This document shows positions 1-64,000 of a DNA stretch of 64,000 nucleotides, one piece after another. The position numbers and the translations under genes were made by a program. Source of the stretch: Ilumatobacter coccineus YM16-304 (lineage in GTDB: Bacteria > Actinomycetota > Acidimicrobiia > Acidimicrobiales > Ilumatobacteraceae); assembly GCF_000348785.1 (NCBI RefSeq), contig NC_020520.1, forward strand, positions 4,278,001 through 4,342,000. The letters run 5' to 3'. The first letter of the stretch is position 1; the number at the start of each line of letters is the position of its first letter. Under the pieces are notes generated by a model. The model was not told where the DNA came from and did no database searches. It saw only the letters and a list, made by a program, of their open reading frames with translations.

Positions 1-2025
1 GACGACGAAGTCGCTGGCGTGCTCGCCCGAGATGTCGAACGAGACGACCTCGGTCGGAATGATCGAGATGTTCGACACGTCGACCTGCAGCTCGATACCG
101 GCTTCGCCGACGGTGACCGGCGGGAAGTCGATGCCACCCGGCTCGATGCGCAACGCCGGCTCGCCACCCGATCCGGAGATGACCGCCGAGGTCTCGACGG
201 CGTCGAAGCCGACCTCCGACACGGTGAGCACACCGCTGGTCGAACCGGTTCGCGACGGGGTGTACGCGAGCGCCACAGTGCAGCTTCCCCCGGCCGGAAC
301 CGACGCCCCGAGCGTGCACGTGCTCTTGTCGGGAATGAGCTCGAACTGGGCGTTGTCGATCGACACTTCGGCGGGCTGGAAGGTGGCGGGGCCGTCGTTG
401 AGGACCGCCACGTACCACTCGTCGCTCTTCAAGCCGACGATCGTGGTGCCGAGGTTCGCGTCGGCGAGCGAGAGGGAGGGCGGCGACGACTTCGCGATGA
501 TCTGTCGACCACCGAGGGCGGCATCGCCGAGCAGATCGGTCGCTGCCGAACTGTCGTAGACCGTGGTGCGTCCGGTGTCGCTGAGGTCGGGGTGAGCGTG
601 GACACCCGGCGTGGGCACGACGCCATCGACGCCGGTCGTGATGCGCGTGAGTGCGCCTCGGTCGAGTTCGGCGACGAGGATCTCACCGTCGTCGCCACCA
701 CCGATGCCCGGTGACTGGATGAGTTGCAGGTTCGTCGCCTTCGACACGAAGGCGACGAGCTGACCGTCGGCCGAGATCGACGGCTGCGACGACGGCGCGG
801 TGCCGGCCACGAGCGGGTCACTGCCGGCGATCGAACTGATCAGGCTGAGCTCACCGACGTCGTCGGCATCGACGACGCCGTCGTCGTTGCTGTCGCGGTC
901 GAGGAGGAAGACCTGTGTCGGGCACGCCTCGGTACACGTCGGGTACTGCGCTGGCACGAGGGTGGTGTCGGACGACGTGAAGGTCACCATCGTGCCGTCA
1001 CGCGAGATGTCGGGGCTTGCGGCTCCGCCCACTGCAGGCGATCCGTCGGGCACGGCCGACACGAGTTGCACCGCCAGGAACGGGTCGGGCTCGAGGAGGT
1101 TCCACAGGAAGACCTGCGTGGTGGCCGGCCCGCCGTCGACGAGACCGGTACCCCAGCCCGGCACCGCATCGGATGACGTCGCGTCGGACCGGTAGGCCAG
1201 ATGCGTACCGTCGTCGGAGATGACCGGCTGGTCGATGCCCTGGTGGGTGAAGACGGTGTTCGGCGTGTCGGCGGGCATGCCGGCCACGACGCGAGAGCGA
1301 TCGGGGTCGGTGACCGACACCGCGAGATCGACCAGCGACACCGTGTTGACGCCGCCGGCCTCGTAGAGATGGTCGGCTGGGTGCGTGTACGCGATGAGCG
1401 TCGCCGAGCGGTTGACCGCTGCCGGCGCCACCACGACGTCGTCGCGAGCCAGGCCACCGCTGTCGTCACGGGTGGAGATGAGTTCCCAGTCGCCGATCGA
1501 GCCGCCGCAGTGCGGGAGCGCCGAGCGGTACACGTCCCAGCGTGAGCCGGTGTCGTCGTCGCGGAACACGTCGAGTTGGATCTCGGTCACGATCACCGCG
1601 ACGCAACCGTCACCGGAGATGACGGGGAAGACCGAGTTGCCGGGGCGCAGGCCCTCGGGAACAGGACTGATCTCGGTGGTCTCGCCCGTCTCGCGATCGG
1701 TGAGATACACGGTGGAGAGACGGCCGTCGGCCTCACCGACCACCTCACCCGCCTCGTCGACTTCGGCCCGCGGGGAGCCCTGGAACACGACGTAGCGGCC
1801 GTCGCCCGACACGGTCGGATGTGCACCGGCGATGTCGCCGACCCCGAAGGAGTCGGAGGCGATCGTGACACCCGTGGTGTCGACGACGTCGGCCTCGTCG
1901 GCCTGCAGCAGTTGGATGGTGGGACGCGCGCCGACACCGCCAGCGCCCGCGCCGAGCAGCATCGCTGCTGCGAGCACGGCAGAGGAAGCGGCGAGCATGT
2001 GCTTGCTGCTGCCACGTCTACTCAC
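1..2025 (-). CDS. Secreted beta-propeller / choice-of-anchor D protein, 3' end beyond window
   Basis: The frame is open from a GTG at 2025 to the window edge (675 codons, no stop), so the C-terminus is missing. The N-terminus has two Arg then a long Ala/Leu/Gly stretch, as in a Sec signal peptide. Residues of about 60-450 carry repeated 'P(S/T)(V/I)S(G/A)DG..(V/L).F' strands typical of TolB/PD40-like propeller blades. The last ~110 visible residues contain two 'LG..V.....VT(V/L)' beta-sandwich stretches like choice-of-anchor D domains, which are common at the end of exported proteins. The role is probably an extracellular or envelope-bound binding protein; no catalytic residues are recognised. 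It is separated by 53 bp from hemD, which is transcribed in the same direction. Confidence 0.8.
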   Translation of the reverse strand, partial: MSRRGSSKHMLAASSAVLAAAMLLGAGAGGVGARPTIQLLQADEADVVDTTGVTIASDSFGVGDIAGAHPTVSGDGRYVVFQGSPRAEVDEAGEVVGEADGRLSTVYLTDRETGETTEISPVPEGLRPGNSVFPVISGDGCVAVIVTEIQLDVFRDDDTGSRWDVYRSALPHCGGSIGDWELISTRDDSGGLARDDVVVAPAAVNRSATLIAYTHPADHLYEAGGVNTVSLVDLAVSVTDPDRSRVVAGMPADTPNTVFTHQGIDQPVISDDGTHLAYRSDATSSDAVPGWGTGLVDGGPATTQVFLWNLLEPDPFLAVQLVSAVPDGSPAVGGAASPDISRDGTMVTFTSSDTTLVPAQYPTCTEACPTQVFLLDRDSNDDGVVDADDVGELSLISSIAGSDPLVAGTAPSSQPSISADGQLVAFVSKATNLQLIQSPGIGGGDDGEILVAELDRGALTRITTGVDGVVPTPGVHAHPDLSDTGRTTVYDSSAATDLLGDAALGGRQIIAKSSPPSLSLADANLGTTIVGLKSDEWYVAVLNDGPATFQPAEVSIDNAQFELIPDKSTCTLGASVPAGGSCTVALAYTPSRTGSTSGVLTVSEVGFDAVETSAVISGSGGEPALRIEPGGIDFPPVTVGEAGIELQVDVSNISIIPTEVVSFDISGEHASDFVV

Positions 2026-2078
2026 GTCTCACCCTTTCGTCGTTCGGCGGAAAGTCTGCCAGATATCGGTGCCGTCCA

Positions 2079-2834
2079 TCACGATGACCTGGCCTGACGC
2101 CAGCGCACCGCGAGTTCGCGCACCAATCCTTCGAGAGAGTGATCGGCAGCAACAGACGAGATCTTGAGGCCGAACTGACGAGCTGTTGCCGCAGTCGTCG
2201 GACCGATCGCCACCACCAGTTCGGGCAGCGCGTCGGCCGACATCGACGTCGCCCAACTCTCGGCGGCCGAACCGCTCGCGAACGCCACCGCGTCGGCGTC
2301 GGCGACTCGCTGCAGATCGTCGGCCGACGGCGCTCTGAGCAAGGTCCGGTAGGCGACCACGCTCGTCACGTCGTGCCCGGCATCGCGCAGGGTCCGCGCG
2401 AGGTCGGTGCCCGCTCGGTCGGCGAGCGCGAGCAGCACCCGTTGCGACGTGTTGCGCTGCGACTCGACGAACGCGGCGGCGAGCGACTCGGCCAACTGTC
2501 GCTTCGGGACGAGTTCGACCGGCCGCCCGGCGAGCTCAGCGAGCCGCGACGCGGTGGCGGTGCCGACCGAGGCCAGACGCAGATGCGGGTGATCGGCCGC
2601 GGCCTCGCCGACCCGCAGCGCACCCGCAGGCGACGTGACGATCAGCCAGTCGAAACGCGCGAGGTCGTCGAGCGTGGCACGTAGTTCGGCCCCACCGTCG
2701 ACGGGTTCGACGATCTCGATGAGCGGAACGTGCACGATCTCGGCGCCGGCCGCGAGCAGGAGGCGACCGAGTTCTCCGGGTTCGTCGCGGGTGACCACGA
2801 CACGACAACCGAGAAGCGGACGATCAGGCTCCAT
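2079..2834 (-). CDS. hemD: Uroporphyrinogen-III synthase HemD
   Basis: A 251-residue protein that cyclises and inverts ring D of hydroxymethylbilane to give uroporphyrinogen III in the cytoplasm. Family features are the early 'GCRVVVTRDE' strand, 'DWLIVTSPAGAL' and a late 'AIGPTTAATARQFG' segment before the C-terminal 'SLEGLVREL' helix. The ATG at 2834 was chosen because it overlaps the end of hemC by 11 bp and begins where family similarity begins; the frame stays open further upstream, but that stretch is hemC in another frame. It is the last gene of rex-hemA-hemC-hemD and so likely under Rex control. Confidence 0.93.
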   Translation of the reverse strand: MEPDRPLLGCRVVVTRDEPGELGRLLLAAGAEIVHVPLIEIVEPVDGGAELRATLDDLARFDWLIVTSPAGALRVGEAAADHPHLRLASVGTATASRLAELAGRPVELVPKRQLAESLAAAFVESQRNTSQRVLLALADRAGTDLARTLRDAGHDVTSVVAYRTLLRAPSADDLQRVADADAVAFASGSAAESWATSMSADALPELVVAIGPTTAATARQFGLKISSVAADHSLEGLVRELAVRWRQARSS

Positions 2835-3774
2835 CGCCCGAAGCAACCTGCCCGGCCAGCGATGCCATCGCATCTCGCGCGCCCTGACGAGCGGCGGCGA
2901 GGTCGGCATCGACCGACTCGTGTCCGTCGGGGTGCGAACGCAACTCGACCCGATGACGGACCGACGTCGAACGTTCGGGATCGGCGACGAAGATGTCGAG
3001 CCCCGACCCGCGGACGTGACCGGCCACCGGGAGCGAACAGCCCGAACCGAGCTCGGACAGGAACGCGCGCTCGATCTCGACGGCACGCCGCGTCGGCGCG
3101 TGATCGATCGTCGCCAGCGCTCGCCGGGTGTCGTCGTCGTCGACGCGACACTCGATCGCCACACAGCCCTGGCCCACGGCCGGGACGAACTCCGACAACG
3201 AGAGCTCCTCGGCGATGTGCTCGGTCAGCTCGAGGATGAGCAGCGCCGCCTTGGCCATGACGATCGCACCGCCATCGGGCACCTTCGACAGGCGGGTACC
3301 GATGTTGCCGCGCAACTCGGCGAACTCGAGGTCGGGTCGCACCGCCGCCAACTGCGCCCTGCGACGCACCGAACCGGTCGCGACCAAGGCTCCGAGCGGA
3401 AGTTCGTCGAGCGTTGCGCCGACCAACACGTCGTGAGCGTCCCGCCGTTCGGTGAACGCCGCCAGACGCAGACCGGGCGTGGTGTCGGACGTGAGGTCCT
3501 TCGCGGAGTGCACCGCCAGATCGGCACGCCCGTCGAGCACGGCGTTCTGCACTTCCTTGACGAACACACCCTGCCCACCGATCGAGTGCAGCGGCACGTT
3601 GTCGGCCTGCGTCCGATCACCGACCGTGTCGACGAAGACGAGCTCGACCGGGCGACCGGTCGCTGCCGTCAGCGCCGAGGCGACCGCACCCGCCTGCGTC
3701 GAGGCCTGCTGCGAGCTTCGGGTGGCGATGCGAAGAGGAGCCGTGTCGGGCACGTTGCCGTCCGTCTCGCTCAA
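2824..3774 (-). CDS. hemC: Porphobilinogen deaminase HemC
   Basis: A 316-residue hydroxymethylbilane synthase, which polymerises four porphobilinogens. Visible hallmarks are 'LRIATRSS' near the N-terminus, 'HSAKDL' around residue 89, 'GSVRRRAQL' around 134 and the dipyrromethane-cofactor cysteine C246 in 'GSGCSLPVAGHV'. Length is normal for the family. The ATG overlaps the hemA stop by 4 bp (ATGA), indicating translational coupling, and the gene runs 11 bp into hemD. Confidence 0.97.
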   Translation of the reverse strand: MSETDGNVPDTAPLRIATRSSQQASTQAGAVASALTAATGRPVELVFVDTVGDRTQADNVPLHSIGGQGVFVKEVQNAVLDGRADLAVHSAKDLTSDTTPGLRLAAFTERRDAHDVLVGATLDELPLGALVATGSVRRRAQLAAVRPDLEFAELRGNIGTRLSKVPDGGAIVMAKAALLILELTEHIAEELSLSEFVPAVGQGCVAIECRVDDDDTRRALATIDHAPTRRAVEIERAFLSELGSGCSLPVAGHVRGSGLDIFVADPERSTSVRHRVELRSHPDGHESVDADLAAARQGARDAMASLAGQVASGDGA

Positions 3775-5030
3775 CCGAGGTCGAAGAGATCGCGGATCGC
3801 GGCCGCGTTGCGGTCGCCCTGGGGCGTACCCGCCTGCGACTTGAGCCTGACCGACGGCTCGTGGAGCATCTTGTTGATGATGGCCTTGGTCAACGCCTCG
3901 ACCGCCTTGCGTTCGCTGTCGTCGAGACCGGCGAGACGCAACGCATACCGTTCGAGCTCGCTCACACGAACCGCTTCGGCAGCGACGTGCATCGACGCGA
4001 CCAGCGGTGCGGCCTGGCGAGCGGTCGACTCCACACCGAAGTTCTCGACCTCCTCGCGCACGATCGCCCGAACGTTCTCGGCTTCGAGCTCACGATTCGA
4101 ACGGCCACGATCGGCCCAGTCACGCAGGTCGTCGAGATCGAACGCAGTGACGCCACCGAGATCGGCAACCGACGCTTCGACGTCACGCGGCAGACCGATG
4201 TCGAACACGTGCAACTCCGACGTCGACCCCGCCCGAGCAGCGGTGACGAGCGGCTCGGTGATGAGCGGCTCACCAGAACCCGTACCGGCGATGACGACAT
4301 CGGCTTCGGCGAGCGACGACGGCAACGCGTCGAACCCGACGGCGGTGCCCTCGACCCGCTCGGCCAGTGCGGCACCGCGTTCGGGCGAACGGTTGACCAC
4401 CGTGATCTGAGCGCCACCGGCCTTGCGCAGCGCGATGGCCACGCCTTCGCCCATCGAACCGGCACCGACCACGACGACACGCTTGTCGGCGATGTCGCCC
4501 ACGACGTCGTGCAACATCTCGACAGCCGCATGGCTGACCGATGCCGTGCCCCGACCGATCGCCGTTTCGTTGCGGGCACGCTTGCCCGTCTCGATCGCCG
4601 AACGGAACAGAAGGTTGAGCGTGGTGCGGGCAGCCGACTCGGCCTGCGCGACCTCCCAAGCCGTGCGCACCTGACCGAGGATCTCCGACTCGCCGAGCAC
4701 CGCCGAATCGAGACCCGCAGCAACTTCGAACAAGTGCGTGACCGCCGCAGCATCGTGCTCGCTGAACAGATGCTTCGTCAGCTCGTCACGATCGATGTCA
4801 CCCAACTCGCACAGGAAGTCACGCACATCGGCGTACGCACCGTGGAAGAGTTCGGCGACGACATAGATCTCGGTGCGATTGCACGTCGACAACACCACCG
4901 CTTCACGGATGCTGTCGCGCATCGCGAGCCCGGCGACGGCTTTGCCCAGATCGTCGGGCGCGATCGTCAGTCGTTCGAGCAACGGCAGCGGACCGCTGCG
5001 ATGGTTGACACCGACGACGAGAATGGACAT
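3771..5030 (-). CDS. hemA: Glutamyl-tRNA reductase HemA
   Basis: A 419-residue NADPH-dependent enzyme that reduces glutamyl-tRNA(Glu) to glutamate-1-semialdehyde, the first step of C5-pathway tetrapyrrole synthesis. The catalytic cysteine is C50 in 'LSTCNRTE'. 'VLGESEILGQV' follows at about 111, and the NADPH-binding Rossmann motif 'VVVVGAGSMGEG' lies at 185-196. It starts 12 bp after rex and overlaps hemC by 4 bp. The same rex-hemACD order is known in Streptomyces, where it is repressed by Rex. Confidence 0.97.
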   Translation of the reverse strand: MSILVVGVNHRSGPLPLLERLTIAPDDLGKAVAGLAMRDSIREAVVLSTCNRTEIYVVAELFHGAYADVRDFLCELGDIDRDELTKHLFSEHDAAAVTHLFEVAAGLDSAVLGESEILGQVRTAWEVAQAESAARTTLNLLFRSAIETGKRARNETAIGRGTASVSHAAVEMLHDVVGDIADKRVVVVGAGSMGEGVAIALRKAGGAQITVVNRSPERGAALAERVEGTAVGFDALPSSLAEADVVIAGTGSGEPLITEPLVTAARAGSTSELHVFDIGLPRDVEASVADLGGVTAFDLDDLRDWADRGRSNRELEAENVRAIVREEVENFGVESTARQAAPLVASMHVAAEAVRVSELERYALRLAGLDDSERKAVEALTKAIINKMLHEPSVRLKSQAGTPQGDRNAAAIRDLFDLG

Positions 5031-5042
5031 TGCCCGACCAGC

Positions 5043-5747
5043 CTACGCCGACGCTCCCCGGCGACCATTGCCGGGCACCGACTGCAGGGTCGTGGCAGCA
5101 CGAGCGTTGGCCCGGCGCTGCTCGTGGTAGCTCAAGATCTGCAACTCGACGGCGAGATCGACCTTGCGAACACTCACCCCGTGCGGCGCCGTGATCAGGT
5201 TCGGAGCGAAGTTCAAGATGCTGGTCACACCAGCAGCGACGAGCGCATCAGCAGCATCCTGCGCAGCCGGACCAGGAGTGGCGATCACACCGATCGAGAT
5301 GTTGCGCGCCTGCACCACCTGGTTGAGATCCTTCACATGGCGCACACGCACACCGCCGATCAACGAACCGACCTTCGCGTCGTCGATGTCGACGATGCCG
5401 CCCACCGGGAATCCACGCTCGGTGAACCCGCCGTGACCGGCAAGCGCCTGACCCAGGTTGCCGGCACCGACGATGACGACCAGCCAGTCGTGCGTCAAAC
5501 CCAGTTCACGCTTGATCTGGTAGATCAAGAACTCCACCTCGTACCCGACACCACGCGTGCCGTACGAGCCCAGATACGACAGATCCTTGCGAACCTTGGC
5601 CGCATTGACCCCCGCCAGTTCCGCCAACTCCTCGGACGAGATGTTCGACACCTCGAGCTCGAACTGATCGGTCAGGAGCTGGAGATACACGGGCAGACGC
5701 GCCACGGTCGCTTCGGGAATCCGACGACGTGAACGCTGACCAGCCAT
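5043..5747 (-). CDS. rex: Redox-sensing transcriptional repressor Rex
   Basis: A 234-residue NAD(H)-responsive repressor. The N-terminal winged helix includes 'ELAELAGVNAAKVRKDLSY' (about 41-59). The Rossmann NAD-binding motif 'VVIVGAGNLGQAL' begins near residue 90, and the C-terminal swap helix follows. It is the first gene of the hem operon. A 16-bp site matching 14 of 16 positions of the Streptomyces Rex operator lies inside its own promoter, so it should be autoregulated and link haem synthesis to the NADH/NAD+ ratio. Confidence 0.97.
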   Translation of the reverse strand: MAGQRSRRRIPEATVARLPVYLQLLTDQFELEVSNISSEELAELAGVNAAKVRKDLSYLGSYGTRGVGYEVEFLIYQIKRELGLTHDWLVVIVGAGNLGQALAGHGGFTERGFPVGGIVDIDDAKVGSLIGGVRVRHVKDLNQVVQARNISIGVIATPGPAAQDAADALVAAGVTSILNFAPNLITAPHGVSVRKVDLAVELQILSYHEQRRANARAATTLQSVPGNGRRGASA

Positions 5748-5756
5748 GAGATGGCC

Positions 5757-5786
5757 ACGCTACGACGCATGTGCACGCTTTCACAA
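5757..5786 (-). promoter_or_regulatory. Predicted rex-hemACD promoter
   Basis: Reading the minus strand, a -35-like TTGTGA (5786-5781) is followed after 18 nt by a -10-like TAGCGT (5762-5757). Transcription would start about 3 nt before the rex ATG, so the mRNA is nearly leaderless. The Rex operator fills the spacer and overlaps the -35 box. Confidence 0.6.
5770..5785. promoter_or_regulatory. Rex operator (ROP)
   Basis: TGTGCACGCTTTCACA on the plus strand has the TGTG-N8-CACA form and agrees with the Streptomyces operator TGTGAACGCGTTCACA at 14 of 16 positions. It lies 22 bp upstream of the rex start codon, between the predicted -35 and -10 elements, where bound Rex would block RNA polymerase. 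Confidence 0.8.
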
Positions 5787-5819
5787 GCTGAGCGGTGTGC
5801 TTTTCGGCACCGTAATGCC

Positions 5820-6335
5820 TTGTCGGTGGCTCACCGCACACTCACTGCCCGCCCACCCTCATCGCCACCGACGCCAAGGCTTGCTCGCTGGCGCTCACGG
5901 CGCCGGCCGCGACTCCTTGTCGATGGCTCACCGTTACGTCTTGTCGGTGGCTCACCGCACACTCACTGCCCGCCCACTCTCATCGCCACCGACACCAGGC
6001 TTGCTCGCTGGCGCTCACGGCGCCGGCCGCGACTCCTTGTCGGTGGCTCACCGCACACTCACTGCCCGCAAACTCTCATCGCCACCGACACCAGGCTTGC
6101 TCGCTGGCGCTCACGGCGCCGGCCGCGACTCCTTGTCGGTGGCTCACCGCACACTCACTGCCCGCAAACTCTCATCGCCACCGACGCCAGGCTTGCTCGC
6201 TGGCGCTCACGGCGCCGGCCACAACCACAACTAGTTGGTCGATCACCCTTCGCCCTGTCGGTGGCTCACCGATACGCCTTGTCGATGGCTCACCGCACAC
6301 TCACTGCCCGCAAACCCTCATCGTCACCGACGCCG
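5820..6335. repeat. 96-97 bp tandem repeat array with internal inverted repeats
   Basis: Four near-identical full units begin at 5820, 5941, 6037 and 6133, with 96-97 bp unit length. Truncated copies lie at 5917-5940, 6256-6278 and 6279-6335. Each full unit contains the perfect inverted pair GTCGGTGGC / GCCACCGAC about 30 nt apart, then a second small hairpin, GGCGC-TCACG-GCGCC. The array fills the gap between the rex promoter and the end of the small gene at 6360. It has no unique spacers, so it is not CRISPR. It may serve as a terminator cluster or a structured or recombination-prone element. Confidence 0.9.
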
Positions 6336-6359
6336 AGTTACTTGTCGGGGCTGGGCGTT

Positions 6360-6443
6360 CTAGAGGCGGAGGAGGGAGAGGATGCCGGCGATCAGGATCG
6401 CTGCGAGCAGCAGGCCGAGCGTGAGGGTGGTTGCGGGGCGCAT
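6360..6443 (-). CDS. Small hydrophobic peptide (27 aa)
   Basis: ATG at 6443 to TAG gives 27 residues of the form MRPATTLTLGLLLAA followed by an Ile/Leu-rich segment ending SLLRL. It reads as one membrane helix with basic ends. It starts 11 nt after the stop of the SAM hydrolase gene on the same strand, as a co-transcribed micro-gene would. There is no strong Shine-Dalgarno sequence. It could be a chance frame, and no family is recognised. Confidence 0.35.
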   Translation of the reverse strand: MRPATTLTLGLLLAAILIAGILSLLRL

Positions 6444-6454
6444 CGGACGCGACG

Positions 6455-7345
6455 CTATCGGCTCGGTGTCGGCCCGATCGTCACGGCTTGCGCCGCCGGA
6501 GCCTCGTCCTCGTCGGACGCCGGCGTGAGCGTCACCTGATCCCCCACATCGACGCCGAGATCCGCAGCCGCCGAGCGCTGATTCATCACCACCGACAACA
6601 TCCCGTTCGCATCGACCACGAGACCGACCGCACCCGTCGACACCGCCGCGAACGACGACACCCGCTGCGCGCTGCGCGTCGTGCCACCAGACGGATCGGT
6701 CGGAGCACTGAACCGCACCGAGACCCGATCACCGAACGTCGCCGCCAGATCGTCGACCCCGACATTGAGTTGAGCGTTGCCGAAACGATCGACCCACAAC
6801 ACCTGCGCGATCACCTTCTCGTCGTCGGCCTGCGGCAGCGGCACCACGCCCGGCATCAGCAGATCGGCGTCGACCGGATCACCGAGTTCGGCGAGATCGA
6901 CACCGTTGCAGAGATGAGCAGCAGCCGGAGCAAAGACGTCACGGCCGTCGAACGTCGCACCCGGAGCGACGAGTTGATACTCCTCGTTCGTCAACGAGAT
7001 CGCCCGCCCCGCGCCGCCGGCCATCGCGACCGCCGGCGCCAGCACGCCGTTGTCAGGCCCCACCAGCACCCCTTCGCCACCGGCCACCTCGATCGCCACA
7101 CCGCGACGCTCCGTGCCGACACCCGGATCGACCGCCGCCACCACCACACCCGACGCGACGTAACTGATGCAACGCGCGAGCGCGAGCGACCCGGCGCGCA
7201 CATCGAACGGCGCAACGCCGTGCGTGAGATCGATCACGGTCGCGTGCGGAGCGAGATCGCGGATCACCGACTTGACCACCCCGACGAACTCGTCGTCGGT
7301 TCCGTAGTCGGACAGGAACGAGATGGTGTCGTAACGGCGCGCCAT
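6455..7345 (-). CDS. S-adenosyl-L-methionine hydrolase (SAM hydroxide adenosyltransferase, DUF62)
   Basis: A 296-residue member of the DUF62 family, which splits SAM to adenosine and methionine using water and is related to fluorinase and chlorinase. Visible motifs are the N-terminal 'ISFLSDYGTDDEFVG', 'VIDLTHGVAPFDVRAG', 'VDPGVGTERRGVAIE' and 'VGPDNGVLAPA', then the C-terminal barrel with 'VDRFGNAQLNV'. Nothing indicates halide use. The gene stands alone apart from the tiny downstream frame. About 240 bp separate it from proC. Confidence 0.9.
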   Translation of the reverse strand: MARRYDTISFLSDYGTDDEFVGVVKSVIRDLAPHATVIDLTHGVAPFDVRAGSLALARCISYVASGVVVAAVDPGVGTERRGVAIEVAGGEGVLVGPDNGVLAPAVAMAGGAGRAISLTNEEYQLVAPGATFDGRDVFAPAAAHLCNGVDLAELGDPVDADLLMPGVVPLPQADDEKVIAQVLWVDRFGNAQLNVGVDDLAATFGDRVSVRFSAPTDPSGGTTRSAQRVSSFAAVSTGAVGLVVDANGMLSVVMNQRSAAADLGVDVGDQVTLTPASDEDEAPAAQAVTIGPTPSR

Positions 7346-7393
7346 GCGTCCCCGACGCTACTCGGATCAGATCACTCGACCCCCGGACGCGAC

Positions 7394-7430
7394 AAGGGCC
7401 GGTGCCAACCCCCCGATGGCACCAGCCCTT
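7394..7430. terminator. Hairpin in the gap downstream of proC
   Basis: Arms AAGGGC-C-GGTGCCA and TGGCACC-A-GCCCTT pair with one mismatch around a 9-nt loop. It sits 158 nt past the proC stop and 49 bp upstream of the DUF62 gene, without a U-tract. The rest of 7346-7587 shows no gene or RNA that I can recognise. Confidence 0.5.
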
Positions 7431-7587
7431 GGTCGGCGCTGATCACCGTCTCCGGCGAACGCGTCTCCACGCACAGCAATCTACGGGCAAAACCGACATG
7501 TGAAAAGGGGCACGTGCAAAATTTGCGGCGCTGACCGTCCGATCGACGCTGTCACCTGGGACATCGCGCGGTGAGTGGTCGGAAAAT

Positions 7588-8373
7588 TCAGCCGAGTTCG
7601 CGGCTGCGTTCGGTCGCCGCGCGCACCGCATCGGCGAACGCGCCGCGCACGTCACGAGCATCGAGGCGGGCCAACCCGGCCGCCGTCGTCCCGTTCGGTG
7701 ACGTCACGTTGATCCGCAGTTGCTCGGCGTCGCCGTCACGAGCCAGCAGCGTCGACGAACCGAGGAGCAACTGGTTGACGACGCGCACCGCCATCTCGTG
7801 CGGGATGCCCTCCGCCTCGGCGGCGGCGGTCAGCGCTTCGGCCACCAAGAAGACGTACGCCGGGCCCGAACCGGCGACGCCCGTGAACGCGTCGAGGAGC
7901 GGCTCGTCGAGTCGCTCGACGATGCCGACCGATCCCAGGATCTGTTCGGCCCACTCCAGGTCGGCGTCACCGGCCGTGGCACCACCAGCGATCGCCGCGG
8001 CGCCTCGTCCGACCAGTGCCGGCGTGTTCGGCATCGCTCGGATGACTGCGACGCCGGAGCCGGCAGCCGCTTCGAGCGTGGCGAGCGTGACCCCGGCCGC
8101 GATCGACAGGATCCGCGCCGCTCCCTGCGCGACCGCGGCGGCAACGGCGGCCGGGACGTCGGCCGGCTTCACGGCGATCACCGCGGCGGAGCACGAGGGC
8201 ATCGTGTCGACGACCGCCACGCCGGGAACGATGCCGGGCAGCTGGGCGCGTCTCGCCTCGAGGAGCTCGACCACCGCGAGCCGCTCCGGATCGAAGCGAC
8301 CCGACTCGATCATCCCCCCGAGCAACGCGGCTCCCATGTTGCCGCCGCCGACCATCACCACGTCATGTTCCAC
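7588..8373 (-). CDS. proC: Pyrroline-5-carboxylate reductase ProC
   Basis: A 261-residue NAD(P)H-dependent enzyme making proline from pyrroline-5-carboxylate. 'VMVGGGNMGAALLGGMI' forms the Rossmann fold at residues 6-22. 'IRAMPNTPALVGRGAAAI' follows near 118, and the P5C-binding 'GSGPAYVFLVAEALTAAAEAEG' region comes after it. Length is normal. It is probably monocistronic, with hairpins on either side of it. Confidence 0.96.
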   Translation of the reverse strand: MEHDVVMVGGGNMGAALLGGMIESGRFDPERLAVVELLEARRAQLPGIVPGVAVVDTMPSCSAAVIAVKPADVPAAVAAAVAQGAARILSIAAGVTLATLEAAAGSGVAVIRAMPNTPALVGRGAAAIAGGATAGDADLEWAEQILGSVGIVERLDEPLLDAFTGVAGSGPAYVFLVAEALTAAAEAEGIPHEMAVRVVNQLLLGSSTLLARDGDAEQLRINVTSPNGTTAAGLARLDARDVRGAFADAVRAATERSRELG

Positions 8374-8434
8374 GAGTCGAAACTACTCCCCGTCCTCGCC
8401 GACCGCGATGAGCAGACCGAGCCGGCGTGGGTGA

Positions 8435-8480
8435 CCGGGTGGGCGCTGAGGAACCGACTCCCCCGAACGCGCCCACCCGG
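8435..8480. terminator. Strong hairpin downstream of the mshA-ybjN operon
   Basis: The 12-bp arms CCGGGTGGGCGC and GCGCCCACCCGG are perfectly complementary around a 22-nt loop. It lies 40-85 bp past the stop of the YbjN gene. There is no U-tract, which is usual for high-GC actinobacterial terminators. Confidence 0.6.
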
Positions 8481-8519
8481 GCAGTCGTCCAGTGGGTGAC
8501 CAAGAACGCGAAAGGGAAA

Positions 8520-8984
8520 TCAGTTGCCGGAGAACTTCGACGCGAACCCGATCGCCAACAGCGACCGGAAACACTGCTCGACGGTCGCGTAGACCGTTCC
8601 GAGGATGCGGTCGATGTCGTCTTTGTCGACCAGGTGGGTCGCCATCTCGCCGCGCAGGAACACGGCGTCCTCACCACCGATCGAGAAGTGCACGCCGGTG
8701 AGCTTCTCGTTGCGACGCAGCAGGTTCTCGTACAACGCCCGCTCGTTCTCTTCCGGCGCAGGCATGACGTAGGTCTCGTAGCGGAGCGTTCGCTGCCCCA
8801 ACGTCATCCACACCGTGGTGAAGTCCTTCTCCTCGCCGATCATGCGCACGTACCAGCGGATCACATCGCCCTCGTCGCGGTCGACCGCCGCGATGTGGTC
8901 GTACTCGTTCAGCAACTCGGCGAGCCACCCGTCGATCGATCGTTCGAGCTCGGCGAGCTGCGCGGGGTCGAGGGCGTCGCTCAT
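8520..8984 (-). CDS. YbjN-domain protein, type III secretion chaperone-like fold
   Basis: A 154-residue protein of the YbjN family that follows mshA in many actinobacteria (Rv0487-like). Features include 'IRWYVRMIGEEKDFTTVWMTLG', 'LRYETYVMPAPEEN' and 'FSIGGEDAVFLRGEM'. The ATG at 8984 overlaps the mshA stop by 4 bp; longer upstream starts would only read through mshA. The biochemical role is unknown, though the fixed association with mshA suggests mycothiol-related physiology. Confidence 0.9.
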   Translation of the reverse strand: MSDALDPAQLAELERSIDGWLAELLNEYDHIAAVDRDEGDVIRWYVRMIGEEKDFTTVWMTLGQRTLRYETYVMPAPEENERALYENLLRRNEKLTGVHFSIGGEDAVFLRGEMATHLVDKDDIDRILGTVYATVEQCFRSLLAIGFASKFSGN

Positions 8985-10219
8985 CGGCACTGCACCATCG
9001 GCCGCGACGCGATGTCGTCGTAGAGCGCCGCCAGTCGGGCCGCCGCTGCCGCCCACGTGTAGGTGCTGGCCTTCTCGACGGCGGCCTTGCCCATCGAGAT
9101 GCGGACTTCGTCGTCGTTGAGGATCTCGCCGATCGCCGCCGCGAAGTCGAGCGGGTTGCGGCCGTCGATGAGACGACCGGTGACACCGTCGTCGACCAGG
9201 CTCTGCAGTCCGCCGACCGCGCTCGCGACGACCGGAATGCCACACGCCATCGCTTCGAGCGCGACGAGCCCGAAGCTCTCGCTACGGCTGGGGACGATGA
9301 CCACATCAGCGGCCCGGTAGTAGGTCGACAGGATGTGATGCGGTTGCGGCGAGATGAACTCGACGTGCTCGTGCAAGCCGAGTTCGTCGACGAGCGAGTG
9401 CGCGCGTTCGGTCTCGAGATCGCCTTCGTGGCCGCTCGCGCCACCGACGATCAACAGACGGGCGGTGCTGCGACCGGCCTGGTGCAGTCGCCACAGCGCT
9501 CGGATCGCGACATCGGGCCCCTTGAGCGGCTGGATGCGACCGACGAACAGCAGCACCGGCACGTCCGGGTCCTCGCCGAGCGCGTGGCGAGCCCCGGCCT
9601 GAGCACCGGGAGCGAACAGCGCCTGTTCGACGCCTGGCGCGATGATCTCGATGTGCCCGTTCGGGTCGCCGTACAGACGGCGGAACTGCTCTTCCTCTTC
9701 GACGCAACTGACGCAGATGGCGTCGGAGCACTTGATGATCTCCGCCTCGGCTCGATCCCTCCACACCGGTTCGGGGTCACCGCCTTCGGCCTTGACACGA
9801 GCGAGCGTGTGGAAAGTCGACACGAACGGCACCCCGAGCTCGTGCTTGAGGTGGTGGCCGACGACGCCGCTCAGCCAGTAGTTGCCGTGGATCACGTCGG
9901 GTGCCCCGTTGGCGCGGAACCACTCCATCACGCCGTGACAGAACTGGTCGGAGATCTCGGGCAGCGCTTCCTTCGGCAGGTGGTGCGGGCCGGCTTCGAT
10001 GTGGACGACCCGATGGTTGGGCTCGACGAACACCTCGGCGGGCAGGTCTTCACGATCGGCGCGCGTGAACGTGACGCACTCGACACCGGTCTGCGACAGC
10101 GACGACATCAGTTCGCGCACGTAGACGTTCATCCCGCCGCTGTCGCCCGAGCCGGGTTGCAGCAGTGGCGACGTGTGCAGCGAGATGACCGCGACGCGAC
10201 GAATCGGTTCAGCCGTCAT
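8981..10219 (-). CDS. mshA: D-inositol-3-phosphate glycosyltransferase MshA
   Basis: A 412-residue GT4-family enzyme that transfers GlcNAc to inositol 3-phosphate, the first step of mycothiol synthesis. Key segments are 'GSGDSGGMNVYVREL' near residue 23, 'HGNYWLSG' and 'FHTLARVK', the UDP-sugar site 'FVGRIQPLKGPD', and 'PSRSESFGLVALEAMACG' with the acidic E-x7-E pair. Coupling to YbjN by a 4-bp overlap supports MshA rather than another GT4 enzyme. Confidence 0.93.
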   Translation of the reverse strand: MTAEPIRRVAVISLHTSPLLQPGSGDSGGMNVYVRELMSSLSQTGVECVTFTRADREDLPAEVFVEPNHRVVHIEAGPHHLPKEALPEISDQFCHGVMEWFRANGAPDVIHGNYWLSGVVGHHLKHELGVPFVSTFHTLARVKAEGGDPEPVWRDRAEAEIIKCSDAICVSCVEEEEQFRRLYGDPNGHIEIIAPGVEQALFAPGAQAGARHALGEDPDVPVLLFVGRIQPLKGPDVAIRALWRLHQAGRSTARLLIVGGASGHEGDLETERAHSLVDELGLHEHVEFISPQPHHILSTYYRAADVVIVPSRSESFGLVALEAMACGIPVVASAVGGLQSLVDDGVTGRLIDGRNPLDFAAAIGEILNDDEVRISMGKAAVEKASTYTWAAAAARLAALYDDIASRPMVQCR

Positions 10220-10338
10220 GCTTCGATGCTCTCATCATCTCGGTGCTCACGTCTCGTCGGGAACCATCGCTTGCCGACGTCTCGAACGACACGGGGGTCA
10301 CGAACGGTGCGTTGTGGCGACCCGTCGGCTCGGTCTGC

Positions 10339-10848
10339 TCAGTTGTTGAGCAGCGAGTCGACGTCGGCCTCGCCGTCGCGGTAGCGGCGAACGAGTTCGG
10401 CCGACAGTGCATCGAGCAGGTCGAAACGCTGACGACGGTCCTGCGACACCCGGCGTTCGAATTCCTCGATGCCCTCGGCCAGTGTGGCGAGTTCGTCTTC
10501 GGTGAGGTCTTCGATCCGGCCGAAACCGAGCTTCGAACAGATCGAGTCGAGCTCGGCCGAGAGCGTGTTGTCGCTGAGGTCTTCGGCGGGGCGCGGCGGG
10601 CGGCCCGGGCCGCCGGTGAGATGCTGCGACAGGACTTCGGTGACCTCGTCGCTCACGGTGCCGGTGTCGTCTCGGCGAGCCATCTCTGACTTGACCAGGT
10701 CGACGCGCGCCTGCGCGACACGGCGAGCGTACGACACGACGTCGTCCTGCTGCTGGAGTTCGGTCCGCAGCGCGCGCAGCTCGTCGAGCGACAGCGCCTT
10801 GGGATCGGGAGCACCTGATTCGGTGGTGTTGGTGTTGTCGTCGCTCAT
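10339..10848 (-). CDS. RsiG-like anti-sigma protein with two c-di-GMP-type motifs
   Basis: A 169-residue, highly charged, mostly helical protein. In Streptomyces, RsiG holds the sporulation sigma factor WhiG through a c-di-GMP dimer bound by two E(X)3S(X)2R(X)3Q(X)3D helices. Here the first motif reads D35-S39-R42-Q46-D50 and the second E131-S135-R138-F142-D146, so each copy has one substitution. The regions around 20-57 and 112-165 would form the two antiparallel helices. The start overlaps the upstream MoaD-like stop by 4 bp, and a strong GGAGGA lies 5 nt before the ATG. Assignment rests on motif spacing and could be an uncharacterised paralogue. No WhiG gene lies in this window. Confidence 0.7.
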   Translation of the reverse strand: MSDDNTNTTESGAPDPKALSLDELRALRTELQQQDDVVSYARRVAQARVDLVKSEMARRDDTGTVSDEVTEVLSQHLTGGPGRPPRPAEDLSDNTLSAELDSICSKLGFGRIEDLTEDELATLAEGIEEFERRVSQDRRQRFDLLDALSAELVRRYRDGEADVDSLLNN

Positions 10849-11087
10849 GTTGCTCCTCCGGAAACGGGCGGGAGCACCGCCAGTTCGTCGTTCGGTCCGA
10901 TCTCGGTCTCAGGTGTTACATCGTCGCCGTTCACCCAGATACGACAGGTAGAAAGCACCGCTGTGAAGTGCTCACCGTAGCGTTCCTCCGCCGAACGCAG
11001 GACGTCATGCACCGTGGCACCGTCGATGACGTCGGTTCCGGTTCCGGCCGCTTCGCGGGCCGACGCAAACAGACGAACTCTGGCCAC
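10845..11087 (-). CDS. MoaD/ThiS-family small sulfur carrier
   Basis: An 80-residue ubiquitin-like fold protein: 'VRLFASAREAAGT', 'VHDVLRSAEERYG', 'CRIWVNGD' and the end '...LAVLPPVSGGAT'. MoaD and ThiS end exactly at Gly-Gly, which is adenylated and thiocarboxylated; here Ala-Thr follows. The last codons overlap the next start, and the GGA GGA codons double as its Shine-Dalgarno sequence. It may serve molybdopterin synthesis after trimming or a CysO-like route. The GTG start at 11087 faces the divergent cyclophilin gene. Confidence 0.82.
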   Translation of the reverse strand: MARVRLFASAREAAGTGTDVIDGATVHDVLRSAEERYGEHFTAVLSTCRIWVNGDDVTPETEIGPNDELAVLPPVSGGAT

Positions 11088-11185
11088 ACGCTCAATCTAC
11101 AAGCACGAGGTCTCCGGCTGGGCAACGAGTCGGGTTGGCGAGGTGCCCCGTCGCAGCCCTCGCGCACCGATATCCTCAGCGCACT

Positions 11186-12088
11186 GTGGGAACCGCTAAA
11201 CGAGAACGTCAGAAGGCAAACAAGGCTCAGCGCGAGCAAGAGCTGTTGCAGCAGGCCAAGCGCGCCCGCACGACCCGCATCGCGGTGATCGTCGGCGGCG
11301 CCATCATCGCCGTGTTCGGCCTCGTGTTCCTGGCCGGGCAGTTCCTCGGCGACGACGACGACAACGGCAACGACGACACCACCGAGGTGCTCGACGACGC
11401 CGCAGCGACCGACGACAGCGTCGCACCCGAGCCGACCACTCCGCCCGAGACCGCCGCACCGGTCACCGAGCCGGCCCAGCCGGTCGAGGTCCCCGCGCAG
11501 TCGATCGTCGACACCGAGGTCATCCCCGAAGGCTGCCCCGCCGCCGAAGGCACCGACGAGCAGACCCAGACGTTCGACGAGGCGCCGCCGATGTGCCTCG
11601 ACCCCGACATCGCCTACACGGCCGTCGTCACGACGAACGTCGGCGTCGTCGAGATCGCCCTCGACCAGGTGAAGGCCCCCAACACGGTCAACAGCTTCGT
11701 GTTCCTGGCTCGCAACAACTACTTCAACGACACCACGTGTCACCGCATCATCCAGGAGTTCGTCGTGCAGTGCGGCGACCCGACGGCGACCGGTACGGGC
11801 GGCCCCGGCTACACGACCAACGACGAACTGCCCGAAGCCGGCGAGTACCAGATCGGATCGCTCGCCATGGCGAACAGCGGCCCCGACACCCAGGGCAGCC
11901 AGTTCTTCATCATCACCGGCGACAACGGCGTGGCACTGCCCCCGGCGTACAGCCTCTTCGGGCAGATCTCCGACGAAGGTCTCGACATCGTTGCGCAGAT
12001 GAACGCTCGCGGTTCGGCCGACGGAAGCGGTACACCGACCGCGCCGGTCGATCTGATCGACGTCCACATCGACACCGCCGCCGCCTGA
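11186..12088 (+). CDS. Membrane-anchored cyclophilin-type peptidyl-prolyl isomerase
   Basis: A 300-residue protein. A basic N-terminus (VGTAKRERQKANKAQRE) precedes one transmembrane helix (about 32-52), then an acidic/Pro/Thr-rich spacer to about 105, then a cyclophilin domain: 'VGVVEIALDQVKAPNTVNSF', 'FNDTTCHRII', 'GGPGYTTNDEL' and 'GSQFFIITG'. It should fold exported proteins on the outer face of the membrane. The GTG at 11186 was chosen because 'GTAKRERQKAN' is the usual N-terminus of this actinobacterial group; a TATCCT -10-like box lies 9 nt before it. Confidence 0.9.
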   Translation: MGTAKRERQKANKAQREQELLQQAKRARTTRIAVIVGGAIIAVFGLVFLAGQFLGDDDDNGNDDTTEVLDDAAATDDSVAPEPTTPPETAAPVTEPAQPVEVPAQSIVDTEVIPEGCPAAEGTDEQTQTFDEAPPMCLDPDIAYTAVVTTNVGVVEIALDQVKAPNTVNSFVFLARNNYFNDTTCHRIIQEFVVQCGDPTATGTGGPGYTTNDELPEAGEYQIGSLAMANSGPDTQGSQFFIITGDNGVALPPAYSLFGQISDEGLDIVAQMNARGSADGSGTPTAPVDLIDVHIDTAAA

Positions 12089-12105
12089 CCCCGGGCGCTC
12101 ACGCG

Positions 12106-12507
12106 ATGCTCGACGCGGTCACCCAGCGGGTCATCGACGCGTTCTGCGATCGCTCGCTCCCGAAGTCGGAGTGGACACACGAGGCGCACCTTCGCGTGTG
12201 CTGGGCTGCGCTCGCGACGAGAACCACCAGCGAGACCGTCGAGTTCCTCCGCGGCGCGATCCGGTCGTACAACGAGTCGACCGGCGTCGAGAACACGACC
12301 ACGTCGGGCTATCACGAAACACTCACTCGCTACTTCGTCGGAGCGGTCGCCAGCCTCCGCGCCGATGAGATCTCGGCGGTGCTCGACGCGCCGCGTTGTC
12401 AGACGAGCGCGCCGCTCGCCCACTGGTCACGCGAGTGCCTGTTCGGCTCCGATGCGCGCACCCGCTGGGTTGCACCCGACCTGGCGCCGACTCCGTTCGA
12501 CGTCTGA
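12106..12507 (+). CDS. Conserved hypothetical protein
   Basis: A 133-residue cytoplasmic protein starting 17 nt after the cyclophilin gene on the same strand. It contains 'SEWTHEAHLRVCWAAL', 'TVEFLRGAIRSYNESTG' and 'TTSGYHETLTRYFVGAV', a pattern of conserved Trp-His and Tyr-His residues seen in small uncharacterised bacterial proteins. The H/E/H spacing could bind metal, but no function is assigned. Codon use resembles its neighbours. Confidence 0.75.
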   Translation: MLDAVTQRVIDAFCDRSLPKSEWTHEAHLRVCWAALATRTTSETVEFLRGAIRSYNESTGVENTTTSGYHETLTRYFVGAVASLRADEISAVLDAPRCQTSAPLAHWSRECLFGSDARTRWVAPDLAPTPFDV

Positions 12508-12533
12508 GACGCGGAACCGCGATGGCGTGACGG

Positions 12534-13331
12534 TCAGAGGGTGAGGGCGTCGGCGAGCGCGTCGAGTTGCGCGGTACCCACGCCGATCGCACTCAGGAAG
12601 TCACGCACCGAACCGTGCTCGGTCCGGAGATCGAGCATGATCTGACGGATCGCCTCGGGCCGAGCGGCCAGCATGAACGACGGCGTCTCGCCCATCTGGT
12701 CTGCCATCTCCGGATGGTTCGCCAGCACCCAGGCCCGCATCCGGTCCATCGCTGCCGCGGTGAGGCCGTAGTCGGCCGCGACGATCTCCTCGTCGACGCC
12801 GAGGCCGGCGAGGATGAGCGCGGCCATGATGCCGGTGCGGTCCTTGCCGGCGGCGCAGTGGAACACGGCAGGCGCAGCCTGCGGGATCGCGAGCAGGCGG
12901 ATGGCGTGGGCGAACCGATCGGCGCCCTTGGCGAGCATGTCGCGGTACGCCCAGACGAGGAAGTCGATACCGCCCTGCTCGTCGTCGGTGAACTCGGGCA
13001 CTTCGTCCTGCATCCACGTGGCGTCGATGATCGGCAGGTGGTGGAACGCCACCGGGTGCTTCTCGACCGGGTACCGACCGTGCGAGTCGACCTCGCCCGA
13101 CGAGCGGAGGTCGATGACCGTGCGAATGCCGAGGGCGTCCATGATGTCGAGGTCGTCGTCGGTGAGGCGGTACAGCCCGTCGGCGCGGAACAGCCGACCC
13201 CATCCGATGGTGCGACCGTCGCCGAGCTCGTAGCCACCGAGGTCACGGAAGTTGTGCACCGATTCGAACGACACGAGTCGGCGCGAGTCGTCGACGATCT
13301 CGGAGAGGGACAGAGCGGTCACGGATGACAT
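12534..13331 (-). CDS. Tyrosine-protein phosphatase (Y_phosphatase3 type)
   Basis: A 265-residue protein with the P-loop 'FHCAAGKDRTG' (C-x5-R variant with GKDRT) near residue 160, preceded by 'NFRDLGGY', 'LFRADGLYRLT' and 'RTVIDLRSSGEV'. These are the marks of the bacterial PtpB/LipA-like family, which act on phosphotyrosine and sometimes phosphoinositides. No signal peptide is seen. It converges on the hypothetical gene at 12106 and is separated by about 80 bp from the Mrp operon. Confidence 0.9.
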   Translation of the reverse strand: MSSVTALSLSEIVDDSRRLVSFESVHNFRDLGGYELGDGRTIGWGRLFRADGLYRLTDDDLDIMDALGIRTVIDLRSSGEVDSHGRYPVEKHPVAFHHLPIIDATWMQDEVPEFTDDEQGGIDFLVWAYRDMLAKGADRFAHAIRLLAIPQAAPAVFHCAAGKDRTGIMAALILAGLGVDEEIVAADYGLTAAAMDRMRAWVLANHPEMADQMGETPSFMLAARPEAIRQIMLDLRTEHGSVRDFLSAIGVGTAQLDALADALTL

Positions 13332-13409
13332 GTCATCGAACGGTAACGAACGAGGTGTCTCCTGCAGGTGAACGGGCGGTGAAGCCGGTCCGGAGATCTG
13401 TCACACCGA

Positions 13410-13724
13410 TCAGCTGTCGGGGTTGCGGAGTTCGTCGATCGGCGGATCCGACGCCGGGTCGGTGCGATGCACTGCACGGAACAACAGATGCACGGCGATC
13501 GGCAAGGTGAGCACCAGCGCGCACGACGCCAGCACCAGGCGAGCGGCCCCCGACCAGCCGAGTTCGATCGACGCCCCGATGGTGACGACGATGAACGCCA
13601 CCGGGCTCGCCTTACCCGCGGCGTGCAGGCGGGCGTAAGGCGTCGAGAACTTGAGGAGCCCGATCCCCGCGAAGACGATCACGGCCACACCGAGCAGGAT
13701 GAATGCCGACGACACGATGCTCAC
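13410..13724 (-). CDS. mrpG: Na+/H+ antiporter subunit MrpG (operon 1)
   Basis: 104 residues with three predicted membrane helices: 'FILLGVAVIVFAGIGLLKF', a helix around 41-55 and 'RLVLASCALVLTLPIAVHLLF'. The MnhG signature 'GLLKFSTPYARLHAAGKA' lies between helices 1 and 2. The start is GTG at 13724, overlapping the mrpF stop by 4 bp. It is the last gene of operon 1. Confidence 0.92.
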   Translation of the reverse strand: MSIVSSAFILLGVAVIVFAGIGLLKFSTPYARLHAAGKASPVAFIVVTIGASIELGWSGAARLVLASCALVLTLPIAVHLLFRAVHRTDPASDPPIDELRNPDS

Positions 13725-14017
13725 GTCGCCTCCCGATCGTCGTCGCCGTCGCGGGTGGTCTCCATGAACCGTGTCGAGGCGACCGTGGCGGTGAAGCCGA
13801 TCACCGCGATCACGACCAGCAGGTTGAGCCAGGTGGTGTCGCCGCGATGAGCGCCGTCGATCGCGATGCCCGCCATCAGCGCGATCAACGCGAGATCGAG
13901 ACCGAGGATCCGATCGGCGAGGCTCGGGCCGGTCAGGACGCGCCAGACGGCCGCCCCGCCGGCGAAGGCCAACCCGATCATCGAGACGATCAGGACGGGT
14001 TCGGCGAGACCGATCAC
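13721..14017 (-). CDS. mrpF: Na+/H+ antiporter subunit MrpF (operon 1)
   Basis: 98 residues with three helices. 'GPSLADRILGLDLALIALMAGIAI' is the MnhF signature, with the conserved Asp pair in helix 2. It ends in a short charged tail. Overlaps of 4 bp occur on both sides (mrpE and mrpG). Confidence 0.93.
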   Translation of the reverse strand: MIGLAEPVLIVSMIGLAFAGGAAVWRVLTGPSLADRILGLDLALIALMAGIAIDGAHRGDTTWLNLLVVIAVIGFTATVASTRFMETTRDGDDDREAT

Positions 14018-14507
14018 GATGCGTCCCCCTGCGGGAGCGCTCGGCTGGCCACGTCGGCGAGCTGGCGGACGTGTGCTTCGACCGCGTCACGACGGTCGGC
14101 GTGGAGCACGTGGAGATAGAGCTTGCTCGCGTTCGACTCCGCAGCCACCACGGCCGTGCCGGGAGTGACCGTGATGACGACGAACAGCAACAGCAGGTGA
14201 TGTTCACCGCCCGGCGGGAGATCGATGGCGATGATCGCCTCGTTGGTGTAGTCGGTCGGGGTCAACACCTCGCGGACCACGGTGACCGTCGAGCCGACCA
14301 TGTCGACGAACACGAGCCAGATCAGATGCAGCATCGGGATGATACGGATGCCCCGGCCGACAGCCGAGCTCGAACCGAACAACAGCGCCACCGCGGCCAC
14401 GGCGATGCCCGACAGCACGTTGGCCGCGCTCGCCGACCCCCACAGCGCACACCACGTCGCCACCAACGCGACCATCGTGACGGCCCGACGGATCGTGAAG
14501 ACCGACC

Positions 14508-14511
<4 letters not shown>
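14014..14511 (-). CDS. mrpE: Na+/H+ antiporter subunit MrpE (operon 1)
   Basis: 165 residues. Two or three N-terminal helices precede the soluble MnhE domain, with 'VVREVLTPTDYTNEAIIAIDLP' and 'VVITVTPGTAVV' (the 'SITLTPGT' family motif), then 'LYLHVLHAD'. It is needed for assembly of the hetero-oligomeric Mrp complex. It overlaps mrpD by 4 bp. Confidence 0.93.
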
Positions 14512-16021
<1,510 letters not shown>

Positions 16022-16025
<4 letters not shown>

Positions 16026-16381
16026 CGGTCGTGCTCGTCCTGCGCGATGCGGCGGTCTTCGAGATCGTCTTCGACCAGGTCGTCGCCGCTGAGCTGATGC
16101 TGGCGGCGAGCGAGCGCCAGCAGGAACAACGTCAGACCGAACGAGATGACGATGGCGGTGAGCGACAGCGCCTGCGGCAGCGGGTTGGACGTGTCGGACG
16201 GCGACGAACGATCGGCGAGCGGCGGATCGCCCGCCGGGCCGGCCGCGGTGGTGAGCGCGAGCACGGCGGCGTGTCCGAGCAACGCGAAACCGAGCACGAT
16301 CCGGCTCAGCACCCGCGAGGTCACCAGGTACGTGCCGACGCCGGTGAGCACGCCGACGACGAGGACCATCGTGAGGCTCAC
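16022..16381 (-). CDS. mrpC: Na+/H+ antiporter subunit MrpC (operon 1)
   Basis: 119 residues, NuoK-like with three helices: 'VLVVGVLTGVGTYLVTSRVLSRIVLGFALLGHAAVLAL' and 'PLPQALSLTAIVISFGLTLFLLAL'. A short, very acidic C-terminal tail follows the usual end of the family. 4-bp overlaps occur with mrpB and mrpD. Confidence 0.94.
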
Positions 16382-16824
16382 GAGGCCACCTCGCGTTCGT
16401 CGCGGCCCGACTCGGCGAGCTCGTCGGCGTCGAATGCATCGAGCAGCGCGACGACGAGGCCGATCACCACCAGCACCACGCCGATGTCGAACACCAGCGC
16501 CGAACCCACCTTGATCTTGCCGAGCAGCGCCAGCGTCGTCTCGAACGTGGCCTGGTCGAGCAGCGCATCACCGAACAGCATCGGAGCGATCGCGACCGAC
16601 ACACCGACGACACCGCCAGCGGCCAGGAACGGCGAGGAACGCTGCGGAATCGGCAGCCCCACCACCGCGCGCAACGCAATGACGGCTCCGAGCATCAGGC
16701 CGGCGGCGAAGCCACCTCCGGGCTGGTTGTGGCCGGCGAAGAACAGCATGATCGTCACGACCACGGCGAAGGGGCTCGCCATCTTCACGCCACTGCGGGC
16801 GATGAGCGATCGATCGGCGATCAT
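16378..16824 (-). CDS. mrpB: Na+/H+ antiporter subunit MrpB (operon 1)
   Basis: 148 residues, four helices, with the MnhB signature 'FFAGHNQPGGGFAAGLMLGAVIALR' (residues about 28-52) and 'KVGSALVFDIGVVLVVIGLV'. It is translationally coupled to mrpA and mrpC by 4-bp overlaps. Confidence 0.95.
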   Translation of the reverse strand: MIADRSLIARSGVKMASPFAVVVTIMLFFAGHNQPGGGFAAGLMLGAVIALRAVVGLPIPQRSSPFLAAGGVVGVSVAIAPMLFGDALLDQATFETTLALLGKIKVGSALVFDIGVVLVVIGLVVALLDAFDADELAESGRDEREVAS

Positions 16825-19073
16825 GCGGCCTCCCGATCGTTCGAAGCGCTCCGTGCCAACGACACCATGCCGACCGCGACCGCGACGAGCACGACGATCT
16901 CGCCGAGCGTGTCGAGCGCGCGCATGTCGGTGAGGATCACGTTGACGACGTTGTTGCCCTTGCCGGTCGAGACCGCCTCGTCGGACAGTTCGGCGAGCGG
17001 CGGCTCACCCGACGGGCGCGACGCACTCGCGGCGAGCCCGACGCTCACCGCCGCGCCGATCAGCACCGAGACCGCGATCCGGGTCGACCGCCACGGGCCG
17101 CTCACCGCCGGGAACTCGGTACGGAGTCGGCCGAGTCCGACGACGAACCCGACGACGACCACCGTCTCGACGAGCAACTGCGTGAGCGCCAGGTCGGGCG
17201 CCCCTTCGACCACGAAGAGTCCGGCCACGCCGAAACCGATGGCACCGAGCCCGAAGGCAGCGGCGAGTCGGCCACGCACCATCACGGTGCCGAACGCGCC
17301 GACCACCACCAGCAGGCCGAGCACGCCCTGCATCGGGTGGTCCCACACGACGAGCACCTTCGGATCGATCTCGCCGGCGAACGGCAGGGCCGCCAGCCCC
17401 GCGACGAACACCCCGGTCACCATGTAGACCGGCAGCGAGCCGTGCTGGATACGCCCCGTGACCGAACGGGCGAGACGCAGAACTCCGTGAATCGTTGCGT
17501 CGACGGTGTCGGCGCCAAACGGCCGCGGCACGCGATCGACCACCCGCGCGAGCGGCAGCCCGACCAAAGTCCCGACAACGACGATCACGATCGACAACAC
17601 GAACGCCGTGGTCAACCCGGGCCACCGGATCAGGGAGTAGACCTCGGCCTTCGGGTCGATGAGCACCGCGGCGTCGCGAACGATGTCGCCGACGTCGCCG
17701 AGGAACACGAAGCCCACGACGCTGGCCACGCCGAGCACGGCGGAGGTGACCGCCATCGGAGTCCGTCGATCGGCGACCGGCGTGGCCGGAAGCCTCGTCG
17801 AACCGAACGTGGCGAGGAGGAAACGCGCCGTGTACGCGACGGTCAGGATCGAGCCACCCACCACGCCGACGAGTACCACGACCCGTTCACCTCCGCTCAA
17901 CCCGAGGCCGGCTTCGACCGCCGCCTCCTTGGCCGGGAAGCCGAGCAGCGGCGGCACGCCGGCCATCGACAGCGCCGAGACGAGCGCGACGCCGAAGGCG
18001 AGGGGCATCGACCGCCAGAGTCCCGACAGTTCGCGAACATCACGCGTGCCCGTCCGGACGTCGATCTCACCCACGACCATGAACAACGCCGCTTTGAACA
18101 CGGCGTGCGCGACGAGGATCGACAACGCGGCGAAGGTCGCCTTCGCGGATCCGATCGAGAGCAGCGCGAACATCAGGCCCAGCTGCGACACCGTGCCCCA
18201 CGCCAAGATGAGCTTGGCGTCGACGTGGCGCAGCGCGCCGATCGCTCCCCAGAGCATCGACGAGAAACCGAACGCGAGCCCGAGCGGCGTCCACGGCCCG
18301 GTGTCGGCGAGCGCGGGTTGCAGCAGCGCGAGCACGATGATGCCCGCCTTGACCATCGTGGCGGAGTGGAGGTAGGCGCTCACCGGCGTGGGTGCCGACA
18401 TCGCCCCCGGCAACCACACGTGGAACGGGGTCTGCGCCGACTTGGTCGCAGCTGCGACGAGCACGAGCACGGCGGCGACGGTCGCTCCGGTTCCGGTCGA
18501 CACCTCGAGGTCGCGCAGACGGGTCGACGCGCCGTCGGCGTACACGAGCAGACCGGCGAGCAGCGCGAGCCCGCCCGACGCGGTGATGAGGAGGGCACGC
18601 CGCGCGGCGACCCGAGCGGCGGGGTCGGCGTGCTTGTGGCCGACGAGCAGGAACGACGTGATCGAGGTGAGTTCCCAGAACACGAAGAGGGTCCAGACCG
18701 AGTCGGCCCAGACCAGTCCGAGCATCGCGGTCGAGAACGCGAGCAGCGTCGCTGCGAAGCGGCCGATCTCGCGGGTGGTCGACGAGAAGTAGCCGGCGGC
18801 GTAGACGAAGACCAACACGCCGATGCCCGACACGATGAACGACAACAGCGCCGACAGCGCGTCGACGCGGAACGCCAGGTCGAGGTCGAGCCCTTCGACC
18901 CACGTGAACGACGTGGTCGACGTGACCCCGCGTGTGAGGAGGCTGAGCGACCAGACCGCGGCGACCAGCGGCGCAGCGGCGGCGACGGCGAAGACACCTC
19001 GACCGAAGCGGTCGCGAGTGCCGATCAGGACGAGTGTGGCAACGAGATGAAGTGCGAGAACGCCAGGGATCAC
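16821..19073 (-). CDS. mrpA: Na+/H+ antiporter subunit MrpA, MrpA-MrpB' fusion form (operon 1)
   Basis: 750 residues. The N-terminal ~500 form a NuoL-like antiporter module, with '[19 protein letters not shown]', '[34 protein letters not shown]' and '[23 protein letters not shown]'. The C-terminal part adds the MrpA-specific extension with the MbhD/MbhE-like '[24 protein letters not shown]' and '[26 protein letters not shown]'. The GTG start overlaps the carbonic anhydrase stop by 4 bp (GTGA), so the two are made together. With B-G it catalyses Na+/H+ exchange at the membrane. Confidence 0.95.
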
Positions 19074-19621
19074 GTCGCTCCGCGGGCGGGCACCGTGGCC
19101 GCCCCGGGATCCACCGGGTGCAACAGACCATCGGTCACGTCGTACACGAATCCACTCACGTGATCTTTGTACTGGATGAACGGCGTCATGCGGACACGTT
19201 GCATCGATTGTCGGACGTCTTGGTACGGGTCGCTGAAGCTCTCAAGCGACCACCACGGCTTCACACCGAGCTCGATCTCGAGCTCGTCACGGAAGTCGGC
19301 CTCGTCGACCATCTGCAGACCGCAGTCGGTGTGGTGCACGAGGATGATCTCGCGGGTGCCGAGGAAACGCTGCGAGAGGCAGAGCGAGCGGATGACGTCG
19401 TCGGTGATCACACCACCGGCGTTGCGGATGATGTGCGATTCGCCGTTCTGCAGACCCATGACGGCGAACGCATCGATTCGTGCGTCCATGCACGTGACGA
19501 TCGCCAGCTTGCGGCCGGGTCGGACCGGGATCCCGGCACCCGAGAAGTCGCTCGCGTACTCGGCGTTGGCCTGCATCACATCGTCGACGGAGGGAACGAA
19601 CGTGGCGTCATCAGTCGTCAT
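19070..19621 (-). CDS. Beta-carbonic anhydrase heading Mrp operon 1
   Basis: 183 residues. Zinc and catalytic residues are C44-x-D46-x-R48 ('TCMDARID') and H97-x2-C100 ('HHTDCG'), with '[16 protein letters not shown]' at 65-80. It closely resembles the M. tuberculosis Rv1284-type enzyme. It has no signal peptide, so it hydrates CO2 to bicarbonate and a proton in the cytoplasm. The stop overlaps the mrpA start by 4 bp. The ATG at 19621 lies exactly 6 nt after a -10-like CATACT, suggesting a leaderless message and supporting this start over upstream ones. Confidence 0.95.
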
Positions 19622-19627
19622 GGGCTG

Positions 19628-19657
19628 AGTATGCAAGTTCCAATAGATACTTTGCAA
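19628..19657 (-). promoter_or_regulatory. Predicted leaderless promoter of the carbonic anhydrase-mrp operon
   Basis: On the minus strand TTGCAA (19657-19652), an 18-nt spacer and CATACT (19633-19628) precede the ATG by 6 nt, placing +1 at the A of the start codon. The overlapping AT-rich 63-bp gap also carries the small inverted repeat CAAC-GAATAT-GTTG (19655-19668). This could be an operator for the divergent winged-helix regulator. Confidence 0.5.
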
Positions 19658-19684
19658 CGAATATGTTGTGTGGCAGGGATCACG

Positions 19685-20029
19685 ATGTCGAGCTCGAAAC
19701 GAACACATTCGAATGACTACGATCTGCAGGCGATGTTGACCGACCCGCAACTCGAGAAGCCGGCGTGGACGTTTCTCACCAACCACGCTCACGTCCTGCT
19801 CGCGATCAGCCGCGATCCCGAGCTACGTCAGCGCGACATCGCGCACGTCGTCGGCATCACACCTGGCGCGGTCGTCCGGATCCTCCACGATCTCGAGGAG
19901 CACGGATACGTCACCGCCGAACGCGTCGGGCGACGGAATCGCTATCAGATCAACCGTGACGTCAAGCTCCGACACCCGCTCGAGTCCGAGCACGTGATCG
20001 GCGACCTCATCACGACGTTGGTCGATTGA
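19685..20029 (+). CDS. Winged helix-turn-helix regulator between the two mrp operons
   Basis: 114 residues with a MarR/ArsR-like winged helix: '[64 protein letters not shown]'. It ends in '[14 protein letters not shown]'. Metal-binding cysteines are absent. The ATG at 19685 has AGGGA 6 nt upstream. It diverges from the carbonic anhydrase-mrp operon, so it is a candidate regulator of it. Its 3' end overlaps the 3' end of mrpG2 by 20 bp on opposite strands. Confidence 0.88.
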
Positions 20030-20360
20030 GGGCGTCGCGTTCGTCGCGATCGAGTTCGTCGATGCCGTCCTGCGGCACGTTCATCCGGAGGTGAACCGCG
20101 CGAGCAGCGACGTGCGTGGCGACCGGTGAGGTGAGCAGCTGCAAGATCGCCACCAGCGCGAGCGTGCCGACGGCCGTGCCGGTGCGGATCCGCAGCGCGG
20201 CACCGACCGCCACCAGCACCAGCCCCAGCGTCGGGCTCTTCGCTGCGGCATGCATGCGTGAGTAGGCGTCGGGGAAACGGTGGATGCCGATCCCGGCGAG
20301 CAGCGCGAACAGCGAGCCGAGGATCATCAGGAGGTCGCCGATGGTGTCGAGCGCCTCCAT
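20010..20360 (-). CDS. mrpG: Na+/H+ antiporter subunit MrpG (operon 2)
   Basis: 116 residues with three helices and the signature 'GIHRFPDAYSRMHAAAKSPTLGL' at about 25-47, then a charged tail. The ATG at 20360 shares a base with the mrpF stop (TGATG). An in-frame GTG one codon earlier would give the usual 4-bp overlap and is equally possible. It is the last gene of operon 2. Confidence 0.92.
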   Translation of the reverse strand: MEALDTIGDLLMILGSLFALLAGIGIHRFPDAYSRMHAAAKSPTLGLVLVAVGAALRIRTGTAVGTLALVAILQLLTSPVATHVAARAVHLRMNVPQDGIDELDRDERDALNRPTS

Positions 20361-20611
20361 CACCCACCTCGCCGTTCGATGAAGCGGGCGAGCACCGCGG
20401 TGCCGACGAATCCGCCGAGCGCCACGACCAGCACCGTGCTCTCGATCACGCCGGTGCCCGGCCGAGCCGAGGCCACCGTCACCCCGATCACGATCGTCGA
20501 CACGAAGCCGTCGACCGAGATGACGCGGTCGGGCAACGCCGGACCGCGCAGCAGGCGGGCGATGAACAGCAGACCGGCGAGCGAGGTGATGACCAGCGCA
20601 GCGGTGTTCAT
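20360..20611 (-). CDS. mrpF: Na+/H+ antiporter subunit MrpF (operon 2)
   Basis: 83 residues, three helices, with 'GPALPDRVISVDGFVSTIVIGVTVA' matching the MnhF helix 2 signature. It lacks the charged tail of its operon 1 counterpart and overlaps mrpE by 4 bp. Confidence 0.92.
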   Translation of the reverse strand: MNTAALVITSLAGLLFIARLLRGPALPDRVISVDGFVSTIVIGVTVASARPGTGVIESTVLVVALGGFVGTAVLARFIERRGG

Positions 20612-21231
20612 GATCGTTCTCCGTTCTGACGTCGCGCGGCCCTCGCCGAGTCGAGCAGTGCCTCGTGGTCGTCGACCTGCTTCGCGGCGAGTGCGTAGTC
20701 GCTGGGGTTGCCGAAGGCGCGTAGCGCGAGTGCTTCGAGGCGCAACACGTCGTGGCGAACCGCTTCGATGTCACGCGTGTACATGCCGTGGATGTAGAGC
20801 ACGACGCTGTCTTCTTCACCGTCGTCGATGCCGTCGCCGTCGACGTCCCACCGTTTGATGTCGATGGTCATCGTGCCCGGCGTGAGGGTGATGGAGTTGG
20901 CCACCAGGTTGATGACCGCCTCGGAACCGCCACGCATCGGCACCGCGATGATGCCGGTGTGTGTGGAGATGCCCGGCGTGAGGATCTCGTAGGCGAGTCG
21001 CACGTTGGAGTCGATGAGCTTCCAGGCCAGCACGAGCACGTACCACGCCGCCCACTGCGGACGGAAGTAGGTGGTCTTGAGCGAGGCGGCATCGAGACGA
21101 GCGAACAACACGACGGCGACGGCGACGGCGAGACCTCCGGCCACGTTGGCCCAGGTGATCGACCCCCAGAGCGCGATCCACAACACCGTGAGCCACAGCA
21201 TCATCGCCGGGATGCGAAGTGCCGATTGCAT
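20608..21231 (-). CDS. mrpE: Na+/H+ antiporter subunit MrpE (operon 2)
   Basis: 207 residues, about 40 longer than operon 1 MrpE. The family motif 'NSITLTPGTMTIDI' is canonical. The insertion 'DVDGDGIDDGEEDS' lies in the soluble domain and resembles a calcium-binding or acidic loop. The protein ends in a basic 'ARAARRQNGERS'. The ATG overlaps the mrpD stop by one base (TGATG). Confidence 0.93.
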   Translation of the reverse strand: MQSALRIPAMMLWLTVLWIALWGSITWANVAGGLAVAVAVVLFARLDAASLKTTYFRPQWAAWYVLVLAWKLIDSNVRLAYEILTPGISTHTGIIAVPMRGGSEAVINLVANSITLTPGTMTIDIKRWDVDGDGIDDGEEDSVVLYIHGMYTRDIEAVRHDVLRLEALALRAFGNPSDYALAAKQVDDHEALLDSARAARRQNGERS

Positions 21232-22724
21232 CAGCGATCAACTCCCAACACGGCGTCGATGTAGACCGAGGGGTTCATCAGATCGGAGCCGGCGCGCTCG
21301 GCCAACTCGTACATCGGCCCGGCGAACACGACGAACGCGACCGACAGCGCGACGGTGATGCCCGTTGCGAACACCATCACGCCCGGACCCCCGGCATGCG
21401 GATCGGGCGCGACCGGAGCGGCCTCGGGCTCGCCCCAGAACATGCCCGCCCAGATCTTGGTCATCGAGAACAGGGTCAGCAGGCTGACCACGAGCGCCAC
21501 GGTGACGATCCACCACTGCTGCGACCCGACGCCGGCGTCGACGAGCGCGAACTTGCCGGCGAAACCGGACGACGGCGGGAGCCCCGCCAACGACAGCGCC
21601 GGCACGGCGAAGAACACGGCGATGATCGGCGCGCTGCGCGCGATGCCACCGGCCTTCGAGATGCGGCTCTGCCCGGCGTGACGGTCGATCAGTCCGGCGA
21701 CCAGGAAGAGGTTGGTCTTCACGAGGATCGTCTGGACGATGTAGAACACCACGGCCGTGATGCCGGCGATCGTGAACAGCCCGAGACCGAAGATCATGTA
21801 GCCGATCTGGCTGATGATGTGGAAGGTGAGCGCACGCTTGAGGTCGTCTTGCGCGAGGGCACCGAGCACGCCGATCAACATGGTGAGCCCGGCGATGATC
21901 AGCAGCATCGTGCCCTGCTGACTGTCGATGGGGAACAGCAGCGTCTGTGTACGGATGATGGCGTACACGCCGACCTTGGTGAGCAGCCCGGCGAAGATCG
22001 CGGTGACCGGACCCGGTGCGGTCGGGTAGCTGTCGGGCAGCCAGAAGAACAGCGGGAAGAGTCCGGCCTTGATGCCGAACACGAAGATGAGCAGGAGCGA
22101 GAATCCGGCCCGCACGCCACTGGAGAGTTCGGGGATGCGCAGCGCGAGGTCGGCCATGTTGACCGTGCCGGTTGCGGCGTAGAGCAGCGCCAGCGCCGCG
22201 ATGAACATCGACGACGCGACGAGGCTGATGACCACGTAGGTCATGCCCGCGCGCACCTGGTCGGGGCGCCCGCCGAGCGTGAGCAGCACGTAGCTCGCGG
22301 CGAGCATCATCTCGAACGCGACGAACAGGTTGAACATGTCGCCGGTGATGAAGCTGGCCGACACACCGGCCGCCAAGACCAGGTAGATCGGATGGAACGC
22401 GGGATGGTCGCGCTCGACGCCTCGCTGACCGACGGCGTACAGCAACACGACGAGCAGCATCACCGACGACGTGAGCACCATGATCGCCGAGAGTCGGTCG
22501 ACGACGAACGTGATGCCGAGCGGCGCCGGCCACGCACCGGCGTCCATCGTCACGACCGACTCGTCGTCGACGTGGATCAACAGGGCGACGGCCACGCCGA
22601 CCACGGAGGTGAGCGAGAGGAGCGCGATGGCGCGCTGCACCACGCGGAAGCGAGCGAACATCACGGTCAGGGCCGCCGCGAACAGCGGGATCACGATCGG
22701 CAGCGGGACGAGCACGTCGCTCAC
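21231..22724 (-). CDS. mrpD: Na+/H+ antiporter subunit MrpD (operon 2)
   Basis: 497 residues, about 14 helices. The helix-5 Glu lies in 'FVAFEMMLAASYVLLTLGG', and the conserved Lys in 'IFVFGIKAGLFPLFFWLPDSYPTAPG'. 'HIISQIGYMIFGLGLF' follows. It is clearly homologous to, but divergent from, operon 1 MrpD, so the operons are not a recent duplication. It overlaps mrpC by 4 bp. Confidence 0.95.
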   Translation of the reverse strand: MSDVLVPLPIVIPLFAAALTVMFARFRVVQRAIALLSLTSVVGVAVALLIHVDDESVVTMDAGAWPAPLGITFVVDRLSAIMVLTSSVMLLVVLLYAVGQRGVERDHPAFHPIYLVLAAGVSASFITGDMFNLFVAFEMMLAASYVLLTLGGRPDQVRAGMTYVVISLVASSMFIAALALLYAATGTVNMADLALRIPELSSGVRAGFSLLLIFVFGIKAGLFPLFFWLPDSYPTAPGPVTAIFAGLLTKVGVYAIIRTQTLLFPIDSQQGTMLLIIAGLTMLIGVLGALAQDDLKRALTFHIISQIGYMIFGLGLFTIAGITAVVFYIVQTILVKTNLFLVAGLIDRHAGQSRISKAGGIARSAPIIAVFFAVPALSLAGLPPSSGFAGKFALVDAGVGSQQWWIVTVALVVSLLTLFSMTKIWAGMFWGEPEAAPVAPDPHAGGPGVMVFATGITVALSVAFVVFAGPMYELAERAGSDLMNPSVYIDAVLGVDR

Positions 22725-23161
22725 GACTCACTCCCCTCGTCCAGGTCGCCGGCCGAGTCGGACTCTCGTTCGAGCTGGGCGGTCTCGAGGTCGACCACGT
22801 CGCTGTCGACGCGACGTGCCGCAGCGATCAGACGGTCTTCGAGGTCGTCGGCCACGACGTCGTCGTTGGTGAGCTGCCAACTGCGGTACGCCATGGCGAG
22901 GAGGAACGCGGTGACACCGAACGTGATGACGATGGCGGTCAGCGCGAGCGCCTGCGGCAGCGGGTCGGCGAACTCCTTCTTGTCGCCCTTGCCGATGAGT
23001 GGCGGCAGTCCGGCGCCGCCGCCCGACGTGAGGAGCAGGATGTTGGTGCCGTGGCCGATGAGGCCGAGACCGATCACGATGCGGGTGAGGCGACGCTGCA
23101 ACAGCAGCCAGGTGCCGAGACCGAACAGTGCCGCCGACGTGAACGCGAGGAGGATGGTCAT
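22721..23161 (-). CDS. mrpC: Na+/H+ antiporter subunit MrpC with acidic tail (operon 2)
   Basis: 146 residues. The NuoK-like core has 'RIVIGLGLIGHGTNILLL' and 'PLPQALALTAIVITFGVTAFLLAMAY'. The C-terminal ~45 residues are a soluble acidic tail ('DDVVADDLEDRLIAAARR...DEGSES'). Its beginning matches the shorter tail in operon 1 MrpC ('DDLVEDDLEDRRIA'), suggesting a lineage-specific cytoplasmic extension. Confidence 0.94.
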   Translation of the reverse strand: MTILLAFTSAALFGLGTWLLLQRRLTRIVIGLGLIGHGTNILLLTSGGGAGLPPLIGKGDKKEFADPLPQALALTAIVITFGVTAFLLAMAYRSWQLTNDDVVADDLEDRLIAAARRVDSDVVDLETAQLERESDSAGDLDEGSES

Positions 23162-23760
23162 GACGGCATCCCCCCATCATCGGTAGCCCCGCCGGCCCCA
23201 TCGGCCGCTGCCTCGGCGTCGCCGTCGCCGTCGTCGTCGTCGAGCCACATGCTCGCCGGAGCATGCTGCGACAGTGGCCGGTACTCCTCGCGGACCGTCG
23301 TGGCTGGAGGCCGCAGCGGTTCGATCATCTCGAGTTCGTCGTCGAGGTCGTCGCCGAACGCTTCGAAGATCATCAGCACGAGCCCGATCACGATGAAGTA
23401 CACACCGACGTCGAACGGAAGCGCCGAGGTGGCCTTGACCTCACCGAGCAGCGGCGGATGCGCTTTGAAGGTGCCGTGTTCGAGGATCGACCCGCCGAGC
23501 AGCATCGGGAAGATGGCGGTGCCGACCGACATCGCCAGGCCGCCACCGAGCACGGTCCACGGCTCGAGCCGGAACGAGCGCCGCACGGCGGTGACCCCGC
23601 CCGACACGTAGCGCAGCGAGATCGCCGCCGCCGCGGTGAGACCGCCGACGAACCCACCACCGGGCTGGTTGTGACCGGAGAACAGGAAGTACAGCGACAG
23701 CACGATGATCGACGGATAGAGCAACCGCACCGACACGTCGAGCACGAGGAGGCGCCTCAC
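23158..23760 (-). CDS. mrpB: Na+/H+ antiporter subunit MrpB (operon 2)
   Basis: 200 residues. The signature 'FSGHNQPGGGFVGGLTAAAAISLRYV' is at about 28-53 and 'LPFDVGVYFIVIGLVLMIFEAF' lies later. An extra ~60-residue hydrophilic tail rich in Asp/Gly/Ala is absent from operon 1 MrpB. 4-bp overlaps occur with mrpA and mrpC. Confidence 0.94.
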   Translation of the reverse strand: MRRLLVLDVSVRLLYPSIIVLSLYFLFSGHNQPGGGFVGGLTAAAAISLRYVSGGVTAVRRSFRLEPWTVLGGGLAMSVGTAIFPMLLGGSILEHGTFKAHPPLLGEVKATSALPFDVGVYFIVIGLVLMIFEAFGDDLDDELEMIEPLRPPATTVREEYRPLSQHAPASMWLDDDDGDGDAEAAADGAGGATDDGGMPS

Positions 23761-26144
23761 GACGACACCGCCTCTTCCGCGGGCGCAACAACCGACTCGT
23801 CGTCGTCACGACCGCGACCCGAGCGAGCGAGCGCGAACGCACCGACAGCGGCGACGAGCAACACCGTGATCTCACCCATCGTGTCGACGCCGCGGAAGTC
23901 GACCAGGATGACGTTGACAACGTTCTTGCCTTCGCCGTCGGGCTTCGAGCGTTCGATCATCTCGACCGACACCGACTCCTGCGGCACATCGGACCGGGCC
24001 TGCGTCGACACGATCGCGAACACGAAGATCGCACATGCGACGAGCACCGACACCGCCAGACGCACCGGGCGGACGACCGCCGGAGCGAGGTCGACGAACC
24101 GACTCGGCAGGAACCGCAGCACGAGCACGAACAGCACGGTGCCGAGCGTCTCGATCGCGAACTGCGTGAGCGCGAGGTCGGGCGCCCCCTGCGCCTCGTA
24201 CAGACCGGCCATGGCGAACCCGACGGCGCTCAGCATCACGACCGCGGCCATCCGACGACGGATGAGCGTGGCACCGATCGCGGCACCGAGGATGACCGCC
24301 ACGAGCGGCACGTGGATCGGACGCTCGACGAACTCCGGCAACGAGTCGAGTTCGCCGAGCATCGGGATGACCGGCACGGTGACGACCGTCGCCAGGATGA
24401 CGAGGAGGTACACCGGCAACGAACCCGACTGGATGTAGCGGGTGACACGGTTGGCGACGGTGTCGATCGAACGCACCGTGGCCTCGAATCCGTCGTCGGT
24501 CGACGGCATCTTGCGGAGCGGTGCGGCGAGCTTGGCCTGCACGTTCGCGACCGGGCCGCGCAGTGCGGTGAGCGCCGCACCGGTGGCGATGATGACGAGT
24601 GACAACACGAAGGCGGTGTTGAACCCGGCCCACAGCTTCACGGTCGACGGCGAGGCGTGCGGATCGAGCGCGAGTGTGGCGGTCTTGGTGAGGTCGCTGA
24701 TGAGCATCGGCAACAGTCCGAGCACGACCGTGGCGGCGGTGAGCACCATCGCCGGACCCGAGAACACGAGCGGCGGCGCGTGGACGGTGCGGCTCGTGAC
24801 CGGCTCGTCGGCGCTGCCGAAGTACCCGAACACACCGAGCACGTAGCGAGCCGAGTAGGCGAACGTGAGGATCGAGCCGACGACGATCACCACGAGCACC
24901 GCCGTCGCTCCCGTGAACTCGCCGTACTCGAGGTAGGTGTCGATGCCCTTCTCCTTGGCGACGAAGCCCAGGAGCGGTGGCAGACCAGCCATCGAGGCCG
25001 CGCCGATCACGGCCATCACCTTGACCGGCATCCAGCCGGCACCGAAGCCGTGCAGCTCGCGGATGTCGCGCGTGCCGGCCTCGTGGTCGATGATGCCGAC
25101 GAGCATGAACAGCGTCGCCTTGAAGGCCCCGTGTGCGAGCAGCAGCACCACACCGGCTTGCGCGATCTTGTACTCGCCCGTGCCGAGCAGCAGCATCATG
25201 AAGCCGAGCTGGCTCACCGTGCCGTAGGCGAGCAACAGCTTGAGGTCGTGTTGGCGGAGCGCTCGCAGCCCGCCGACGATCATCGTGACGCTGCCGACGA
25301 CGAGCACCAGCACTCGCCACTGGCCGAGCCCGGCGAGGATCGGCGACAGACGTGCGACGAGGTACACACCGGCCTTGACCATGGTGGCCGAGTGCAGGTA
25401 GGCGCTGACCGGCGTGGGCGCCACCATCGCGCCCGGCAACCAACTGCCGAACGGAGCCTGTGCCGACTTGGTGAACGCGCCGAGCAGCACGAGGATCAGA
25501 CCGGCCGACACGGCACCGCCCGACGGCGGCGATTCGAGCATCTCGGAGATGCGGTAGGTCCCGGCGCTCTGCCCGAGGATGATCAGCCCGGCCAGCAGCG
25601 CGAGCCCGCCGGCGCCGGTGATGAAGATGGCTTGGAGCGCGGCGGCACGCGCCCGTGGGTTGGTGTCGTCGTTGCCGATCAGCAGGTAGCTGGTGATCGA
25701 CGTGAGTTCCCAGGCGATGAACAACGCGATCAGGTGATCGGCCCAGACCACGCCGAGCATCGACGCGGCGAAGATCGTCATCAGCCCGGCGAGGCGAGCC
25801 TGGCCGGGCGCGATGTGCGAGAAGTAGCCGTAGGCGTAGACGCAGACGAGCAGGCCGATGCCCGACACGAGCAGCGTCATGACGAGCGCGAACGCGTCGA
25901 AGCGGAGGTCGAGGTTCAGCCCGAGCTGGCTGATCCAGCCGACCGACTGGGTGACGGGGACGCCCGACCCGGCCACGTCGCCCGCTGCGCCGTTGCCGAC
26001 CACGTCGCTCCACTGCGTTGCCGCCCAGACCACCGTGACCGCAGGAGCGAGCGCGGCGACAGCGAACGCGCGACGGCCGAACCTGTCGCCCGAGACGAGG
26101 ATCGACACGCCGATCAGCAGGTGGAAGAGGAGCAGCACGAACAT
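23757..26144 (-). CDS. mrpA: Na+/H+ antiporter subunit MrpA (operon 2)
   Basis: 795 residues: a NuoL-like module ('[19 protein letters not shown]', '[34 protein letters not shown]', 'HGAFKATLFMLVGIIDHEAGTRD') followed by the MrpA-specific C-terminal part ('[25 protein letters not shown]', 'GEGKNVVNVILVDFRGVDTMGEITVLL'). It is the first gene of operon 2 and has no coupled carbonic anhydrase. The ATG at 26144 is the first Met of the hydrophobic N-terminus. Confidence 0.95.
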   Translation of the reverse strand: MFVLLLFHLLIGVSILVSGDRFGRRAFAVAALAPAVTVVWAATQWSDVVGNGAAGDVAGSGVPVTQSVGWISQLGLNLDLRFDAFALVMTLLVSGIGLLVCVYAYGYFSHIAPGQARLAGLMTIFAASMLGVVWADHLIALFIAWELTSITSYLLIGNDDTNPRARAAALQAIFITGAGGLALLAGLIILGQSAGTYRISEMLESPPSGGAVSAGLILVLLGAFTKSAQAPFGSWLPGAMVAPTPVSAYLHSATMVKAGVYLVARLSPILAGLGQWRVLVLVVGSVTMIVGGLRALRQHDLKLLLAYGTVSQLGFMMLLLGTGEYKIAQAGVVLLLAHGAFKATLFMLVGIIDHEAGTRDIRELHGFGAGWMPVKVMAVIGAASMAGLPPLLGFVAKEKGIDTYLEYGEFTGATAVLVVIVVGSILTFAYSARYVLGVFGYFGSADEPVTSRTVHAPPLVFSGPAMVLTAATVVLGLLPMLISDLTKTATLALDPHASPSTVKLWAGFNTAFVLSLVIIATGAALTALRGPVANVQAKLAAPLRKMPSTDDGFEATVRSIDTVANRVTRYIQSGSLPVYLLVILATVVTVPVIPMLGELDSLPEFVERPIHVPLVAVILGAAIGATLIRRRMAAVVMLSAVGFAMAGLYEAQGAPDLALTQFAIETLGTVLFVLVLRFLPSRFVDLAPAVVRPVRLAVSVLVACAIFVFAIVSTQARSDVPQESVSVEMIERSKPDGEGKNVVNVILVDFRGVDTMGEITVLLVAAVGAFALARSGRGRDDDESVVAPAEEAVSS

Positions 26145-26245
26145 GACGGCGAAGCAGCCAGGATACGGCGCGGGCTCGTGGAACGAGGTGCCGAGCGCGA
26201 TCCCCCGACCGTCCGACTGCTCGACGTCGGGAGCGGTCCCCGTTT

Positions 26246-26274
26246 TTCACAAGTTACCTACCGGTAGGTAACAT
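26246..26274 (+). promoter_or_regulatory. Predicted leaderless promoter of the hydroxybutyryl-CoA dehydrogenase gene
   Basis: TTCACA (26246-26251), a 17-nt spacer and TAACAT (26269-26274) match -35/-10 boxes well. The -10 ends 6 nt before the ATG at 26281, so transcription should start at the start codon. The 26145-26245 stretch towards mrpA2 shows no other gene. Confidence 0.65.
26253..26272. promoter_or_regulatory. Perfect 20-bp palindromic operator, TetR/AcrR type
   Basis: GTTACCTACCGGTAGGTAAC is a perfect palindrome occupying the promoter spacer and part of the -10 box. Its size, AT-flanked ACCGGT core and position fit an operator for a TetR/AcrR-family repressor of acyl-CoA metabolism. 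No TetR gene is in the window. Confidence 0.75.
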
Positions 26275-26280
26275 CTGTCC

Positions 26281-27156
26281 ATGAGCGCGACAGTGAACAT
26301 CCCGTCTGGCACGATCAACTCGGTCGGCATCCTCGGCTCCGGCATCATGGGCGCCGGCCTCGTCGAGGTCGCAGCCCGCTCCGGACGAACGGTCACACTG
26401 CGATCGCGCACGCAGGAAGGCGCCGATGCAGCGATCGCCAAGCTCACCAAGGGCCTCGAGCGGCAGGTCGAGAAAGGACGTCTCGAGGCGGACGAACGCG
26501 ACGCCATCCTCGGCCGGATCACGGCGACCGACGACATGAACGACCTCGCCGACTGTGACCTCATCCTCGAGTCGGTGGTCGAAGACCTCGACATCAAGAA
26601 GGACCTGTTCCGCTCCCTCGATCAGATCGCCAAGCCGGGCGCGCTGTTGGCCACCAACACGTCGACGCTGCCGATCGTCGAACTGGCGATGGTGACCGAC
26701 CGGCCGGAGGCCGTGTGTGGCATCCACTTCTTCAACCCGGCCCCGATGATGAAGCTGGTCGAGGTGATCCGTCCGATCACCGCTGCCGACGACACGGTGA
26801 AGGCAGCGCTCGTCTTCGCCGAGTCGTGCGGCAAGGACGCCGTCGAGGTCGTCGATCGCGCCGGCTTCATCGTCAACGCCCTCCTCTTCCCCTATCTCAA
26901 CAACGCGGTGAAGATGTGGGAGCAGGGCACGGCCTCCATCGAAGCGATCGATCTGGCGATGCAGGGCGGCTGCAACTTCCCGATGGGCCCGTTCGCGCTG
27001 CTCGACCTCGTCGGCCTCGACACCTCGGTGTCGATCCTCGAAGCGCTGTACGACGAGTTCCGCGACCCCAACTTCGCTCCCGCCACCACGATGAAGCGCA
27101 TGGTGGTGGCTGGGCACCTAGGCCGCAAGACGGGGCGCGGTTTCCGCACATACTGA
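26281..27156 (+). CDS. 3-hydroxybutyryl-CoA dehydrogenase
   Basis: 291 residues, NAD(P)-dependent oxidoreductase of 3-hydroxyacyl-CoA. The Rossmann motif 'VGILGSGIMGAGL' lies at residues 15-27. 'LILESVVEDLDIKKDLFRSLD', 'LATNTSTLPI', 'GIHFFNPAPMMKLVEV' (catalytic His) and C-terminal 'MGPFALLDLVGLDT' and 'GRKTGRGF' follow. It fits FadB2/PaaH/Hbd. It could feed crotonyl-CoA to the ethylmalonyl-CoA route represented by the mutase at 28209. The operator above suggests repression by an acyl-CoA-sensing regulator. Confidence 0.94.
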   Translation: MSATVNIPSGTINSVGILGSGIMGAGLVEVAARSGRTVTLRSRTQEGADAAIAKLTKGLERQVEKGRLEADERDAILGRITATDDMNDLADCDLILESVVEDLDIKKDLFRSLDQIAKPGALLATNTSTLPIVELAMVTDRPEAVCGIHFFNPAPMMKLVEVIRPITAADDTVKAALVFAESCGKDAVEVVDRAGFIVNALLFPYLNNAVKMWEQGTASIEAIDLAMQGGCNFPMGPFALLDLVGLDTSVSILEALYDEFRDPNFAPATTMKRMVVAGHLGRKTGRGFRTY

Positions 27157-27216
27157 GGTTGCGTCGTCACTCTGGGTGGAAAATCCTCAGATTTCTGTTC
27201 ATATGTGTCCCGCAAG

Positions 27217-27246
27217 TTGACATCTCTCGCTTTTCGCTGATGTGCT
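27217..27246 (+). promoter_or_regulatory. Predicted leaderless promoter of aat
   Basis: A perfect TTGACA (27217-27222), an 18-nt spacer and a weak TGTGCT (27241-27246) precede the GTG at 27253 by 6 nt, placing +1 at the start codon. Confidence 0.5.
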
Positions 27247-27252
27247 GGGAGC

Positions 27253-27915
27253 GTGCACCACGCTTCGGCCACGACCCAGCCACCCTGGTCGCGTTACATG
27301 ATGCCGAGCCCCGCCGAGGCCGAACCGGGTAACGACCTGGTCGCCATCGGCGCCGACCTCGAACCCGGCACGCTCTTGCGCGCGTACGCCACCGGCCTGT
27401 TCCCCATGCCGATCGACCCGGGCAAACGTCGGAGCAAGATCGCCTGGTACTCACCCGACCCGCGCGGCATCATCCCACTCGACCAACTCCGCGTGAGCAA
27501 GTCGCTGCGACGCAGCATGCGGCGCTACGAGGTACGCCTCGACACCGCGTTCGCCGAGGTCGTCGCCGCATGCGCCGATCCGACGCGTGACGGCCGCTGG
27601 ATCACCCACGAGATCGAAGCCGCCTACTGCCGGCTGCACGAGCTCGGCTGGGCACACTCGGTCGAGGTGTACGACGACGAGCAACTCGTCGGCGGGCTCT
27701 ACGGCGTGCGCTACAACGGGCTCTTCGCCGGCGAATCGATGTTCCACCAGGCGACCGATGCGTCGAAGGTCGCGCTCGTCTGGCTCGTCGACTGGATGCG
27801 CTCCACCGACGGCACGTTGCTCGACGTCCAGTGGCTCACGCCGCATCTCGAATCGCTCGGTGCGATCGCCGTGCCGCGCAGCGAGTACCTCCGCTTGCTC
27901 GACGACGCCATCTGA
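27253..27915 (+). CDS. aat: Leucyl/phenylalanyl-tRNA-protein transferase Aat
   Basis: 220 residues, transfers Leu/Phe from tRNA to proteins with N-terminal Lys/Arg, creating degrons read by ClpS-ClpAP/C. Motifs are 'DLVAIGADLEPGTLLRAYATGLFPMP' (about 29-54), 'WYSPDPRGIIPL', 'WITHEIEAAYCRLHELGWAHSVEVY' and 'LVGGLYGV..NGLFAGESMFH'. The GTG at 27253 is supported by the promoter geometry. clpS lies 2.3 kb downstream on the same strand. Confidence 0.95.
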   Translation: MHHASATTQPPWSRYMMPSPAEAEPGNDLVAIGADLEPGTLLRAYATGLFPMPIDPGKRRSKIAWYSPDPRGIIPLDQLRVSKSLRRSMRRYEVRLDTAFAEVVAACADPTRDGRWITHEIEAAYCRLHELGWAHSVEVYDDEQLVGGLYGVRYNGLFAGESMFHQATDASKVALVWLVDWMRSTDGTLLDVQWLTPHLESLGAIAVPRSEYLRLLDDAI

Positions 27916-27968
27916 GCGAACCGGCCGGTTCGCAACGTTCGGGCGCCACCCGCCGGCGTCGAAAAGCA

Positions 27969-28002
27969 CGAAGAGCGGCGGGCTGATGCCCACCGCTCTT
28001 CG
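27969..28002. terminator. Hairpin after aat
   Basis: The 15-nt arms CGAAGAGCGGCGGGC and GCCCACCGCTCTTCG pair with a single mismatch around a TGAT loop, 53 nt past the aat stop. A perfect palindrome, CGAACCGGCCGGTTCG (27917-27932), also follows the stop directly. Confidence 0.75.
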
Positions 28003-28208
28003 CAGTCCGTCGCCGGTCGGATCCGCCATCCGACCGGCGTGGTTCCCGCCAAAGGGAAACCTTGCCCCGAGAGCGACCGGAGAGGGGGAGTATCCGGGCG
28101 CTTCGGGAGACTTTTTCGTTGTCCCGCCCCGTCGTGCGGGACACTTAGTGATTCGGCGCATGCGTCACGAACTTGAGGATTTGTTTCCCGGCTTGCGAGA
28201 CTCACTAC
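28003..28208 (+). other. Structured, gene-free leader upstream of ethylmalonyl-CoA mutase
   Basis: About 200 bp without a gene. A perfect 12-bp stem, CGCCGGTCGGAT / ATCCGACCGGCG with a 5-nt loop, is at 28011-28039. A purine-rich block with CCGCCAAAGGGAAACC follows, then a perfect 7-bp stem, GTCCCGC / GCGGGAC (28121-28142). A TTTTT run at 28112-28116 precedes the last stem. No cobalamin-riboswitch B12 box is recognisable. It could be an unassigned cis-regulatory RNA or simply terminator plus promoter. Confidence 0.4.
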
Positions 28209-30167
28209 ATGACGAGCCCCGATCGCCCGCGTGACCGCCCCTGGATGATGCGGACCTACTCCGGTCACTCCACCGCCGCGGCATCGAACGAGCTGTATCG
28301 AACGAACCTGTCGAAGGGCCAGACCGGCCTGTCGATCGCCTTCGACCTGCCGACGCAGACGGGCTACGACGCCGACGACCCGATGTCGCGCGGCGAGGTC
28401 GGCAAGGTCGGTGTGCCCGTCGCGCACATCGGCGACATGCGGACGCTGCTCGACCAGATTCCCCCCGGGAAGATGAACACGTCGATGACGATCAACGCGA
28501 CGGCCGCGTGGTTGCTCGCCCTCTACGTGGCCAACGCCGAGGAGCAGGGCGTCGAGCCGGGCGAACTCCGCGGGACGACACAGAACGACATCGTCAAGGA
28601 GTACCTGTCGCGCGGTACCTACATCTTCCCGCCGGCCGAGTCGCGACGGTTGATCGTCGACATGGTGGCCTGGTGCGCCGACAACGCGCCCAAGTGGAAC
28701 CCGATGAACGTCTGCTCGTACCACCTCCAGGAGGTCGGTGCGACGCCGGTTCAGGAGATCGCCTACTCGTTCGCCACGGCGATCGGCGTGCTCGACGCCG
28801 TGCGTGACTCCGGTCAGGTGTCCGACGAGAAGTTCTCGCAGGTGTTCGGCTCGATCTCGTTCTTCGTCAACGCCGGGATCCGGTTCGTCGAAGAGATCTG
28901 CAAGCTCCGGGCGATGACCGAGATGTGGGAGCAGATCGGACGCGAGCGCTACGGCGTGACCGACGAGAAGGCGCTGCGTTTCCGCTACGGCGTGCAGGTC
29001 AACTCGTTGGGCCTCACCGAAGCACAGCCCGAGAACAACGTGCAGCGCATCGTGCTCGAGATGCTCGCCGTCACGCTCTCGAAGAAGGCCCGTGCTCGAT
29101 CGGTCCAGCTGCCCGCGTGGAACGAAGCGCTCGGCTTGCCCCGTCCCTGGGATCAGCAGTGGTCGCTGCGCATGCAGCAGGTGCTCGCGTTCGAGACCGA
29201 CCTCCTCGAGTACGGCGACCTGTTCGACGGCTCGCACGTCGTCGAAGCCCGCACCGCCGAACTCGCCGCCGAAGCACAGGCCGAACTCGACGACGTGCTC
29301 GCCCAGGGCGGCGCGTTCGACGCCGTCGAGGTGCTCAAGTCGCGTCTCGTGTCGTCGATGGCGGCGCGTGCCCGCCGGATCGAGGGCGGCGAGCAGACCG
29401 TGGTCGGCGTCAACGACTTCATCGAGACCGCCGAGTCACCGCTCGGCGGCGAGAACAACATCCTCAAGGTCGATCACGGCGTCGAACAACAGGCGATCGA
29501 CCAGCTCGCGGCGTGGCGCTCCCAACGAGACCAGCAGGCGGTCGACGACGCGCTCGCCGAACTGCGTCGCGCCACCGCTGAGGGCGACAACGTCATGCCC
29601 GCCTCGATCGCGCTCGCCAAAGCCGGCGGCACCACCGGCGAGTGGGGCACCGTCATGCGCGAGGTGCTCGGCGAGTACCGCGGGCCGACCGGCGTCGGCG
29701 GTGCCCCGGGCAGCGCGGCCGGGCTCGGCGACGTCGCCGACTTCGTCAAGTCGATCGCCGGTGGGCCGCCCAAGTTCCTGGTCGCCAAGCCCGGCCTCGA
29801 CGGCCACTCGTCGGGCGCTGAGCAGATCGCGGTCGCCGCTCGTGACTCCGGCATGGAGGTCGTGTACTCCGGTATCCGCCTCTCCCCCGAGCAGATCGCC
29901 GCGTCGGCACGAGACGAGGATCCCGATGTGATCGGTCTGTCGATCCTGTCCGGGTCACACCTGCAGTTGGTTCCCGACGTGCTCCGTCATCTGGAGGAGA
30001 TGGGCGTCGACACGCCGGTCGTCGTCGGCGGCATCATCCCCGAAGACGACCGACCGCGCCTCGCCGACATCGGCATCGCCCGGGTGTACACGCCGAAAGA
30101 CTTCGAGATCGCCAAGATCATGCGCGACATCGCCGAGCTCGCCGTCGAACACCGCACCCGCCCCTGA
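28209..30167 (+). CDS. ecm: Ethylmalonyl-CoA mutase (coenzyme B12-dependent)
   Basis: 652 residues in one chain. The acyl-CoA-binding barrel opens with '[22 protein letters not shown]' and continues with '[14 protein letters not shown]', '[24 protein letters not shown]' and '[15 protein letters not shown]'. The C-terminal B12-binding domain contains '[16 protein letters not shown]' in the variant '[14 protein letters not shown]' (DxHxxG) and 'GLSILSGSH'. Sequence and single-chain layout fit Ecm/MeaA rather than methylmalonyl-CoA mutase. It converts ethylmalonyl-CoA to methylsuccinyl-CoA in the ethylmalonyl-CoA pathway. The ATG at 28209 starts just before the conserved 'RDRPW'. A crotonyl-CoA carboxylase/reductase is not in this window. 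Confidence 0.92.
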
Positions 30168-30200
30168 CCGCCCGCTTTGTCTCAGAGACAAACCGTCCGG
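30168..30200. repeat. Dispersed 33-bp palindromic element, copy 1
   Basis: It is centred on A30184 with the perfect core TTTGTCTC / GAGACAAA (30176-30192). The outer right arm CCGTCCGG is intact and the left arm is degraded. A second copy lies at 42810-42842. It begins directly after the mutase stop codon and probably works as its terminator. Confidence 0.8.
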
Positions 30201-30240
30201 GGCGTGGGCTGGCCGGGGCGAACACGGCAGACTGTTGGGC

Positions 30241-30537
30241 GTGCCCACCACCGTCGAACCCGTCCAGGTCCAAGAACCTGACCTCGACGACGAGGTGGCG
30301 ACCGACCGACCGTGGATCGTGCTCGTCTGGAACGACCCGATCAACCTGATGAGCTACGTCACCTACGTGTTCCAGAAGCTCTTCGGTCATTCGCTCGAGA
30401 AAGCCACCGAGCTGATGCTCGACGTGCACCACAAGGGTCGCGCCGTCGTCGCGTCCGGCAACCGCGAGGAGTGCGAGATGCACGTGTTCCGCCTGCACGA
30501 ACACAGCCTGTGGGCCACGATGGAACACGACCAGTGA
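30241..30537 (+). CDS. clpS: ATP-dependent Clp protease adaptor ClpS
   Basis: 98 residues. Residues 26-37 '[12 protein letters not shown]' and '[28 protein letters not shown]' are the ClpS fold, with the Asn-Asp and His residues that line the N-degron pocket. It delivers N-degron substrates to ClpC/ClpA. The GTG at 30241 was chosen over a TTG two codons earlier. It is followed after 13 bp by DUF2017, the standard actinobacterial pair. Confidence 0.95.
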
Positions 30538-30550
30538 CGGCCCTCGATGC

Positions 30551-31069
30551 ATGAGCGACGAGGCTGACATGGTCCGCCGCTTCAAGCCGCCGATCTACGC
30601 CGAGACCAAACACGGCGATCGTCGCTGGTGCCTCAACCTCGGCGACGAGGAGCAGGCACTCATCGCGCGCATGCTCTCCGAGCTCCGGGCGTTGCTCACC
30701 TCTGCCGACGACGACCCCGACGCTCCGGTCGCACCGATGCTGCAGCGCCTGTTCCCGCCCGCCTTTCTCGACGACGAGGAGAAGGAAGCCGAGTATCAGC
30801 GACTGATGCGCGAGGAGCTCGTGACGAGCCGCGTCGTCCAGATCGATGCGGTCACCGAGATGCTCGGCCCCGATGCGCCGAAGCACCTCGACGAAGGAAA
30901 CGTCATCGCGCTGATGCAGTCGATCAACGCGGTGCGCGTCGTCCTCGGCACGCTGCTCGACATCGGCGAAGACGACGAGATCGACCCCGGCGACGAAGCC
31001 ACGCCCGAGCACCAGCTCTACGGATTCCTGTCGTGGCTCCTCGACTGGACGGTCAAGTCGCTCGGTTGA
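30551..31069 (+). CDS. DUF2017 domain protein
   Basis: 172 residues, all helical and acidic, with 'RWCLNLGDEEQALIARMLSELRALL', 'RLFPPAFLDDEEKEAEYQRL' and 'LLDIGEDDE...HQLYGFLSWLLDWTVKSL'. It is invariably linked to clpS in actinobacteria, with no known activity; a role in Clp proteolysis is inferred from linkage. The 3' end overlaps the convergent ATPase gene by 17 bp. Confidence 0.88.
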   Translation: MSDEADMVRRFKPPIYAETKHGDRRWCLNLGDEEQALIARMLSELRALLTSADDDPDAPVAPMLQRLFPPAFLDDEEKEAEYQRLMREELVTSRVVQIDAVTEMLGPDAPKHLDEGNVIALMQSINAVRVVLGTLLDIGEDDEIDPGDEATPEHQLYGFLSWLLDWTVKSLG

Positions 31070-32126
31070 ACAGGTGCGTGGCGATGTCGTCGAGCGCGGC
31101 GATGTCGTGGATGTCGCGTTGCAGCAACGGAAGCAGCGCCACGGGTGACGGTTCGGTCGCTTCGACGAGCGGCGCCAGCGCGGCGAGTTCGGCCTCGCGG
31201 ATGGCGTCGAGTTCGCGCAGGTTGGCGACGAGTGCAGTGGTGACCGGATCGTCGGTCGACAGCGCGTCGATGTCGACGTCGCCGGCGAAGTCGGGGTGGA
31301 CGCGGTTGACGATCACGGCGGCGACGCCGACCTCCTGACGGCGCAGCTGATCGGCGAACCACGTCGCCTCGGCGATCGTGTCGTGCCGCGGTGATGCCAC
31401 CACGACGAACGACGTGCGCTCGGCGCGCAGCAGTTCGATCACCTCGTCGGCCCGCTCGCGGAAGCCCGACTCCATGCCGGCGAACGCCTGGAAGAACGCG
31501 AGCGCATCGGTGAGCACGTCGGAACCGACGACCTTGCCGATCGCCTTGAAGATCGGTTGGGCGGCGACGCCGAGGAACTTGAGTCCACCACGCGTCGGGA
31601 GCATCGCCAGCTTGAACACCCGATGATCGAGGAACCGTGACAACACCCCGGGAGCGTCGAGGAAATCGAGCGCGTTGCGACTCGGAGGCGTGTCGACGAT
31701 GACCAGATCGAAGCGCTCGTCGTTGTGCAACGCGTGCAGCGTCTCGGCGGCCATGTACTCCTGCGTACCGCTCATCGCGCCCGCCATGTTGCGGTAGAAC
31801 GGATTGGCGAGGATGCGCTCGACCTGCTCGGCGTCGTCGGCATGCGTGCGCACCAGTCCGTCGAACGTCGCTGCCGTGTCGAGCATCATCGCCCACAGCT
31901 CGCCCGTGGCGGCCTCGACCCGCTGGGGTTCGGACGAGAGGCCCGATTCGAGGCCCAGGGCGTCGGCGAGCCGCCGAGCCGGATCGATCGTGACGACCAC
32001 GACCCGCCGTCCCTCGCGGGCAGCTTCCAGGCCGAGCACCGCAGCCGTCGTCGTCTTGCCGACGCCGCCCGAGCCACAGCAGACCACGACGTCGGACCCT
32101 GCGATGACGTCGGTGATGCTCGCCAT
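31053..32126 (-). CDS. Get3/ArsA-family ATPase, Rv3680 (BagB)-like
   Basis: 357 residues. The deviant Walker A 'CCGSGGVGKTTTAAVLG' (about 15-31) lacks the signature Lys. 'VVTIDPARRLADALG', 'LVIVDTPPSRNALDFLD' (switch II) and 'VNRVHPDF' follow. There is no membrane segment. It is paired head to tail with a second family member, as in M. tuberculosis Rv3679-Rv3680. That pair is linked to envelope and glycerol stress rather than arsenite export. The start codon directly follows the upstream stop (TGAATG). Confidence 0.88.
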   Translation of the reverse strand: MASITDVIAGSDVVVCCGSGGVGKTTTAAVLGLEAAREGRRVVVVTIDPARRLADALGLESGLSSEPQRVEAATGELWAMMLDTAATFDGLVRTHADDAEQVERILANPFYRNMAGAMSGTQEYMAAETLHALHNDERFDLVIVDTPPSRNALDFLDAPGVLSRFLDHRVFKLAMLPTRGGLKFLGVAAQPIFKAIGKVVGSDVLTDALAFFQAFAGMESGFRERADEVIELLRAERTSFVVVASPRHDTIAEATWFADQLRRQEVGVAAVIVNRVHPDFAGDVDIDALSTDDPVTTALVANLRELDAIREAELAALAPLVEATEPSPVALLPLLQRDIHDIAALDDIATHLFNRAT

Positions 32127-33011
32127 TCAGATCACCTCGCCGTCGTGCAGCGCCGTGGCGAGCGCATCGATGTGGTCGGCGGTCAGGCCGGCGACCGGGA
32201 CTGCGGCGATGTGGATCTGGCCGAGCGGGAGCCGCTCCGCGAGGTCGGCGAGCGCCTCGGCTTCCATCTCGCGGCGGGACCTGCGGAACTCAGCAGCGGC
32301 GCGCAGCGCGTCGTCGACATCGGCAGGGATCTCGTCGGGAAGCGGCGTACCCGCATCGACCGAATTGACCACGACCGGGGCGATCCCGATGCCCACCACC
32401 TCTTCCAGCGAGAACGCCGTTTCGACCGTTTCGTTGACCGGCGTCGTCTCGGGCAGCGTCACCAACACGGCCCCGCAACGGTCGGGGTCGCCGAGCAGTT
32501 CGAGCACGTCGTCGGCCTGGCTCTTGACCGGGCCGCCGCGGGCGGCGTCGGAGAGTGCCGAGGCCGATGTGAGAAACGTCACCGCGTGCCCGGCGGCGGG
32601 TCCGTCGACCACGATCAGGTCGTACTCACCCGATCGTTCGAACTGCTTGATCTTGCCGAGCACCACGATGTCGTCGATGCCGGGAGCAGCGGTGCCGACC
32701 ATGTCGATCACACCCGTCTTGTTCAGGCGTTTCGCGATCCGCTTGAAGCCGTGGTCGTACAGATACTCCTCGAGCGCCTCGGGGGCCGAGAGATGCACGA
32801 TCTCGATCTGCTGGTCGGGACGGCTCGGAAGCAACTCGTCGAGCGTGGGTTTGCCATCGAGTTCGACGACGAGCACGCGAGCCCCCGACATGGCTGTCGC
32901 ACGGGCGAGAACGGCCGTTACCGTGGTCTTTCCAACTCCGCCCTTCCCCGCGACCACGACCACGTTGGTAGCGGTCAACGACTGCAGCGGACTTTCGCTT
33001 CCAGGAGGCAC
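32127..33011 (-). CDS. Get3/ArsA-family ATPase, Rv3679 (BagA)-like
   Basis: 294 residues with a full deviant Walker A 'GKGGVGKTTVTAVLARA' (signature Lys present), 'VLVVELDGKPTLDELL' and 'DLIVVDGPAAGHAVTFL'. It is the first gene of the ATPase pair and 3 bp from the divergent NfeD gene, so the promoters must overlap the coding starts. The partner lacks the signature Lys, so the two may work as an asymmetric heterodimer. Confidence 0.88.
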   Translation of the reverse strand: MPPGSESPLQSLTATNVVVVAGKGGVGKTTVTAVLARATAMSGARVLVVELDGKPTLDELLPSRPDQQIEIVHLSAPEALEEYLYDHGFKRIAKRLNKTGVIDMVGTAAPGIDDIVVLGKIKQFERSGEYDLIVVDGPAAGHAVTFLTSASALSDAARGGPVKSQADDVLELLGDPDRCGAVLVTLPETTPVNETVETAFSLEEVVGIGIAPVVVNSVDAGTPLPDEIPADVDDALRAAAEFRRSRREMEAEALADLAERLPLGQIHIAAVPVAGLTADHIDALATALHDGEVI

Positions 33012-33014
33012 CTT

Positions 33015-34385
33015 ATGCGCAGACTAGCGATCACCGTGCTCGCATCCTTGGCCGCCCTGTCATTGTTCGGCTCGCCTGCGGGTGCTCAGTCCGACGACAC
33101 CGAACCCGATCTGTCGGTCGACGTGTTGCAGGTGAGTGGTCTGTTCGACGACATCCTCGTCGACTCGGTCAACGACGCGATCGAGCGGGCCGACGACGAC
33201 GGCGCGCAGGCGCTCATCCTCCAGATCAACTCGCGCGGCACCGTGGTGAGCGACGACGTGATCGAACAGTTGCTCGTCGACGTCGCCGAGGCTCCGGTCC
33301 CGGTCGCCATCTGGGTCGGCCCGAACGGCGCTCGCCTGTACGGCACCGCCGCGCAACTGCTCACCGTGGTCGACGCCAGCGGCATGGCACCGGGCGCTCG
33401 CGTCGGCTACGCCGGGGTGCCGCTCACCCCGACCGGCGCATCCGGCCCGATCGACGCCGGATTCGACGGCGCGGCGCAAGACGCACTGCGCAACGGGTCG
33501 CTCGGACTGTCGGAAGCTCGCGCGCTCGACATCTTCACCGAGATCAACGACGAAGGCGTCCCGACCATCACCAGCATGGTCCAGGTGCTCGACGGCCGTG
33601 AGCTCGACGGCAACGTGGTCGAGACGACCGAGTTCGTCGTGCTCGAGAACGGTCAAGGCCGCAACGACACCACCGCCACCGTGCGCTTCGCCAAGCTCGA
33701 CCTGGTGCAGCAGCTGTTCCACACCGTGGCCAGCCCGCCGGTTGCGTACCTGTTCCTGCTCACCGGTCTCGCGTTGTTGATCTTCGAGTTCTACACCGCC
33801 GGCGTCGGCCTGGCCGGCGTGATCGGTGCGGTGTGCGTGGTGCTGGCCTGCACCGGGCTCGCCGTGCTCCCCACGCGCACGTGGGCACTGGTCGTGCTCA
33901 TCGGCGCCATGGTCGCGTTCGCGATCGACGTCCAGGTGGGCATACCGAGGTTCTGGACCGGTGTCGGCATCGTCGGCACCATCATCTCGAGCCTGTTCCT
34001 GTTCGAGAGTCTGCCCGGCAACTCGCTACGCCCATCGTGGATCGCGCTCCTCACGGGCATCGGCGGCATCACGCTGACGTTCATCGTCGGCATGCCCAAC
34101 ATGGTTCGCACGCGCTTCGCCACTCCCACGATCGGTCGTGAATGGATGATCGGTGAAGAGGGCAAGGTCATCACCGACGTCGATCCCGACGGTGTCGTCG
34201 AGGTCGGCGAGGGGCGCTGGCGTGCGCGCACCAACCGTGCCACGCCGGTCGTCGCCGGAGACGTCGTGCGCGTCGCGGCGATCGACGGCGTCACCCTCGA
34301 AGTCGAGCCACTCGAAGGCGCCGCCAAGGACTACCGCGAAATGCGCAAGAAGGACGACGCCGAATCGGCGCCCGCCGAGTCCTGA
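33015..34385 (+). CDS. NfeD-like membrane protein with degenerate ClpP-type domain
   Basis: 456 residues. A signal peptide (1-26) is followed by a ClpP/SppA-like domain (about 35-215), four or five membrane helices (about 230-350) and a C-terminal NfeD OB-fold ('GEEGKVITDVDPDGVVEVGEGRWRARTN'). In active NfeD proteases the catalytic Ser lies in 'ASAGT'; here the segment reads 'ARLYGTAAQ'. The Lys-bearing stretch before 'LGLSEARAL' is also shortened, so it is probably not a protease. A perfect AGGAGG (33003-33008) precedes the ATG. Confidence 0.88.
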   Translation: MRRLAITVLASLAALSLFGSPAGAQSDDTEPDLSVDVLQVSGLFDDILVDSVNDAIERADDDGAQALILQINSRGTVVSDDVIEQLLVDVAEAPVPVAIWVGPNGARLYGTAAQLLTVVDASGMAPGARVGYAGVPLTPTGASGPIDAGFDGAAQDALRNGSLGLSEARALDIFTEINDEGVPTITSMVQVLDGRELDGNVVETTEFVVLENGQGRNDTTATVRFAKLDLVQQLFHTVASPPVAYLFLLTGLALLIFEFYTAGVGLAGVIGAVCVVLACTGLAVLPTRTWALVVLIGAMVAFAIDVQVGIPRFWTGVGIVGTIISSLFLFESLPGNSLRPSWIALLTGIGGITLTFIVGMPNMVRTRFATPTIGREWMIGEEGKVITDVDPDGVVEVGEGRWRARTNRATPVVAGDVVRVAAIDGVTLEVEPLEGAAKDYREMRKKDDAESAPAES

Positions 34386-34407
34386 CAACGCCTCAGCCAT
34401 TTCCTCT

Positions 34408-34437
34408 TGACGGGTGAGGATCGCGCCACCTAGCGTG
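34408..34437 (+). promoter_or_regulatory. Predicted whiB promoter
   Basis: TTGACG (34408-34413), an 18-nt spacer and TAGCGT (34432-34437) give a transcript start near 34444, with a leader carrying GGAGG 7 nt before the ATG. The -10 box is identical to that predicted for rex. Confidence 0.6.
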
Positions 34438-34467
34438 ACGGTCTCACCGACAGGCGGAGGAACCGAC

Positions 34468-34725
34468 ATGACCAGTTTGGCGAGACCTGATCGAAGCGGA
34501 TGGCAGTCGAGTGCTGCCTGCCAAGGTCAGATGGGCGTTGCCTTCTACCCACCCGTGAGCTCCGAGCGCCGCAAGAGCCGCTCGTCACGAGAAGCCCAGG
34601 CCAAGCGCGTTTGTGCCAGCTGCCCCGTCAGCTCCGACTGCCTCGACCATGCGATCGCTGTCGGCGAGCGGTACGGCATCTGGGGCGGCCTCACCTCCGC
34701 CGAACGCAAGCACCTGCACAACTGA
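34468..34725 (+). CDS. WhiB-family Fe-S transcription regulator
   Basis: 85 residues. Four cluster-ligand cysteines C18, C49, C52 and C58 form C-x30-C-x2-C-x5-C. 'GIWGGLTSAERKHLHN' is the beta-turn and basic C-terminus. The arrangement binds a [4Fe-4S] cluster and partners the primary sigma factor region 4. The ATG at 34468 is set by the GGAGG ribosome-binding site. The linker between C18 and C49 is rich in Ser/Arg. Which WhiB subgroup it belongs to cannot be told from sequence alone. Confidence 0.95.
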   Translation: MTSLARPDRSGWQSSAACQGQMGVAFYPPVSSERRKSRSSREAQAKRVCASCPVSSDCLDHAIAVGERYGIWGGLTSAERKHLHN

Positions 34726-34746
34726 GTCGGCGGCCCCCTGCGGGCG

Positions 34747-36465
34747 TCAGCGGCTCGGGAGTCGGGGTCCGGCGATCCTGACGTCGTCACGCCGCCGGGT
34801 CACGCCGCGCTTGTCGAGCTCCGCCACGAGCGGCAGCGCGAATTTTCGACTCGCTCCCGTGGCGTCGCGGAACTGTGCCACGGTGAATCCGTCGGCGTGC
34901 TCGGCGAGCAGGTCGGCAGCCACCTCGGCCGCCTCGTCGATCGTCGCCGCGTGGAACACGATGCCGTCGTTCTGCACCACGTGCCCTCGGCGAGTCATCT
35001 CGCGGAGGTCGTTGCGGTCGATGTCGGCCGCCGACGGCGGAGCGAAGCGACCGGCACGCAACTCGGCCAGGAACGGGTGATCCTCGTACGGGTCGACCGC
35101 ATCGGCGGGCAGCACCAGGCCGGCGTCGACCACGATGTCGTCGACCGTGTCGATCGCCGCGCGTTCACGCTCGTCGAACGCAGCGATGTCGATGCCGGCC
35201 GGCCCCGCGTCGGCGACGCGTGCCATCACCGACTCGACGGTGGCGGCGAGCGCCTCGGGAGTGGTGACCCAGTCGCCGAGCGTCGGTTCGACACGCTCTC
35301 CCGTGAGCAGTTCGAGTTGATCGACCGTGACCCACTCGCGCTCTCTGACCACTCGCTCGATCGTGCGATCGGGAGCGGCTCGTGACGCGCGCAGGACGGG
35401 GTCGACGTCGAGGATCTCGCCACCGCCGACCGTTTCGTCGCGTCCCGACTCGCGCAGGATGAAGCGGTCGCCGGGAAGCAGCGGCAGCGCCTCGGGCAGG
35501 AAGAGGCGAATCGCACCGGAGGTGCCGGGCAGGAGCGCTTCGGATCCGAGCACGCGCATCTTCACCGCGTGCTCGCCCGCACCGAGATACGCCACGTACG
35601 CGCCACGGCGAGACACCTCGTGGTCGAGCGACGCGAGCACGTCGAGCGACGCGTCGAAACGGTCGGTGAGATGCCAACGATCGGGTTCGACCACGGCGTG
35701 GCCCCGCGCCAGTTCGGCGTGATCGACACCGCTGAGGTTGACCGCGACGCGATTGCCCGGTCCGATCTGGTCGACGGTGCGGCCGGCGGTCTGGATGCTG
35801 CGGATTCTCGCCGTGCGCTGACCCGGCTCGATCCGGACGTTCTCGTCGGCGTGCAGCGCGCCACCCACCAGCGTGCCGGTCGCCACGGTTCCCGATCCCT
35901 TCGCCGCGAACACGCGGTCGATCCAGAGTCGCGGACGACCGCGGTCGAGCGCTCCCCCACTCCGTTCGACCAGGTCGTCGATCGCGGCGCGCATCTCGTC
36001 GAGCCCGACACCGGCCGTGGCCGCGACCGGGATCACCGGCGCACCGTCGAGGAACGTGCCGTCGACACGGTCGGAGACGTCCATCTGGGCGATCTCCAGG
36101 ATGTCGTCGTCGACGAGGTCGGTCTTGGTCAACGCGATGATGCCGTGGCGGATGCCGAGCAACTCGAGGATGCGGAGGTGTTCCTCCGACTGCGGCTTCC
36201 AGCCCTCGGTGGCGGCGACGACGAAGACGCACGCGTGCACCCCGCCGACCCCGGCGAGCATGTTGCGCAAGAACTTCACGTGTCCGGGCACGTCGATGAA
36301 ACTGAGTTCGGTTCCCGACGGCAGCGTCGTGTGCGCGAAGCCCAGGTCGATCGTGAGGCCGCGCCGCTTCTCCTCGTCGAAACGGTCGGGGTCGGTGCCG
36401 GTGAGGGCGAGCACCAACGACGACTTGCCGTGGTCGACGTGACCGGCGGTGGCGATGACCGTCAT
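34747..36465 (-). CDS. selB: Selenocysteine-specific elongation factor SelB
   Basis: 572 residues. GTPase motifs are G1 'GHVDHGKSS' (residues 8-16), G3 'DVPGH' and G4 'TKTD'. EF-Tu-like beta-barrels and C-terminal winged helices follow (for example 'DGFTVAQFRDATGASRKFALPLVAELDKRGVTRRR'). These bind the SECIS hairpin while delivering Sec-tRNA at UGA. The ATG at 36465 lies 10 bp after selA; longer forms would extend only into selA. The last winged helix and length fit bacterial SelB. Confidence 0.95.
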   Translation of the reverse strand: MTVIATAGHVDHGKSSLVLALTGTDPDRFDEEKRRGLTIDLGFAHTTLPSGTELSFIDVPGHVKFLRNMLAGVGGVHACVFVVAATEGWKPQSEEHLRILELLGIRHGIIALTKTDLVDDDILEIAQMDVSDRVDGTFLDGAPVIPVAATAGVGLDEMRAAIDDLVERSGGALDRGRPRLWIDRVFAAKGSGTVATGTLVGGALHADENVRIEPGQRTARIRSIQTAGRTVDQIGPGNRVAVNLSGVDHAELARGHAVVEPDRWHLTDRFDASLDVLASLDHEVSRRGAYVAYLGAGEHAVKMRVLGSEALLPGTSGAIRLFLPEALPLLPGDRFILRESGRDETVGGGEILDVDPVLRASRAAPDRTIERVVREREWVTVDQLELLTGERVEPTLGDWVTTPEALAATVESVMARVADAGPAGIDIAAFDERERAAIDTVDDIVVDAGLVLPADAVDPYEDHPFLAELRAGRFAPPSAADIDRNDLREMTRRGHVVQNDGIVFHAATIDEAAEVAADLLAEHADGFTVAQFRDATGASRKFALPLVAELDKRGVTRRRDDVRIAGPRLPSR

Positions 36466-36475
36466 GTCGGCCCGC

Positions 36476-37783
36476 TCACGATGCGGCGGCCAACGCCTCG
36501 GCGAGCGCAGCGACGACGATGCCGTGGTCGCCCGGCTCGACAGCACGGAGGTCGAGGAAGGTCTGTTGGTCGCGGGAGCGGGCGATGACGGGCGTGCTGT
36601 ACCGGCGCAGCGAGCGCAGATGGTCGCCGTCGACGACGAGCCCGACCGACGGCATCGTGACGCCGGGCGCCGAGCCGGCTCCGGGCAGTGCCGCCATCGG
36701 CTCGATGCGAACGTTCGACACGTCGATGCCTCGCTCGGCCAGCATCGCGACGATCGATTCGGCGTCGGCTTGCAGCGACGCGGGCGACCGGTCGACCATG
36801 CGCCAGAACGCGATGTCGGTCGCGGCCCGCTTGTCGAGATAGGTCAGCGCGGTGTCTTGCAGCGCACGCAGCACGAGACCGCCAGGGCGGAGCGCTCGGG
36901 CCAGCGGATGGCGTTTGCACCGTCCGACCAGTTCGGCTGATCCGGCGATGATCCCGGCCTGTGGGCCGCCGAGGAGTTTGTCGCCCGAGAACGTGATGAT
37001 GTCGGCGCCGTCGGCGATCGCCTGCACCGCTGCGGGTTCCCCGGCGAGCCATGCCGGCGGCGCACCGTTGAGCCAGGGAACGTTCGCATCGAGCAACCCA
37101 CTGCCGATGTCGGCCATGACCGGAACGTCGAGCGTCGCCAGCTCGGCGATCGTGGTCTCCTCGACGAAGCCGTCGACGCGGTAGTTGCTCGGATGGACCT
37201 TCATCACCATGGCCACGTCGGTGTCGGCCCGGGCGATCGCCTGCTCGTAGTCGGAGCGCCGCGTGCGGTTGGTGGTGCCGACGTCGACGAGCCGGCAGCC
37301 CGACTGAGCCATCACCTCGGGCACGCGGAACGATCCGCCGATCTCGACGCTCTCGCCCCGACTCACCGGCACGTCGCGGCCGGCCGCGAGCGCCGCGAGC
37401 ACGAGGAGTACGGCGGCGGCGTTGTTGTTGACCACCATCGCATCTTCCGCACCACAGAGCTTGGCGAAGAGCTGTCCGACGGCGGTCTGGCGCGAACCTC
37501 GCTCGCCGGTCGACAGGTCGAACTCGACCGTTTGCGCGTGCGCCGACTGCCGGTGAGCGAGCGGCGCCCTGCCGAGGTTGGTGTGCAGCAGCACGCCGGT
37601 GGCGTTGACCACGTCGGTGAGCAGCGAACGGCTGAATGCGTCGGCTCTCGCCGGAGCGCTGTCGACGTCGCCGGCATCGATGGCGGCTCGGGCGATCTCG
37701 ACCAGGATCGGGTGGGGCAGCCCCGTCGTCTTCAACGACCGAGCGAGCGTGTCCACCGACGGTGGACGTTGCGGGGCGGTCAT
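36476..37783 (-). CDS. selA: L-seryl-tRNA(Sec) selenium transferase SelA
   Basis: 435 residues, PLP enzyme turning Ser-tRNA(Sec) into Sec-tRNA(Sec). It shows 'NATGVLLHTNLGRAPL', 'VNNNAAAVLLVLAALA', 'EIGGSFRVPEVMAQSG' and the PLP-lysine motif 'ITFSGDKLLGGPQAGII'. It is the first gene of selA-selB. selD (selenophosphate synthase) and selC (tRNA-Sec) are not found in the window. It is divergent from dut with 43 bp between start codons. Confidence 0.96.
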   Translation of the reverse strand: MTAPQRPPSVDTLARSLKTTGLPHPILVEIARAAIDAGDVDSAPARADAFSRSLLTDVVNATGVLLHTNLGRAPLAHRQSAHAQTVEFDLSTGERGSRQTAVGQLFAKLCGAEDAMVVNNNAAAVLLVLAALAAGRDVPVSRGESVEIGGSFRVPEVMAQSGCRLVDVGTTNRTRRSDYEQAIARADTDVAMVMKVHPSNYRVDGFVEETTIAELATLDVPVMADIGSGLLDANVPWLNGAPPAWLAGEPAAVQAIADGADIITFSGDKLLGGPQAGIIAGSAELVGRCKRHPLARALRPGGLVLRALQDTALTYLDKRAATDIAFWRMVDRSPASLQADAESIVAMLAERGIDVSNVRIEPMAALPGAGSAPGVTMPSVGLVVDGDHLRSLRRYSTPVIARSRDQQTFLDLRAVEPGDHGIVVAALAEALAAAS

Positions 37784-37826
37784 GGCTGTTCCCGCTTCGT
37801 CATCACGTCAGCCTACGATCGCCGGC

Positions 37827-38264
37827 GTGAGCTTGCCGATTCCCATTGTCCGACTCGATGCCGATCTGCCGCTGCCCGCGTACGCCCACGAGGGTGATGC
37901 CGGGCTCGACCTGTACGCACGCGACGACATGCTGCTGGCTGCAGGCGGAGGTCGCGGTCTGGTGGCGACGGGCATCTCGATCGCGATCCCGGTCGGCTAC
38001 GGCGGCTTCGTGCTCCCTCGGAGCGGCATGGCGCTGAAGCGCGGCATCAGTGTGGTCAACGCGCCGGGTCTGATCGATGCGGCCTACCGCGGTGAGATCA
38101 AGGTGATCCTCCTCAACACCGACCCGACCAGCGACTACCAGGTCAGCCGCGGCGACCGCATCGCGCAGCTCGTGATCCAACAGGTGGCCCAGGTCGAGTG
38201 GCAGGTGACCGACGATCTCGACGGAGCAGACCGCGGCGGCGGCTTCGGCCACTCCGGCCGCTGA
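37827..38264 (+). CDS. dut: dUTP diphosphatase Dut
   Basis: 145 residues, trimeric dUTPase that removes dUTP and yields dUMP. Motif 1 is 'AHEGDAGLDLYA', motif 2 'PRSGMALK', motif 3 'GLIDAAYRGEIKVILLN', motif 4 'RGDRIAQLVI' and motif 5 'GGGFGHSGR'; all are present. The GTG at 37827 follows a TACGAT -10-like box by 7 nt. The stop codon lies in the first unit of the 36-bp repeat array. Confidence 0.95.
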   Translation: MSLPIPIVRLDADLPLPAYAHEGDAGLDLYARDDMLLAAGGGRGLVATGISIAIPVGYGGFVLPRSGMALKRGISVVNAPGLIDAAYRGEIKVILLNTDPTSDYQVSRGDRIAQLVIQQVAQVEWQVTDDLDGADRGGGFGHSGR

Positions 38265-38514
38265 CCCCCACGCGACCACATCGAGCCTGGCCAAAAATCA
38301 CCCCCACACGACCACATCGAGCCTGGGCAGAAATCACCCCCACGCGACCACATCGAGCCTGGGCAAAAATCACCCCCACGCGACCACATCGAGCCTGGCC
38401 AACAATCACCCCCACGCGACCACATCGAGCCTGGCCAACAATCACCCCCACGCGACCACATTTGGCCTGGGCAAAAATCACCCCCACGCGACCACATCGA
38501 GCCTGGGCAGAAAT
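38263..38514. repeat. Seven-copy 36-bp tandem repeat (minisatellite) after dut
   Basis: Units begin at 38263, 38299, 38335, 38371, 38407, 38443 and 38479; each starts CACCCCCACGCGACCACATC (first unit with G) and continues GAGCCTGGCCAAAAAT with small substitutions. The first unit overlaps the dut stop. Because 36 is a multiple of three, frames on both strands stay open and give 12-residue repeats, but none has coding support. It fills the gap to the NUDIX gene. Confidence 0.95.
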
Positions 38515-38547
38515 CACCCTGAGCGGCGGACGGCGTCGTCGGCGCTC

Positions 38548-39315
38548 TCAACCCCAGGCGAAGACGGGTTGCTCGAAGTCGGCGACTCGGCTGTCGATGC
38601 TCGGGCGGCCGTCGATGCAGAGCCAGCGGAACTGCACCAGCACTGCCCCGGTCGGCGCGTGGATCAGATCACCGCCGAGCGGGACCTGGACGACCGGCCG
38701 ATCGCTCTCCGGGATGTCGACGAAGCGAGGCGAGTCGGGCCGGGCGAGCTGATGGAGACCGACGCGGTACGCGGCGAGCACCTCGTCAGGGCTCGGAGCC
38801 AACGTCACGTCGGCGCCGCCCCACACCACGACCGGCGTCATGACGTAACCCGACCGGGTCGCATAGTCGTCGAGCAGACCGAGCACGTGCGACTCGTCGA
38901 ACAACACGCCGACCTCCTCGTGTGTCTCGCGGAGCGCAGCACCGACCGGAGACTCGCCCGCATCGAGGCGACCGCCGGGCAACGCCCACTGACCCGCGTG
39001 CTTGTTCAGGCGGGAGCTTCGGCGGCACAGCACGAACGATGCGCCGCCCGACACGTCGACCATGCGTCCGTGCAACGAGTCGTCGACGCCCGGTTCGTAG
39101 CCGGGGATCACCCGCATGTCGGCGTCGTCGAACGGATGCGGATCGGTGCGGTCGCTGCCCGCCGTGGAATCGACCACCACGATCGCCACCGCGGCGTGAC
39201 GCCGCCCGTCGAGCGGCAGTTCGATGCGGTCGTGCGCCGAGAGTCGATCGGCCACCGACGTGCGCAGCCCGTCGGTCAGTTCGATCGGAGTGAGCGCAGC
39301 GGGATCGATCGACAT
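38548..39315 (-). CDS. NUDIX hydrolase, CoA pyrophosphatase-like
   Basis: 255 residues. The complete NUDIX box is G-x5-E-x7-RET-HEE-V-G in 'GGRLDAGESPVGAALRETHE'. It is preceded by 'LNKHAGQWALPGGRLD', a variant of the CoA-diphosphatase entry motif with His and Gln. An N-terminal ~90-residue part precedes it. It hydrolyses a nucleoside diphosphate-X substrate; CoA or an acyl-CoA is the best guess. The ATG at 39315 was chosen; the upstream frame opposes the next gene. Confidence 0.88.
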   Translation of the reverse strand: MSIDPAALTPIELTDGLRTSVADRLSAHDRIELPLDGRRHAAVAIVVVDSTAGSDRTDPHPFDDADMRVIPGYEPGVDDSLHGRMVDVSGGASFVLCRRSSRLNKHAGQWALPGGRLDAGESPVGAALRETHEEVGVLFDESHVLGLLDDYATRSGYVMTPVVVWGGADVTLAPSPDEVLAAYRVGLHQLARPDSPRFVDIPESDRPVVQVPLGGDLIHAPTGAVLVQFRWLCIDGRPSIDSRVADFEQPVFAWG

Positions 39316-39371
39316 GTGAACAGTCTCGTCCCCGCGGCGCCGGCCACGCGAACCGTTGTACCGTCGGCTTC

Positions 39372-39866
39372 GTGGCTCGAATACGACTGCACAACGACGA
39401 CCTCGGGTACGAGACGAACTGTTTCGTGTGCGAACCCACGAACGATTCCGGCCTGCGCATCCCGTTCTTCCACGACACCGAGGCATCGCTCGTGACCGCC
39501 GAGTTCACCCTCGGCACGGCGTTCTCCGGAGCGCCGACGATGCTGCACGGCGGCGTCACCCTCGCTGTGCTCGACGAGGCGATGGCCTGGGCGTGCATCG
39601 CGATCGCACGACAGTGGGCGGTCACGTCCGAGACGTCGACTCGGTTTCATCGCGCCGTCCACGTCGACAAACCGCACATCGTCGAAGCCGAGGTCGCCGA
39701 GCAGACCGACAGCGAGATCGTCGCCGTGGGGCGCGTGCTCGACGTTCGAGGTGTCGTCCGTGCCGAGGCCCGAGCGACCTACACCGCACTCGGTGAAGCG
39801 CAGATCAAGCGCGCCGTGGGACTCGCCGACGACGCCGAACTCGACTCGTCGATGCGTCTCGACTGA
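39372..39866 (+). CDS. Hotdog-fold thioesterase (PaaI-like)
   Basis: 164 residues, GTG start. The hotdog core is 'SGAPTMLHGGVTLAVLDEAMAW' with the HGG and acidic helix residues. 'TSETSTRFHRAVHVDKPHIVEAEV' and 'ARATYTAL' follow. The 'CFVC...SGLRIPFF' N-terminus carries two Cys, as in PaaI-related single-domain thioesterases. It probably hydrolyses acyl-CoA; the natural substrate is unknown. Its stop touches that of the convergent lipoprotein gene (TGATCA). Confidence 0.85.
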   Translation: MARIRLHNDDLGYETNCFVCEPTNDSGLRIPFFHDTEASLVTAEFTLGTAFSGAPTMLHGGVTLAVLDEAMAWACIAIARQWAVTSETSTRFHRAVHVDKPHIVEAEVAEQTDSEIVAVGRVLDVRGVVRAEARATYTALGEAQIKRAVGLADDAELDSSMRLD

Positions 39867-40988
39867 TCAGTTGCCGGCGACGGCGTCGTCGAAGATGGTG
39901 AGGAAGTCGTCGGTGAAGTCGGGGAAGTCGCCGGCCGGAACGACGACGTCGATGCTCGGATCGAGGTCGTAGTCCATCAGCATCGTCATCTCGAAGGTCG
40001 AGTCGGCGAGCATGTCGGAACCGGCGAGATCGGCGTCGGACATGCCCGATTCGGCGAGGATCGCAGGGAGTTCGGCGAACAGCACCGACATGTCGATGTC
40101 GAACCGCAGGGTGTCGATGGCACCCTCGGCGAGCGTGATCGCCACGTCGACGTCCATCGACTCGAACACGTCGAGCATCGCTTGCGCCACGTCGGTGCCG
40201 CCGAGTTGCTCGAACGTGGCATCCATGCCGCCGAGCATCGCCGACGGGTCCTGCCCGAACGCACGCGAGTAGTCGAGGAACCCGATCGTGCCGGAGAACG
40301 CGTCGTCGGTGCCTTCGATCGCGCCCGAAGCGACGAGCGTCTCGTTCAGGACCTGAGCCATCTCGACCGGGTCGGGGGCCGCCTGCCCGGCCAGCGTCGA
40401 AGTGATCTCGGGGCCGCCGAGACCATCACCGAGCCGGCTCACGTCGACGGTGAACACGTCGGCCGGTAGGCCGGCTGCACCGGGCGTCTGAGCCAGGATC
40501 GCACCGAAGCCGCCCATGTCCATCGTCATGATCGAGCCGTCGAGCCATGTCTCCATCGACAGGTCACCGCCGAGCAGGGTGGTCGCGTCGACGCCTCCGC
40601 CGGCGCCCGACGATTCGAGGATCGCACTCATCATCGGCGCCATGTCGACGAGCGTGTGCTGCTGTCCTTCGGCGTCGGACTCGATGAAGATCATCGCGTT
40701 GGCCGGGTCGGCCGGGAAGCTGATCGTCTGTCCGAGCGCACCCATGTCCATGGTCATCCCCATGGCGAGTTCGGCGCGGTACGCGTTCGCTCCGGCCGTC
40801 TGCTCGAACGCGAGCGACAGCGCCGACACGCCGAGCGCTTCGGCCGACTCGGTGAGTTCGTCGGCATCGAGCAGCGTGTCGTCGACGACGGGTTCGGGAA
40901 CGTCGACGCCCTCGGCGTCGTCGGATCCCGATCCGCAGGCCGAGACGAGCAGGGCCGAGGTACCGATGACAGCAAGCGCGCGCTTCAT
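39867..40988 (-). CDS. Secreted lipoprotein, LppX/LprG-like fold possible
   Basis: 373 residues. A signal peptide with lipobox 'LLVSAC' gives Cys near residue 18 ('MKRALAVIGTSALLVSAC'). The mature part is acidic and Met-rich, with alternating beta stretches ('YRAELAMGMTMDMG', 'FEMTMLMDYDLD'). It resembles mycobacterial lipid-carrier lipoproteins only loosely, so the fold is a guess. The ATG at 40988 was preferred over a GTG three codons earlier. Confidence 0.75.
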   Translation of the reverse strand: MKRALAVIGTSALLVSACGSGSDDAEGVDVPEPVVDDTLLDADELTESAEALGVSALSLAFEQTAGANAYRAELAMGMTMDMGALGQTISFPADPANAMIFIESDAEGQQHTLVDMAPMMSAILESSGAGGGVDATTLLGGDLSMETWLDGSIMTMDMGGFGAILAQTPGAAGLPADVFTVDVSRLGDGLGGPEITSTLAGQAAPDPVEMAQVLNETLVASGAIEGTDDAFSGTIGFLDYSRAFGQDPSAMLGGMDATFEQLGGTDVAQAMLDVFESMDVDVAITLAEGAIDTLRFDIDMSVLFAELPAILAESGMSDADLAGSDMLADSTFEMTMLMDYDLDPSIDVVVPAGDFPDFTDDFLTIFDDAVAGN

Positions 40989-41036
40989 CCCACCCACGCT
41001 ACGTGGCCCGGACCGGTGAACGCTGTCAAGCGTTCG

Positions 41037-42755
41037 TCAACCTCGGTAACCGCTGGTGATGGGCATGCGGCGGTCTTTGCCGAACGCCTTGCGACTCACG
41101 CGTACGCCAGGGGGACACTGACGGCGCTTGTATTCGGCGACGTCGACGAGCCGCGTGACCCGTCGCACTATGGCCTCGTCGTGACCGAGTTCGATGATCT
41201 CGCCTGCCGTGCGGTCGTCTTCGACGTACAGCTCGAGGATCGGATCGAGCACCTCGTAGGGCGGGAGGCTGTCGTCGTCGCGCTGGTCTGGGCGGAGCTC
41301 GGCCGACGGTGGCTTGGTGATGACGTTCTCGGGGATGATCTCGCGACCTTCACGCTGGTTGACGTAGCGACACAGGTCGTACACGCGGGTCTTGAGCACG
41401 TCTTTGATGGCGGCGTAGCCCCCCACCGAGTCGCCGTAAATGGTGAAGTAGCCGACGGCGACCTCGCTCTTGTTGCCGGTGGTGAGCACCATCCAGCCGA
41501 ACTCGTTCGACAGCGCCATCAGCAGTTGGCCTCGGCAGCGCGACTGGATGTTCTCGTAGGTGAGGCCCGGCTCGCGGCCCTCGAACGACGGTTCGAGCAT
41601 GTCGATGTAGGCGCTGAACGCCGGTTCGATCGAGATGGTGCGGAAGTCGATGTCGAGCGCTTCGGCGAGCAACTGTGCGTCGGACTTCGAGTGATCGGAC
41701 GAGTATCGCGACGGCATCGAGACACCGTGGACGTGTTCGGCGCCGAGGGCGTCGACGGCGATGGCGGCGATGATCGACGAGTCGATGCCGCCCGAGAGGC
41801 CGATCACCACGTCGGAGAAGCCGTTCTTGCGGCAGTAGTCACGGGTGCCGAGCACGAGCGCGTCGTACAGCTCACGGTCGGCGTCGAGCGGTTCGGCGAC
41901 CGGCGAGGCGAGCGCAAAGTCGTTCGTGACCGGTGCGGCCGACACCTCGACGGTCGGCAGCATTTCGCCGGTGGCGCGACCACGCGGGTCGAGCAGGCGC
42001 TTGCGGTAGACGGGTGGCACCGGCACGTCGACGATCATCAGTTCTTCCTCGAACTGACACGCACGCCCGAGCAGGGTGCCCTCGTGGTCGAACGCGAGCG
42101 ATCCTCCGTCGAAGACGAGTTCGTCCTGACCGCCGACCTGGTTGACGTAGACGACGGCGCAGTGCGAGTCGGCGGCGCGCGTGGCGAGCATCCGTTCGCG
42201 TCGCTCACCCTTGTTGATCGAGTACGGAGAACCGTTGATGTTGATGTTGACCTCGGCACCCGCTGCGGCCTGCGTGGCGACCGGCCCGGAGGCGCTCCAG
42301 ATGTCTTCGCAGATCGAGATGCCGACCTTGACGCCACCGATCACGTACAGCTCGAGCGGGTCGGTCTCGTCGCCGGGCGTGAAGTAGCGCTGCTCGTCGA
42401 ACACGGTGTTGTTCGGAAGCAGGCGTTTGCGATAGGTGCCGAGCACCTCGCCGCCGGCACAGACCGCTGCCGCGTTGTAGATGTCGCGATCCTGGTCGAC
42501 GAACCCGATGACCGCGGCACAGCGTCGGGTGCGGGCGGCGAACTTGCCGAGCATCTCGAGGTTGTCGTCGACGAAGCCCGGCTTGAGCACGAGGTCTTCG
42601 GGCGGGTAGCCCGTGGTCGACAGCTCGGGGAACGCCACGATGTCGCAGCCCGCTGCTTCGGCTTCGTCGTAGGCGTCGCTGAGCTTGCGGAGGTTGCCGT
42701 CGAGGTCGCCCACCGTCGGGTTCAGCTGGGCCAGGGCGATACGCAACACGGTCAC
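41037..42755 (-). CDS. nadE: Glutamine-dependent NAD+ synthetase NadE
   Basis: 572 residues. The N-terminal nitrilase-type glutaminase has its catalytic Glu at E44 ('FPELSTTGYPP'), Lys in 'YRKRLLPN' and Cys in 'ISICEDIW'. The C-terminal synthetase has the ATP P-loop 'GLSGGIDSSIIAAI' and 'TTGNKSEVAVGYFTIYGD'. It amidates deamido-NAD using glutamine. The gene stands alone; about 90 bp, including the palindrome at 42810, separate it from the ABC exporter genes. Confidence 0.96.
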   Translation of the reverse strand: MTVLRIALAQLNPTVGDLDGNLRKLSDAYDEAEAAGCDIVAFPELSTTGYPPEDLVLKPGFVDDNLEMLGKFAARTRRCAAVIGFVDQDRDIYNAAAVCAGGEVLGTYRKRLLPNNTVFDEQRYFTPGDETDPLELYVIGGVKVGISICEDIWSASGPVATQAAAGAEVNININGSPYSINKGERRERMLATRAADSHCAVVYVNQVGGQDELVFDGGSLAFDHEGTLLGRACQFEEELMIVDVPVPPVYRKRLLDPRGRATGEMLPTVEVSAAPVTNDFALASPVAEPLDADRELYDALVLGTRDYCRKNGFSDVVIGLSGGIDSSIIAAIAVDALGAEHVHGVSMPSRYSSDHSKSDAQLLAEALDIDFRTISIEPAFSAYIDMLEPSFEGREPGLTYENIQSRCRGQLLMALSNEFGWMVLTTGNKSEVAVGYFTIYGDSVGGYAAIKDVLKTRVYDLCRYVNQREGREIIPENVITKPPSAELRPDQRDDDSLPPYEVLDPILELYVEDDRTAGEIIELGHDEAIVRRVTRLVDVAEYKRRQCPPGVRVSRKAFGKDRRMPITSGYRG

Positions 42756-42809
42756 CCCAGTAGGTTACGTCGGCCCGTCCGTCCCGGCGACGAGTGCGCC
42801 GACGCAGAA

Positions 42810-42842
42810 CCGGACGCTTTGTCTCTGAGACAAACCGTCCGG
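42810..42842. repeat. Dispersed 33-bp palindromic element, copy 2
   Basis: The 16-nt arms CCGGACGCTTTGTCTC and GAGACAAACCGTCCGG flank T42826 and pair with one mismatch. It shares 28 nearly identical bases with the element at 30168-30200. It lies just past the ABC ATPase stop (42846), where it would terminate that operon, and about 55 bp upstream of nadE. Confidence 0.85.
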
Positions 42843-42845
42843 GTG

Positions 42846-43538
42846 TCAGGCGTCGAGTCGGCCGTCGGTGATGTAGACGCTGCGATCGCAGAAGTGTGTG
42901 ATCCGTTCGTCGTGCGTCACGACGATGGCTGCGGTGCCTCGCGACTTCATCTCGTTGCGGATGAGTTCCATCACCTGCTCGCCCAGCTTGGTGTCGAGCG
43001 CCGAGGTCGGCTCGTCGAACAACACCAGCGACGGATCGTTCATGAGCGCGCGGCCGATCGCGACGCGCTGACGCTGACCGCCGGAGAGTTGCGACGGCAG
43101 GTTCTTGGCCCGATCACCCAAGCCGAGTTCTTCGAGCAACTGATCGGCCCGCTCCTTGGCCGCCGCACCGGTGCGCTTGCCGAGCTCGTCGACGACGAGC
43201 AGGTTCTCACGAGCGTTGAGGAACGGAACCAGGTTGACCGACTGGAACACGAAGCCGACCTTGTCTTGTCGGAACGCGGTGAGTTCCTTCGCGCTGTGGT
43301 CGGAGATGTCCTCGCCGCCGACGACGATGGTGCCCGACGTGGCCGAGAGGATGCCGCCGGCGATCGAGCAGAGCGTGGTCTTGCCCGAGCCCGACGGGCC
43401 GACGAGCGCCACGATCTCGTCGCTGCCGAGCGTGAGGCTGGCGTGGTCGAGCGCGACGACCTCGGAGCCGTCGCCCATCTTGTAGACCTTGCGGACATCG
43501 GTCATCTCGAGCGCGGTGGTGACGGACGTGGTCGTCAT
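42846..43538 (-). CDS. ABC transporter ATPase (LolD/MacB type)
   Basis: 230 residues. Walker A 'GPSGSGKTTL' is at about 46-55, the Q-loop in 'VGFVFQSVNLVPF', signature 'LSGGQRQRVAIGRAL', Walker B 'LVLFDEPTSALD' and H-loop 'VVTHD'. The ATG at 43538 begins 'MTTTSVTTALEMTDVRKVY'. It partners the two FtsX-type permeases upstream in the operon, as in lipoprotein or peptide exporters. Confidence 0.95.
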   Translation of the reverse strand: MTTTSVTTALEMTDVRKVYKMGDGSEVVALDHASLTLGSDEIVALVGPSGSGKTTLCSIAGGILSATSGTIVVGGEDISDHSAKELTAFRQDKVGFVFQSVNLVPFLNARENLLVVDELGKRTGAAAKERADQLLEELGLGDRAKNLPSQLSGGQRQRVAIGRALMNDPSLVLFDEPTSALDTKLGEQVMELIRNEMKSRGTAAIVVTHDERITHFCDRSVYITDGRLDA

Positions 43539-43587
43539 GCAGGTACTCCGTTCGGGCAGGAGAGTCGGGGAAGAGAGGGCGATCGAG

Positions 43588-44691
43588 TCACGACGTGGTG
43601 CCGATCGCCGAGGCGGGGTCGATGCGAAGCACTCGCCGGAGCGAGAACGAACAGCCGAGGATCGCCGCCACCACGAGCAGCACGGTGCTGGTGACGATGC
43701 GCGTCGGTGTGACGAGCAGCGGGATCGACCCGGGCGGCAGCAGTAGGTCGAGCACGATGACGAGCGCGCCGGCGATCGATGCCGCGATCGCGGTGAGCAC
43801 GACCGCTTGCACGACGAGCCCCGCGAAGATCGTCGACGACCTCGCCCCGAGCGCTTTGAGCACGCCGTACAGGCTGGTGCGCTCGACGGTGAGCAACGCG
43901 AAGAACAGCCCGATGACGACGAGCGCGATCGCCACGGTGACGCCGATGATCTGGTTGAACGTCGAGGTCTGCTCCGACACGCCCGGGATCGCGTCGATCG
44001 CCGCCGACACCGTGAACGACTCGGTGCCACCGTCGGTCGCAGCGTCGATCGCCGCCGGCAGATCGGAACCCGACCCGCGCACCACGAGCGCTTGGAACAC
44101 GTCGTCGCCGAGACGAGCGTCGGGACGGTTCTCGCTCAACACCTCACGCCACGTCGTCGGCGACGCCCACAGGCTCCCCTGGCCGTTGAAGCTGATGTCG
44201 CTGACGAAACCGACGATCTCGATCTTCGACCGTGCAGGTCCGAGTTCGATGATCATCCCGACCTCGACGCCGTCGGCTTCGAGCACGTCGTCGGCCCACG
44301 CCTGCCCATCGGGCGGCGGCTCGGGAACCCCGTCGGGAGCGAGCTCGTAGCCGAACAACGCGACACCGGCGAGATCGCGCGGCCCCTTGCCCGGAACGCG
44401 TGCCCCGAGCTGAACGTTGCCGATGCCGCCGACCTCGGTGACCCCCTCGACCGCTTCGACCTGCGCGCGTACATCCGGGTCGATACGGCTCCGGACGAAC
44501 GAGGCCTGGGCGGTGTCGGAGTACACGATCGAGTCGGCGTCCTGCGCTCGGATGGCCCCCGTCGACGAGGCGATCAGCCCGTCGAGCAGCCCGCCGAGGA
44601 ACATCAGCAGGATGGCGATCAGGGTGAGGATCAGCGTCGCCGCGGCGAACCGACCCGGTTGGCGACGGAGTTCGAGAAGCGCGAGTTTCAC
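43588..44691 (-). CDS. FtsX-type ABC permease
   Basis: 367 residues. One N-terminal helix (about 15-38) is followed by an extracytoplasmic domain of ~200 residues with 'ALFGYELAPDG', then three C-terminal helices with 'LFFALLTVERTSLYGVLKALGARSSTIFAGLVVQ', the FtsX coupling region. It starts 4 bp inside the preceding permease gene and is 49 bp from the ATPase. A mechanotransmission role (MacB-like) is inferred. Confidence 0.92.
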   Translation of the reverse strand: MKLALLELRRQPGRFAAATLILTLIAILLMFLGGLLDGLIASSTGAIRAQDADSIVYSDTAQASFVRSRIDPDVRAQVEAVEGVTEVGGIGNVQLGARVPGKGPRDLAGVALFGYELAPDGVPEPPPDGQAWADDVLEADGVEVGMIIELGPARSKIEIVGFVSDISFNGQGSLWASPTTWREVLSENRPDARLGDDVFQALVVRGSGSDLPAAIDAATDGGTESFTVSAAIDAIPGVSEQTSTFNQIIGVTVAIALVVIGLFFALLTVERTSLYGVLKALGARSSTIFAGLVVQAVVLTAIAASIAGALVIVLDLLLPPGSIPLLVTPTRIVTSTVLLVVAAILGCSFSLRRVLRIDPASAIGTTS

Positions 44692-45833
44692 GAGCCGACC
44701 CCCTGCCCGGTGGTCGCCTCGATCGGATCGATCGCCAGCACACGCTTCGCGGCGATGAGCGAACTCGCCACCCCGAGCACGAGCAGGAGCACCGACCAGA
44801 ACACGACGGCGCCCGTCTCGAAGTCGAGTGCGAGTCCGCCGAGATCGCCTTGCGAGACCGGGTAGTAGAGCAGCGTGCCGACGACGAGGCCCGCGCCGAT
44901 GATCACCACCACCTGGATCAACAGCGCGGCGACGAGGCGACCGGCGGGCGCGCCGATGGCTCGCAGCAACGTCAGCGAGTTCGCCTTCTGGAACGTGACG
45001 ATCAGGAAGAACAACCCGGTGACGCAGGGGACGACGATGCCGTACAGCAGGAAGATGATGTTGAACGACTGCTGGACCTGTGAGACACCGGGCGTCTCGG
45101 CGGCCGCGTCGTCGCGGGTGAGTGCGTCGAGATCGAGCGACTGCGCGTTGATCGACGTCACCACCTCCGCGGCGGTGACACCGTCGGCGGGCACCACGCC
45201 GAGCACGTTGGGCAGCGGCGTACCTGCGTCGGGATTGACGCTCTGCACCGACTCGACGTAGGTGTCGTACGACACGAACAGGGTGGGCGACACGTTCAGC
45301 TGCGCATTGTCGGCCACACCGACGATCTCGATCTGCTGTTCGCCGGGCAGGAGCGTGACGATGTCGCCGACGCCGTAGCCCAGTTGCACGTCGGCATCGC
45401 TCACCACGGCCTCGCCGTCGGCAGCCGGCAGTCGGCCGTCCGACACCGAGCTCGGCGCGCCGATCCCGTCGCCGTCGGGCCCGAGCTCGTAACCGATGAT
45501 CGTCGTGTCGAACGCCTCGCCATCGGCGTTGCCGCTCGGCACCGCCGTGAAGGTGCCCTGCCCGATGCGTCCGACGTCGCCGACGCCATCGGCCGAGCGG
45601 ACCAGTTCGTCGAGATCGGGCGTGATGACACTGCCCTGCAGCACCCGCTGACCGTCGACGCTGTAGACGAGCACCGGTGCGTTCTGCTCGCGAATCGCTC
45701 CGATGAACCCGTTGATCAACCCGTTCTGCAGCGATTGCTGGAACAGGATCAGGAACACCAGCAGGGCGATGGCCGCCACCAGGAGGAGGAACCGGACCTT
45801 CGATCGGGCCATCTCCTTGAACGCGAGGAACAC
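44688..45833 (-). CDS. FtsX-type ABC permease, paralogue
   Basis: 381 residues, GTG start. It has the same topology as its neighbour, with 'GYELGPDGDG' aligned to 'GYELAPDG' in the paralogue, and C-terminal 'FFLIVTFQKANSLTLLRAIGAPAGRLVAALLIQ'. The pair likely forms a heterodimeric permease with one shared ATPase. It is the first gene of the three-gene operon. Confidence 0.92.
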   Translation of the reverse strand: MFLAFKEMARSKVRFLLLVAAIALLVFLILFQQSLQNGLINGFIGAIREQNAPVLVYSVDGQRVLQGSVITPDLDELVRSADGVGDVGRIGQGTFTAVPSGNADGEAFDTTIIGYELGPDGDGIGAPSSVSDGRLPAADGEAVVSDADVQLGYGVGDIVTLLPGEQQIEIVGVADNAQLNVSPTLFVSYDTYVESVQSVNPDAGTPLPNVLGVVPADGVTAAEVVTSINAQSLDLDALTRDDAAAETPGVSQVQQSFNIIFLLYGIVVPCVTGLFFLIVTFQKANSLTLLRAIGAPAGRLVAALLIQVVVIIGAGLVVGTLLYYPVSQGDLGGLALDFETGAVVFWSVLLLVLGVASSLIAAKRVLAIDPIEATTGQGVGS

Positions 45834-45853
45834 GCTCGTGAGGCTATGCGGGA

Positions 45854-45894
45854 GTGCCGTCGACGTCGTCGCTCAGCTCACACATCGACGGCAC
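45854..45894. promoter_or_regulatory. Inverted repeat between divergent exporter and acylase genes
   Basis: The perfect 10-bp arms GTGCCGTCGA and TCGACGGCAC are separated by 21 nt, beginning 21 bp upstream of the permease GTG. It could be a regulator site or RNA hairpin. The rest of 45895-45988 holds the acylase promoter region, with no further gene. Confidence 0.45.
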
Positions 45895-45988
45895 GTCGCG
45901 GGCCCGGTCGAGCACACGTCGAGAAACATCTGGTCCGAACCCCTTTTCGGTGAAGGATTCGGCGTCCGATCTGGCACTATTGACCAAA

Positions 45989-48574
45989 GTGTTCGGTAGA
46001 CGGCGTTCGAGAGCGATGTTGCTCGGCGGAGCGATGCTCGTCGCGGCGTGCACCCCGAGTGAAGGCCCGAAGTCGATTCCGCTGCCGACCTCGCCCGACA
46101 CCACGACCACCACCACGACCACCACCACGACGACCACGACGAGCACGACCACCACGACGCTCGAACCGGCCACCTACGAGGCGACGATCCGGCGAACGAC
46201 CGACGGGGTGCCGCACATCAGCGGACGCAACCTCGCCGATGTCTCGTTCGGTCAGGGATACGTCAGCGGCGGCGACTACGGCTGCACGCTCGTCGATCAG
46301 ATCCTCAAGGTCAAAGGCGAACGGTCGGCCAACCTCGGCCCCGGCGCCAACGGCGAGAACGTCGAGAGCGACTTCGCGTGGCGAGCGATCGGCATTGCAT
46401 CGATCGCCGCCGGCGACTTCGCAGCGGCCTCCCCCGGCGTCGTCGACCAGTTCGACGCGTTCGCCAGCGGATGGAACCAGCATCTCGCCGACCGCGGCGA
46501 CGACGGCCTGACCGGATGGTGTGCCGGCGCCGACTGGGTCCGACCGATCGAAGCCGTCGAGGTCTACGCCTACGCACGGTCGGTGGCCCTCCTGGCGAGC
46601 AGCGCCAACCTCACCGACTTCATCGCCTCGGCGCAGCCTCCCGTCGTCGACGCAGCGGTCGCCGAGACCTCGCAGGCGCCGCTCGAAGGAACACCGAGCG
46701 AGACCGAAGCCCGCGTTCCCGACTTCTCTCGCATCGCCCCCGTCGACTTCGGCAGCAACGCGTGGGCGATCGGCGCCGATCGAGTCGAAGGCGGCACGGG
46801 CGCGATGCTCGTCGCCAACCCGCACTTCCCGTGGGAAGGCGAGCTCCGATTCGCCGAGGCGCACCTCACCGTCGACGGCGAGATCGACATCTACGGAGCG
46901 CAGCTCAGCGGCCTGCCCGGCATCGGCATCGGTTTCACCGACGAGGTCGCGTGGTCGCACACGGTGTCGGCCGGCAACCGCTTCACCGCCTACCTCCTCA
47001 CGTTGAGCCCCGATTCACCCACGACCTACCTCGTCGACGGCGAGCCGCGTGAGATGGTCGCCACCGACCACACCATCGAGATCCTGCGCGCCGACGGCAC
47101 GATCGACACCGAGACCCGCACGCTCTACTCGAGCCACTATGGCCCGATCCTCGACTTCCCCGGCCTCGGCTGGAACGACTCGCAGGTGCTCACCTATCGC
47201 GACGCCAACATCGACAACGACGAGTTCATCGAGTTCTACCGCGACCTCGTCGACGTCACCGATCTCGACGACCTGATCGCCACGCACGAACTCCACCAGG
47301 CGGTTCCGCTGTTCAACACCGTCGCCGCCGGTGCCGACGGACGCGCCTGGTACGCCGACACGGCCGCCACGCCGAACCTGTCGACCGAAGCCGAGCTGGT
47401 GTACCTGTCGAAACTGCTCGAAGGCGATCTGCTCACCACGGTGGCCCGCGACAACGGCGTCGTGCTGCTCGACGGCTCCGACAGCCGCTTCGACTGGGAG
47501 GTCGTCGACGGAGCGCGTGACCCCGGCCTCGTTCCGTTCGGCGAGATGCCGATGGTCGAGCGGACCGACTACGTGTTCAACGCGAACGACAGCTACTGGG
47601 TGCCATCGGCCGAGTTCACCCTCGACGGCACGTTCTCGATCCTGCACGGCGAGCAGAACATCCCGCAGTCGCTGCGCACTCGGCAGAACGCGGCCGTCCT
47701 GTCGGCTGCCAACACGCTCGGACTCGCGGGTGACGACGGGCTCTGGTCAGCCGACGAACTGCGCGACGCCACGCTCGACAACAAGGCGCAGAGCGCCGTG
47801 CTGCTTCGTCAGCCGGTCGTCGCTGCGTGCCAGGCGAACCCGCTCGTCGAGGTCGATGAAGTGCTCGACCAAGACGGCGCGGTCGCACTTCCGGCCGAGG
47901 TCGTCGACCTCTCCGCCGCGTGCGAGGTGCTCGGTGCGTGGGACGGGCGCTACGACCTCGACAGCGCCGGCCCCGTTCTCTGGCGTGAGACGTTGAGCCG
48001 TTTCTCGCGTGCCGATCGCACCGACACGGGTCTGTTGTTCGGCGACGAGTTCGTACCCGAGTCACCGGTCACCACGCCCGCATCGCTGTCCGACGACATC
48101 ACGCCGGTGCTCACCGCACTCGCTCGGGCGGTACAGACCATGACGAAGGCGGGTTTCGGGCTCGAGTCGACGCTCGGCGCGGCACAGTTCACCGAGCGCT
48201 CCGGCAATCGCATCCCGCTGCACGGCGGCACCGACATCGACGGCACCACCAACATCGTCACGTGGTCGACCAACAACTCCTCCACCGAGCCCGGCCCGGT
48301 GCGTGGCGACCGCGTCGCCCCCGACGGTTCGCTGCGCGGCGACGGCTACCCGGTCAACTTCGGTACGAGCTTCGTCATGGTGGTCGACTTCTCGTCGGGC
48401 GAGCCGCAAGCCTCGGCGCTGCTCACCTACGGCCAGACGGGCAATCGCGACGCACCCGAGTTCGAGAGCCAGACGGTTCGCTTCAGCGAGAAGAACTGGC
48501 GTCCGGTGCTGCTCACCGACGACGAGATCGCCGCCGACCCAGAGCTCACCGAACTCGTCGTCCGCCAACCCTGA
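45989..48574 (+). CDS. Lipoprotein penicillin acylase-family Ntn hydrolase
   Basis: 861 residues from GTG 45989. Signal peptide with Arg-rich start and lipobox 'LVAAC' (C21), a Thr-only linker of about 20 residues encoded by an (ACC/ACG)n tract at 46101-46160, then the acylase. The autocatalytic N-terminal nucleophile is Ser256 in 'DFGSNAWAIGADR', followed by 'GAMLVANPHFPWEG' and 'GFTDEVAWSHTVSAG'. The family includes AHL and aculeacin acylases; the substrate here is unknown. A lipid anchor with a flexible Thr spacer would place it outside the membrane. It converges with the PQQ dehydrogenase gene. Confidence 0.9.
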   Translation: MFGRRRSRAMLLGGAMLVAACTPSEGPKSIPLPTSPDTTTTTTTTTTTTTTSTTTTTLEPATYEATIRRTTDGVPHISGRNLADVSFGQGYVSGGDYGCTLVDQILKVKGERSANLGPGANGENVESDFAWRAIGIASIAAGDFAAASPGVVDQFDAFASGWNQHLADRGDDGLTGWCAGADWVRPIEAVEVYAYARSVALLASSANLTDFIASAQPPVVDAAVAETSQAPLEGTPSETEARVPDFSRIAPVDFGSNAWAIGADRVEGGTGAMLVANPHFPWEGELRFAEAHLTVDGEIDIYGAQLSGLPGIGIGFTDEVAWSHTVSAGNRFTAYLLTLSPDSPTTYLVDGEPREMVATDHTIEILRADGTIDTETRTLYSSHYGPILDFPGLGWNDSQVLTYRDANIDNDEFIEFYRDLVDVTDLDDLIATHELHQAVPLFNTVAAGADGRAWYADTAATPNLSTEAELVYLSKLLEGDLLTTVARDNGVVLLDGSDSRFDWEVVDGARDPGLVPFGEMPMVERTDYVFNANDSYWVPSAEFTLDGTFSILHGEQNIPQSLRTRQNAAVLSAANTLGLAGDDGLWSADELRDATLDNKAQSAVLLRQPVVAACQANPLVEVDEVLDQDGAVALPAEVVDLSAACEVLGAWDGRYDLDSAGPVLWRETLSRFSRADRTDTGLLFGDEFVPESPVTTPASLSDDITPVLTALARAVQTMTKAGFGLESTLGAAQFTERSGNRIPLHGGTDIDGTTNIVTWSTNNSSTEPGPVRGDRVAPDGSLRGDGYPVNFGTSFVMVVDFSSGEPQASALLTYGQTGNRDAPEFESQTVRFSEKNWRPVLLTDDEIAADPELTELVVRQP

Positions 48575-48597
48575 CCGCCAAACCCCTTCTTCACGCA

Positions 48598-48634
48598 ACC
48601 TGGTTATTTCCATCCCGGATGGAAACAACCAGGT
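48598..48634. terminator. Bidirectional terminator between convergent genes
   Basis: Nested arms ACCTGGTT / AACCAGGT and TTTCCATCC / GGATGGAAA form a nearly perfect 37-bp palindrome. It lies 23 bp past one stop and 3 bp from the other. Confidence 0.85.
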
Positions 48635-48637
48635 CGG

Positions 48638-51013
48638 CTACTCGAACCAGCCGAAGCGGTCGATGACCAACGCGTTGTCGGCCGAGGCGTAGATGCGTTC
48701 GCTCCCGTCGTCGGCGAGCGTGACGAAGCCGAGCGCGCCACGGATCTGCCCCGGCCCGCTGGCGTTGAGGCTCGACACCGTCGGCCGAGGATCGGTCGGA
48801 TACGCCGTGACGAACCCGCGGCCTCCCGACGGGGCGAGCGTGAGGTTCTGCGCGATCGCCGATGCGTCGTCGGGCACGGTCGGATTGATCGTTCCGGTGC
48901 CGGAGAGTCCGAGCCCGGCCGGCCCCTCCCCCGTCCGCGAGTCGTACTCCCGGGTCGGTGCCGACAGGTGGAAGCGTCCGGCGCCGTCGACTTCCGAATC
49001 GTCGCCGGTGAAGTACCCCGCCACGTCGACCGTGAGGTTGTCGACGCCCTGCATCAGCACGTCGATCGACCCGTCGGCACCACCGACCGGCAGGATCGCG
49101 AGGTTGGCTCGCACGTCGTTGTCACCGTTGACGTTCACACTCGACGCCAGCGGCACGTCGCCACCGCTCGGGTAGGCCGTGGCGAATCCGCCGCTCGACC
49201 CTTCGTTGTTGATGCCGGCGATCACGACCGCCACGGCGCTGATCTGACCGAGATCGCTCGGTACGCCGAGCTTGCCGGCCACCGGAACGCGCACGTCGTC
49301 GGATCCGTCGATGCCGCCGTACTCGTTGGTGTCGGAGACCGGGTCGCGCGTGTCGACGAGACGAGCGGGCGGCAGGGCGACGAAGCGACCCGCAGCGAGC
49401 GCGTCGGGTGCGTCGAAGAAGAACCCGGCGACGTCGACGACCACGCCGGTCGTGACCGACGTGTAGAGCATGAGTCGACCGTCGGCATCGAGCGGCACGA
49501 TCGACGAGTTGCCGACGTTGGAACCTCCCGGCGCGTTGACGTTGGAGGTGGTCGGTCGGAACGTTCGCGGCTCCCACGCCGTCGCGTACGAGCCCGACAC
49601 CGCAGGGCGGACCAACGTGATGTTGACCATCGCCGCCACCGCGTCAGCCGGCGCGTCGACGTCGATCAGGCGGGTCTGCCCGGCGCGCAACGGAGCAGCC
49701 GGCGTCTGCTCGCGCGAGTCGAATCGTCGATCCATCGCGTCGAGCGGTTCGTACCGCAACGCTCCGGAATCGGGCGCGGCGACCGGAGACGGCGCCGCCA
49801 CACGATGCACTTCGCCGTCTTGTTGCACATACCACAGCGCCGTGCCGGTCGGCTCGTGGACGAAGGTCATGTCGGTGGGCTGGATCGCCTCGACGACCGG
49901 ATCGTCGTAGTCGACGTCGCCATCGGCATCGCGCAGCCAGATGTCGCCGAACGCTCCGTCGGCGAAGAGGTAGCCGCCGTCGAACTCCGCGGGCCACACG
50001 CCGTCGGGCACGAAGGCCCCGGCCGTGATGTAGAGGCCGCGGTCGCGGCCGTAGTCCTCGATGGGATCGGTCAACCCGAAGCGCGGTTCGTCGCACGGCG
50101 GGTTGTCGCCCTGCGGACACTGGCCTTCACGCTCGGGCCACCCGTAGTTGGCGTTGAGCTTGCCCTCGTTGATCTCCTCGCGGGTGCTCTGGCCGACGTC
50201 GTTGATGAAGAAGCGGGTGGCGCTCGTGTTCGGGTCGAAGGCGAACCGGTACGGATTGCGCAACCCCGACGCGAAGATCTCCTGGCACGGCGTGTTCGGG
50301 GTCGTGGTGTCGTTGCCTCGGAGCCGGCATTCGACGCCGCCCGAGCCGGTTGCGGTGAACGGATTGCCGTCGACCGCCCGACCGGTGGCACGGTCGACGC
50401 GCAGGATCTTGCCGTTGAGCAGCGACAGGTCCTGTGCGGCATCGTTGTTCCCGGCGCTGCCCGAATCGTTGCGCGGGTCGCGGCCGGCGTCGCCGACTGC
50501 GATGTAGAGGTGACCGTCGTTGCCGATCTCGACGTCGCCGCCGTTGTGGTTGCCGGCGTTCGAGGAGATGTTGTCGACGAGCACGAACTCAGAACCGACG
50601 TCGAGGCCCGTCGCGGTCATCACGAAGCGGCTCACCCGGTTGTGGCATCCGCCGGGCTGCGTCGACGGGATCGTGTAGTAGACGTACACGTAGCCGCTGA
50701 GAAAGAAGTCGGGGTCGGGGGTGAATCCGAGCAGCCCGCGTTCGCTGTTGCTGCACACGGTGAGCGACCCCATCGAGGTGACCGTCGCCTCGCCATCGGC
50801 CGCCCTCGTGATCCGTTGGATCGTGCCGCCCTGTTCGAGCACGATGACCGATCCGTCGGGGAGCGCTTCGACCGCGGTCGGCCGATTCACGTCGGCGACC
50901 AGCTCGTCGGAGAACCCGCTGGGGAGTGCTGCTGCCGTCGGAACGGCCGTGTTGGTGAGCGCCACGGTCGCCCCGAGCAGTGCGACGGACAGCATGATCG
51001 AGAGTCGGCGCAT
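48638..51013 (-). CDS. Secreted PQQ sugar dehydrogenase-like protein with C-terminal repeat domains
   Basis: 791 residues. A signal peptide (about 1-29) is followed by a six-bladed glucose/sorbosone dehydrogenase propeller: 'ERGLLGFTPDPDF', 'NHNGGDVEIGNDGHLYIAVGDAG', 'FASGLRNPYRFAFDP' and 'YGWPEREG'. From about residue 430 come three repeats of the type 'RRFDSREQ', 'RLVDTRDP' and 'REYDSRTGE', with 'ATAYP...SS(V/L)N' strands. This is a common cell-surface module in Acidimicrobiia-like genomes. It probably oxidises sugars or acts as a binding protein in the envelope; PQQ synthesis is not encoded here. Confidence 0.88.
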   Translation of the reverse strand: MRRLSIMLSVALLGATVALTNTAVPTAAALPSGFSDELVADVNRPTAVEALPDGSVIVLEQGGTIQRITRAADGEATVTSMGSLTVCSNSERGLLGFTPDPDFFLSGYVYVYYTIPSTQPGGCHNRVSRFVMTATGLDVGSEFVLVDNISSNAGNHNGGDVEIGNDGHLYIAVGDAGRDPRNDSGSAGNNDAAQDLSLLNGKILRVDRATGRAVDGNPFTATGSGGVECRLRGNDTTTPNTPCQEIFASGLRNPYRFAFDPNTSATRFFINDVGQSTREEINEGKLNANYGWPEREGQCPQGDNPPCDEPRFGLTDPIEDYGRDRGLYITAGAFVPDGVWPAEFDGGYLFADGAFGDIWLRDADGDVDYDDPVVEAIQPTDMTFVHEPTGTALWYVQQDGEVHRVAAPSPVAAPDSGALRYEPLDAMDRRFDSREQTPAAPLRAGQTRLIDVDAPADAVAAMVNITLVRPAVSGSYATAWEPRTFRPTTSNVNAPGGSNVGNSSIVPLDADGRLMLYTSVTTGVVVDVAGFFFDAPDALAAGRFVALPPARLVDTRDPVSDTNEYGGIDGSDDVRVPVAGKLGVPSDLGQISAVAVVIAGINNEGSSGGFATAYPSGGDVPLASSVNVNGDNDVRANLAILPVGGADGSIDVLMQGVDNLTVDVAGYFTGDDSEVDGAGRFHLSAPTREYDSRTGEGPAGLGLSGTGTINPTVPDDASAIAQNLTLAPSGGRGFVTAYPTDPRPTVSSLNASGPGQIRGALGFVTLADDGSERIYASADNALVIDRFGWFE

Positions 51014-51188
51014 GAGCCGAAACTAGTGCGATTCCCGGGCCGCTCGGACGCAGCCGTGCGTTCACGCGGCGTTCACAATCGAGCAATGACCACGCAACGG
51101 CCCGCTGACACGATCCCTGCTGCAATCAGGTGGCCGATACGGTGCTGCCCTGGAAACACCAGCAAGAAAAACAGGATTGAGGACAATC

Positions 51189-52211
51189 GTGGCAATCAAG
51201 GCCGAATACATCTGGATCGACGGAACGGAGCCCACACCGCAGCTCCGCTCGAAGACCAAGATTCTCGACGACGACAACGGCACCGAGCTCGCCGACATGC
51301 CCGTGTGGGGATTCGACGGTTCGTCGACCAACCAGGCCACCGGCGACAAGAGCGACTGCGTGCTCAAGCCGGCACGGGTCTTCCCCGATCCGATCCGCGG
51401 TGGCGACAGCATCCTCGTCATGTGTGAAGTCATGCTCGTCAGCGGCAAGGCTCACCCCACCAACACTCGCGCTGCTGCGGCCCGCACCGCCAAGAAGTAC
51501 AAGAAGCACGAGCCGATGTTCGGTATCGAGCAGGAGTACACCATGCTCAAGCCGAACGGCAACCCGCTCGGGTTCCCCGACGACGGCTTCCCCGCACCCC
51601 AGGGCCCGTACTACTGCGGCGTGGGCGAGTACGCCATCACCGGCCGCCAGATCGCCGAAGAGCACATGGACGCCTGCCTCGAAGCCGGCATCGGCCTCTC
51701 CGGCATCAACGCCGAAGTCATGCCCGGCCAGTGGGAGTTCCAGGTCGGCCCGCGCGGCCTCCTCGAAGTCGCCGACGAGCTCTGGGTGGCCCGCTGGCTG
51801 CTCCACCGCATCGCCGAAGACTTCGGTGTCGTCATCAGCATCGACGCCAAGCCCGTCAAGGGCGACTGGAACGGTGCCGGCGCACACACCAACTTCTCCA
51901 CCAAGGAGATGCGCGAAGACGGCGGCATGAAGTACATCGAAGCCGGCTGCAAGGCGCTCGGCGAGAAGGCCGCCCTCCACATCGCCAACTACGGCGAAGG
52001 TGTCGAAGACCGCCTCACCGGCGCTCACGAGACGCAGCGCTACGACCAGTTCAGCTACGGCGTGTCCGACCGCGGCGCCTCGATCCGTATCCCGTGGCAG
52101 TGCTCGGTCGACGGCAAGGGCTACCTCGAAGACCGTCGCCCCAACGGCAACATCGACCCGTACACGGTCGCTCGCCTCATGACCGACACGGTCTGCAGCG
52201 CGATGAAGTGA
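51189..52211 (+). CDS. glnII: Glutamine synthetase type II (GSII)
   Basis: 340 residues, eukaryote-like GSII, which makes glutamine from glutamate and ammonia. 'PVWGFDGSSTNQATGDKSDCVL' (about 38-59), 'GIEQEYTML', 'GVGEYAITGRQIAEEHMDACLEAGI', 'EVMPGQWEFQVGP' and 'GAGAHTNFSTKEMR' are signature segments. The GTG at 51189 was chosen from GAGGA 5 nt upstream. GSII is not adenylylated, so control is transcriptional. The 51014-51188 region upstream shows no gene and no clear GlnR box by eye. Confidence 0.95.
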   Translation: MAIKAEYIWIDGTEPTPQLRSKTKILDDDNGTELADMPVWGFDGSSTNQATGDKSDCVLKPARVFPDPIRGGDSILVMCEVMLVSGKAHPTNTRAAAARTAKKYKKHEPMFGIEQEYTMLKPNGNPLGFPDDGFPAPQGPYYCGVGEYAITGRQIAEEHMDACLEAGIGLSGINAEVMPGQWEFQVGPRGLLEVADELWVARWLLHRIAEDFGVVISIDAKPVKGDWNGAGAHTNFSTKEMREDGGMKYIEAGCKALGEKAALHIANYGEGVEDRLTGAHETQRYDQFSYGVSDRGASIRIPWQCSVDGKGYLEDRRPNGNIDPYTVARLMTDTVCSAMK

Positions 52212-52215
52212 CGGC

Positions 52216-52243
52216 TCGGTCCGGGTCACGCGATCCGGACCGA
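52216..52243. terminator. Hairpin directly after glnII
   Basis: The perfect 9-bp arms TCGGTCCGG / CCGGACCGA enclose a 10-nt loop, beginning 4 nt after the stop codon. Confidence 0.7.
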
Positions 52244-52262
52244 TCACCGAGATGACCGATTG

Positions 52263-52300
52263 CTGCGACGGGGCGAGGCACATGCTTCGCCCCGTTGCAG
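52263..52300. terminator. Second hairpin between the glutamine synthetase genes
   Basis: The 14-nt arms CTGCGACGGGGCGA and TCGCCCCGTTGCAG pair fully if one G-U is allowed, with a 10-nt loop. A TTTTT run follows 14 nt later at 52315-52319. It may be a tandem terminator of glnII or an attenuator in the leader of the next gene. Confidence 0.6.
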
Positions 52301-52351
52301 TACCCGGAGCATGATTTTTCGTCGAGTAGCTGAGAGACTGAGGGTGTGGAC

Positions 52352-53689
52352 ATGATCGATCAACAGCGGGAGTACGTACTTCGTTCCGTCGAGGAACGGG
52401 GGGTGCGACTCATTCGACTCTGGTTCACCGACGTGCTCGGCAACCTCAAGAGCCTCGCCATCTCGCCGGCCGAGCTCGACAACGCACTCAGCGACGGCAT
52501 GACCTTCGACGGCTCGTCGATCGACGGTTTCAGCCGGGTGCAGGAAGCCGACGTGCTGGCCATTCCCGACCCCGACACGTTCGAGCTGCTGCCGTGGGGC
52601 GACCCGCAGGCGCCCGAGGCTCGCGTGTTCTGCAACATCCACAACCTCGACGGCACGCCGTTCCAGGGCGACCCTCGCCAGGTGCTACGACGCCACGTCA
52701 AGGCCGCTCACGACGCCGGCCTCACGTTCTACGTGGCCCCCGACGTCGAGTTCTTCTACTTCGAGAAGCTCGAGCCCGGCAAGCCACCCGTGCCGATCGA
52801 CGACGGCGGGTTCTTCGACCTCAGCACCAGCGCGGTCACCTCCGAGCTGCGCAAGCGCACCATCCGCACGCTCGAAGCGTTGGGTATCCCGGTCGAGTAC
52901 AGCTTCCACGAAGACGCCCCCGGTCAGCAGGAGATCGACCTCCGCCACACCGACGCGCTCACCATGGCCGACAGCGTCATGACCTTCCGCCTCGCGGTGC
53001 GCGAGATCGCTGCCCGCAACGGCGTCCACGCCACGTTCATGCCCAAGCCGCTCGAAGGCCTGCAGGGCTCGGGCATGCACCTCCACATGTCGCTGTTCCG
53101 CGGCGACGACAACGCGTTCTACAGCGAGTCCGACGACTACGACCTGTCCGACACGGCGAAGTCGTTCATGGCCGGTCTGCTGCGACACGCCGGTGAGATC
53201 ACCGCCGTCACCAACCAGACGGTCAACAGCTACAAGCGGCTCGTGCCGAACTTCGAAGCGCCGGTGCACGTCAGCTGGGCTCGCAACAACCGCAGTGGCC
53301 TCATCCGAGTTCCGATCACCAAGAACTCCAACCCCAACGCCACGCGCATCGAGTACCGCTCCCCCGACCCGGCGTGCAACCCCTACCTGGCGTTCAGCCT
53401 GTTGCTCGCCGCCGGTATGAAGGGCGTCGAGGAAGGGTACGAGTTGCCCGACGAGGCCGACGCGAACCTGTTCGAAGCCGACGACGCCGTGCTCGACGAA
53501 CTCGGCATCACGCAGCTTCCGCAGTCGCTCAACGACGCACTCGTCGTCATGGAGAAGAGCGAACTCGTGCGTGAAGCGCTCGGCGAACACATCTTCGAGT
53601 GGTTCGTCCGCAACAAACGTTCCGAATGGCGGGCCTACAAGACCCAGGTCACCGCATTCGAGACCGACCGATACCTCAAGGCGCTCTGA
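52352..53689 (+). CDS. glnA: Glutamine synthetase type I (GSI, GlnA2-like)
   Basis: 445 residues. 'FTDVLGNLKSLAI', 'MTFDGSSIDGF', 'DVEFFYFE', 'GSGMHLHMSLF', 'NSYKRLVPNFEAPVHVSWARNNRSGLIRVP' and 'RIEYRSPDPACNPYLAFSLLLAAGMKG' are canonical. The adenylylation loop seen in long GSI-beta enzymes ('NLYDLP') is replaced by 'EGYELPDEAD', so adenylylation is doubtful. An ATG at 52352 with GAGGG upstream was chosen; a GTG two codons earlier is possible. It is 13 bp from the GlnR-like gene, so the two are co-transcribed. Confidence 0.94.
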   Translation: MIDQQREYVLRSVEERGVRLIRLWFTDVLGNLKSLAISPAELDNALSDGMTFDGSSIDGFSRVQEADVLAIPDPDTFELLPWGDPQAPEARVFCNIHNLDGTPFQGDPRQVLRRHVKAAHDAGLTFYVAPDVEFFYFEKLEPGKPPVPIDDGGFFDLSTSAVTSELRKRTIRTLEALGIPVEYSFHEDAPGQQEIDLRHTDALTMADSVMTFRLAVREIAARNGVHATFMPKPLEGLQGSGMHLHMSLFRGDDNAFYSESDDYDLSDTAKSFMAGLLRHAGEITAVTNQTVNSYKRLVPNFEAPVHVSWARNNRSGLIRVPITKNSNPNATRIEYRSPDPACNPYLAFSLLLAAGMKGVEEGYELPDEADANLFEADDAVLDELGITQLPQSLNDALVVMEKSELVREALGEHIFEWFVRNKRSEWRAYKTQVTAFETDRYLKAL

Positions 53690-53702
53690 ACGGACCGAAA
53701 CC

Positions 53703-54395
53703 ATGGCTGATCCGACTCGAATGCTCGCCGTCGTTCCAGACCCACCGTCTCCCGAGTTGGCGCGAACGCTCGATCTCGCCGGCTACTCGTGGAAGGCCGT
53801 CGGCTCGATCGGCGCAGCCGGCGAAGCCGAACCCGACGGCGGGTGGGCCGGCGTCGTCATCGACGCCACCGAGAGCGTCGAGAACGCGTGGAGCTTCCTC
53901 CGCACGATCCGCAAGCACCACTCCGACCCGATCCCGGCACTCGTCCTCGTCGCGGGCACGCAACTCGACGAGCTCGAGCATCGTGACGACATGTTCGACG
54001 ACTTCTGTCTGACACCGTTCCACCCGGCCGAGCTCGAAGCGCGCCTGCGCCACCTCCTCACCTCCGAGACCGATGTGGTCCAGGCCGATCTCGTCGAGTA
54101 CGGCGATCTCACGCTCAATCTCGAGACCTACCAGGCATCGATCGGCGGTCGTCCGCTCGACATGACCTACATGGAGTACGAGCTGCTGAAGTTCCTCACG
54201 CAGAACCCCGGCAAGGTGTTCACCCGAGAGATCCTCCTCAGCCGTGTGTGGGGCTACGAGTACTACGGCGGCGCTCGCACGGTCGACGTGCACATCCGTC
54301 GACTCCGCGCCAAGCTCGGCGAGGAGCACGCGGGTCTGATCCAGACGGTGCGTTCGGTGGGCTATCGCTTCGGTCAGTCCCGCTGGGACGGCTGA
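53703..54395 (+). CDS. GlnR-like orphan OmpR-family regulator
   Basis: 230 residues. The N-terminal receiver-like domain is degenerate: no acidic cluster near the start, and a single candidate Asp in 'VVIDATESV'. The C-terminal winged helix is 'LDMTYMEYELLKFLTQNPGKVFTREILLSRVWGYEYYGGARTVDVHIRRLRAKLG'. Both halves resemble actinobacterial GlnR, the nitrogen master regulator that works without a cognate kinase. No kinase gene is adjacent. Position behind two glutamine synthetases makes nitrogen control likely. Confidence 0.82.
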   Translation: MADPTRMLAVVPDPPSPELARTLDLAGYSWKAVGSIGAAGEAEPDGGWAGVVIDATESVENAWSFLRTIRKHHSDPIPALVLVAGTQLDELEHRDDMFDDFCLTPFHPAELEARLRHLLTSETDVVQADLVEYGDLTLNLETYQASIGGRPLDMTYMEYELLKFLTQNPGKVFTREILLSRVWGYEYYGGARTVDVHIRRLRAKLGEEHAGLIQTVRSVGYRFGQSRWDG

Positions 54396-54404
54396 CCGCC
54401 CCGT

Positions 54405-55136
54405 TCACTGCAAGAAGTTCGCCACCGTGGTGGTGACGAGGTTGGCGAACACCTTCGCGCCCTCGTCGCCCGGGTGGATGCCGTCGCTGCGCAGCACGCC
54501 CTCGGTCGGGGCGAGTTCGCTCCATCGCCCGATCGTCGCGTTGCCGCGTGCGGTGAGGCGGGACTCGATCGCCTCGTTGACCTCGGCGGTGGCTTCGGGC
54601 CGGTCGCCGAAGTAGGTGTTGACCCAGATCAGCGGTGCGCCGTCGGGGATGGGGTCGAGGATCTCGTCGATCTCGGCGGCCACCTCGTCGGTGTCGTTGT
54701 ACTGGCCGATGTCGTTGGTGCCGAGCGCCACCACCCAGAGCGTCTCCTCGGGGTCGGATTCGAGGCCGGCGGCGATGAACTCGGCGATGTCGGCTCCGCT
54801 CGCGTTGTCGCCGAAGGTGACGCCGATGCGCTTTCCGGTCTGCGCGTTGATCGACACGTCGGCGAAGCCGAGTTGCTCGAACTGCTCTTCGAGATAGGGG
54901 GAGGCACCGACCGTGATCGAGTCGCCGATCATCACGATCGAATCGACGCTGCCGGTGTCGATGGCGCGTACCTCGGCGCTACCCGAGATGCTGCCGAGGT
55001 CGGAGCCGAGTCCGATGGTCGGCAGCGGTGACTCCTCGAAGGGCTCACCGGAGGTGGTGTCGGCGTCGCTTCCGCCGCACGCGGCCAGGCCGAGCGCGGC
55101 AACGAGGAGGAGACCGGTGATACGAGGGGACGTCAC
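54405..55136 (-). CDS. SGNH/GDSL-type hydrolase lipoprotein
   Basis: 243 residues. Signal peptide with lipobox 'LAAC' (C20). SGNH blocks are 'MIGDSITVGA' (catalytic Ser), 'GLESDPEETLWVVALGTNDIG' (GxND block) and 'DGIHPGDEG' (Asp/His). It is an extracytoplasmic esterase or lipase-like enzyme; the substrate could be a cell-wall glycan acyl group. It converges with the regulator at 54395, leaving 9 bp between stops. Confidence 0.9.
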   Translation of the reverse strand: MTSPRITGLLLVAALGLAACGGSDADTTSGEPFEESPLPTIGLGSDLGSISGSAEVRAIDTGSVDSIVMIGDSITVGASPYLEEQFEQLGFADVSINAQTGKRIGVTFGDNASGADIAEFIAAGLESDPEETLWVVALGTNDIGQYNDTDEVAAEIDEILDPIPDGAPLIWVNTYFGDRPEATAEVNEAIESRLTARGNATIGRWSELAPTEGVLRSDGIHPGDEGAKVFANLVTTTVANFLQ

Positions 55137-55231
55137 TCCGACATTCTGGCAACCGGGGAGGGCCGCTCCGCGTCACCCTCGCCGTCACGCTTGTCACTCA
55201 CGCCCGAGCGGCCAGGTGGCAGATGTGGAGA

Positions 55232-56614
55232 TCAGAGCTGTTGAATCCGAGCGGCGAACGACGCGTGAGCGGTGAGCATCTCGTCGAGACGGTCGCTCAC
55301 GAGCATGCCGTTGCGCACGACGGGCGTTCCGGCGACCACGGTGTCTCGTGCTCCGGTCGGCCCGCAACGAAGCCACGCTTCGATCGGGTCGGCGATGGCA
55401 CCAGCGAACGACGGGCCGGTGAGCGACCAGACCGCTATGTCGCCGACGGCACCGACCGTGATGGTGCCCAGTTCGCCCTCGCGCCCGAGGCACCCGGCAC
55501 CGCCGATGGTGGCGACTTCGAGCGCCATGCGCGCGGTACCGGCGTCGGCGCCGTCACGCAGTTTGGCGAGGAGCATGGCCTGGCGTGCTTCGAGCCACAG
55601 CGATGCGGCGTCGGCAGATGACGATCCGTCGACGCCGAGGCCGACCTTGACACCGGCCGCGCGGAGATCGACCACCGGGGCGATCCCCGAGGCGAGGATC
55701 ATGTTGCTCGACGGACAGTGCGCTGCGCCCACGCCCGCTGCGCCGAGCCGTTGGATCTCGTCGTGGTTCGGCATGACGCAGTGCGCGACCCAGGTGCGAT
55801 CGGTGCACCAGCCCGTCCGCTCGAGGTACTCCATCGGCCGACAACCGAACGTGGCGAGGCTGAACTCGTCGTCTTCGGCGTTCTCGGCGAAGTGCGTGTG
55901 GAGGCGCACGTCGAGCCGTTCGGCGAGTTCGGCCGTGCGGACCATCAGGTCTTCGGTGACCGAGAACGGCGAACACGGCGCCAGCGCGATGCGCGTCATC
56001 GCTCCGTGCGACGGGTCGTGATGGCGGCTCACGGCCGCTTCGCACGCGGCGAGAATCTCGTCGTCGTCGGCGACCACGTCGTCGGGTGGGAGGCCGCCGT
56101 CCTTCTCCGACAGCGACATCGAGCCGCGAGTCGGGTGGAAACGGATGCCCAGGTCGGTCGCCGCGTCGATCTCGGCCGTGAGCAGGTCACCGGCGCCGTG
56201 CGGGTGCAGGTAGAGGTGGTCGGACGACGTGGTGCAGCCCGACAGCGCCAACTCGGCCAACCCGACCCACGCCGACACGTGGACCGACTCGGTGTCGATC
56301 GCCCGCCACAGTGGGTACAGCGACTGCAGCCACCCGAACAGCGGCTTGTCGGTCATCGGCGGGAACGCCCGCGTCAGGTTCTGGTACAGGTGGTGATGTG
56401 TGTTGACGAGCCCCGGCGTGACCAGGCAGTCGGACGCGTCGATCGTCTGTCGACCCGCGGGTGCGGGGCCGTCCCCGACGCCGCTGACGAGACCATCGGT
56501 GATGGCGACCCAGCCGCCGGCGATCTCACGCCGCTGTGCGTCGACCGTCGCGACGCATCGGGCGTTGACGATGACGAGATCGGCGACTTGCTCCGACGCG
56601 GTGATGTCGGACAT
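55232..56614 (-). CDS. 8-oxoguanine deaminase / amidohydrolase
   Basis: 460 residues. The metal-binding 'GLVNTHHHLYQNLTRAFPPM' (HxH at about 73-75), 'HTHFAENAEDDEF', 'VAHCVMPNHDEI' and 'GLGVDGSSSADAASLW' are typical of the ATZ/TRZ-type subgroup that deaminates 8-oxoguanine to urate. It is the last gene of an operon with an XDH-like fusion, RidA and a small membrane protein, consistent with purine degradation or sanitation. Confidence 0.88.
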   Translation of the reverse strand: MSDITASEQVADLVIVNARCVATVDAQRREIAGGWVAITDGLVSGVGDGPAPAGRQTIDASDCLVTPGLVNTHHHLYQNLTRAFPPMTDKPLFGWLQSLYPLWRAIDTESVHVSAWVGLAELALSGCTTSSDHLYLHPHGAGDLLTAEIDAATDLGIRFHPTRGSMSLSEKDGGLPPDDVVADDDEILAACEAAVSRHHDPSHGAMTRIALAPCSPFSVTEDLMVRTAELAERLDVRLHTHFAENAEDDEFSLATFGCRPMEYLERTGWCTDRTWVAHCVMPNHDEIQRLGAAGVGAAHCPSSNMILASGIAPVVDLRAAGVKVGLGVDGSSSADAASLWLEARQAMLLAKLRDGADAGTARMALEVATIGGAGCLGREGELGTITVGAVGDIAVWSLTGPSFAGAIADPIEAWLRCGPTGARDTVVAGTPVVRNGMLVSDRLDEMLTAHASFAARIQQL

Positions 56615-56622
56615 GTCGGCGG

Positions 56623-56778
56623 TCAGTCGTCGAGTTCGAGGAGTTCGCTGCCGGGGTGGCGAGCGACGCCATCACGACGGAGGAACTCGCCGAGGATCGC
56701 CGACGCGGCCGCGCCGCTCATGAGCAGCCCGACGGGAATCAGGATCATCACGACGATGAGGGCGATCGCTCCAGCCAT
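56623..56778 (-). CDS. Small single-pass membrane protein (51 aa)
   Basis: ATG 56778 to TGA 56625. One N-terminal helix (MAGAIALIVVMILIPVGLLM) is followed by a cytoplasmic tail ending 'GSELLELDD'. Similar tiny proteins with a final 'GSEL(V/L)xLN/D' occur in many actinobacteria without known function. It sits 9 nt from RidA and 8 nt from the deaminase gene, inside the operon, which argues that it is real. Confidence 0.72.
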   Translation of the reverse strand: MAGAIALIVVMILIPVGLLMSGAAASAILGEFLRRDGVARHPGSELLELDD

Positions 56779-56787
56779 GACGTGATG

Positions 56788-57141
56788 TTACCCGGCGGGG
56801 CAGTGAGCGATGGCTTCGACTTCGACCAAGAAGTTGGCCGGGAGCGAGGCGACGGCCACGCACGATCGGGCCGGGCGGTGATTGCCGAACGCTGCCGAGT
56901 AGACCTCGTTGAACGCGGCGTAGTTCTCCATGTCGGTCAGGAAGCACGTGGTCTTGACGACGTCGCTCATCGACGCGCCGACCGATTCGAGTTGCATCTG
57001 GAGGTTCTTCATCGTCTGCTCGGTCTCGGGCACGACGCCGCCGTCGACGACCGAACCGTCGAGCAGGCCGCCCTGGCCTGAGACGAAGACGTAGTCGCCA
57101 GCGCGAACGACCGGTGTGTAGGGACCCAGGGGCTTTGGCAT
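56788..57141 (-). CDS. RidA-family reactive intermediate deaminase
   Basis: 117 residues, trimeric YjgF/YER057c/UK114 fold: 'LGPYTPVVRAGDYVFVSGQGG', 'EQTMKNLQMQLESVGASMSDVVKTTCFLTDM' and 'RSCVAVASLPANFLVEVEAIA' with the conserved Arg (R90 region). It hydrolyses reactive enamines/imines. It starts 4 nt after the XDH-like gene stop, so it may quench intermediates of that pathway. Confidence 0.92.
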   Translation of the reverse strand: MPKPLGPYTPVVRAGDYVFVSGQGGLLDGSVVDGGVVPETEQTMKNLQMQLESVGASMSDVVKTTCFLTDMENYAAFNEVYSAAFGNHRPARSCVAVASLPANFLVEVEAIAHCPAG

Positions 57142-57145
57142 GTGA

Positions 57146-58705
57146 TCAGGCTAGGCGCGCCGAGGTCGGCAACTGCAAAGGATGATCGACCTGTCGCCAG
57201 GCCGCTGCGAGGGCTGCGGCGAACACCGCATCGCTGGCGTTGACGGGGTCACCGGCGCTGCTCGGAGCGATCGCGATGTCGATCTCGGGTGTGTCGGTGG
57301 CCCGCAGCACGCCGAACGATCGGATCGTCAGGTCGAGGGGCACGCCGTCTTCGTCGAGCGCGATCGATTCGCCGAGGACGAGCCCCAGCGCCATGTGGAC
57401 CGCGCCGATGCAGTACGAGCGAAGGACGACGTCGTCGAGGGGGTCGCCGCAGTCGACCGTGACGTTCGGTCGCCCATCGGCGTCGACCACGGCGGTGGCG
57501 GTGGCCCCGTCGGGCGAGGTGACCGTGTCGGGCGATTCGCCGAGCGACGCGACGACGGCGGCGACCTCCGCCCACACCGCACCGCGCAGCGCTGCCGACA
57601 CGGGCGGTCCGGCGAGATCGACGAACTCGACGTCGACGGCGGGGGCGACCGAGCGGAGGGCGTGGCGAATCGTCTCCTCGTCGGCGACGTTCGCCGGGCG
57701 GGCGACTCGCGCCGTGCCCGAGCCGTCGGCGGCGACACCGACCGCCAGCGGAGGTCGTTTGGCTCCGAGCCGGACGACGTCTTCGCGAGCGAACAGCACG
57801 CGCACGGTGCGGCCGTGCTGGTCGGCGAGCCGACGGGCGACCGAGCCGACGCTCGAGTCGGACTTGCCACCGAACGCTCCCCCGTTGCCGAGCGGAGAAC
57901 TCGGCTGACCGCCGGGCGAACACCATGCCGCGTCGGGTTCGAGGTAGGCCGGTTCGACCCACGTGGTCTGCAGCGATCGGGCCCACTCCCCCGGCGGCAG
58001 TTCGATCGGCCACTGCGCCGCCGCGGTCGTGCGCCGACCCTGCACCTTGCCGGCGAGGCGACGAGCTGCACCGATCGTCTCGGCGGCCACCCACTCGCCG
58101 TCTTGGCCGAGCAGCGCGACGAGTGCGTCGTCAGGGGCCTCGTCGTCGCTGAACCCGCCGTACCCGAGCGCCACCTGCGCTCCGACGGTCTGCGCCGCGC
58201 CGCCTTCGATCAGCGCGCGTCGCTCGGCTGCTGCGAGGTCACGGTCGAGCGGTTCGCGAGCGTCACCGCGAGCCACGCGCACCGCTGCCTCGCGCACGGT
58301 CTGCCAGCCGGTACAGCGGCACAGGTGTGCGAGCAGCGCCTTGTCGACCGCCTCGCGATCGGCGAGTTGCTCGGGTGTCAGCACCGACAAGCGGGCGATG
58401 ATGCCGGGGGTGCAGAAGCCGCACTGGCTCGCGCCGGCATCGCAGAACGCTCGGGCCCACGCGTCTCGGTCGGCGAGCCCGTCGACCGTCGTGACGGATC
58501 GCCCACGGACACGACTCACCGGGGTCACGCACGCCACGCGCGGTCTGCCGTCGACCAGGACCGTGCAGCAGCCACATTGGCCTTGCGGACTGCATCCGTC
58601 TTTGGGCGAGCGCACACCGAGCTCGTCGCGCAACGCGTCGAGCAACGACACGGCGTCGTCGGTCACGACGACCGAGTCACCGTCGAGCTCGAAGTCGATG
58701 GTCAT
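57146..58705 (-). CDS. Compact xanthine dehydrogenase-like 2Fe-2S / molybdopterin-domain fusion
   Basis: 519 residues. Residues 1-150 form a full small subunit: first cluster C38, C44, C47, C60 and second cluster C95, C98, C129, C131 ('CGFCTPG', 'LCRCTGW'). Residues of about 165-519 resemble a molybdopterin-binding subunit but with half the usual length. The recognisable pieces are 'TTWVEPAYLEPDAAWC', 'GNGGAFGGKSDSS' and 'VLFAREDVVRLGAKRPPL'. The C-terminal catalytic Glu region is not apparent. It could be an electron-transfer or scaffold fusion that needs another subunit, or a decayed enzyme, but the frame is intact. It is the first gene of the deaminase operon. Confidence 0.85.
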   Translation of the reverse strand: MTIDFELDGDSVVVTDDAVSLLDALRDELGVRSPKDGCSPQGQCGCCTVLVDGRPRVACVTPVSRVRGRSVTTVDGLADRDAWARAFCDAGASQCGFCTPGIIARLSVLTPEQLADREAVDKALLAHLCRCTGWQTVREAAVRVARGDAREPLDRDLAAAERRALIEGGAAQTVGAQVALGYGGFSDDEAPDDALVALLGQDGEWVAAETIGAARRLAGKVQGRRTTAAAQWPIELPPGEWARSLQTTWVEPAYLEPDAAWCSPGGQPSSPLGNGGAFGGKSDSSVGSVARRLADQHGRTVRVLFAREDVVRLGAKRPPLAVGVAADGSGTARVARPANVADEETIRHALRSVAPAVDVEFVDLAGPPVSAALRGAVWAEVAAVVASLGESPDTVTSPDGATATAVVDADGRPNVTVDCGDPLDDVVLRSYCIGAVHMALGLVLGESIALDEDGVPLDLTIRSFGVLRATDTPEIDIAIAPSSAGDPVNASDAVFAAALAAAWRQVDHPLQLPTSARLA

Positions 58706-58808
58706 GTGGCCGTGGGGATCATGCGCGGCTCACGACATCGCCCAGCGGCACATTCACTGGCACGCCCTGCCGGCATGGTCGGCCCGCGTCGAGGCCGGTG
58801 CCGAGCGG

Positions 58809-59750
58809 TCAGCGGCCACCGTCGAGTTCGTCGGTCAGCGCCACGAAGGCCTCCCACTGTCCGGTGGCGAGGAGTTCGGCCTGACGTGGCCACGATTCGG
58901 GCTTGTGGATCTGATAGCGCGGGCCGGCTGCGTCGAGCATGGAACGCAGGTCGGCGGTGTCGGTGTCGGCGAGTCCGCGCCAGGTGTCGATGCCGATGCC
59001 ACGGCACAGCTCCGAGATCTTCGGACCGATGCCTTCGACCACGGTCAGGTCGTCGAGCGCGATCTTCTTGCCGATCGCCGCGGCTGCTGCTGCGAGGTCG
59101 AGCGCCGGGGCGTCGGCCGCTCGCGCTGCATCGGCATCGGCAGCGGGGGTTTCGGCCTCGGTGGCGTCGGCCTCGACGCCGTCCTCGGTGATGCCGTCCT
59201 CGGTGGCCTCGGCCTCGTTGGCGTCGTCGGCATCGGCCTCGTTGGCGTCGTCGGCATCGGCATCGATCGGGTCGGGCACGGCGACGAGACCTGCCACCGT
59301 GGCGGGCCGTTCGTTTTCGTCGGCGGCGTCACCGTCGGCGTCCGACGGATCCGGCATGATCCCGGAGCTCGTCGCATCGGCGTCGGTGTCAGCAGGCTCG
59401 TCGGCGTCGCCCGAGTCCGACCCCGCCGTCTCGGTGTCAGCTGGCGCTTCGGCGGGCTCGTCGGCCTCCGGCTCGATCACATCATCGACCGGTGCACCGA
59501 CCACGCCCGGCGAATCTGCGGCGCGCAGATCGGCGACCTGCATACGCAGACGATCACGCTCGGCCACCACCTGTTCGAGGTTGGCGAGACGATGGCGCAT
59601 GCGATCGACGTCGTCGACGTCGACGTTGGCCGACCGGGCGTCGGCGATCTCTGCTCGGCACTTGAGGCTGCGGAGCAACCAACCGATCACGCCGCCGATC
59701 AGTGCGGCGAGGCCGAACCAGAGCAGGAACTTCAACAGGGTGTATGGCAC
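58809..59750 (-). CDS. Membrane-anchored helix-hairpin-helix protein with acidic linker
   Basis: 313 residues. One N-terminal helix (about 5-27), a short coiled-coil ('DVDRMRHRLANLEQVVAERDRLRMQVADLR'), a long Asp/Glu/Ala-rich disordered linker (about 80-225) with 'DDANEADADDANEAEA' repeats, and a C-terminal domain beginning 'DDLTVVEGIGPKISELCRGIG', the HhH-type fold found beside OmpA genes. It follows the OmpA/fasciclin gene by 61 bp and is probably its partner in the envelope. 58706-58808, before the XDH gene, holds no gene. Confidence 0.82.
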   Translation of the reverse strand: MPYTLLKFLLWFGLAALIGGVIGWLLRSLKCRAEIADARSANVDVDDVDRMRHRLANLEQVVAERDRLRMQVADLRAADSPGVVGAPVDDVIEPEADEPAEAPADTETAGSDSGDADEPADTDADATSSGIMPDPSDADGDAADENERPATVAGLVAVPDPIDADADDANEADADDANEAEATEDGITEDGVEADATEAETPAADADAARAADAPALDLAAAAAAIGKKIALDDLTVVEGIGPKISELCRGIGIDTWRGLADTDTADLRSMLDAAGPRYQIHKPESWPRQAELLATGQWEAFVALTDELDGGR

Positions 59751-59780
59751 GAGATGTCCTCACGACGTGGGGTGGTGGAT

Positions 59781-59796
59781 GTGAGCGTGCGCTCAC
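59781..59796. promoter_or_regulatory. Palindrome between ompA-like and HhH genes
   Basis: GTGAGCG-TG-CGCTCAC has perfect 7-bp arms in the 61-bp gap between the two co-directional genes. It may be an operator or small processing hairpin. Confidence 0.35.
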
Positions 59797-59811
59797 GGCG
59801 ATGGATGGGCG

Positions 59812-61452
59812 TCATGCTTGCGCTCTGACGAGGAACTCGACGCGACGGCTTGCATTCTTGTCCTCGACGCCGTTCTCGTCGAGGATCGGTTCGGTGATGC
59901 CTCGCCCTTCGGCGGTGAGCGTGGCCGGGTCGAGCCCGAGCTCGACCAGTTCGGCGAGCACCGTGGCAGCCCGCTCTTCGCTCAGCGTCAGGTTGCGGGC
60001 CGGGTCGCCATCGGAATCGGTGTGTCCGATCAGCGTGATGTCGACACCGACGAACCGTTGCGCTCTCGCCGCGACCTGTTCGACGACGGCGTCGGCCTCG
60101 GCGGTGAGCTCGGCAGAGTTCGATTCGAAGAGAATCGGGTTGAGGCGCACGAACTCGTTGAGTTCGTCCTGGAGTTGTTGCGCCGACGCGTCGTCGGCGT
60201 CGGCACGCTCCTCGATGCTCAGCTCGGCGCCGAGCTCGCCGGCGGCGGCTTCGAGCGCGGCGCTGGCGTCGGCACCGGTGTGCACACCTTCGATTCGGAG
60301 TGCGTCGCCGACGAGCGTCGCCGAACCCGACACGAGGTTGGGTGGCATCGTGCCGATCGCGATGGCGAGGCGGTCGATGTCGGCGCGGGCCACGGCCGCA
60401 TCGGGGTCGACCACCAATTCATCGATCACGTTGCCGAACGCCACCTGCGCCTGCGCGGCAGCGACGAGCGCAGCGCGCTGTTCCTCGGAGGCCACGGTGC
60501 CGGTGAGCGTCAGCTGGCCGTTCTCGAGGGTCGCCACGGTCGTGGCCATGTCGACCGCGGGAGCGAGGTCGAGCTCGACGGGCAGCAACACTTGGTCGAC
60601 CGCGTGGACGAGTCCGTTGGCCGCTTCGATGTCGAGCTGTGCAGGATCGGACGCGAGGGTCACGATCTCACCGCTCGTGAACGTGACGCCGACGTCGCCG
60701 GGTTCGACCTCCACATCGGTGCCGTCGAGCATCGTGAGCGGGCCGGCAGCGAAGTCGGTCGAGCGAATCGTCCCCTCGGCGACGTGGTGGAGCAGCACGC
60801 TGCGCAGCATCTCCTGGTCGGAGGTGAGCGCTTCGAACGCATCGGCGCCGAGCGCGTCGAACGCCGCGTCGAAGGCGTCGTCGGTCGGTGCGAGCAGGGT
60901 GAACGGGCCGTCTTCGGCCAGCGTGTCGGCCAGATCGGCCGTGTCGATGAGGCTCGCGAGTTGGCTGAACTGCGGGTCGGCTCGGGTCACGTCGACGAGC
61001 GATTCGAGCTCGGGCTCGACCTGGGTGGTCGTGGTCGCTTCGGCCGTGTTGGTCGGCTCGGTCGCGGGCGGCTCCGGATCGGTCGTTGCCGGCTGCTTCG
61101 GTTCGGTCGTCTCGACATCGACGTCGGTGCTCGGGGTGCGCCCGCCGAGGCAGCTCGGATCGAGGTCGATCGAGTGGACCCCGTACACGTCGACCGCGAG
61201 GTCGATCACGGCGTCGGGATCATCGAGCGCCGACGCGCAGCGCAGCGTGCCGTCCTGGCCCGAGAACGAGACGGTCACTCCGTCGACACCGTTGTCGGCC
61301 AACTCGTTGCCGACCCGGTTCTCGAGGTCGCTGTGCACCCACTTGACGACGAAGATCGCAGGTATGACAAAGCAGAGAACGAGGAGGAACAGACCCCAGC
61401 CGAGGATTCTCCGGCGGTAACGTCGTTGAGAATTCGGGTTCGAGTCGCTCAT
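59812..61452 (-). CDS. OmpA-family envelope protein with fasciclin domain
   Basis: 546 residues. One membrane helix (about 16-36) follows a basic start 'QRRYRRR'. A BON-like stretch (about 42-100) and a Thr/Pro-rich linker come next, then a fasciclin domain (about 150-293, 'GPFTLLAPTDDAFDA' and 'ANGLVHAVDQVLLP'). A second BON-like part (300-430) and a C-terminal OmpA peptidoglycan-binding domain ('DITLIGHTDSDGDPARN', '...NASRRVEFLV') complete it. The layout recalls ArfA-type proteins with fasciclin added. The ATG at 61452 was chosen; upstream Met codons are in the divergent promoter region. Confidence 0.9.
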   Translation of the reverse strand: MSDSNPNSQRRYRRRILGWGLFLLVLCFVIPAIFVVKWVHSDLENRVGNELADNGVDGVTVSFSGQDGTLRCASALDDPDAVIDLAVDVYGVHSIDLDPSCLGGRTPSTDVDVETTEPKQPATTDPEPPATEPTNTAEATTTTQVEPELESLVDVTRADPQFSQLASLIDTADLADTLAEDGPFTLLAPTDDAFDAAFDALGADAFEALTSDQEMLRSVLLHHVAEGTIRSTDFAAGPLTMLDGTDVEVEPGDVGVTFTSGEIVTLASDPAQLDIEAANGLVHAVDQVLLPVELDLAPAVDMATTVATLENGQLTLTGTVASEEQRAALVAAAQAQVAFGNVIDELVVDPDAAVARADIDRLAIAIGTMPPNLVSGSATLVGDALRIEGVHTGADASAALEAAAGELGAELSIEERADADDASAQQLQDELNEFVRLNPILFESNSAELTAEADAVVEQVAARAQRFVGVDITLIGHTDSDGDPARNLTLSEERAATVLAELVELGLDPATLTAEGRGITEPILDENGVEDKNASRRVEFLVRAQA

Positions 61453-61560
61453 GGCCTCAACACGATCGCAGGTCGAGGGTGGCCGATTCAACGACGCCGA
61501 GCATTCGTCCGCCCAATGACATGAAATAGACACTCAAACGCAGGAGTAACAGGTCCGCAG

Positions 61561-62460
61561 ATGCAGCAACCTCCCGAATCACCGTCCGACGGCCGCACGC
61601 GGATCGGCCGCCGAACCTTCCTGACGGGTGCCGCCGCGGCCGGACTGCTGGCCGCATGCTCGGGCGACGACGACGCCGAGTCCCCGGCCGACGGAGCGGG
61701 CAGCGAGCTCGCTCCCGACACGTTCATCCTCGTGCAGCGCTTCCCGAACACGGTGCTGGTACCCGGGGAGGTCCGCCTCCCCCACAGCCTCACGCGCGAC
61801 GCGGCGTTCGTCAACGACGGACCCGACGAACTCGGCGCGTACGTCGCCGACATCGACGGCAACCAGATCAGCGACCGGATGGTCGCGCCTCGTTTCGACG
61901 TGTCGCCGTCGTCGTACTACGTCTGGCGTCCGACGATCGACGAGCCGGGCATCTACTCGCTGGTCGTCGACGGCGGCCCGGCCACCGGGGCGAGTTTCCA
62001 GGTGTTCGACCCTTCCGAGGTCGCCGTGCCGCTCCCCGGCCAACTGCTTGCAGGGTTCGACACGCCTACGGTCGGCGAACCCGCCGGCGTCGACCCGATC
62101 TGCACTCGTGATCCGATGTGCCCGTTCCACTCCGTCACGCTGACCGAGGCACTCAACGTCGATCGCGCCGTGGCCTACCTCGTCGGCACGCCGGCGTTCT
62201 GCCAGACCGGCACCTGCGCTCCGGCCCTCGAAGCGCTCATCGAGGTCGAGCCGGAGTTCGGCGACGACTTCGTGTTCGTCCACGCCGAGGTGTTCACCGA
62301 CCTCACCGCGCAGGACTACACGGAGGCCGTGCTGGCGAGTGGGCTCAGCTTCGAACCGGCGCTGTTCATCACGGACCGGGCCGGCGAGATCGTCGATCGA
62401 CTCGACGCCATCTGGAGCGCCGACGAACTCCGCGAGCGCCTGGCCCTCGCCAACGCCTGA
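61561..62460 (+). CDS. Tat-exported lipoprotein with thioredoxin-like C-terminus
   Basis: 299 residues. Twin-arginine signal 'IGRRTFLTGAAAAGLLAAC' with lipobox Cys33. A beta-rich N-terminal domain (about 50-150, 'PNTVLVPGEVRLPHSL') follows. The C-terminal part (about 195-299) looks thioredoxin-like: 'VAYLVGTPAFCQTGTCAP', a C-x4-C pair rather than CxxC, then 'FVFVHAEVF' and 'EPALFITDRAGEIVDRLDAIW'. The function could be folded-protein redox or metallochaperone work outside the membrane. No partner gene is adjacent. Confidence 0.85.
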   Translation: MQQPPESPSDGRTRIGRRTFLTGAAAAGLLAACSGDDDAESPADGAGSELAPDTFILVQRFPNTVLVPGEVRLPHSLTRDAAFVNDGPDELGAYVADIDGNQISDRMVAPRFDVSPSSYYVWRPTIDEPGIYSLVVDGGPATGASFQVFDPSEVAVPLPGQLLAGFDTPTVGEPAGVDPICTRDPMCPFHSVTLTEALNVDRAVAYLVGTPAFCQTGTCAPALEALIEVEPEFGDDFVFVHAEVFTDLTAQDYTEAVLASGLSFEPALFITDRAGEIVDRLDAIWSADELRERLALANA

Positions 62461-62473
62461 CCCCAGAACGCGA

Positions 62474-62512
62474 AAGAGCGTCATTCGGTGTCAGACACCG
62501 AATGACGCTCTT
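62474..62512. terminator. Perfect 39-bp bidirectional terminator
   Basis: The 19-nt arms AAGAGCGTCATTCGGTGTC and GACACCGAATGACGCTCTT are perfectly complementary around a single A, between the convergent Tat lipoprotein and erpA genes. Confidence 0.9.
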
Positions 62513-62565
62513 CGATTCGTTCGTCGGTCAGTTCGCTGCGACCGGATCGATCACAGCGTTCCCGG

Positions 62566-62895
62566 TCAGGAGAACGACTGGCCGCAGCCGCACGTGCGGC
62601 TGGCGTTGGGGTTCGTGATGGCGAAGCCCGACTGGTCGAGGCCGTCTTTGTAGTCGAGCGTCGCGCCTTCGAGCAGCTGCGCCGAAGCCGGGTCGACCAC
62701 GACGCGAACCTTGCCGTCGTCGCCGTATTCGGCCGTGGTGTCGTCACCGGCGATGTCGCCGTCGAAGAACATCTCGTAGGAGAATCCAGAACAGCCGCCG
62801 GGACGAACGGCGACGCGGAGCGCGAGTTCTTCAGCGCCTTCTGCGGCGAGAAGTTCGCCGACCTTGGCAGCTGCGGGATCGGTGAGCGTGATCAT
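62566..62895 (-). CDS. erpA: Iron-sulfur cluster insertion protein ErpA (A-type carrier)
   Basis: 109 residues. Cluster-ligand cysteines are in 'GGCSGFSYEM' and the C-terminal 'CGCGQSFS'. 'MITLTDPAAAKVGELLAAEG' is the usual N-terminus. GGAGGT 7 nt before the ATG fixes the start. It delivers [2Fe-2S]/[4Fe-4S] clusters to apo-proteins. It follows the SufR-like gene in the same direction with a 53-bp gap carrying a palindrome. Confidence 0.95.
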   Translation of the reverse strand: MITLTDPAAAKVGELLAAEGAEELALRVAVRPGGCSGFSYEMFFDGDIAGDDTTAEYGDDGKVRVVVDPASAQLLEGATLDYKDGLDQSGFAITNPNASRTCGCGQSFS

Positions 62896-62915
62896 GTTCG
62901 TTACCTCCATGGGTC

Positions 62916-62934
62916 GATTCCGGGTACCGGAATC
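62916..62934. promoter_or_regulatory. Palindrome upstream of erpA
   Basis: GATTCCGG-GTA-CCGGAATC has perfect 8-bp arms, 20-39 nt before the erpA start. It could be an operator or 5'-UTR hairpin. The 9-mer CGGTAAAAT of the sufR-side operator recurs at 62954-62946 on the same strand. Confidence 0.5.
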
Positions 62935-62948
62935 CATTGGGTGAGATT

Positions 62949-63653
62949 TTACCGTGCCGAGACGGTCACTCGGCAAGGTGTGCGGCTGGTGAGGGTGGCG
63001 AAGTCACGGGTGGTGGCGTCGCCCATCTCGTCGACGAATCCTTCGATGAGCCCTCTGTGTAAACCACAGACGAGCTCGGGATGTTCCCGGGCCAGCTCCG
63101 CGAACGGACAGTTCGCGAACGCGATGACCGCGGATCCGTCGTCGTCGGGGCCATCTGCGTGTGTGGCGGACTGTGTGGCGGGGTGCGCATCGGCGACCAC
63201 CGGGTCGAAGCCGAGCTTGTCGAGATCGGACACGAGTGCTTCGAGCGTGGACGGCGCCTCGGCGTACGGACGCGCTCGACGGCGGCCTTCCTCGTCGCCG
63301 ACCGCTGCCGCGTCGTCGCTGCTGGCCTGGAGCCGCTTGGCCATCGACAGCACCATCTTGGCGAGGACCGGCGTGGTCGGCGGTTCGAGGCCGAGCAGCG
63401 GGGCCGACTCGGCGATGGCGTAACGGTGCTGCGGACGACCCACATCACCTCGCCCTCCGACATGCACCTCGAGCAACCCCACATCGCGCATGCGCTCGAG
63501 GTGCGGGCGCACCGTGTTGGCATGCAGGCCGAGGGTGGCGGCGATGTCGCTCGTGGCGAGTGGCCGACTCGAACGGGCGAGCTCGAGGTAGATCGCGTAG
63601 CGGGTGTTGTCGCCGAGTGCTTTGAGCACGTCGAGAGGCACCAGCGTTTCCAC
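62949..63653 (-). CDS. SufR-like Fe-S-sensing winged-helix repressor
   Basis: 234 residues. The N-terminal winged helix is 'LKALGDNTRYAIYLELARSSRPLATSDIAATLGLHANTVRPHLERM'. The C-terminal sensor has Cys residues in 'FANCPFAELAREHPELVCGLHRGLIEGF' and 'RTPCRVTV', the pattern of SufR-type regulators that bind a labile [4Fe-4S] cluster. Its neighbours are erpA and an ApbC-like gene, both Fe-S factors. The GTG start lies 6 nt after a TAATCT -10 box. Confidence 0.85.
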   Translation of the reverse strand: METLVPLDVLKALGDNTRYAIYLELARSSRPLATSDIAATLGLHANTVRPHLERMRDVGLLEVHVGGRGDVGRPQHRYAIAESAPLLGLEPPTTPVLAKMVLSMAKRLQASSDDAAAVGDEEGRRRARPYAEAPSTLEALVSDLDKLGFDPVVADAHPATQSATHADGPDDDGSAVIAFANCPFAELAREHPELVCGLHRGLIEGFVDEMGDATTRDFATLTSRTPCRVTVSAR

Positions 63654-63659
63654 ACGACG

Positions 63660-63691
63660 AGATTACACGGCATTCGCCGGTAAAATTACCG
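63660..63691. promoter_or_regulatory. Divergent leaderless promoters and candidate Fe-S operator
   Basis: Minus strand: TAATCT (63665-63660) is 6 nt before the SufR-like GTG. Plus strand: TAAAAT (63681-63686) is 6 nt before the ATG at 63693. The inverted repeat CGGTAA-AA-TTACCG (63678-63691) covers the plus-strand -10 box and is a plausible binding site for the SufR-like protein. Confidence 0.6.
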
Positions 63692-63692
63692 C

Positions 63693-64000
63693 ATGGTCAG
63701 CGACGCCACCTCCACCGGACAGGCGAGGCGCCCAGCGCCGCCCACGCCCGAGGAGGTGCGCGGCGTGCTCGAATCGGTCATCGACCCCGAACTCGGTGCC
63801 GACATCGTGTCGCTCGGCATGGTGCCCTCGGTCGAGGTCGCCGACGACGGCGTCGTCACGGTCGAGATCAAGCTCACCATCTCCGGCTGCCCGATGCGCG
63901 CCGACATCCAGAAGGAAGTCAAAGATCGCGTCGAGTTGCACCCCGGCGTCAGCAAGGTCGCGATCACCTGGGGCGAGATGAACGCCGAGGAGCGCAGCGA
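63693..64000 (+). CDS. Mrp/ApbC-type Fe-S carrier, N-terminal MIP18 domain, cut by window end
   Basis: 102 codons are visible with no stop. The MIP18 (DUF59) domain reads 'VLESVIDPELGADIVSLGMV', 'VTVEIKLTISGCPMRADIQKEV' and 'VAITWGEMNAEER'. The typical continuation is a P-loop ATPase that carries Fe-S clusters, but it lies outside the window, so a stand-alone SufT-type protein cannot be excluded. It is divergent from the SufR-like gene with only 39 bp between starts. Confidence 0.85.
   Translation, partial: MVSDATSTGQARRPAPPTPEEVRGVLESVIDPELGADIVSLGMVPSVEVADDGVVTVEIKLTISGCPMRADIQKEVKDRVELHPGVSKVAITWGEMNAEERS

Follow-up and report, generated by a model that had tools for sequence, protein, structure and literature searches.

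A compact xanthine dehydrogenase (XDH)-like protein encoded by Ilumatobacter coccineus YM16-304 is kept across a class of bacteria, and seems to be an old enzyme scaffold that has been given a new electron-transfer job. Its sequence features and distribution make it very likely that the protein works without the molybdenum cofactor (Moco), and doubtful that it is a molybdenum enzyme; the job that we tentatively infer for it is that of a two-electron Fe-S donor for ErpA-centred Fe-S cluster assembly. The window, meaning the whole stretch of 64,000 nucleotides that was analysed (NC_020520.1, positions 4,278,001 to 4,342,000), contains the following features in window coordinates:

57146..58705, minus strand: compact XDH-like protein, 519 aa, with a two-[2Fe-2S] domain and a predicted, shaved molybdopterin-domain scaffold
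58256..58705, minus strand: complete two-cluster [2Fe-2S] unit, residues 1-150, cluster Cys in 110/110 aligned rows
57149..57970, minus strand: reduced molybdopterin-domain core, residues 246-519, without Q-loop, GQG and GSRG, catalytic Glu not conserved
57863..57886, minus strand: NGGAFGGK motif, residues 274-281, from the alignment
56788..57141, minus strand: RidA-family imine deaminase, 117 aa (TIGR00004)
56623..56778, minus strand: 51-aa protein, N-terminal two thirds hydrophobic
55232..56614, minus strand: 8-oxoguanine deaminase, 460 aa, sporadic operon member (NF006055)
62566..62895, minus strand: erpA, A-type Fe-S carrier (NF010147)
62949..63653, minus strand: HTH regulator with three conserved Cys (HTH_20)
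63693..63998, plus strand: 5' part of the gene for an Mrp-type Fe-S carrier ATPase, truncated at the window end (FeS_assembly_P, PF01883, 66.4 bits)
53724..54395, plus strand: GlnR-like response regulator, frequent convergent neighbour (Trans_reg_C, GlnR_1st)

The preliminary description had placed four genes here with gaps of 4, 9 and 8 nt, and the ORF coordinates agree: the minus-strand run consists of ORFs of 519, 117, 51 and 460 aa with exactly these spacers, from which a single transcript is likely. A simple scan of positions 54900-59100 returned no sigma-70-type promoter and no terminator. The second gene product is a RidA protein (TIGR00004, 113.6 bits; cut-off 106.25) and the fourth an 8-oxoguanine deaminase (NF006055, 602.6 bits; cut-off 532). 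A PADLOC match linked only RidA to the C-terminal part of PD-T4-2_B and was not taken as defence. The 51-aa protein matched no Pfam or NCBIfam family; by our reading its hydrophobic N-terminal two thirds form a putative membrane span, and a C-terminal GSELLEL stretch is moderately conserved in the alignment. The ErpA of the window scores just above its family cut-off (NF010147, 117.7 bits; cut-off 117), and its Cys 35, 102 and 104 are kept in 80/83, 83/83 and 83/83 sequences.

A frameshifted or truncated annotation of the 519-aa protein is ruled out, as the compact form is common to its orthologs. Conservation of the fusion, which the preliminary description had proposed to survey, extends across order and class: orthologs of similar length occur in approximately 163 of 248 sampled genomes of the order (hand count, 1e-56) and in 127 of 395 genomes of the class (1e-70), two of the latter (G737, G725) being contig-end fragments that cover profile positions 3-203 only. 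All 17 matches in a phylum sample of 396 genomes (1e-50) fell inside the class. These counts vary with the E-value cut-off, which was 1e-56 for the order, 1e-50 for family f22 and 1e-70 for the class. The alignment holds 110 rows (106 distinct), with the query as row L001 and the others drawn from the best matches of the order search and of a scan of close relatives (the best 80 of 267 relatives); conservation in it is somewhat overstated because the rows are best matches and four of them are repeats. Length is 496-564 aa in 107 of the 110 rows and 471, 630 and 663 aa in the other three, and one row has no stop inside its locus.

The complete two-cluster 2Fe-2S unit claimed at first sight is present. 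Fer2 and Fer2_2 cover residues 7-141 (Fer2_2, E 3e-16), and the eight cluster Cys typical of the two-cluster arrangement in the xanthine oxidase family are invariant in 110/110 rows. The second claim, of a molybdopterin-domain remnant of reduced length with the GGAFGGK motif, also stood: NGGAFGGK lies at residues 274-281, G276, F278, G279 and K281 occur in 110/110 rows (one clade reads N-A-G-A-F-G-A-K), and two pieces fall below their cut-offs of 27 bits, namely MoCoBD_1 (positions 94-149 of 244, 20.3 bits) and MoCoBD_2 (positions 225-283 of 283, 23.8 bits). The protein scores 149.7 against TIGR03311, far from the cut-off of 830.45.

A search of the same genome for a separate XDH, as had been suggested, found a pucD-type large subunit (TIGR03196, 801.7 bits against 783.65) and a fused TIGR03311-like XDH of approximately 880 aa (L008). 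The latter, of the fused selenium-dependent type, also joins an N-terminal two-[2Fe-2S] unit to a molybdopterin domain; residues 2-195 of the compact protein share 44% identity with it (hhalign E 2.5e-41), with further aligned blocks at NGGAFGGK and HMALG/LTIRS (hhalign E 9.2e-9 and 3.3e-9). Only hhalign blocks were counted as aligned, the MAFFT placement of this paralog being unreliable in the middle region. The compact protein, in contrast, is approximately 360 residues shorter and lacks the hammerhead as well as the Q-loop, GQG and GSRG-type segments. We take these three segments to be those that bind Moco. The catalytic Glu is not conserved either: at the nearest candidate position, 486, 39 of the 110 rows read Glu, 44 Pro and 7 Asp, none has Glu at positions 487-491, and the close-by D492 is conserved in 107/110. 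This active-site glutamate is conserved in the xanthine oxidase family (bovine E1261, mouse AOX1 E1265) and essential in AOX1, according to the available text of PMC2671166. R374, present in 109/110 rows in a stretch that profile comparison leaves unaligned, may by our reading be the Arg of the AFRGFG-type loop, an active-site element of the family (PMC8305194); F278 and R374 may be Moco-contact residues that are still nearly invariant.

In the AlphaFold prediction (pLDDT 94.3, pTM 0.94) the protein has the complete aldehyde-oxidoreductase/XDH scaffold, trimmed of its loops. The full chain superposes on 1sij over 483 of 519 residues (VIA-align, Z 23.9, 2.7 Å), and the structure prediction that had been proposed for the molybdopterin-like part recovers a molybdopterin-domain fold (331/367 residues on 4zoh_A, Z 22.6, 3.5 Å). 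A single Foldseek superposition on Desulfovibrio aldehyde oxidoreductase was looser (TM-score 0.69 by query length, rmsd 10.2 Å), and a viral structure library gave one weak fragment match only. The compact protein shares with the Desulfovibrio enzyme (1sij, 1dgj) a single-chain fold without FAD domain; the enzyme, however, has 907 residues, an MCD cofactor and Glu869 near Mo (PMC10223205, available text), whereas the cofactor loops are missing from the compact protein, in which the equivalent Glu is not conserved. Nicotinate dehydrogenase NdhL/NdhM likewise has a molybdopterin subunit of roughly half the length (3hrd_A, 425 aa), a weak match (E 9.7e-6). In that enzyme a second subunit supplies the missing half, whereas the deletions of the compact protein are interspersed and a complementary gene is not conserved nearby.

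Gene neighbourhoods were compared in 111 loci, in 91 loci with room, in 56 well-covered loci and in 44 fetched f22 loci; the counts for the first three sets derive from a simple gene caller that left the compact gene itself uncalled in 16 of the 111, and L126 and L059 are the same genome. The core partners of the compact gene are erpA upstream and ridA plus the gene for the 51-aa protein downstream, a neighbourhood unlike that of XDH operons, as had been remarked. In f22, erpA precedes the compact gene in 44/44 loci and ridA follows in 42/44; both occur in 14/14 loci of a further set that shares four with the 44, and 18 loci from other families of the class have erpA in 17 and ridA in 13. In f22 erpA directly adjoins the compact gene; in the window three other genes lie between them. 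RidA is present in 44 and the 51-aa protein in 41 of the 56 well-covered loci. The suggestion that the short protein needs a partner for its missing half found no candidate here, a complementary molybdopterin half being no frequent neighbour among the 111 neighbourhoods or the 18 other-family loci, in a search confined to these neighbourhoods with some of the neighbour clusters scanned against a family library.

The distribution of Moco synthesis points away from a molybdenum enzyme. MoaA and MoeA were both absent from 25 of 50 compact-positive f22 genomes, so that the compact protein and Moco synthesis do not consistently co-occur; MoCoBD_1 above cut-off, and with it a full molybdopterin subunit, was also absent in 24 of these 25. 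Eighteen of the 24 Moco-less genomes are ≥90% complete and ≤5% contaminated, and some Moco-less labels rest on incomplete genomes (e.g. G637 82%, G642 64%, G660 64%). MoaC by itself proved a misleading marker, since it persists in some f22 genomes that lack MoaA and MoeA, hence the choice of the three markers above; MoaC-negative genomes outside f22 (e.g. G077) were not counted because a missing contig could explain the absence. On the f22 tree the Moco label switches at least six times, as forced by supported branches; L169 is a long branch in this tree, G628 was left unlabelled as partial (a MoaA fragment with a stop, no MoeA), and six of the 50 genomes (G617, G643, G647, G660, G684, G687) were left out of tree and locus counts. 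The cluster Cys are present in 23 or 24 of the 24 Moco-less rows, a gap being the sole exception. Many genomes in which no Moco synthesis is detectable retain the protein, so that its job very likely has no need for Moco; among the papers listed in the literature searches, none was found to describe a xanthine-oxidase-family protein working without molybdopterin.

The fuller proposal, which we regard as somewhat doubtful, is that a molybdoenzyme scaffold has lost its molybdenum and now serves Fe-S assembly as a dedicated two-electron donor, or else as a redox-linked chaperone, within a class-wide erpA - X - ridA module. The ancestor would have been a single-chain (2Fe-2S plus molybdopterin) xanthine-dehydrogenase-type enzyme; its descendant would have retained the general scaffold with both [2Fe-2S] sites but shed the hammerhead domain, the majority of cofactor-binding loops and the invariant catalytic glutamate. 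Each of the two clusters would hold one electron, to be donated within an ErpA-centred pathway of cluster assembly or repair, for example in the two-electron coupling of [2Fe-2S] to [4Fe-4S] on an A-type carrier or in persulfide reduction. The available text of PMC8593673 describes such a two-electron reductive coupling for IscA and states the electron donor to SufBC2D as unknown. RidA would shield the PLP-dependent cysteine desulfurase of the pathway from 2-aminoacrylate; IscS, the cysteine desulfurase, was a significant target of damage in a ridA mutant of P. aeruginosa (PMC9239102, available text). What was once the cofactor pocket would now act in docking or ligand binding, and the gene for 8-oxoguanine deaminase would have joined later and locally. 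A [2Fe-2S] domain encoded beside an A-type carrier is reminiscent of the [2Fe-2S] ferredoxin and the A-type carrier known from Fe-S assembly, but in place of a small ferredoxin the compact protein has two clusters on an XDH scaffold; its role as electron source is a working idea.

Several observations speak against the donor role. The adjacency of erpA and ridA is guilt by association, and the position of erpA could reflect inherited chromosomal order, which is conceivable because GlnR-like (36/56) and GlnA (42/56) genes are also frequent. A small ferredoxin would suffice as a donor, and retention of a 360-residue scaffold points to some additional binding role, one that the donor explanation leaves unnamed. 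F278 and R374 remain nearly invariant, Glu persists at 486 in the 39 rows with D492 nearby, and the Mo-like core diverges more in Moco-less rows, mainly in one clade.

The retained scaffold also suggests a ligand site, as would be expected of a Moco-free oxidoreductase whose pocket binds another ligand or cofactor (e.g. an anionic amine, a nucleotide or flavin), whose clusters remove electrons and whose imine product is hydrolysed by RidA, an explanation that we consider possible, if rather unlikely. R307, E308, R317, R374 and E380 are invariant in 24/24 Moco-less rows (K316 in 23/24), and in 66 of the 91 loci with room the gene immediately downstream of the compact one is ridA. Amine oxidation by Fe-S clusters alone is not known, the only cofactors named by the family matches are the Fe-S clusters and, through degenerate pieces, molybdopterin, and erpA is given no role. 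Rid proteins are imine deaminases that can speed a D-arginine dehydrogenase reaction (PMC5619798, available text).

The frequency of Mrp-type genes (50/56), ErpA (45/56) and the three-Cys HTH regulator (9/56) in well-covered loci, together with hydroxylase residues that are lost or not conserved, would also suit a non-catalytic Fe-S protein, that is, a sensor, cluster store or cluster-transfer scaffold that reports or buffers Fe-S status beside ErpA and Mrp. This is unlikely: clusters of such domain type are normally buried and transfer electrons, and family searches found no DNA-binding domain in the compact protein.

It is improbable that the protein is a compact molybdenum hydroxylase that binds Moco wherever the host makes it, its Moco-less copies being relics or having drifted to another use. 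GGAFG, F278 and R374 are retained, Glu occupies position 486 in 39/110 rows and Pro comes next in most rows, resembling a GEP-type motif, and MoaC occurs in 237 of 248 genomes of the order; yet the Q-loop, GQG and GSRG are missing across that order, the Glu is not conserved, and the gene with its erpA and ridA neighbours outlasts several Moco losses. Divergence bears on both sides. In entropy, the Mo-like core relative to the Fe-S part gives 1.33 in Moco-less and 0.97 in Moco-plus rows, a comparison confounded by deep branches, because of which a distance-ratio test was added, with a mixed outcome: the median ratio of Mo-like core to Fe-S part divergence is 1.26 against 1.06, the excess coming mainly from one less constrained Moco-less clade (1.36), whereas genus g383 is little relaxed and near the Moco-plus rows (1.12).

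The purine or oxidised-purine system of the preliminary description, in which half an XDH works with the 8-oxoguanine deaminase, fits the tight spacing, the deaminase score and a close deaminase homolog near the compact gene in this and ten other genomes (nine loci plus L125), but is very improbable and ruled out as the core function, given that the deaminase occurs in only 8 of the 56 well-covered loci, the window included, and in none of the 44 f22 or 18 other-family loci (1e-5; mostly approximately 2-4 kb each side), that a pucD-type XDH is encoded elsewhere and that purine-hydroxylase residues are lost or not conserved. One of the 18 other-family loci has a weak partial deaminase match (E 3e-5).

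Having persisted while Moco synthesis was apparently lost several times, the compact protein represents a natural experiment in cofactor loss, and proteins annotated as XDH-like in this class may not be molybdenum enzymes. If the donor role is true, the protein would fill the unknown electron-donor slot of the SUF/A-type-carrier pathway, and if it feeds A-type carriers the question of the cluster reductant in SUF-type assembly would become directly testable in a defined gene module. The neighbouring HTH regulator scores above no NCBIfam cut-off (NF033788, 37.3 bits; cut-off 55), and by our reading it may be SufR-like, with Cys 182, 196 and 227 in 25/26, 26/26 and 26/26 sequences. A full-length member of the Mrp-type family (L125:2904-4091) combines FeS_assembly_P with ParA/NUBPL.

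The preliminary description had reported four genes with intergenic gaps of 4, 9 and 8 nt, which an ORF check of the window confirmed (the surrounding genome is one contig of 4,830,181 bases):

57146..58705, reverse strand, XDH-like compact protein (519 aa)
56788..57141, reverse strand, ridA
56623..56778, reverse strand, gene for a 51-aa protein
55232..56614, reverse strand, 8-oxoguanine deaminase

RidA and the deaminase each exceeded their curated NCBIfam cut-offs, and the 51-aa protein matched no Pfam or NCBIfam family. The domain search found a complete two-[2Fe-2S] unit in the compact protein; the roughly 360 residues after it contain no more than two short molybdopterin-domain pieces, both below threshold. 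None of the 20 NCBIfam families listed reached its cut-off on the compact protein. Sequence comparisons show it to be a two-cluster Fe-S protein, probably independent of the molybdenum cofactor (Moco), within an erpA - X - ridA module.

Frameshifted annotation does not explain the short length, the compact form being common to orthologs across the order. Matches at 1e-30 were present in 194 of 248 genomes of the order; 31 of these had weaker matches alone (2.5e-31 to 1.9e-43), as expected of full-length paralogs, leaving approximately 163 of 248 with the compact form, some as split matches (the 31 and 163 are hand counts of match rows). Profile A1, built from 74 rows, matched 127 of 395 genomes of the class at 1e-70 (85 inside the order, 42 outside), and all 17 matches at 1e-50 in a phylum sample of 396 genomes fell within the class. 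A compact gene also occurs in a MAG titled Bifidobacterium breve (L091), a record that is probably mislabelled. Length was 496 to 564 aa in 107 of 110 aligned rows (106 distinct, query included; the rest are best matches of the order search and of a close-relative search).

The AlphaFold model made with the family alignment (pLDDT 94.3, pTM 0.94) superposes over nearly its whole chain on Desulfovibrio gigas aldehyde oxidoreductase 1sij (VIA-align, Z 23.9, 2.7 Å, 483/519 residues), spanning residues 2 to 901 of that chain; the single Foldseek superposition was looser (TM-score 0.69, 10.2 Å). Predicted alone (pLDDT 92.3), the Mo-like part matched molybdopterin subunits (4zoh_A, Z 22.6, 3.5 Å, 331/367 residues). 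By these superpositions, the model has the whole scaffold, trimmed of its loops, rather than a half domain. Compared with a fused XDH paralog of about 880 aa in the same genome (L008:5933-8569, reverse strand), which scores 788.2 bits against the 830.45 cut-off of the selenium-dependent XDH family TIGR03311, it retains the Fe-S unit (hhalign E 2.5e-41), the NGGAFGGK block (E 9.2e-9) and the HMALG...LTIRS block (E 3.3e-9), but lacks the hammerhead, Q-loop, MGQG and GSRG segments which the paralog possesses.

Cluster cysteines are present in all 110 rows, and 109 of the rows carry Tyr where the EGQIEG block has its Gln. Residue 486, the nearest candidate for the catalytic glutamate, is Glu in 39 rows, Pro in 44 and Asp in seven, so that by alignment this glutamate is not conserved, while Asp 492 is kept in 107; the catalytic Glu is essential in mouse AOX1, according to an excerpt of PMC2671166. 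The Phe of GGAFGGK is still present and R374 is Arg in 109 of 110 rows. Another member of the family has a Phe and an Arg that stabilise its cofactor (extract of PMC8305194), and R374 may be the equivalent Arg by our reading, for which the hhalign profile comparison gives no confirmation.

The distribution of Moco genes makes independence from the cofactor very likely. Genome searches of G216 and G237 (96 and 97% complete), which both carry the compact protein, detected no MoaC, MoaA C-terminal domain, MoCoBD_1 (the full molybdopterin-subunit marker) or MoeA. In the family to which these two genomes belong (f22) the compact protein occurs in 50 of 81 genomes, 25 of which lack both MoaA and MoeA, with MoCoBD_1 above cut-off also missing in 24 of these; all three are absent from 18 of the 33 better compact-positive genomes (≥90% complete, ≤5% contaminated). 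Among the 31 f22 genomes in which the compact protein is missing, MoaA and MoeA are present in 16 and missing from 15, and the protein and Moco synthesis therefore seem unlinked. The Moco label needs seven changes, at least six forced by supported branches, on a tree made from 51 compact proteins, of which 24 are Moco-less, 19 Moco-plus and eight unlabelled; a few labels depend on incomplete genomes. The 24 Moco-less rows keep G276, F278, G279, R307, E308, R317, R374 and E380 invariant, and their cluster cysteines are complete except in one gapped row. Counting against independence, divergence of the Mo-like core relative to the Fe-S part is greater in Moco-less rows (ratio 1.26 versus 1.06 in Moco-plus rows), mostly owing to one deep Moco-less clade (1.36) in which some relaxation of the core is possible; the genus g383 is barely raised (1.12). 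Six f22 genomes (G074, G193, G110, G142, G168, G022) have MoaC detected and MoaA and MoeA undetected, reflecting either an orphan moaC in small genomes or a MoaC with another role.

The preliminary description placed the genes in a purine or oxidised-purine system. At 1e-5 the deaminase was found in none of the 44 f22 loci and none of the 18 loci from other families of the class, and a genome search recovered a separate pucD-type XDH (801.7 bits over a cut-off of 783.65), which plausibly covers purine oxidation in this genome. A PLP-dependent decarboxylase accompanies the deaminase in nine of 11 deaminase-bearing loci, the exceptions being the query's own two copies, the window included; in most deaminase-bearing loci, such as L125:9857-11221 and L070:9219-10610 (PF00282), it stands between the 51-aa gene and the deaminase. 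Also encoded in the L008 stretch is an amidohydrolase distantly related to the deaminase (27% identity).

Gene neighbours across 56 loci with good coverage, counting the window (number of loci)
Mrp-type gene (type checked), 50
ErpA, 45
RidA, 44
GlnA, 42
51-aa protein, 41
GlnR-like, 36
HTH regulator, 9
8-oxoguanine deaminase, 8

Within f22, erpA lies upstream of the compact gene in all 44 fetched loci (≤154 nt away in 39 measured, 9-39 nt in five remeasured) and ridA downstream in 42. Both occur in every locus of another set of 14 (four from f22 and shared with the 44), some with intervening genes, and in 17 (erpA) and 13 (ridA) of the 18 other-family loci. The usual order in other families, read from loci resolved by our gene caller, is Mrp, HTH regulator, ErpA, often a secreted-type gene, compact protein, RidA, small protein, GlnR-like and GlnA; the window follows it, but with three genes between erpA and the compact gene.

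As for function, we tentatively suggest electron donation in Fe-S assembly. The two [2Fe-2S] clusters would hold two electrons, as many as it takes for an A-type carrier to join [2Fe-2S] clusters into [4Fe-4S], as reported for IscA (PMC8593673). RidA would fit this mechanism because the cysteine desulfurase IscS is a damage target in Pseudomonas aeruginosa without RidA (excerpt of PMC9239102). The leading alternative is a redox enzyme whose former Moco pocket binds a different ligand and whose imine product RidA clears. In literature searches at the level of titles and abstract openings, on XDH in Acidimicrobiia or Ilumatobacter, truncated or pseudoenzyme XDH, Mo-free xanthine-oxidase-family proteins and ErpA with RidA, no entry described the compact protein.

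The HTH regulator adjoining erpA in the window (62949-63653, reverse strand) has three conserved Cys (182, 196, 227) and by our reading of its sequence may be SufR-like; SufR is described in two Actinobacteria only, as stated in PMC8593673. In L131, L132, L071 and other loci, glnE follows the compact gene directly on the opposite strand, the two sharing 4 to 19 nt at the end of the compact gene (five loci measured), and in L131 and L132 it stands between the compact gene and ridA.
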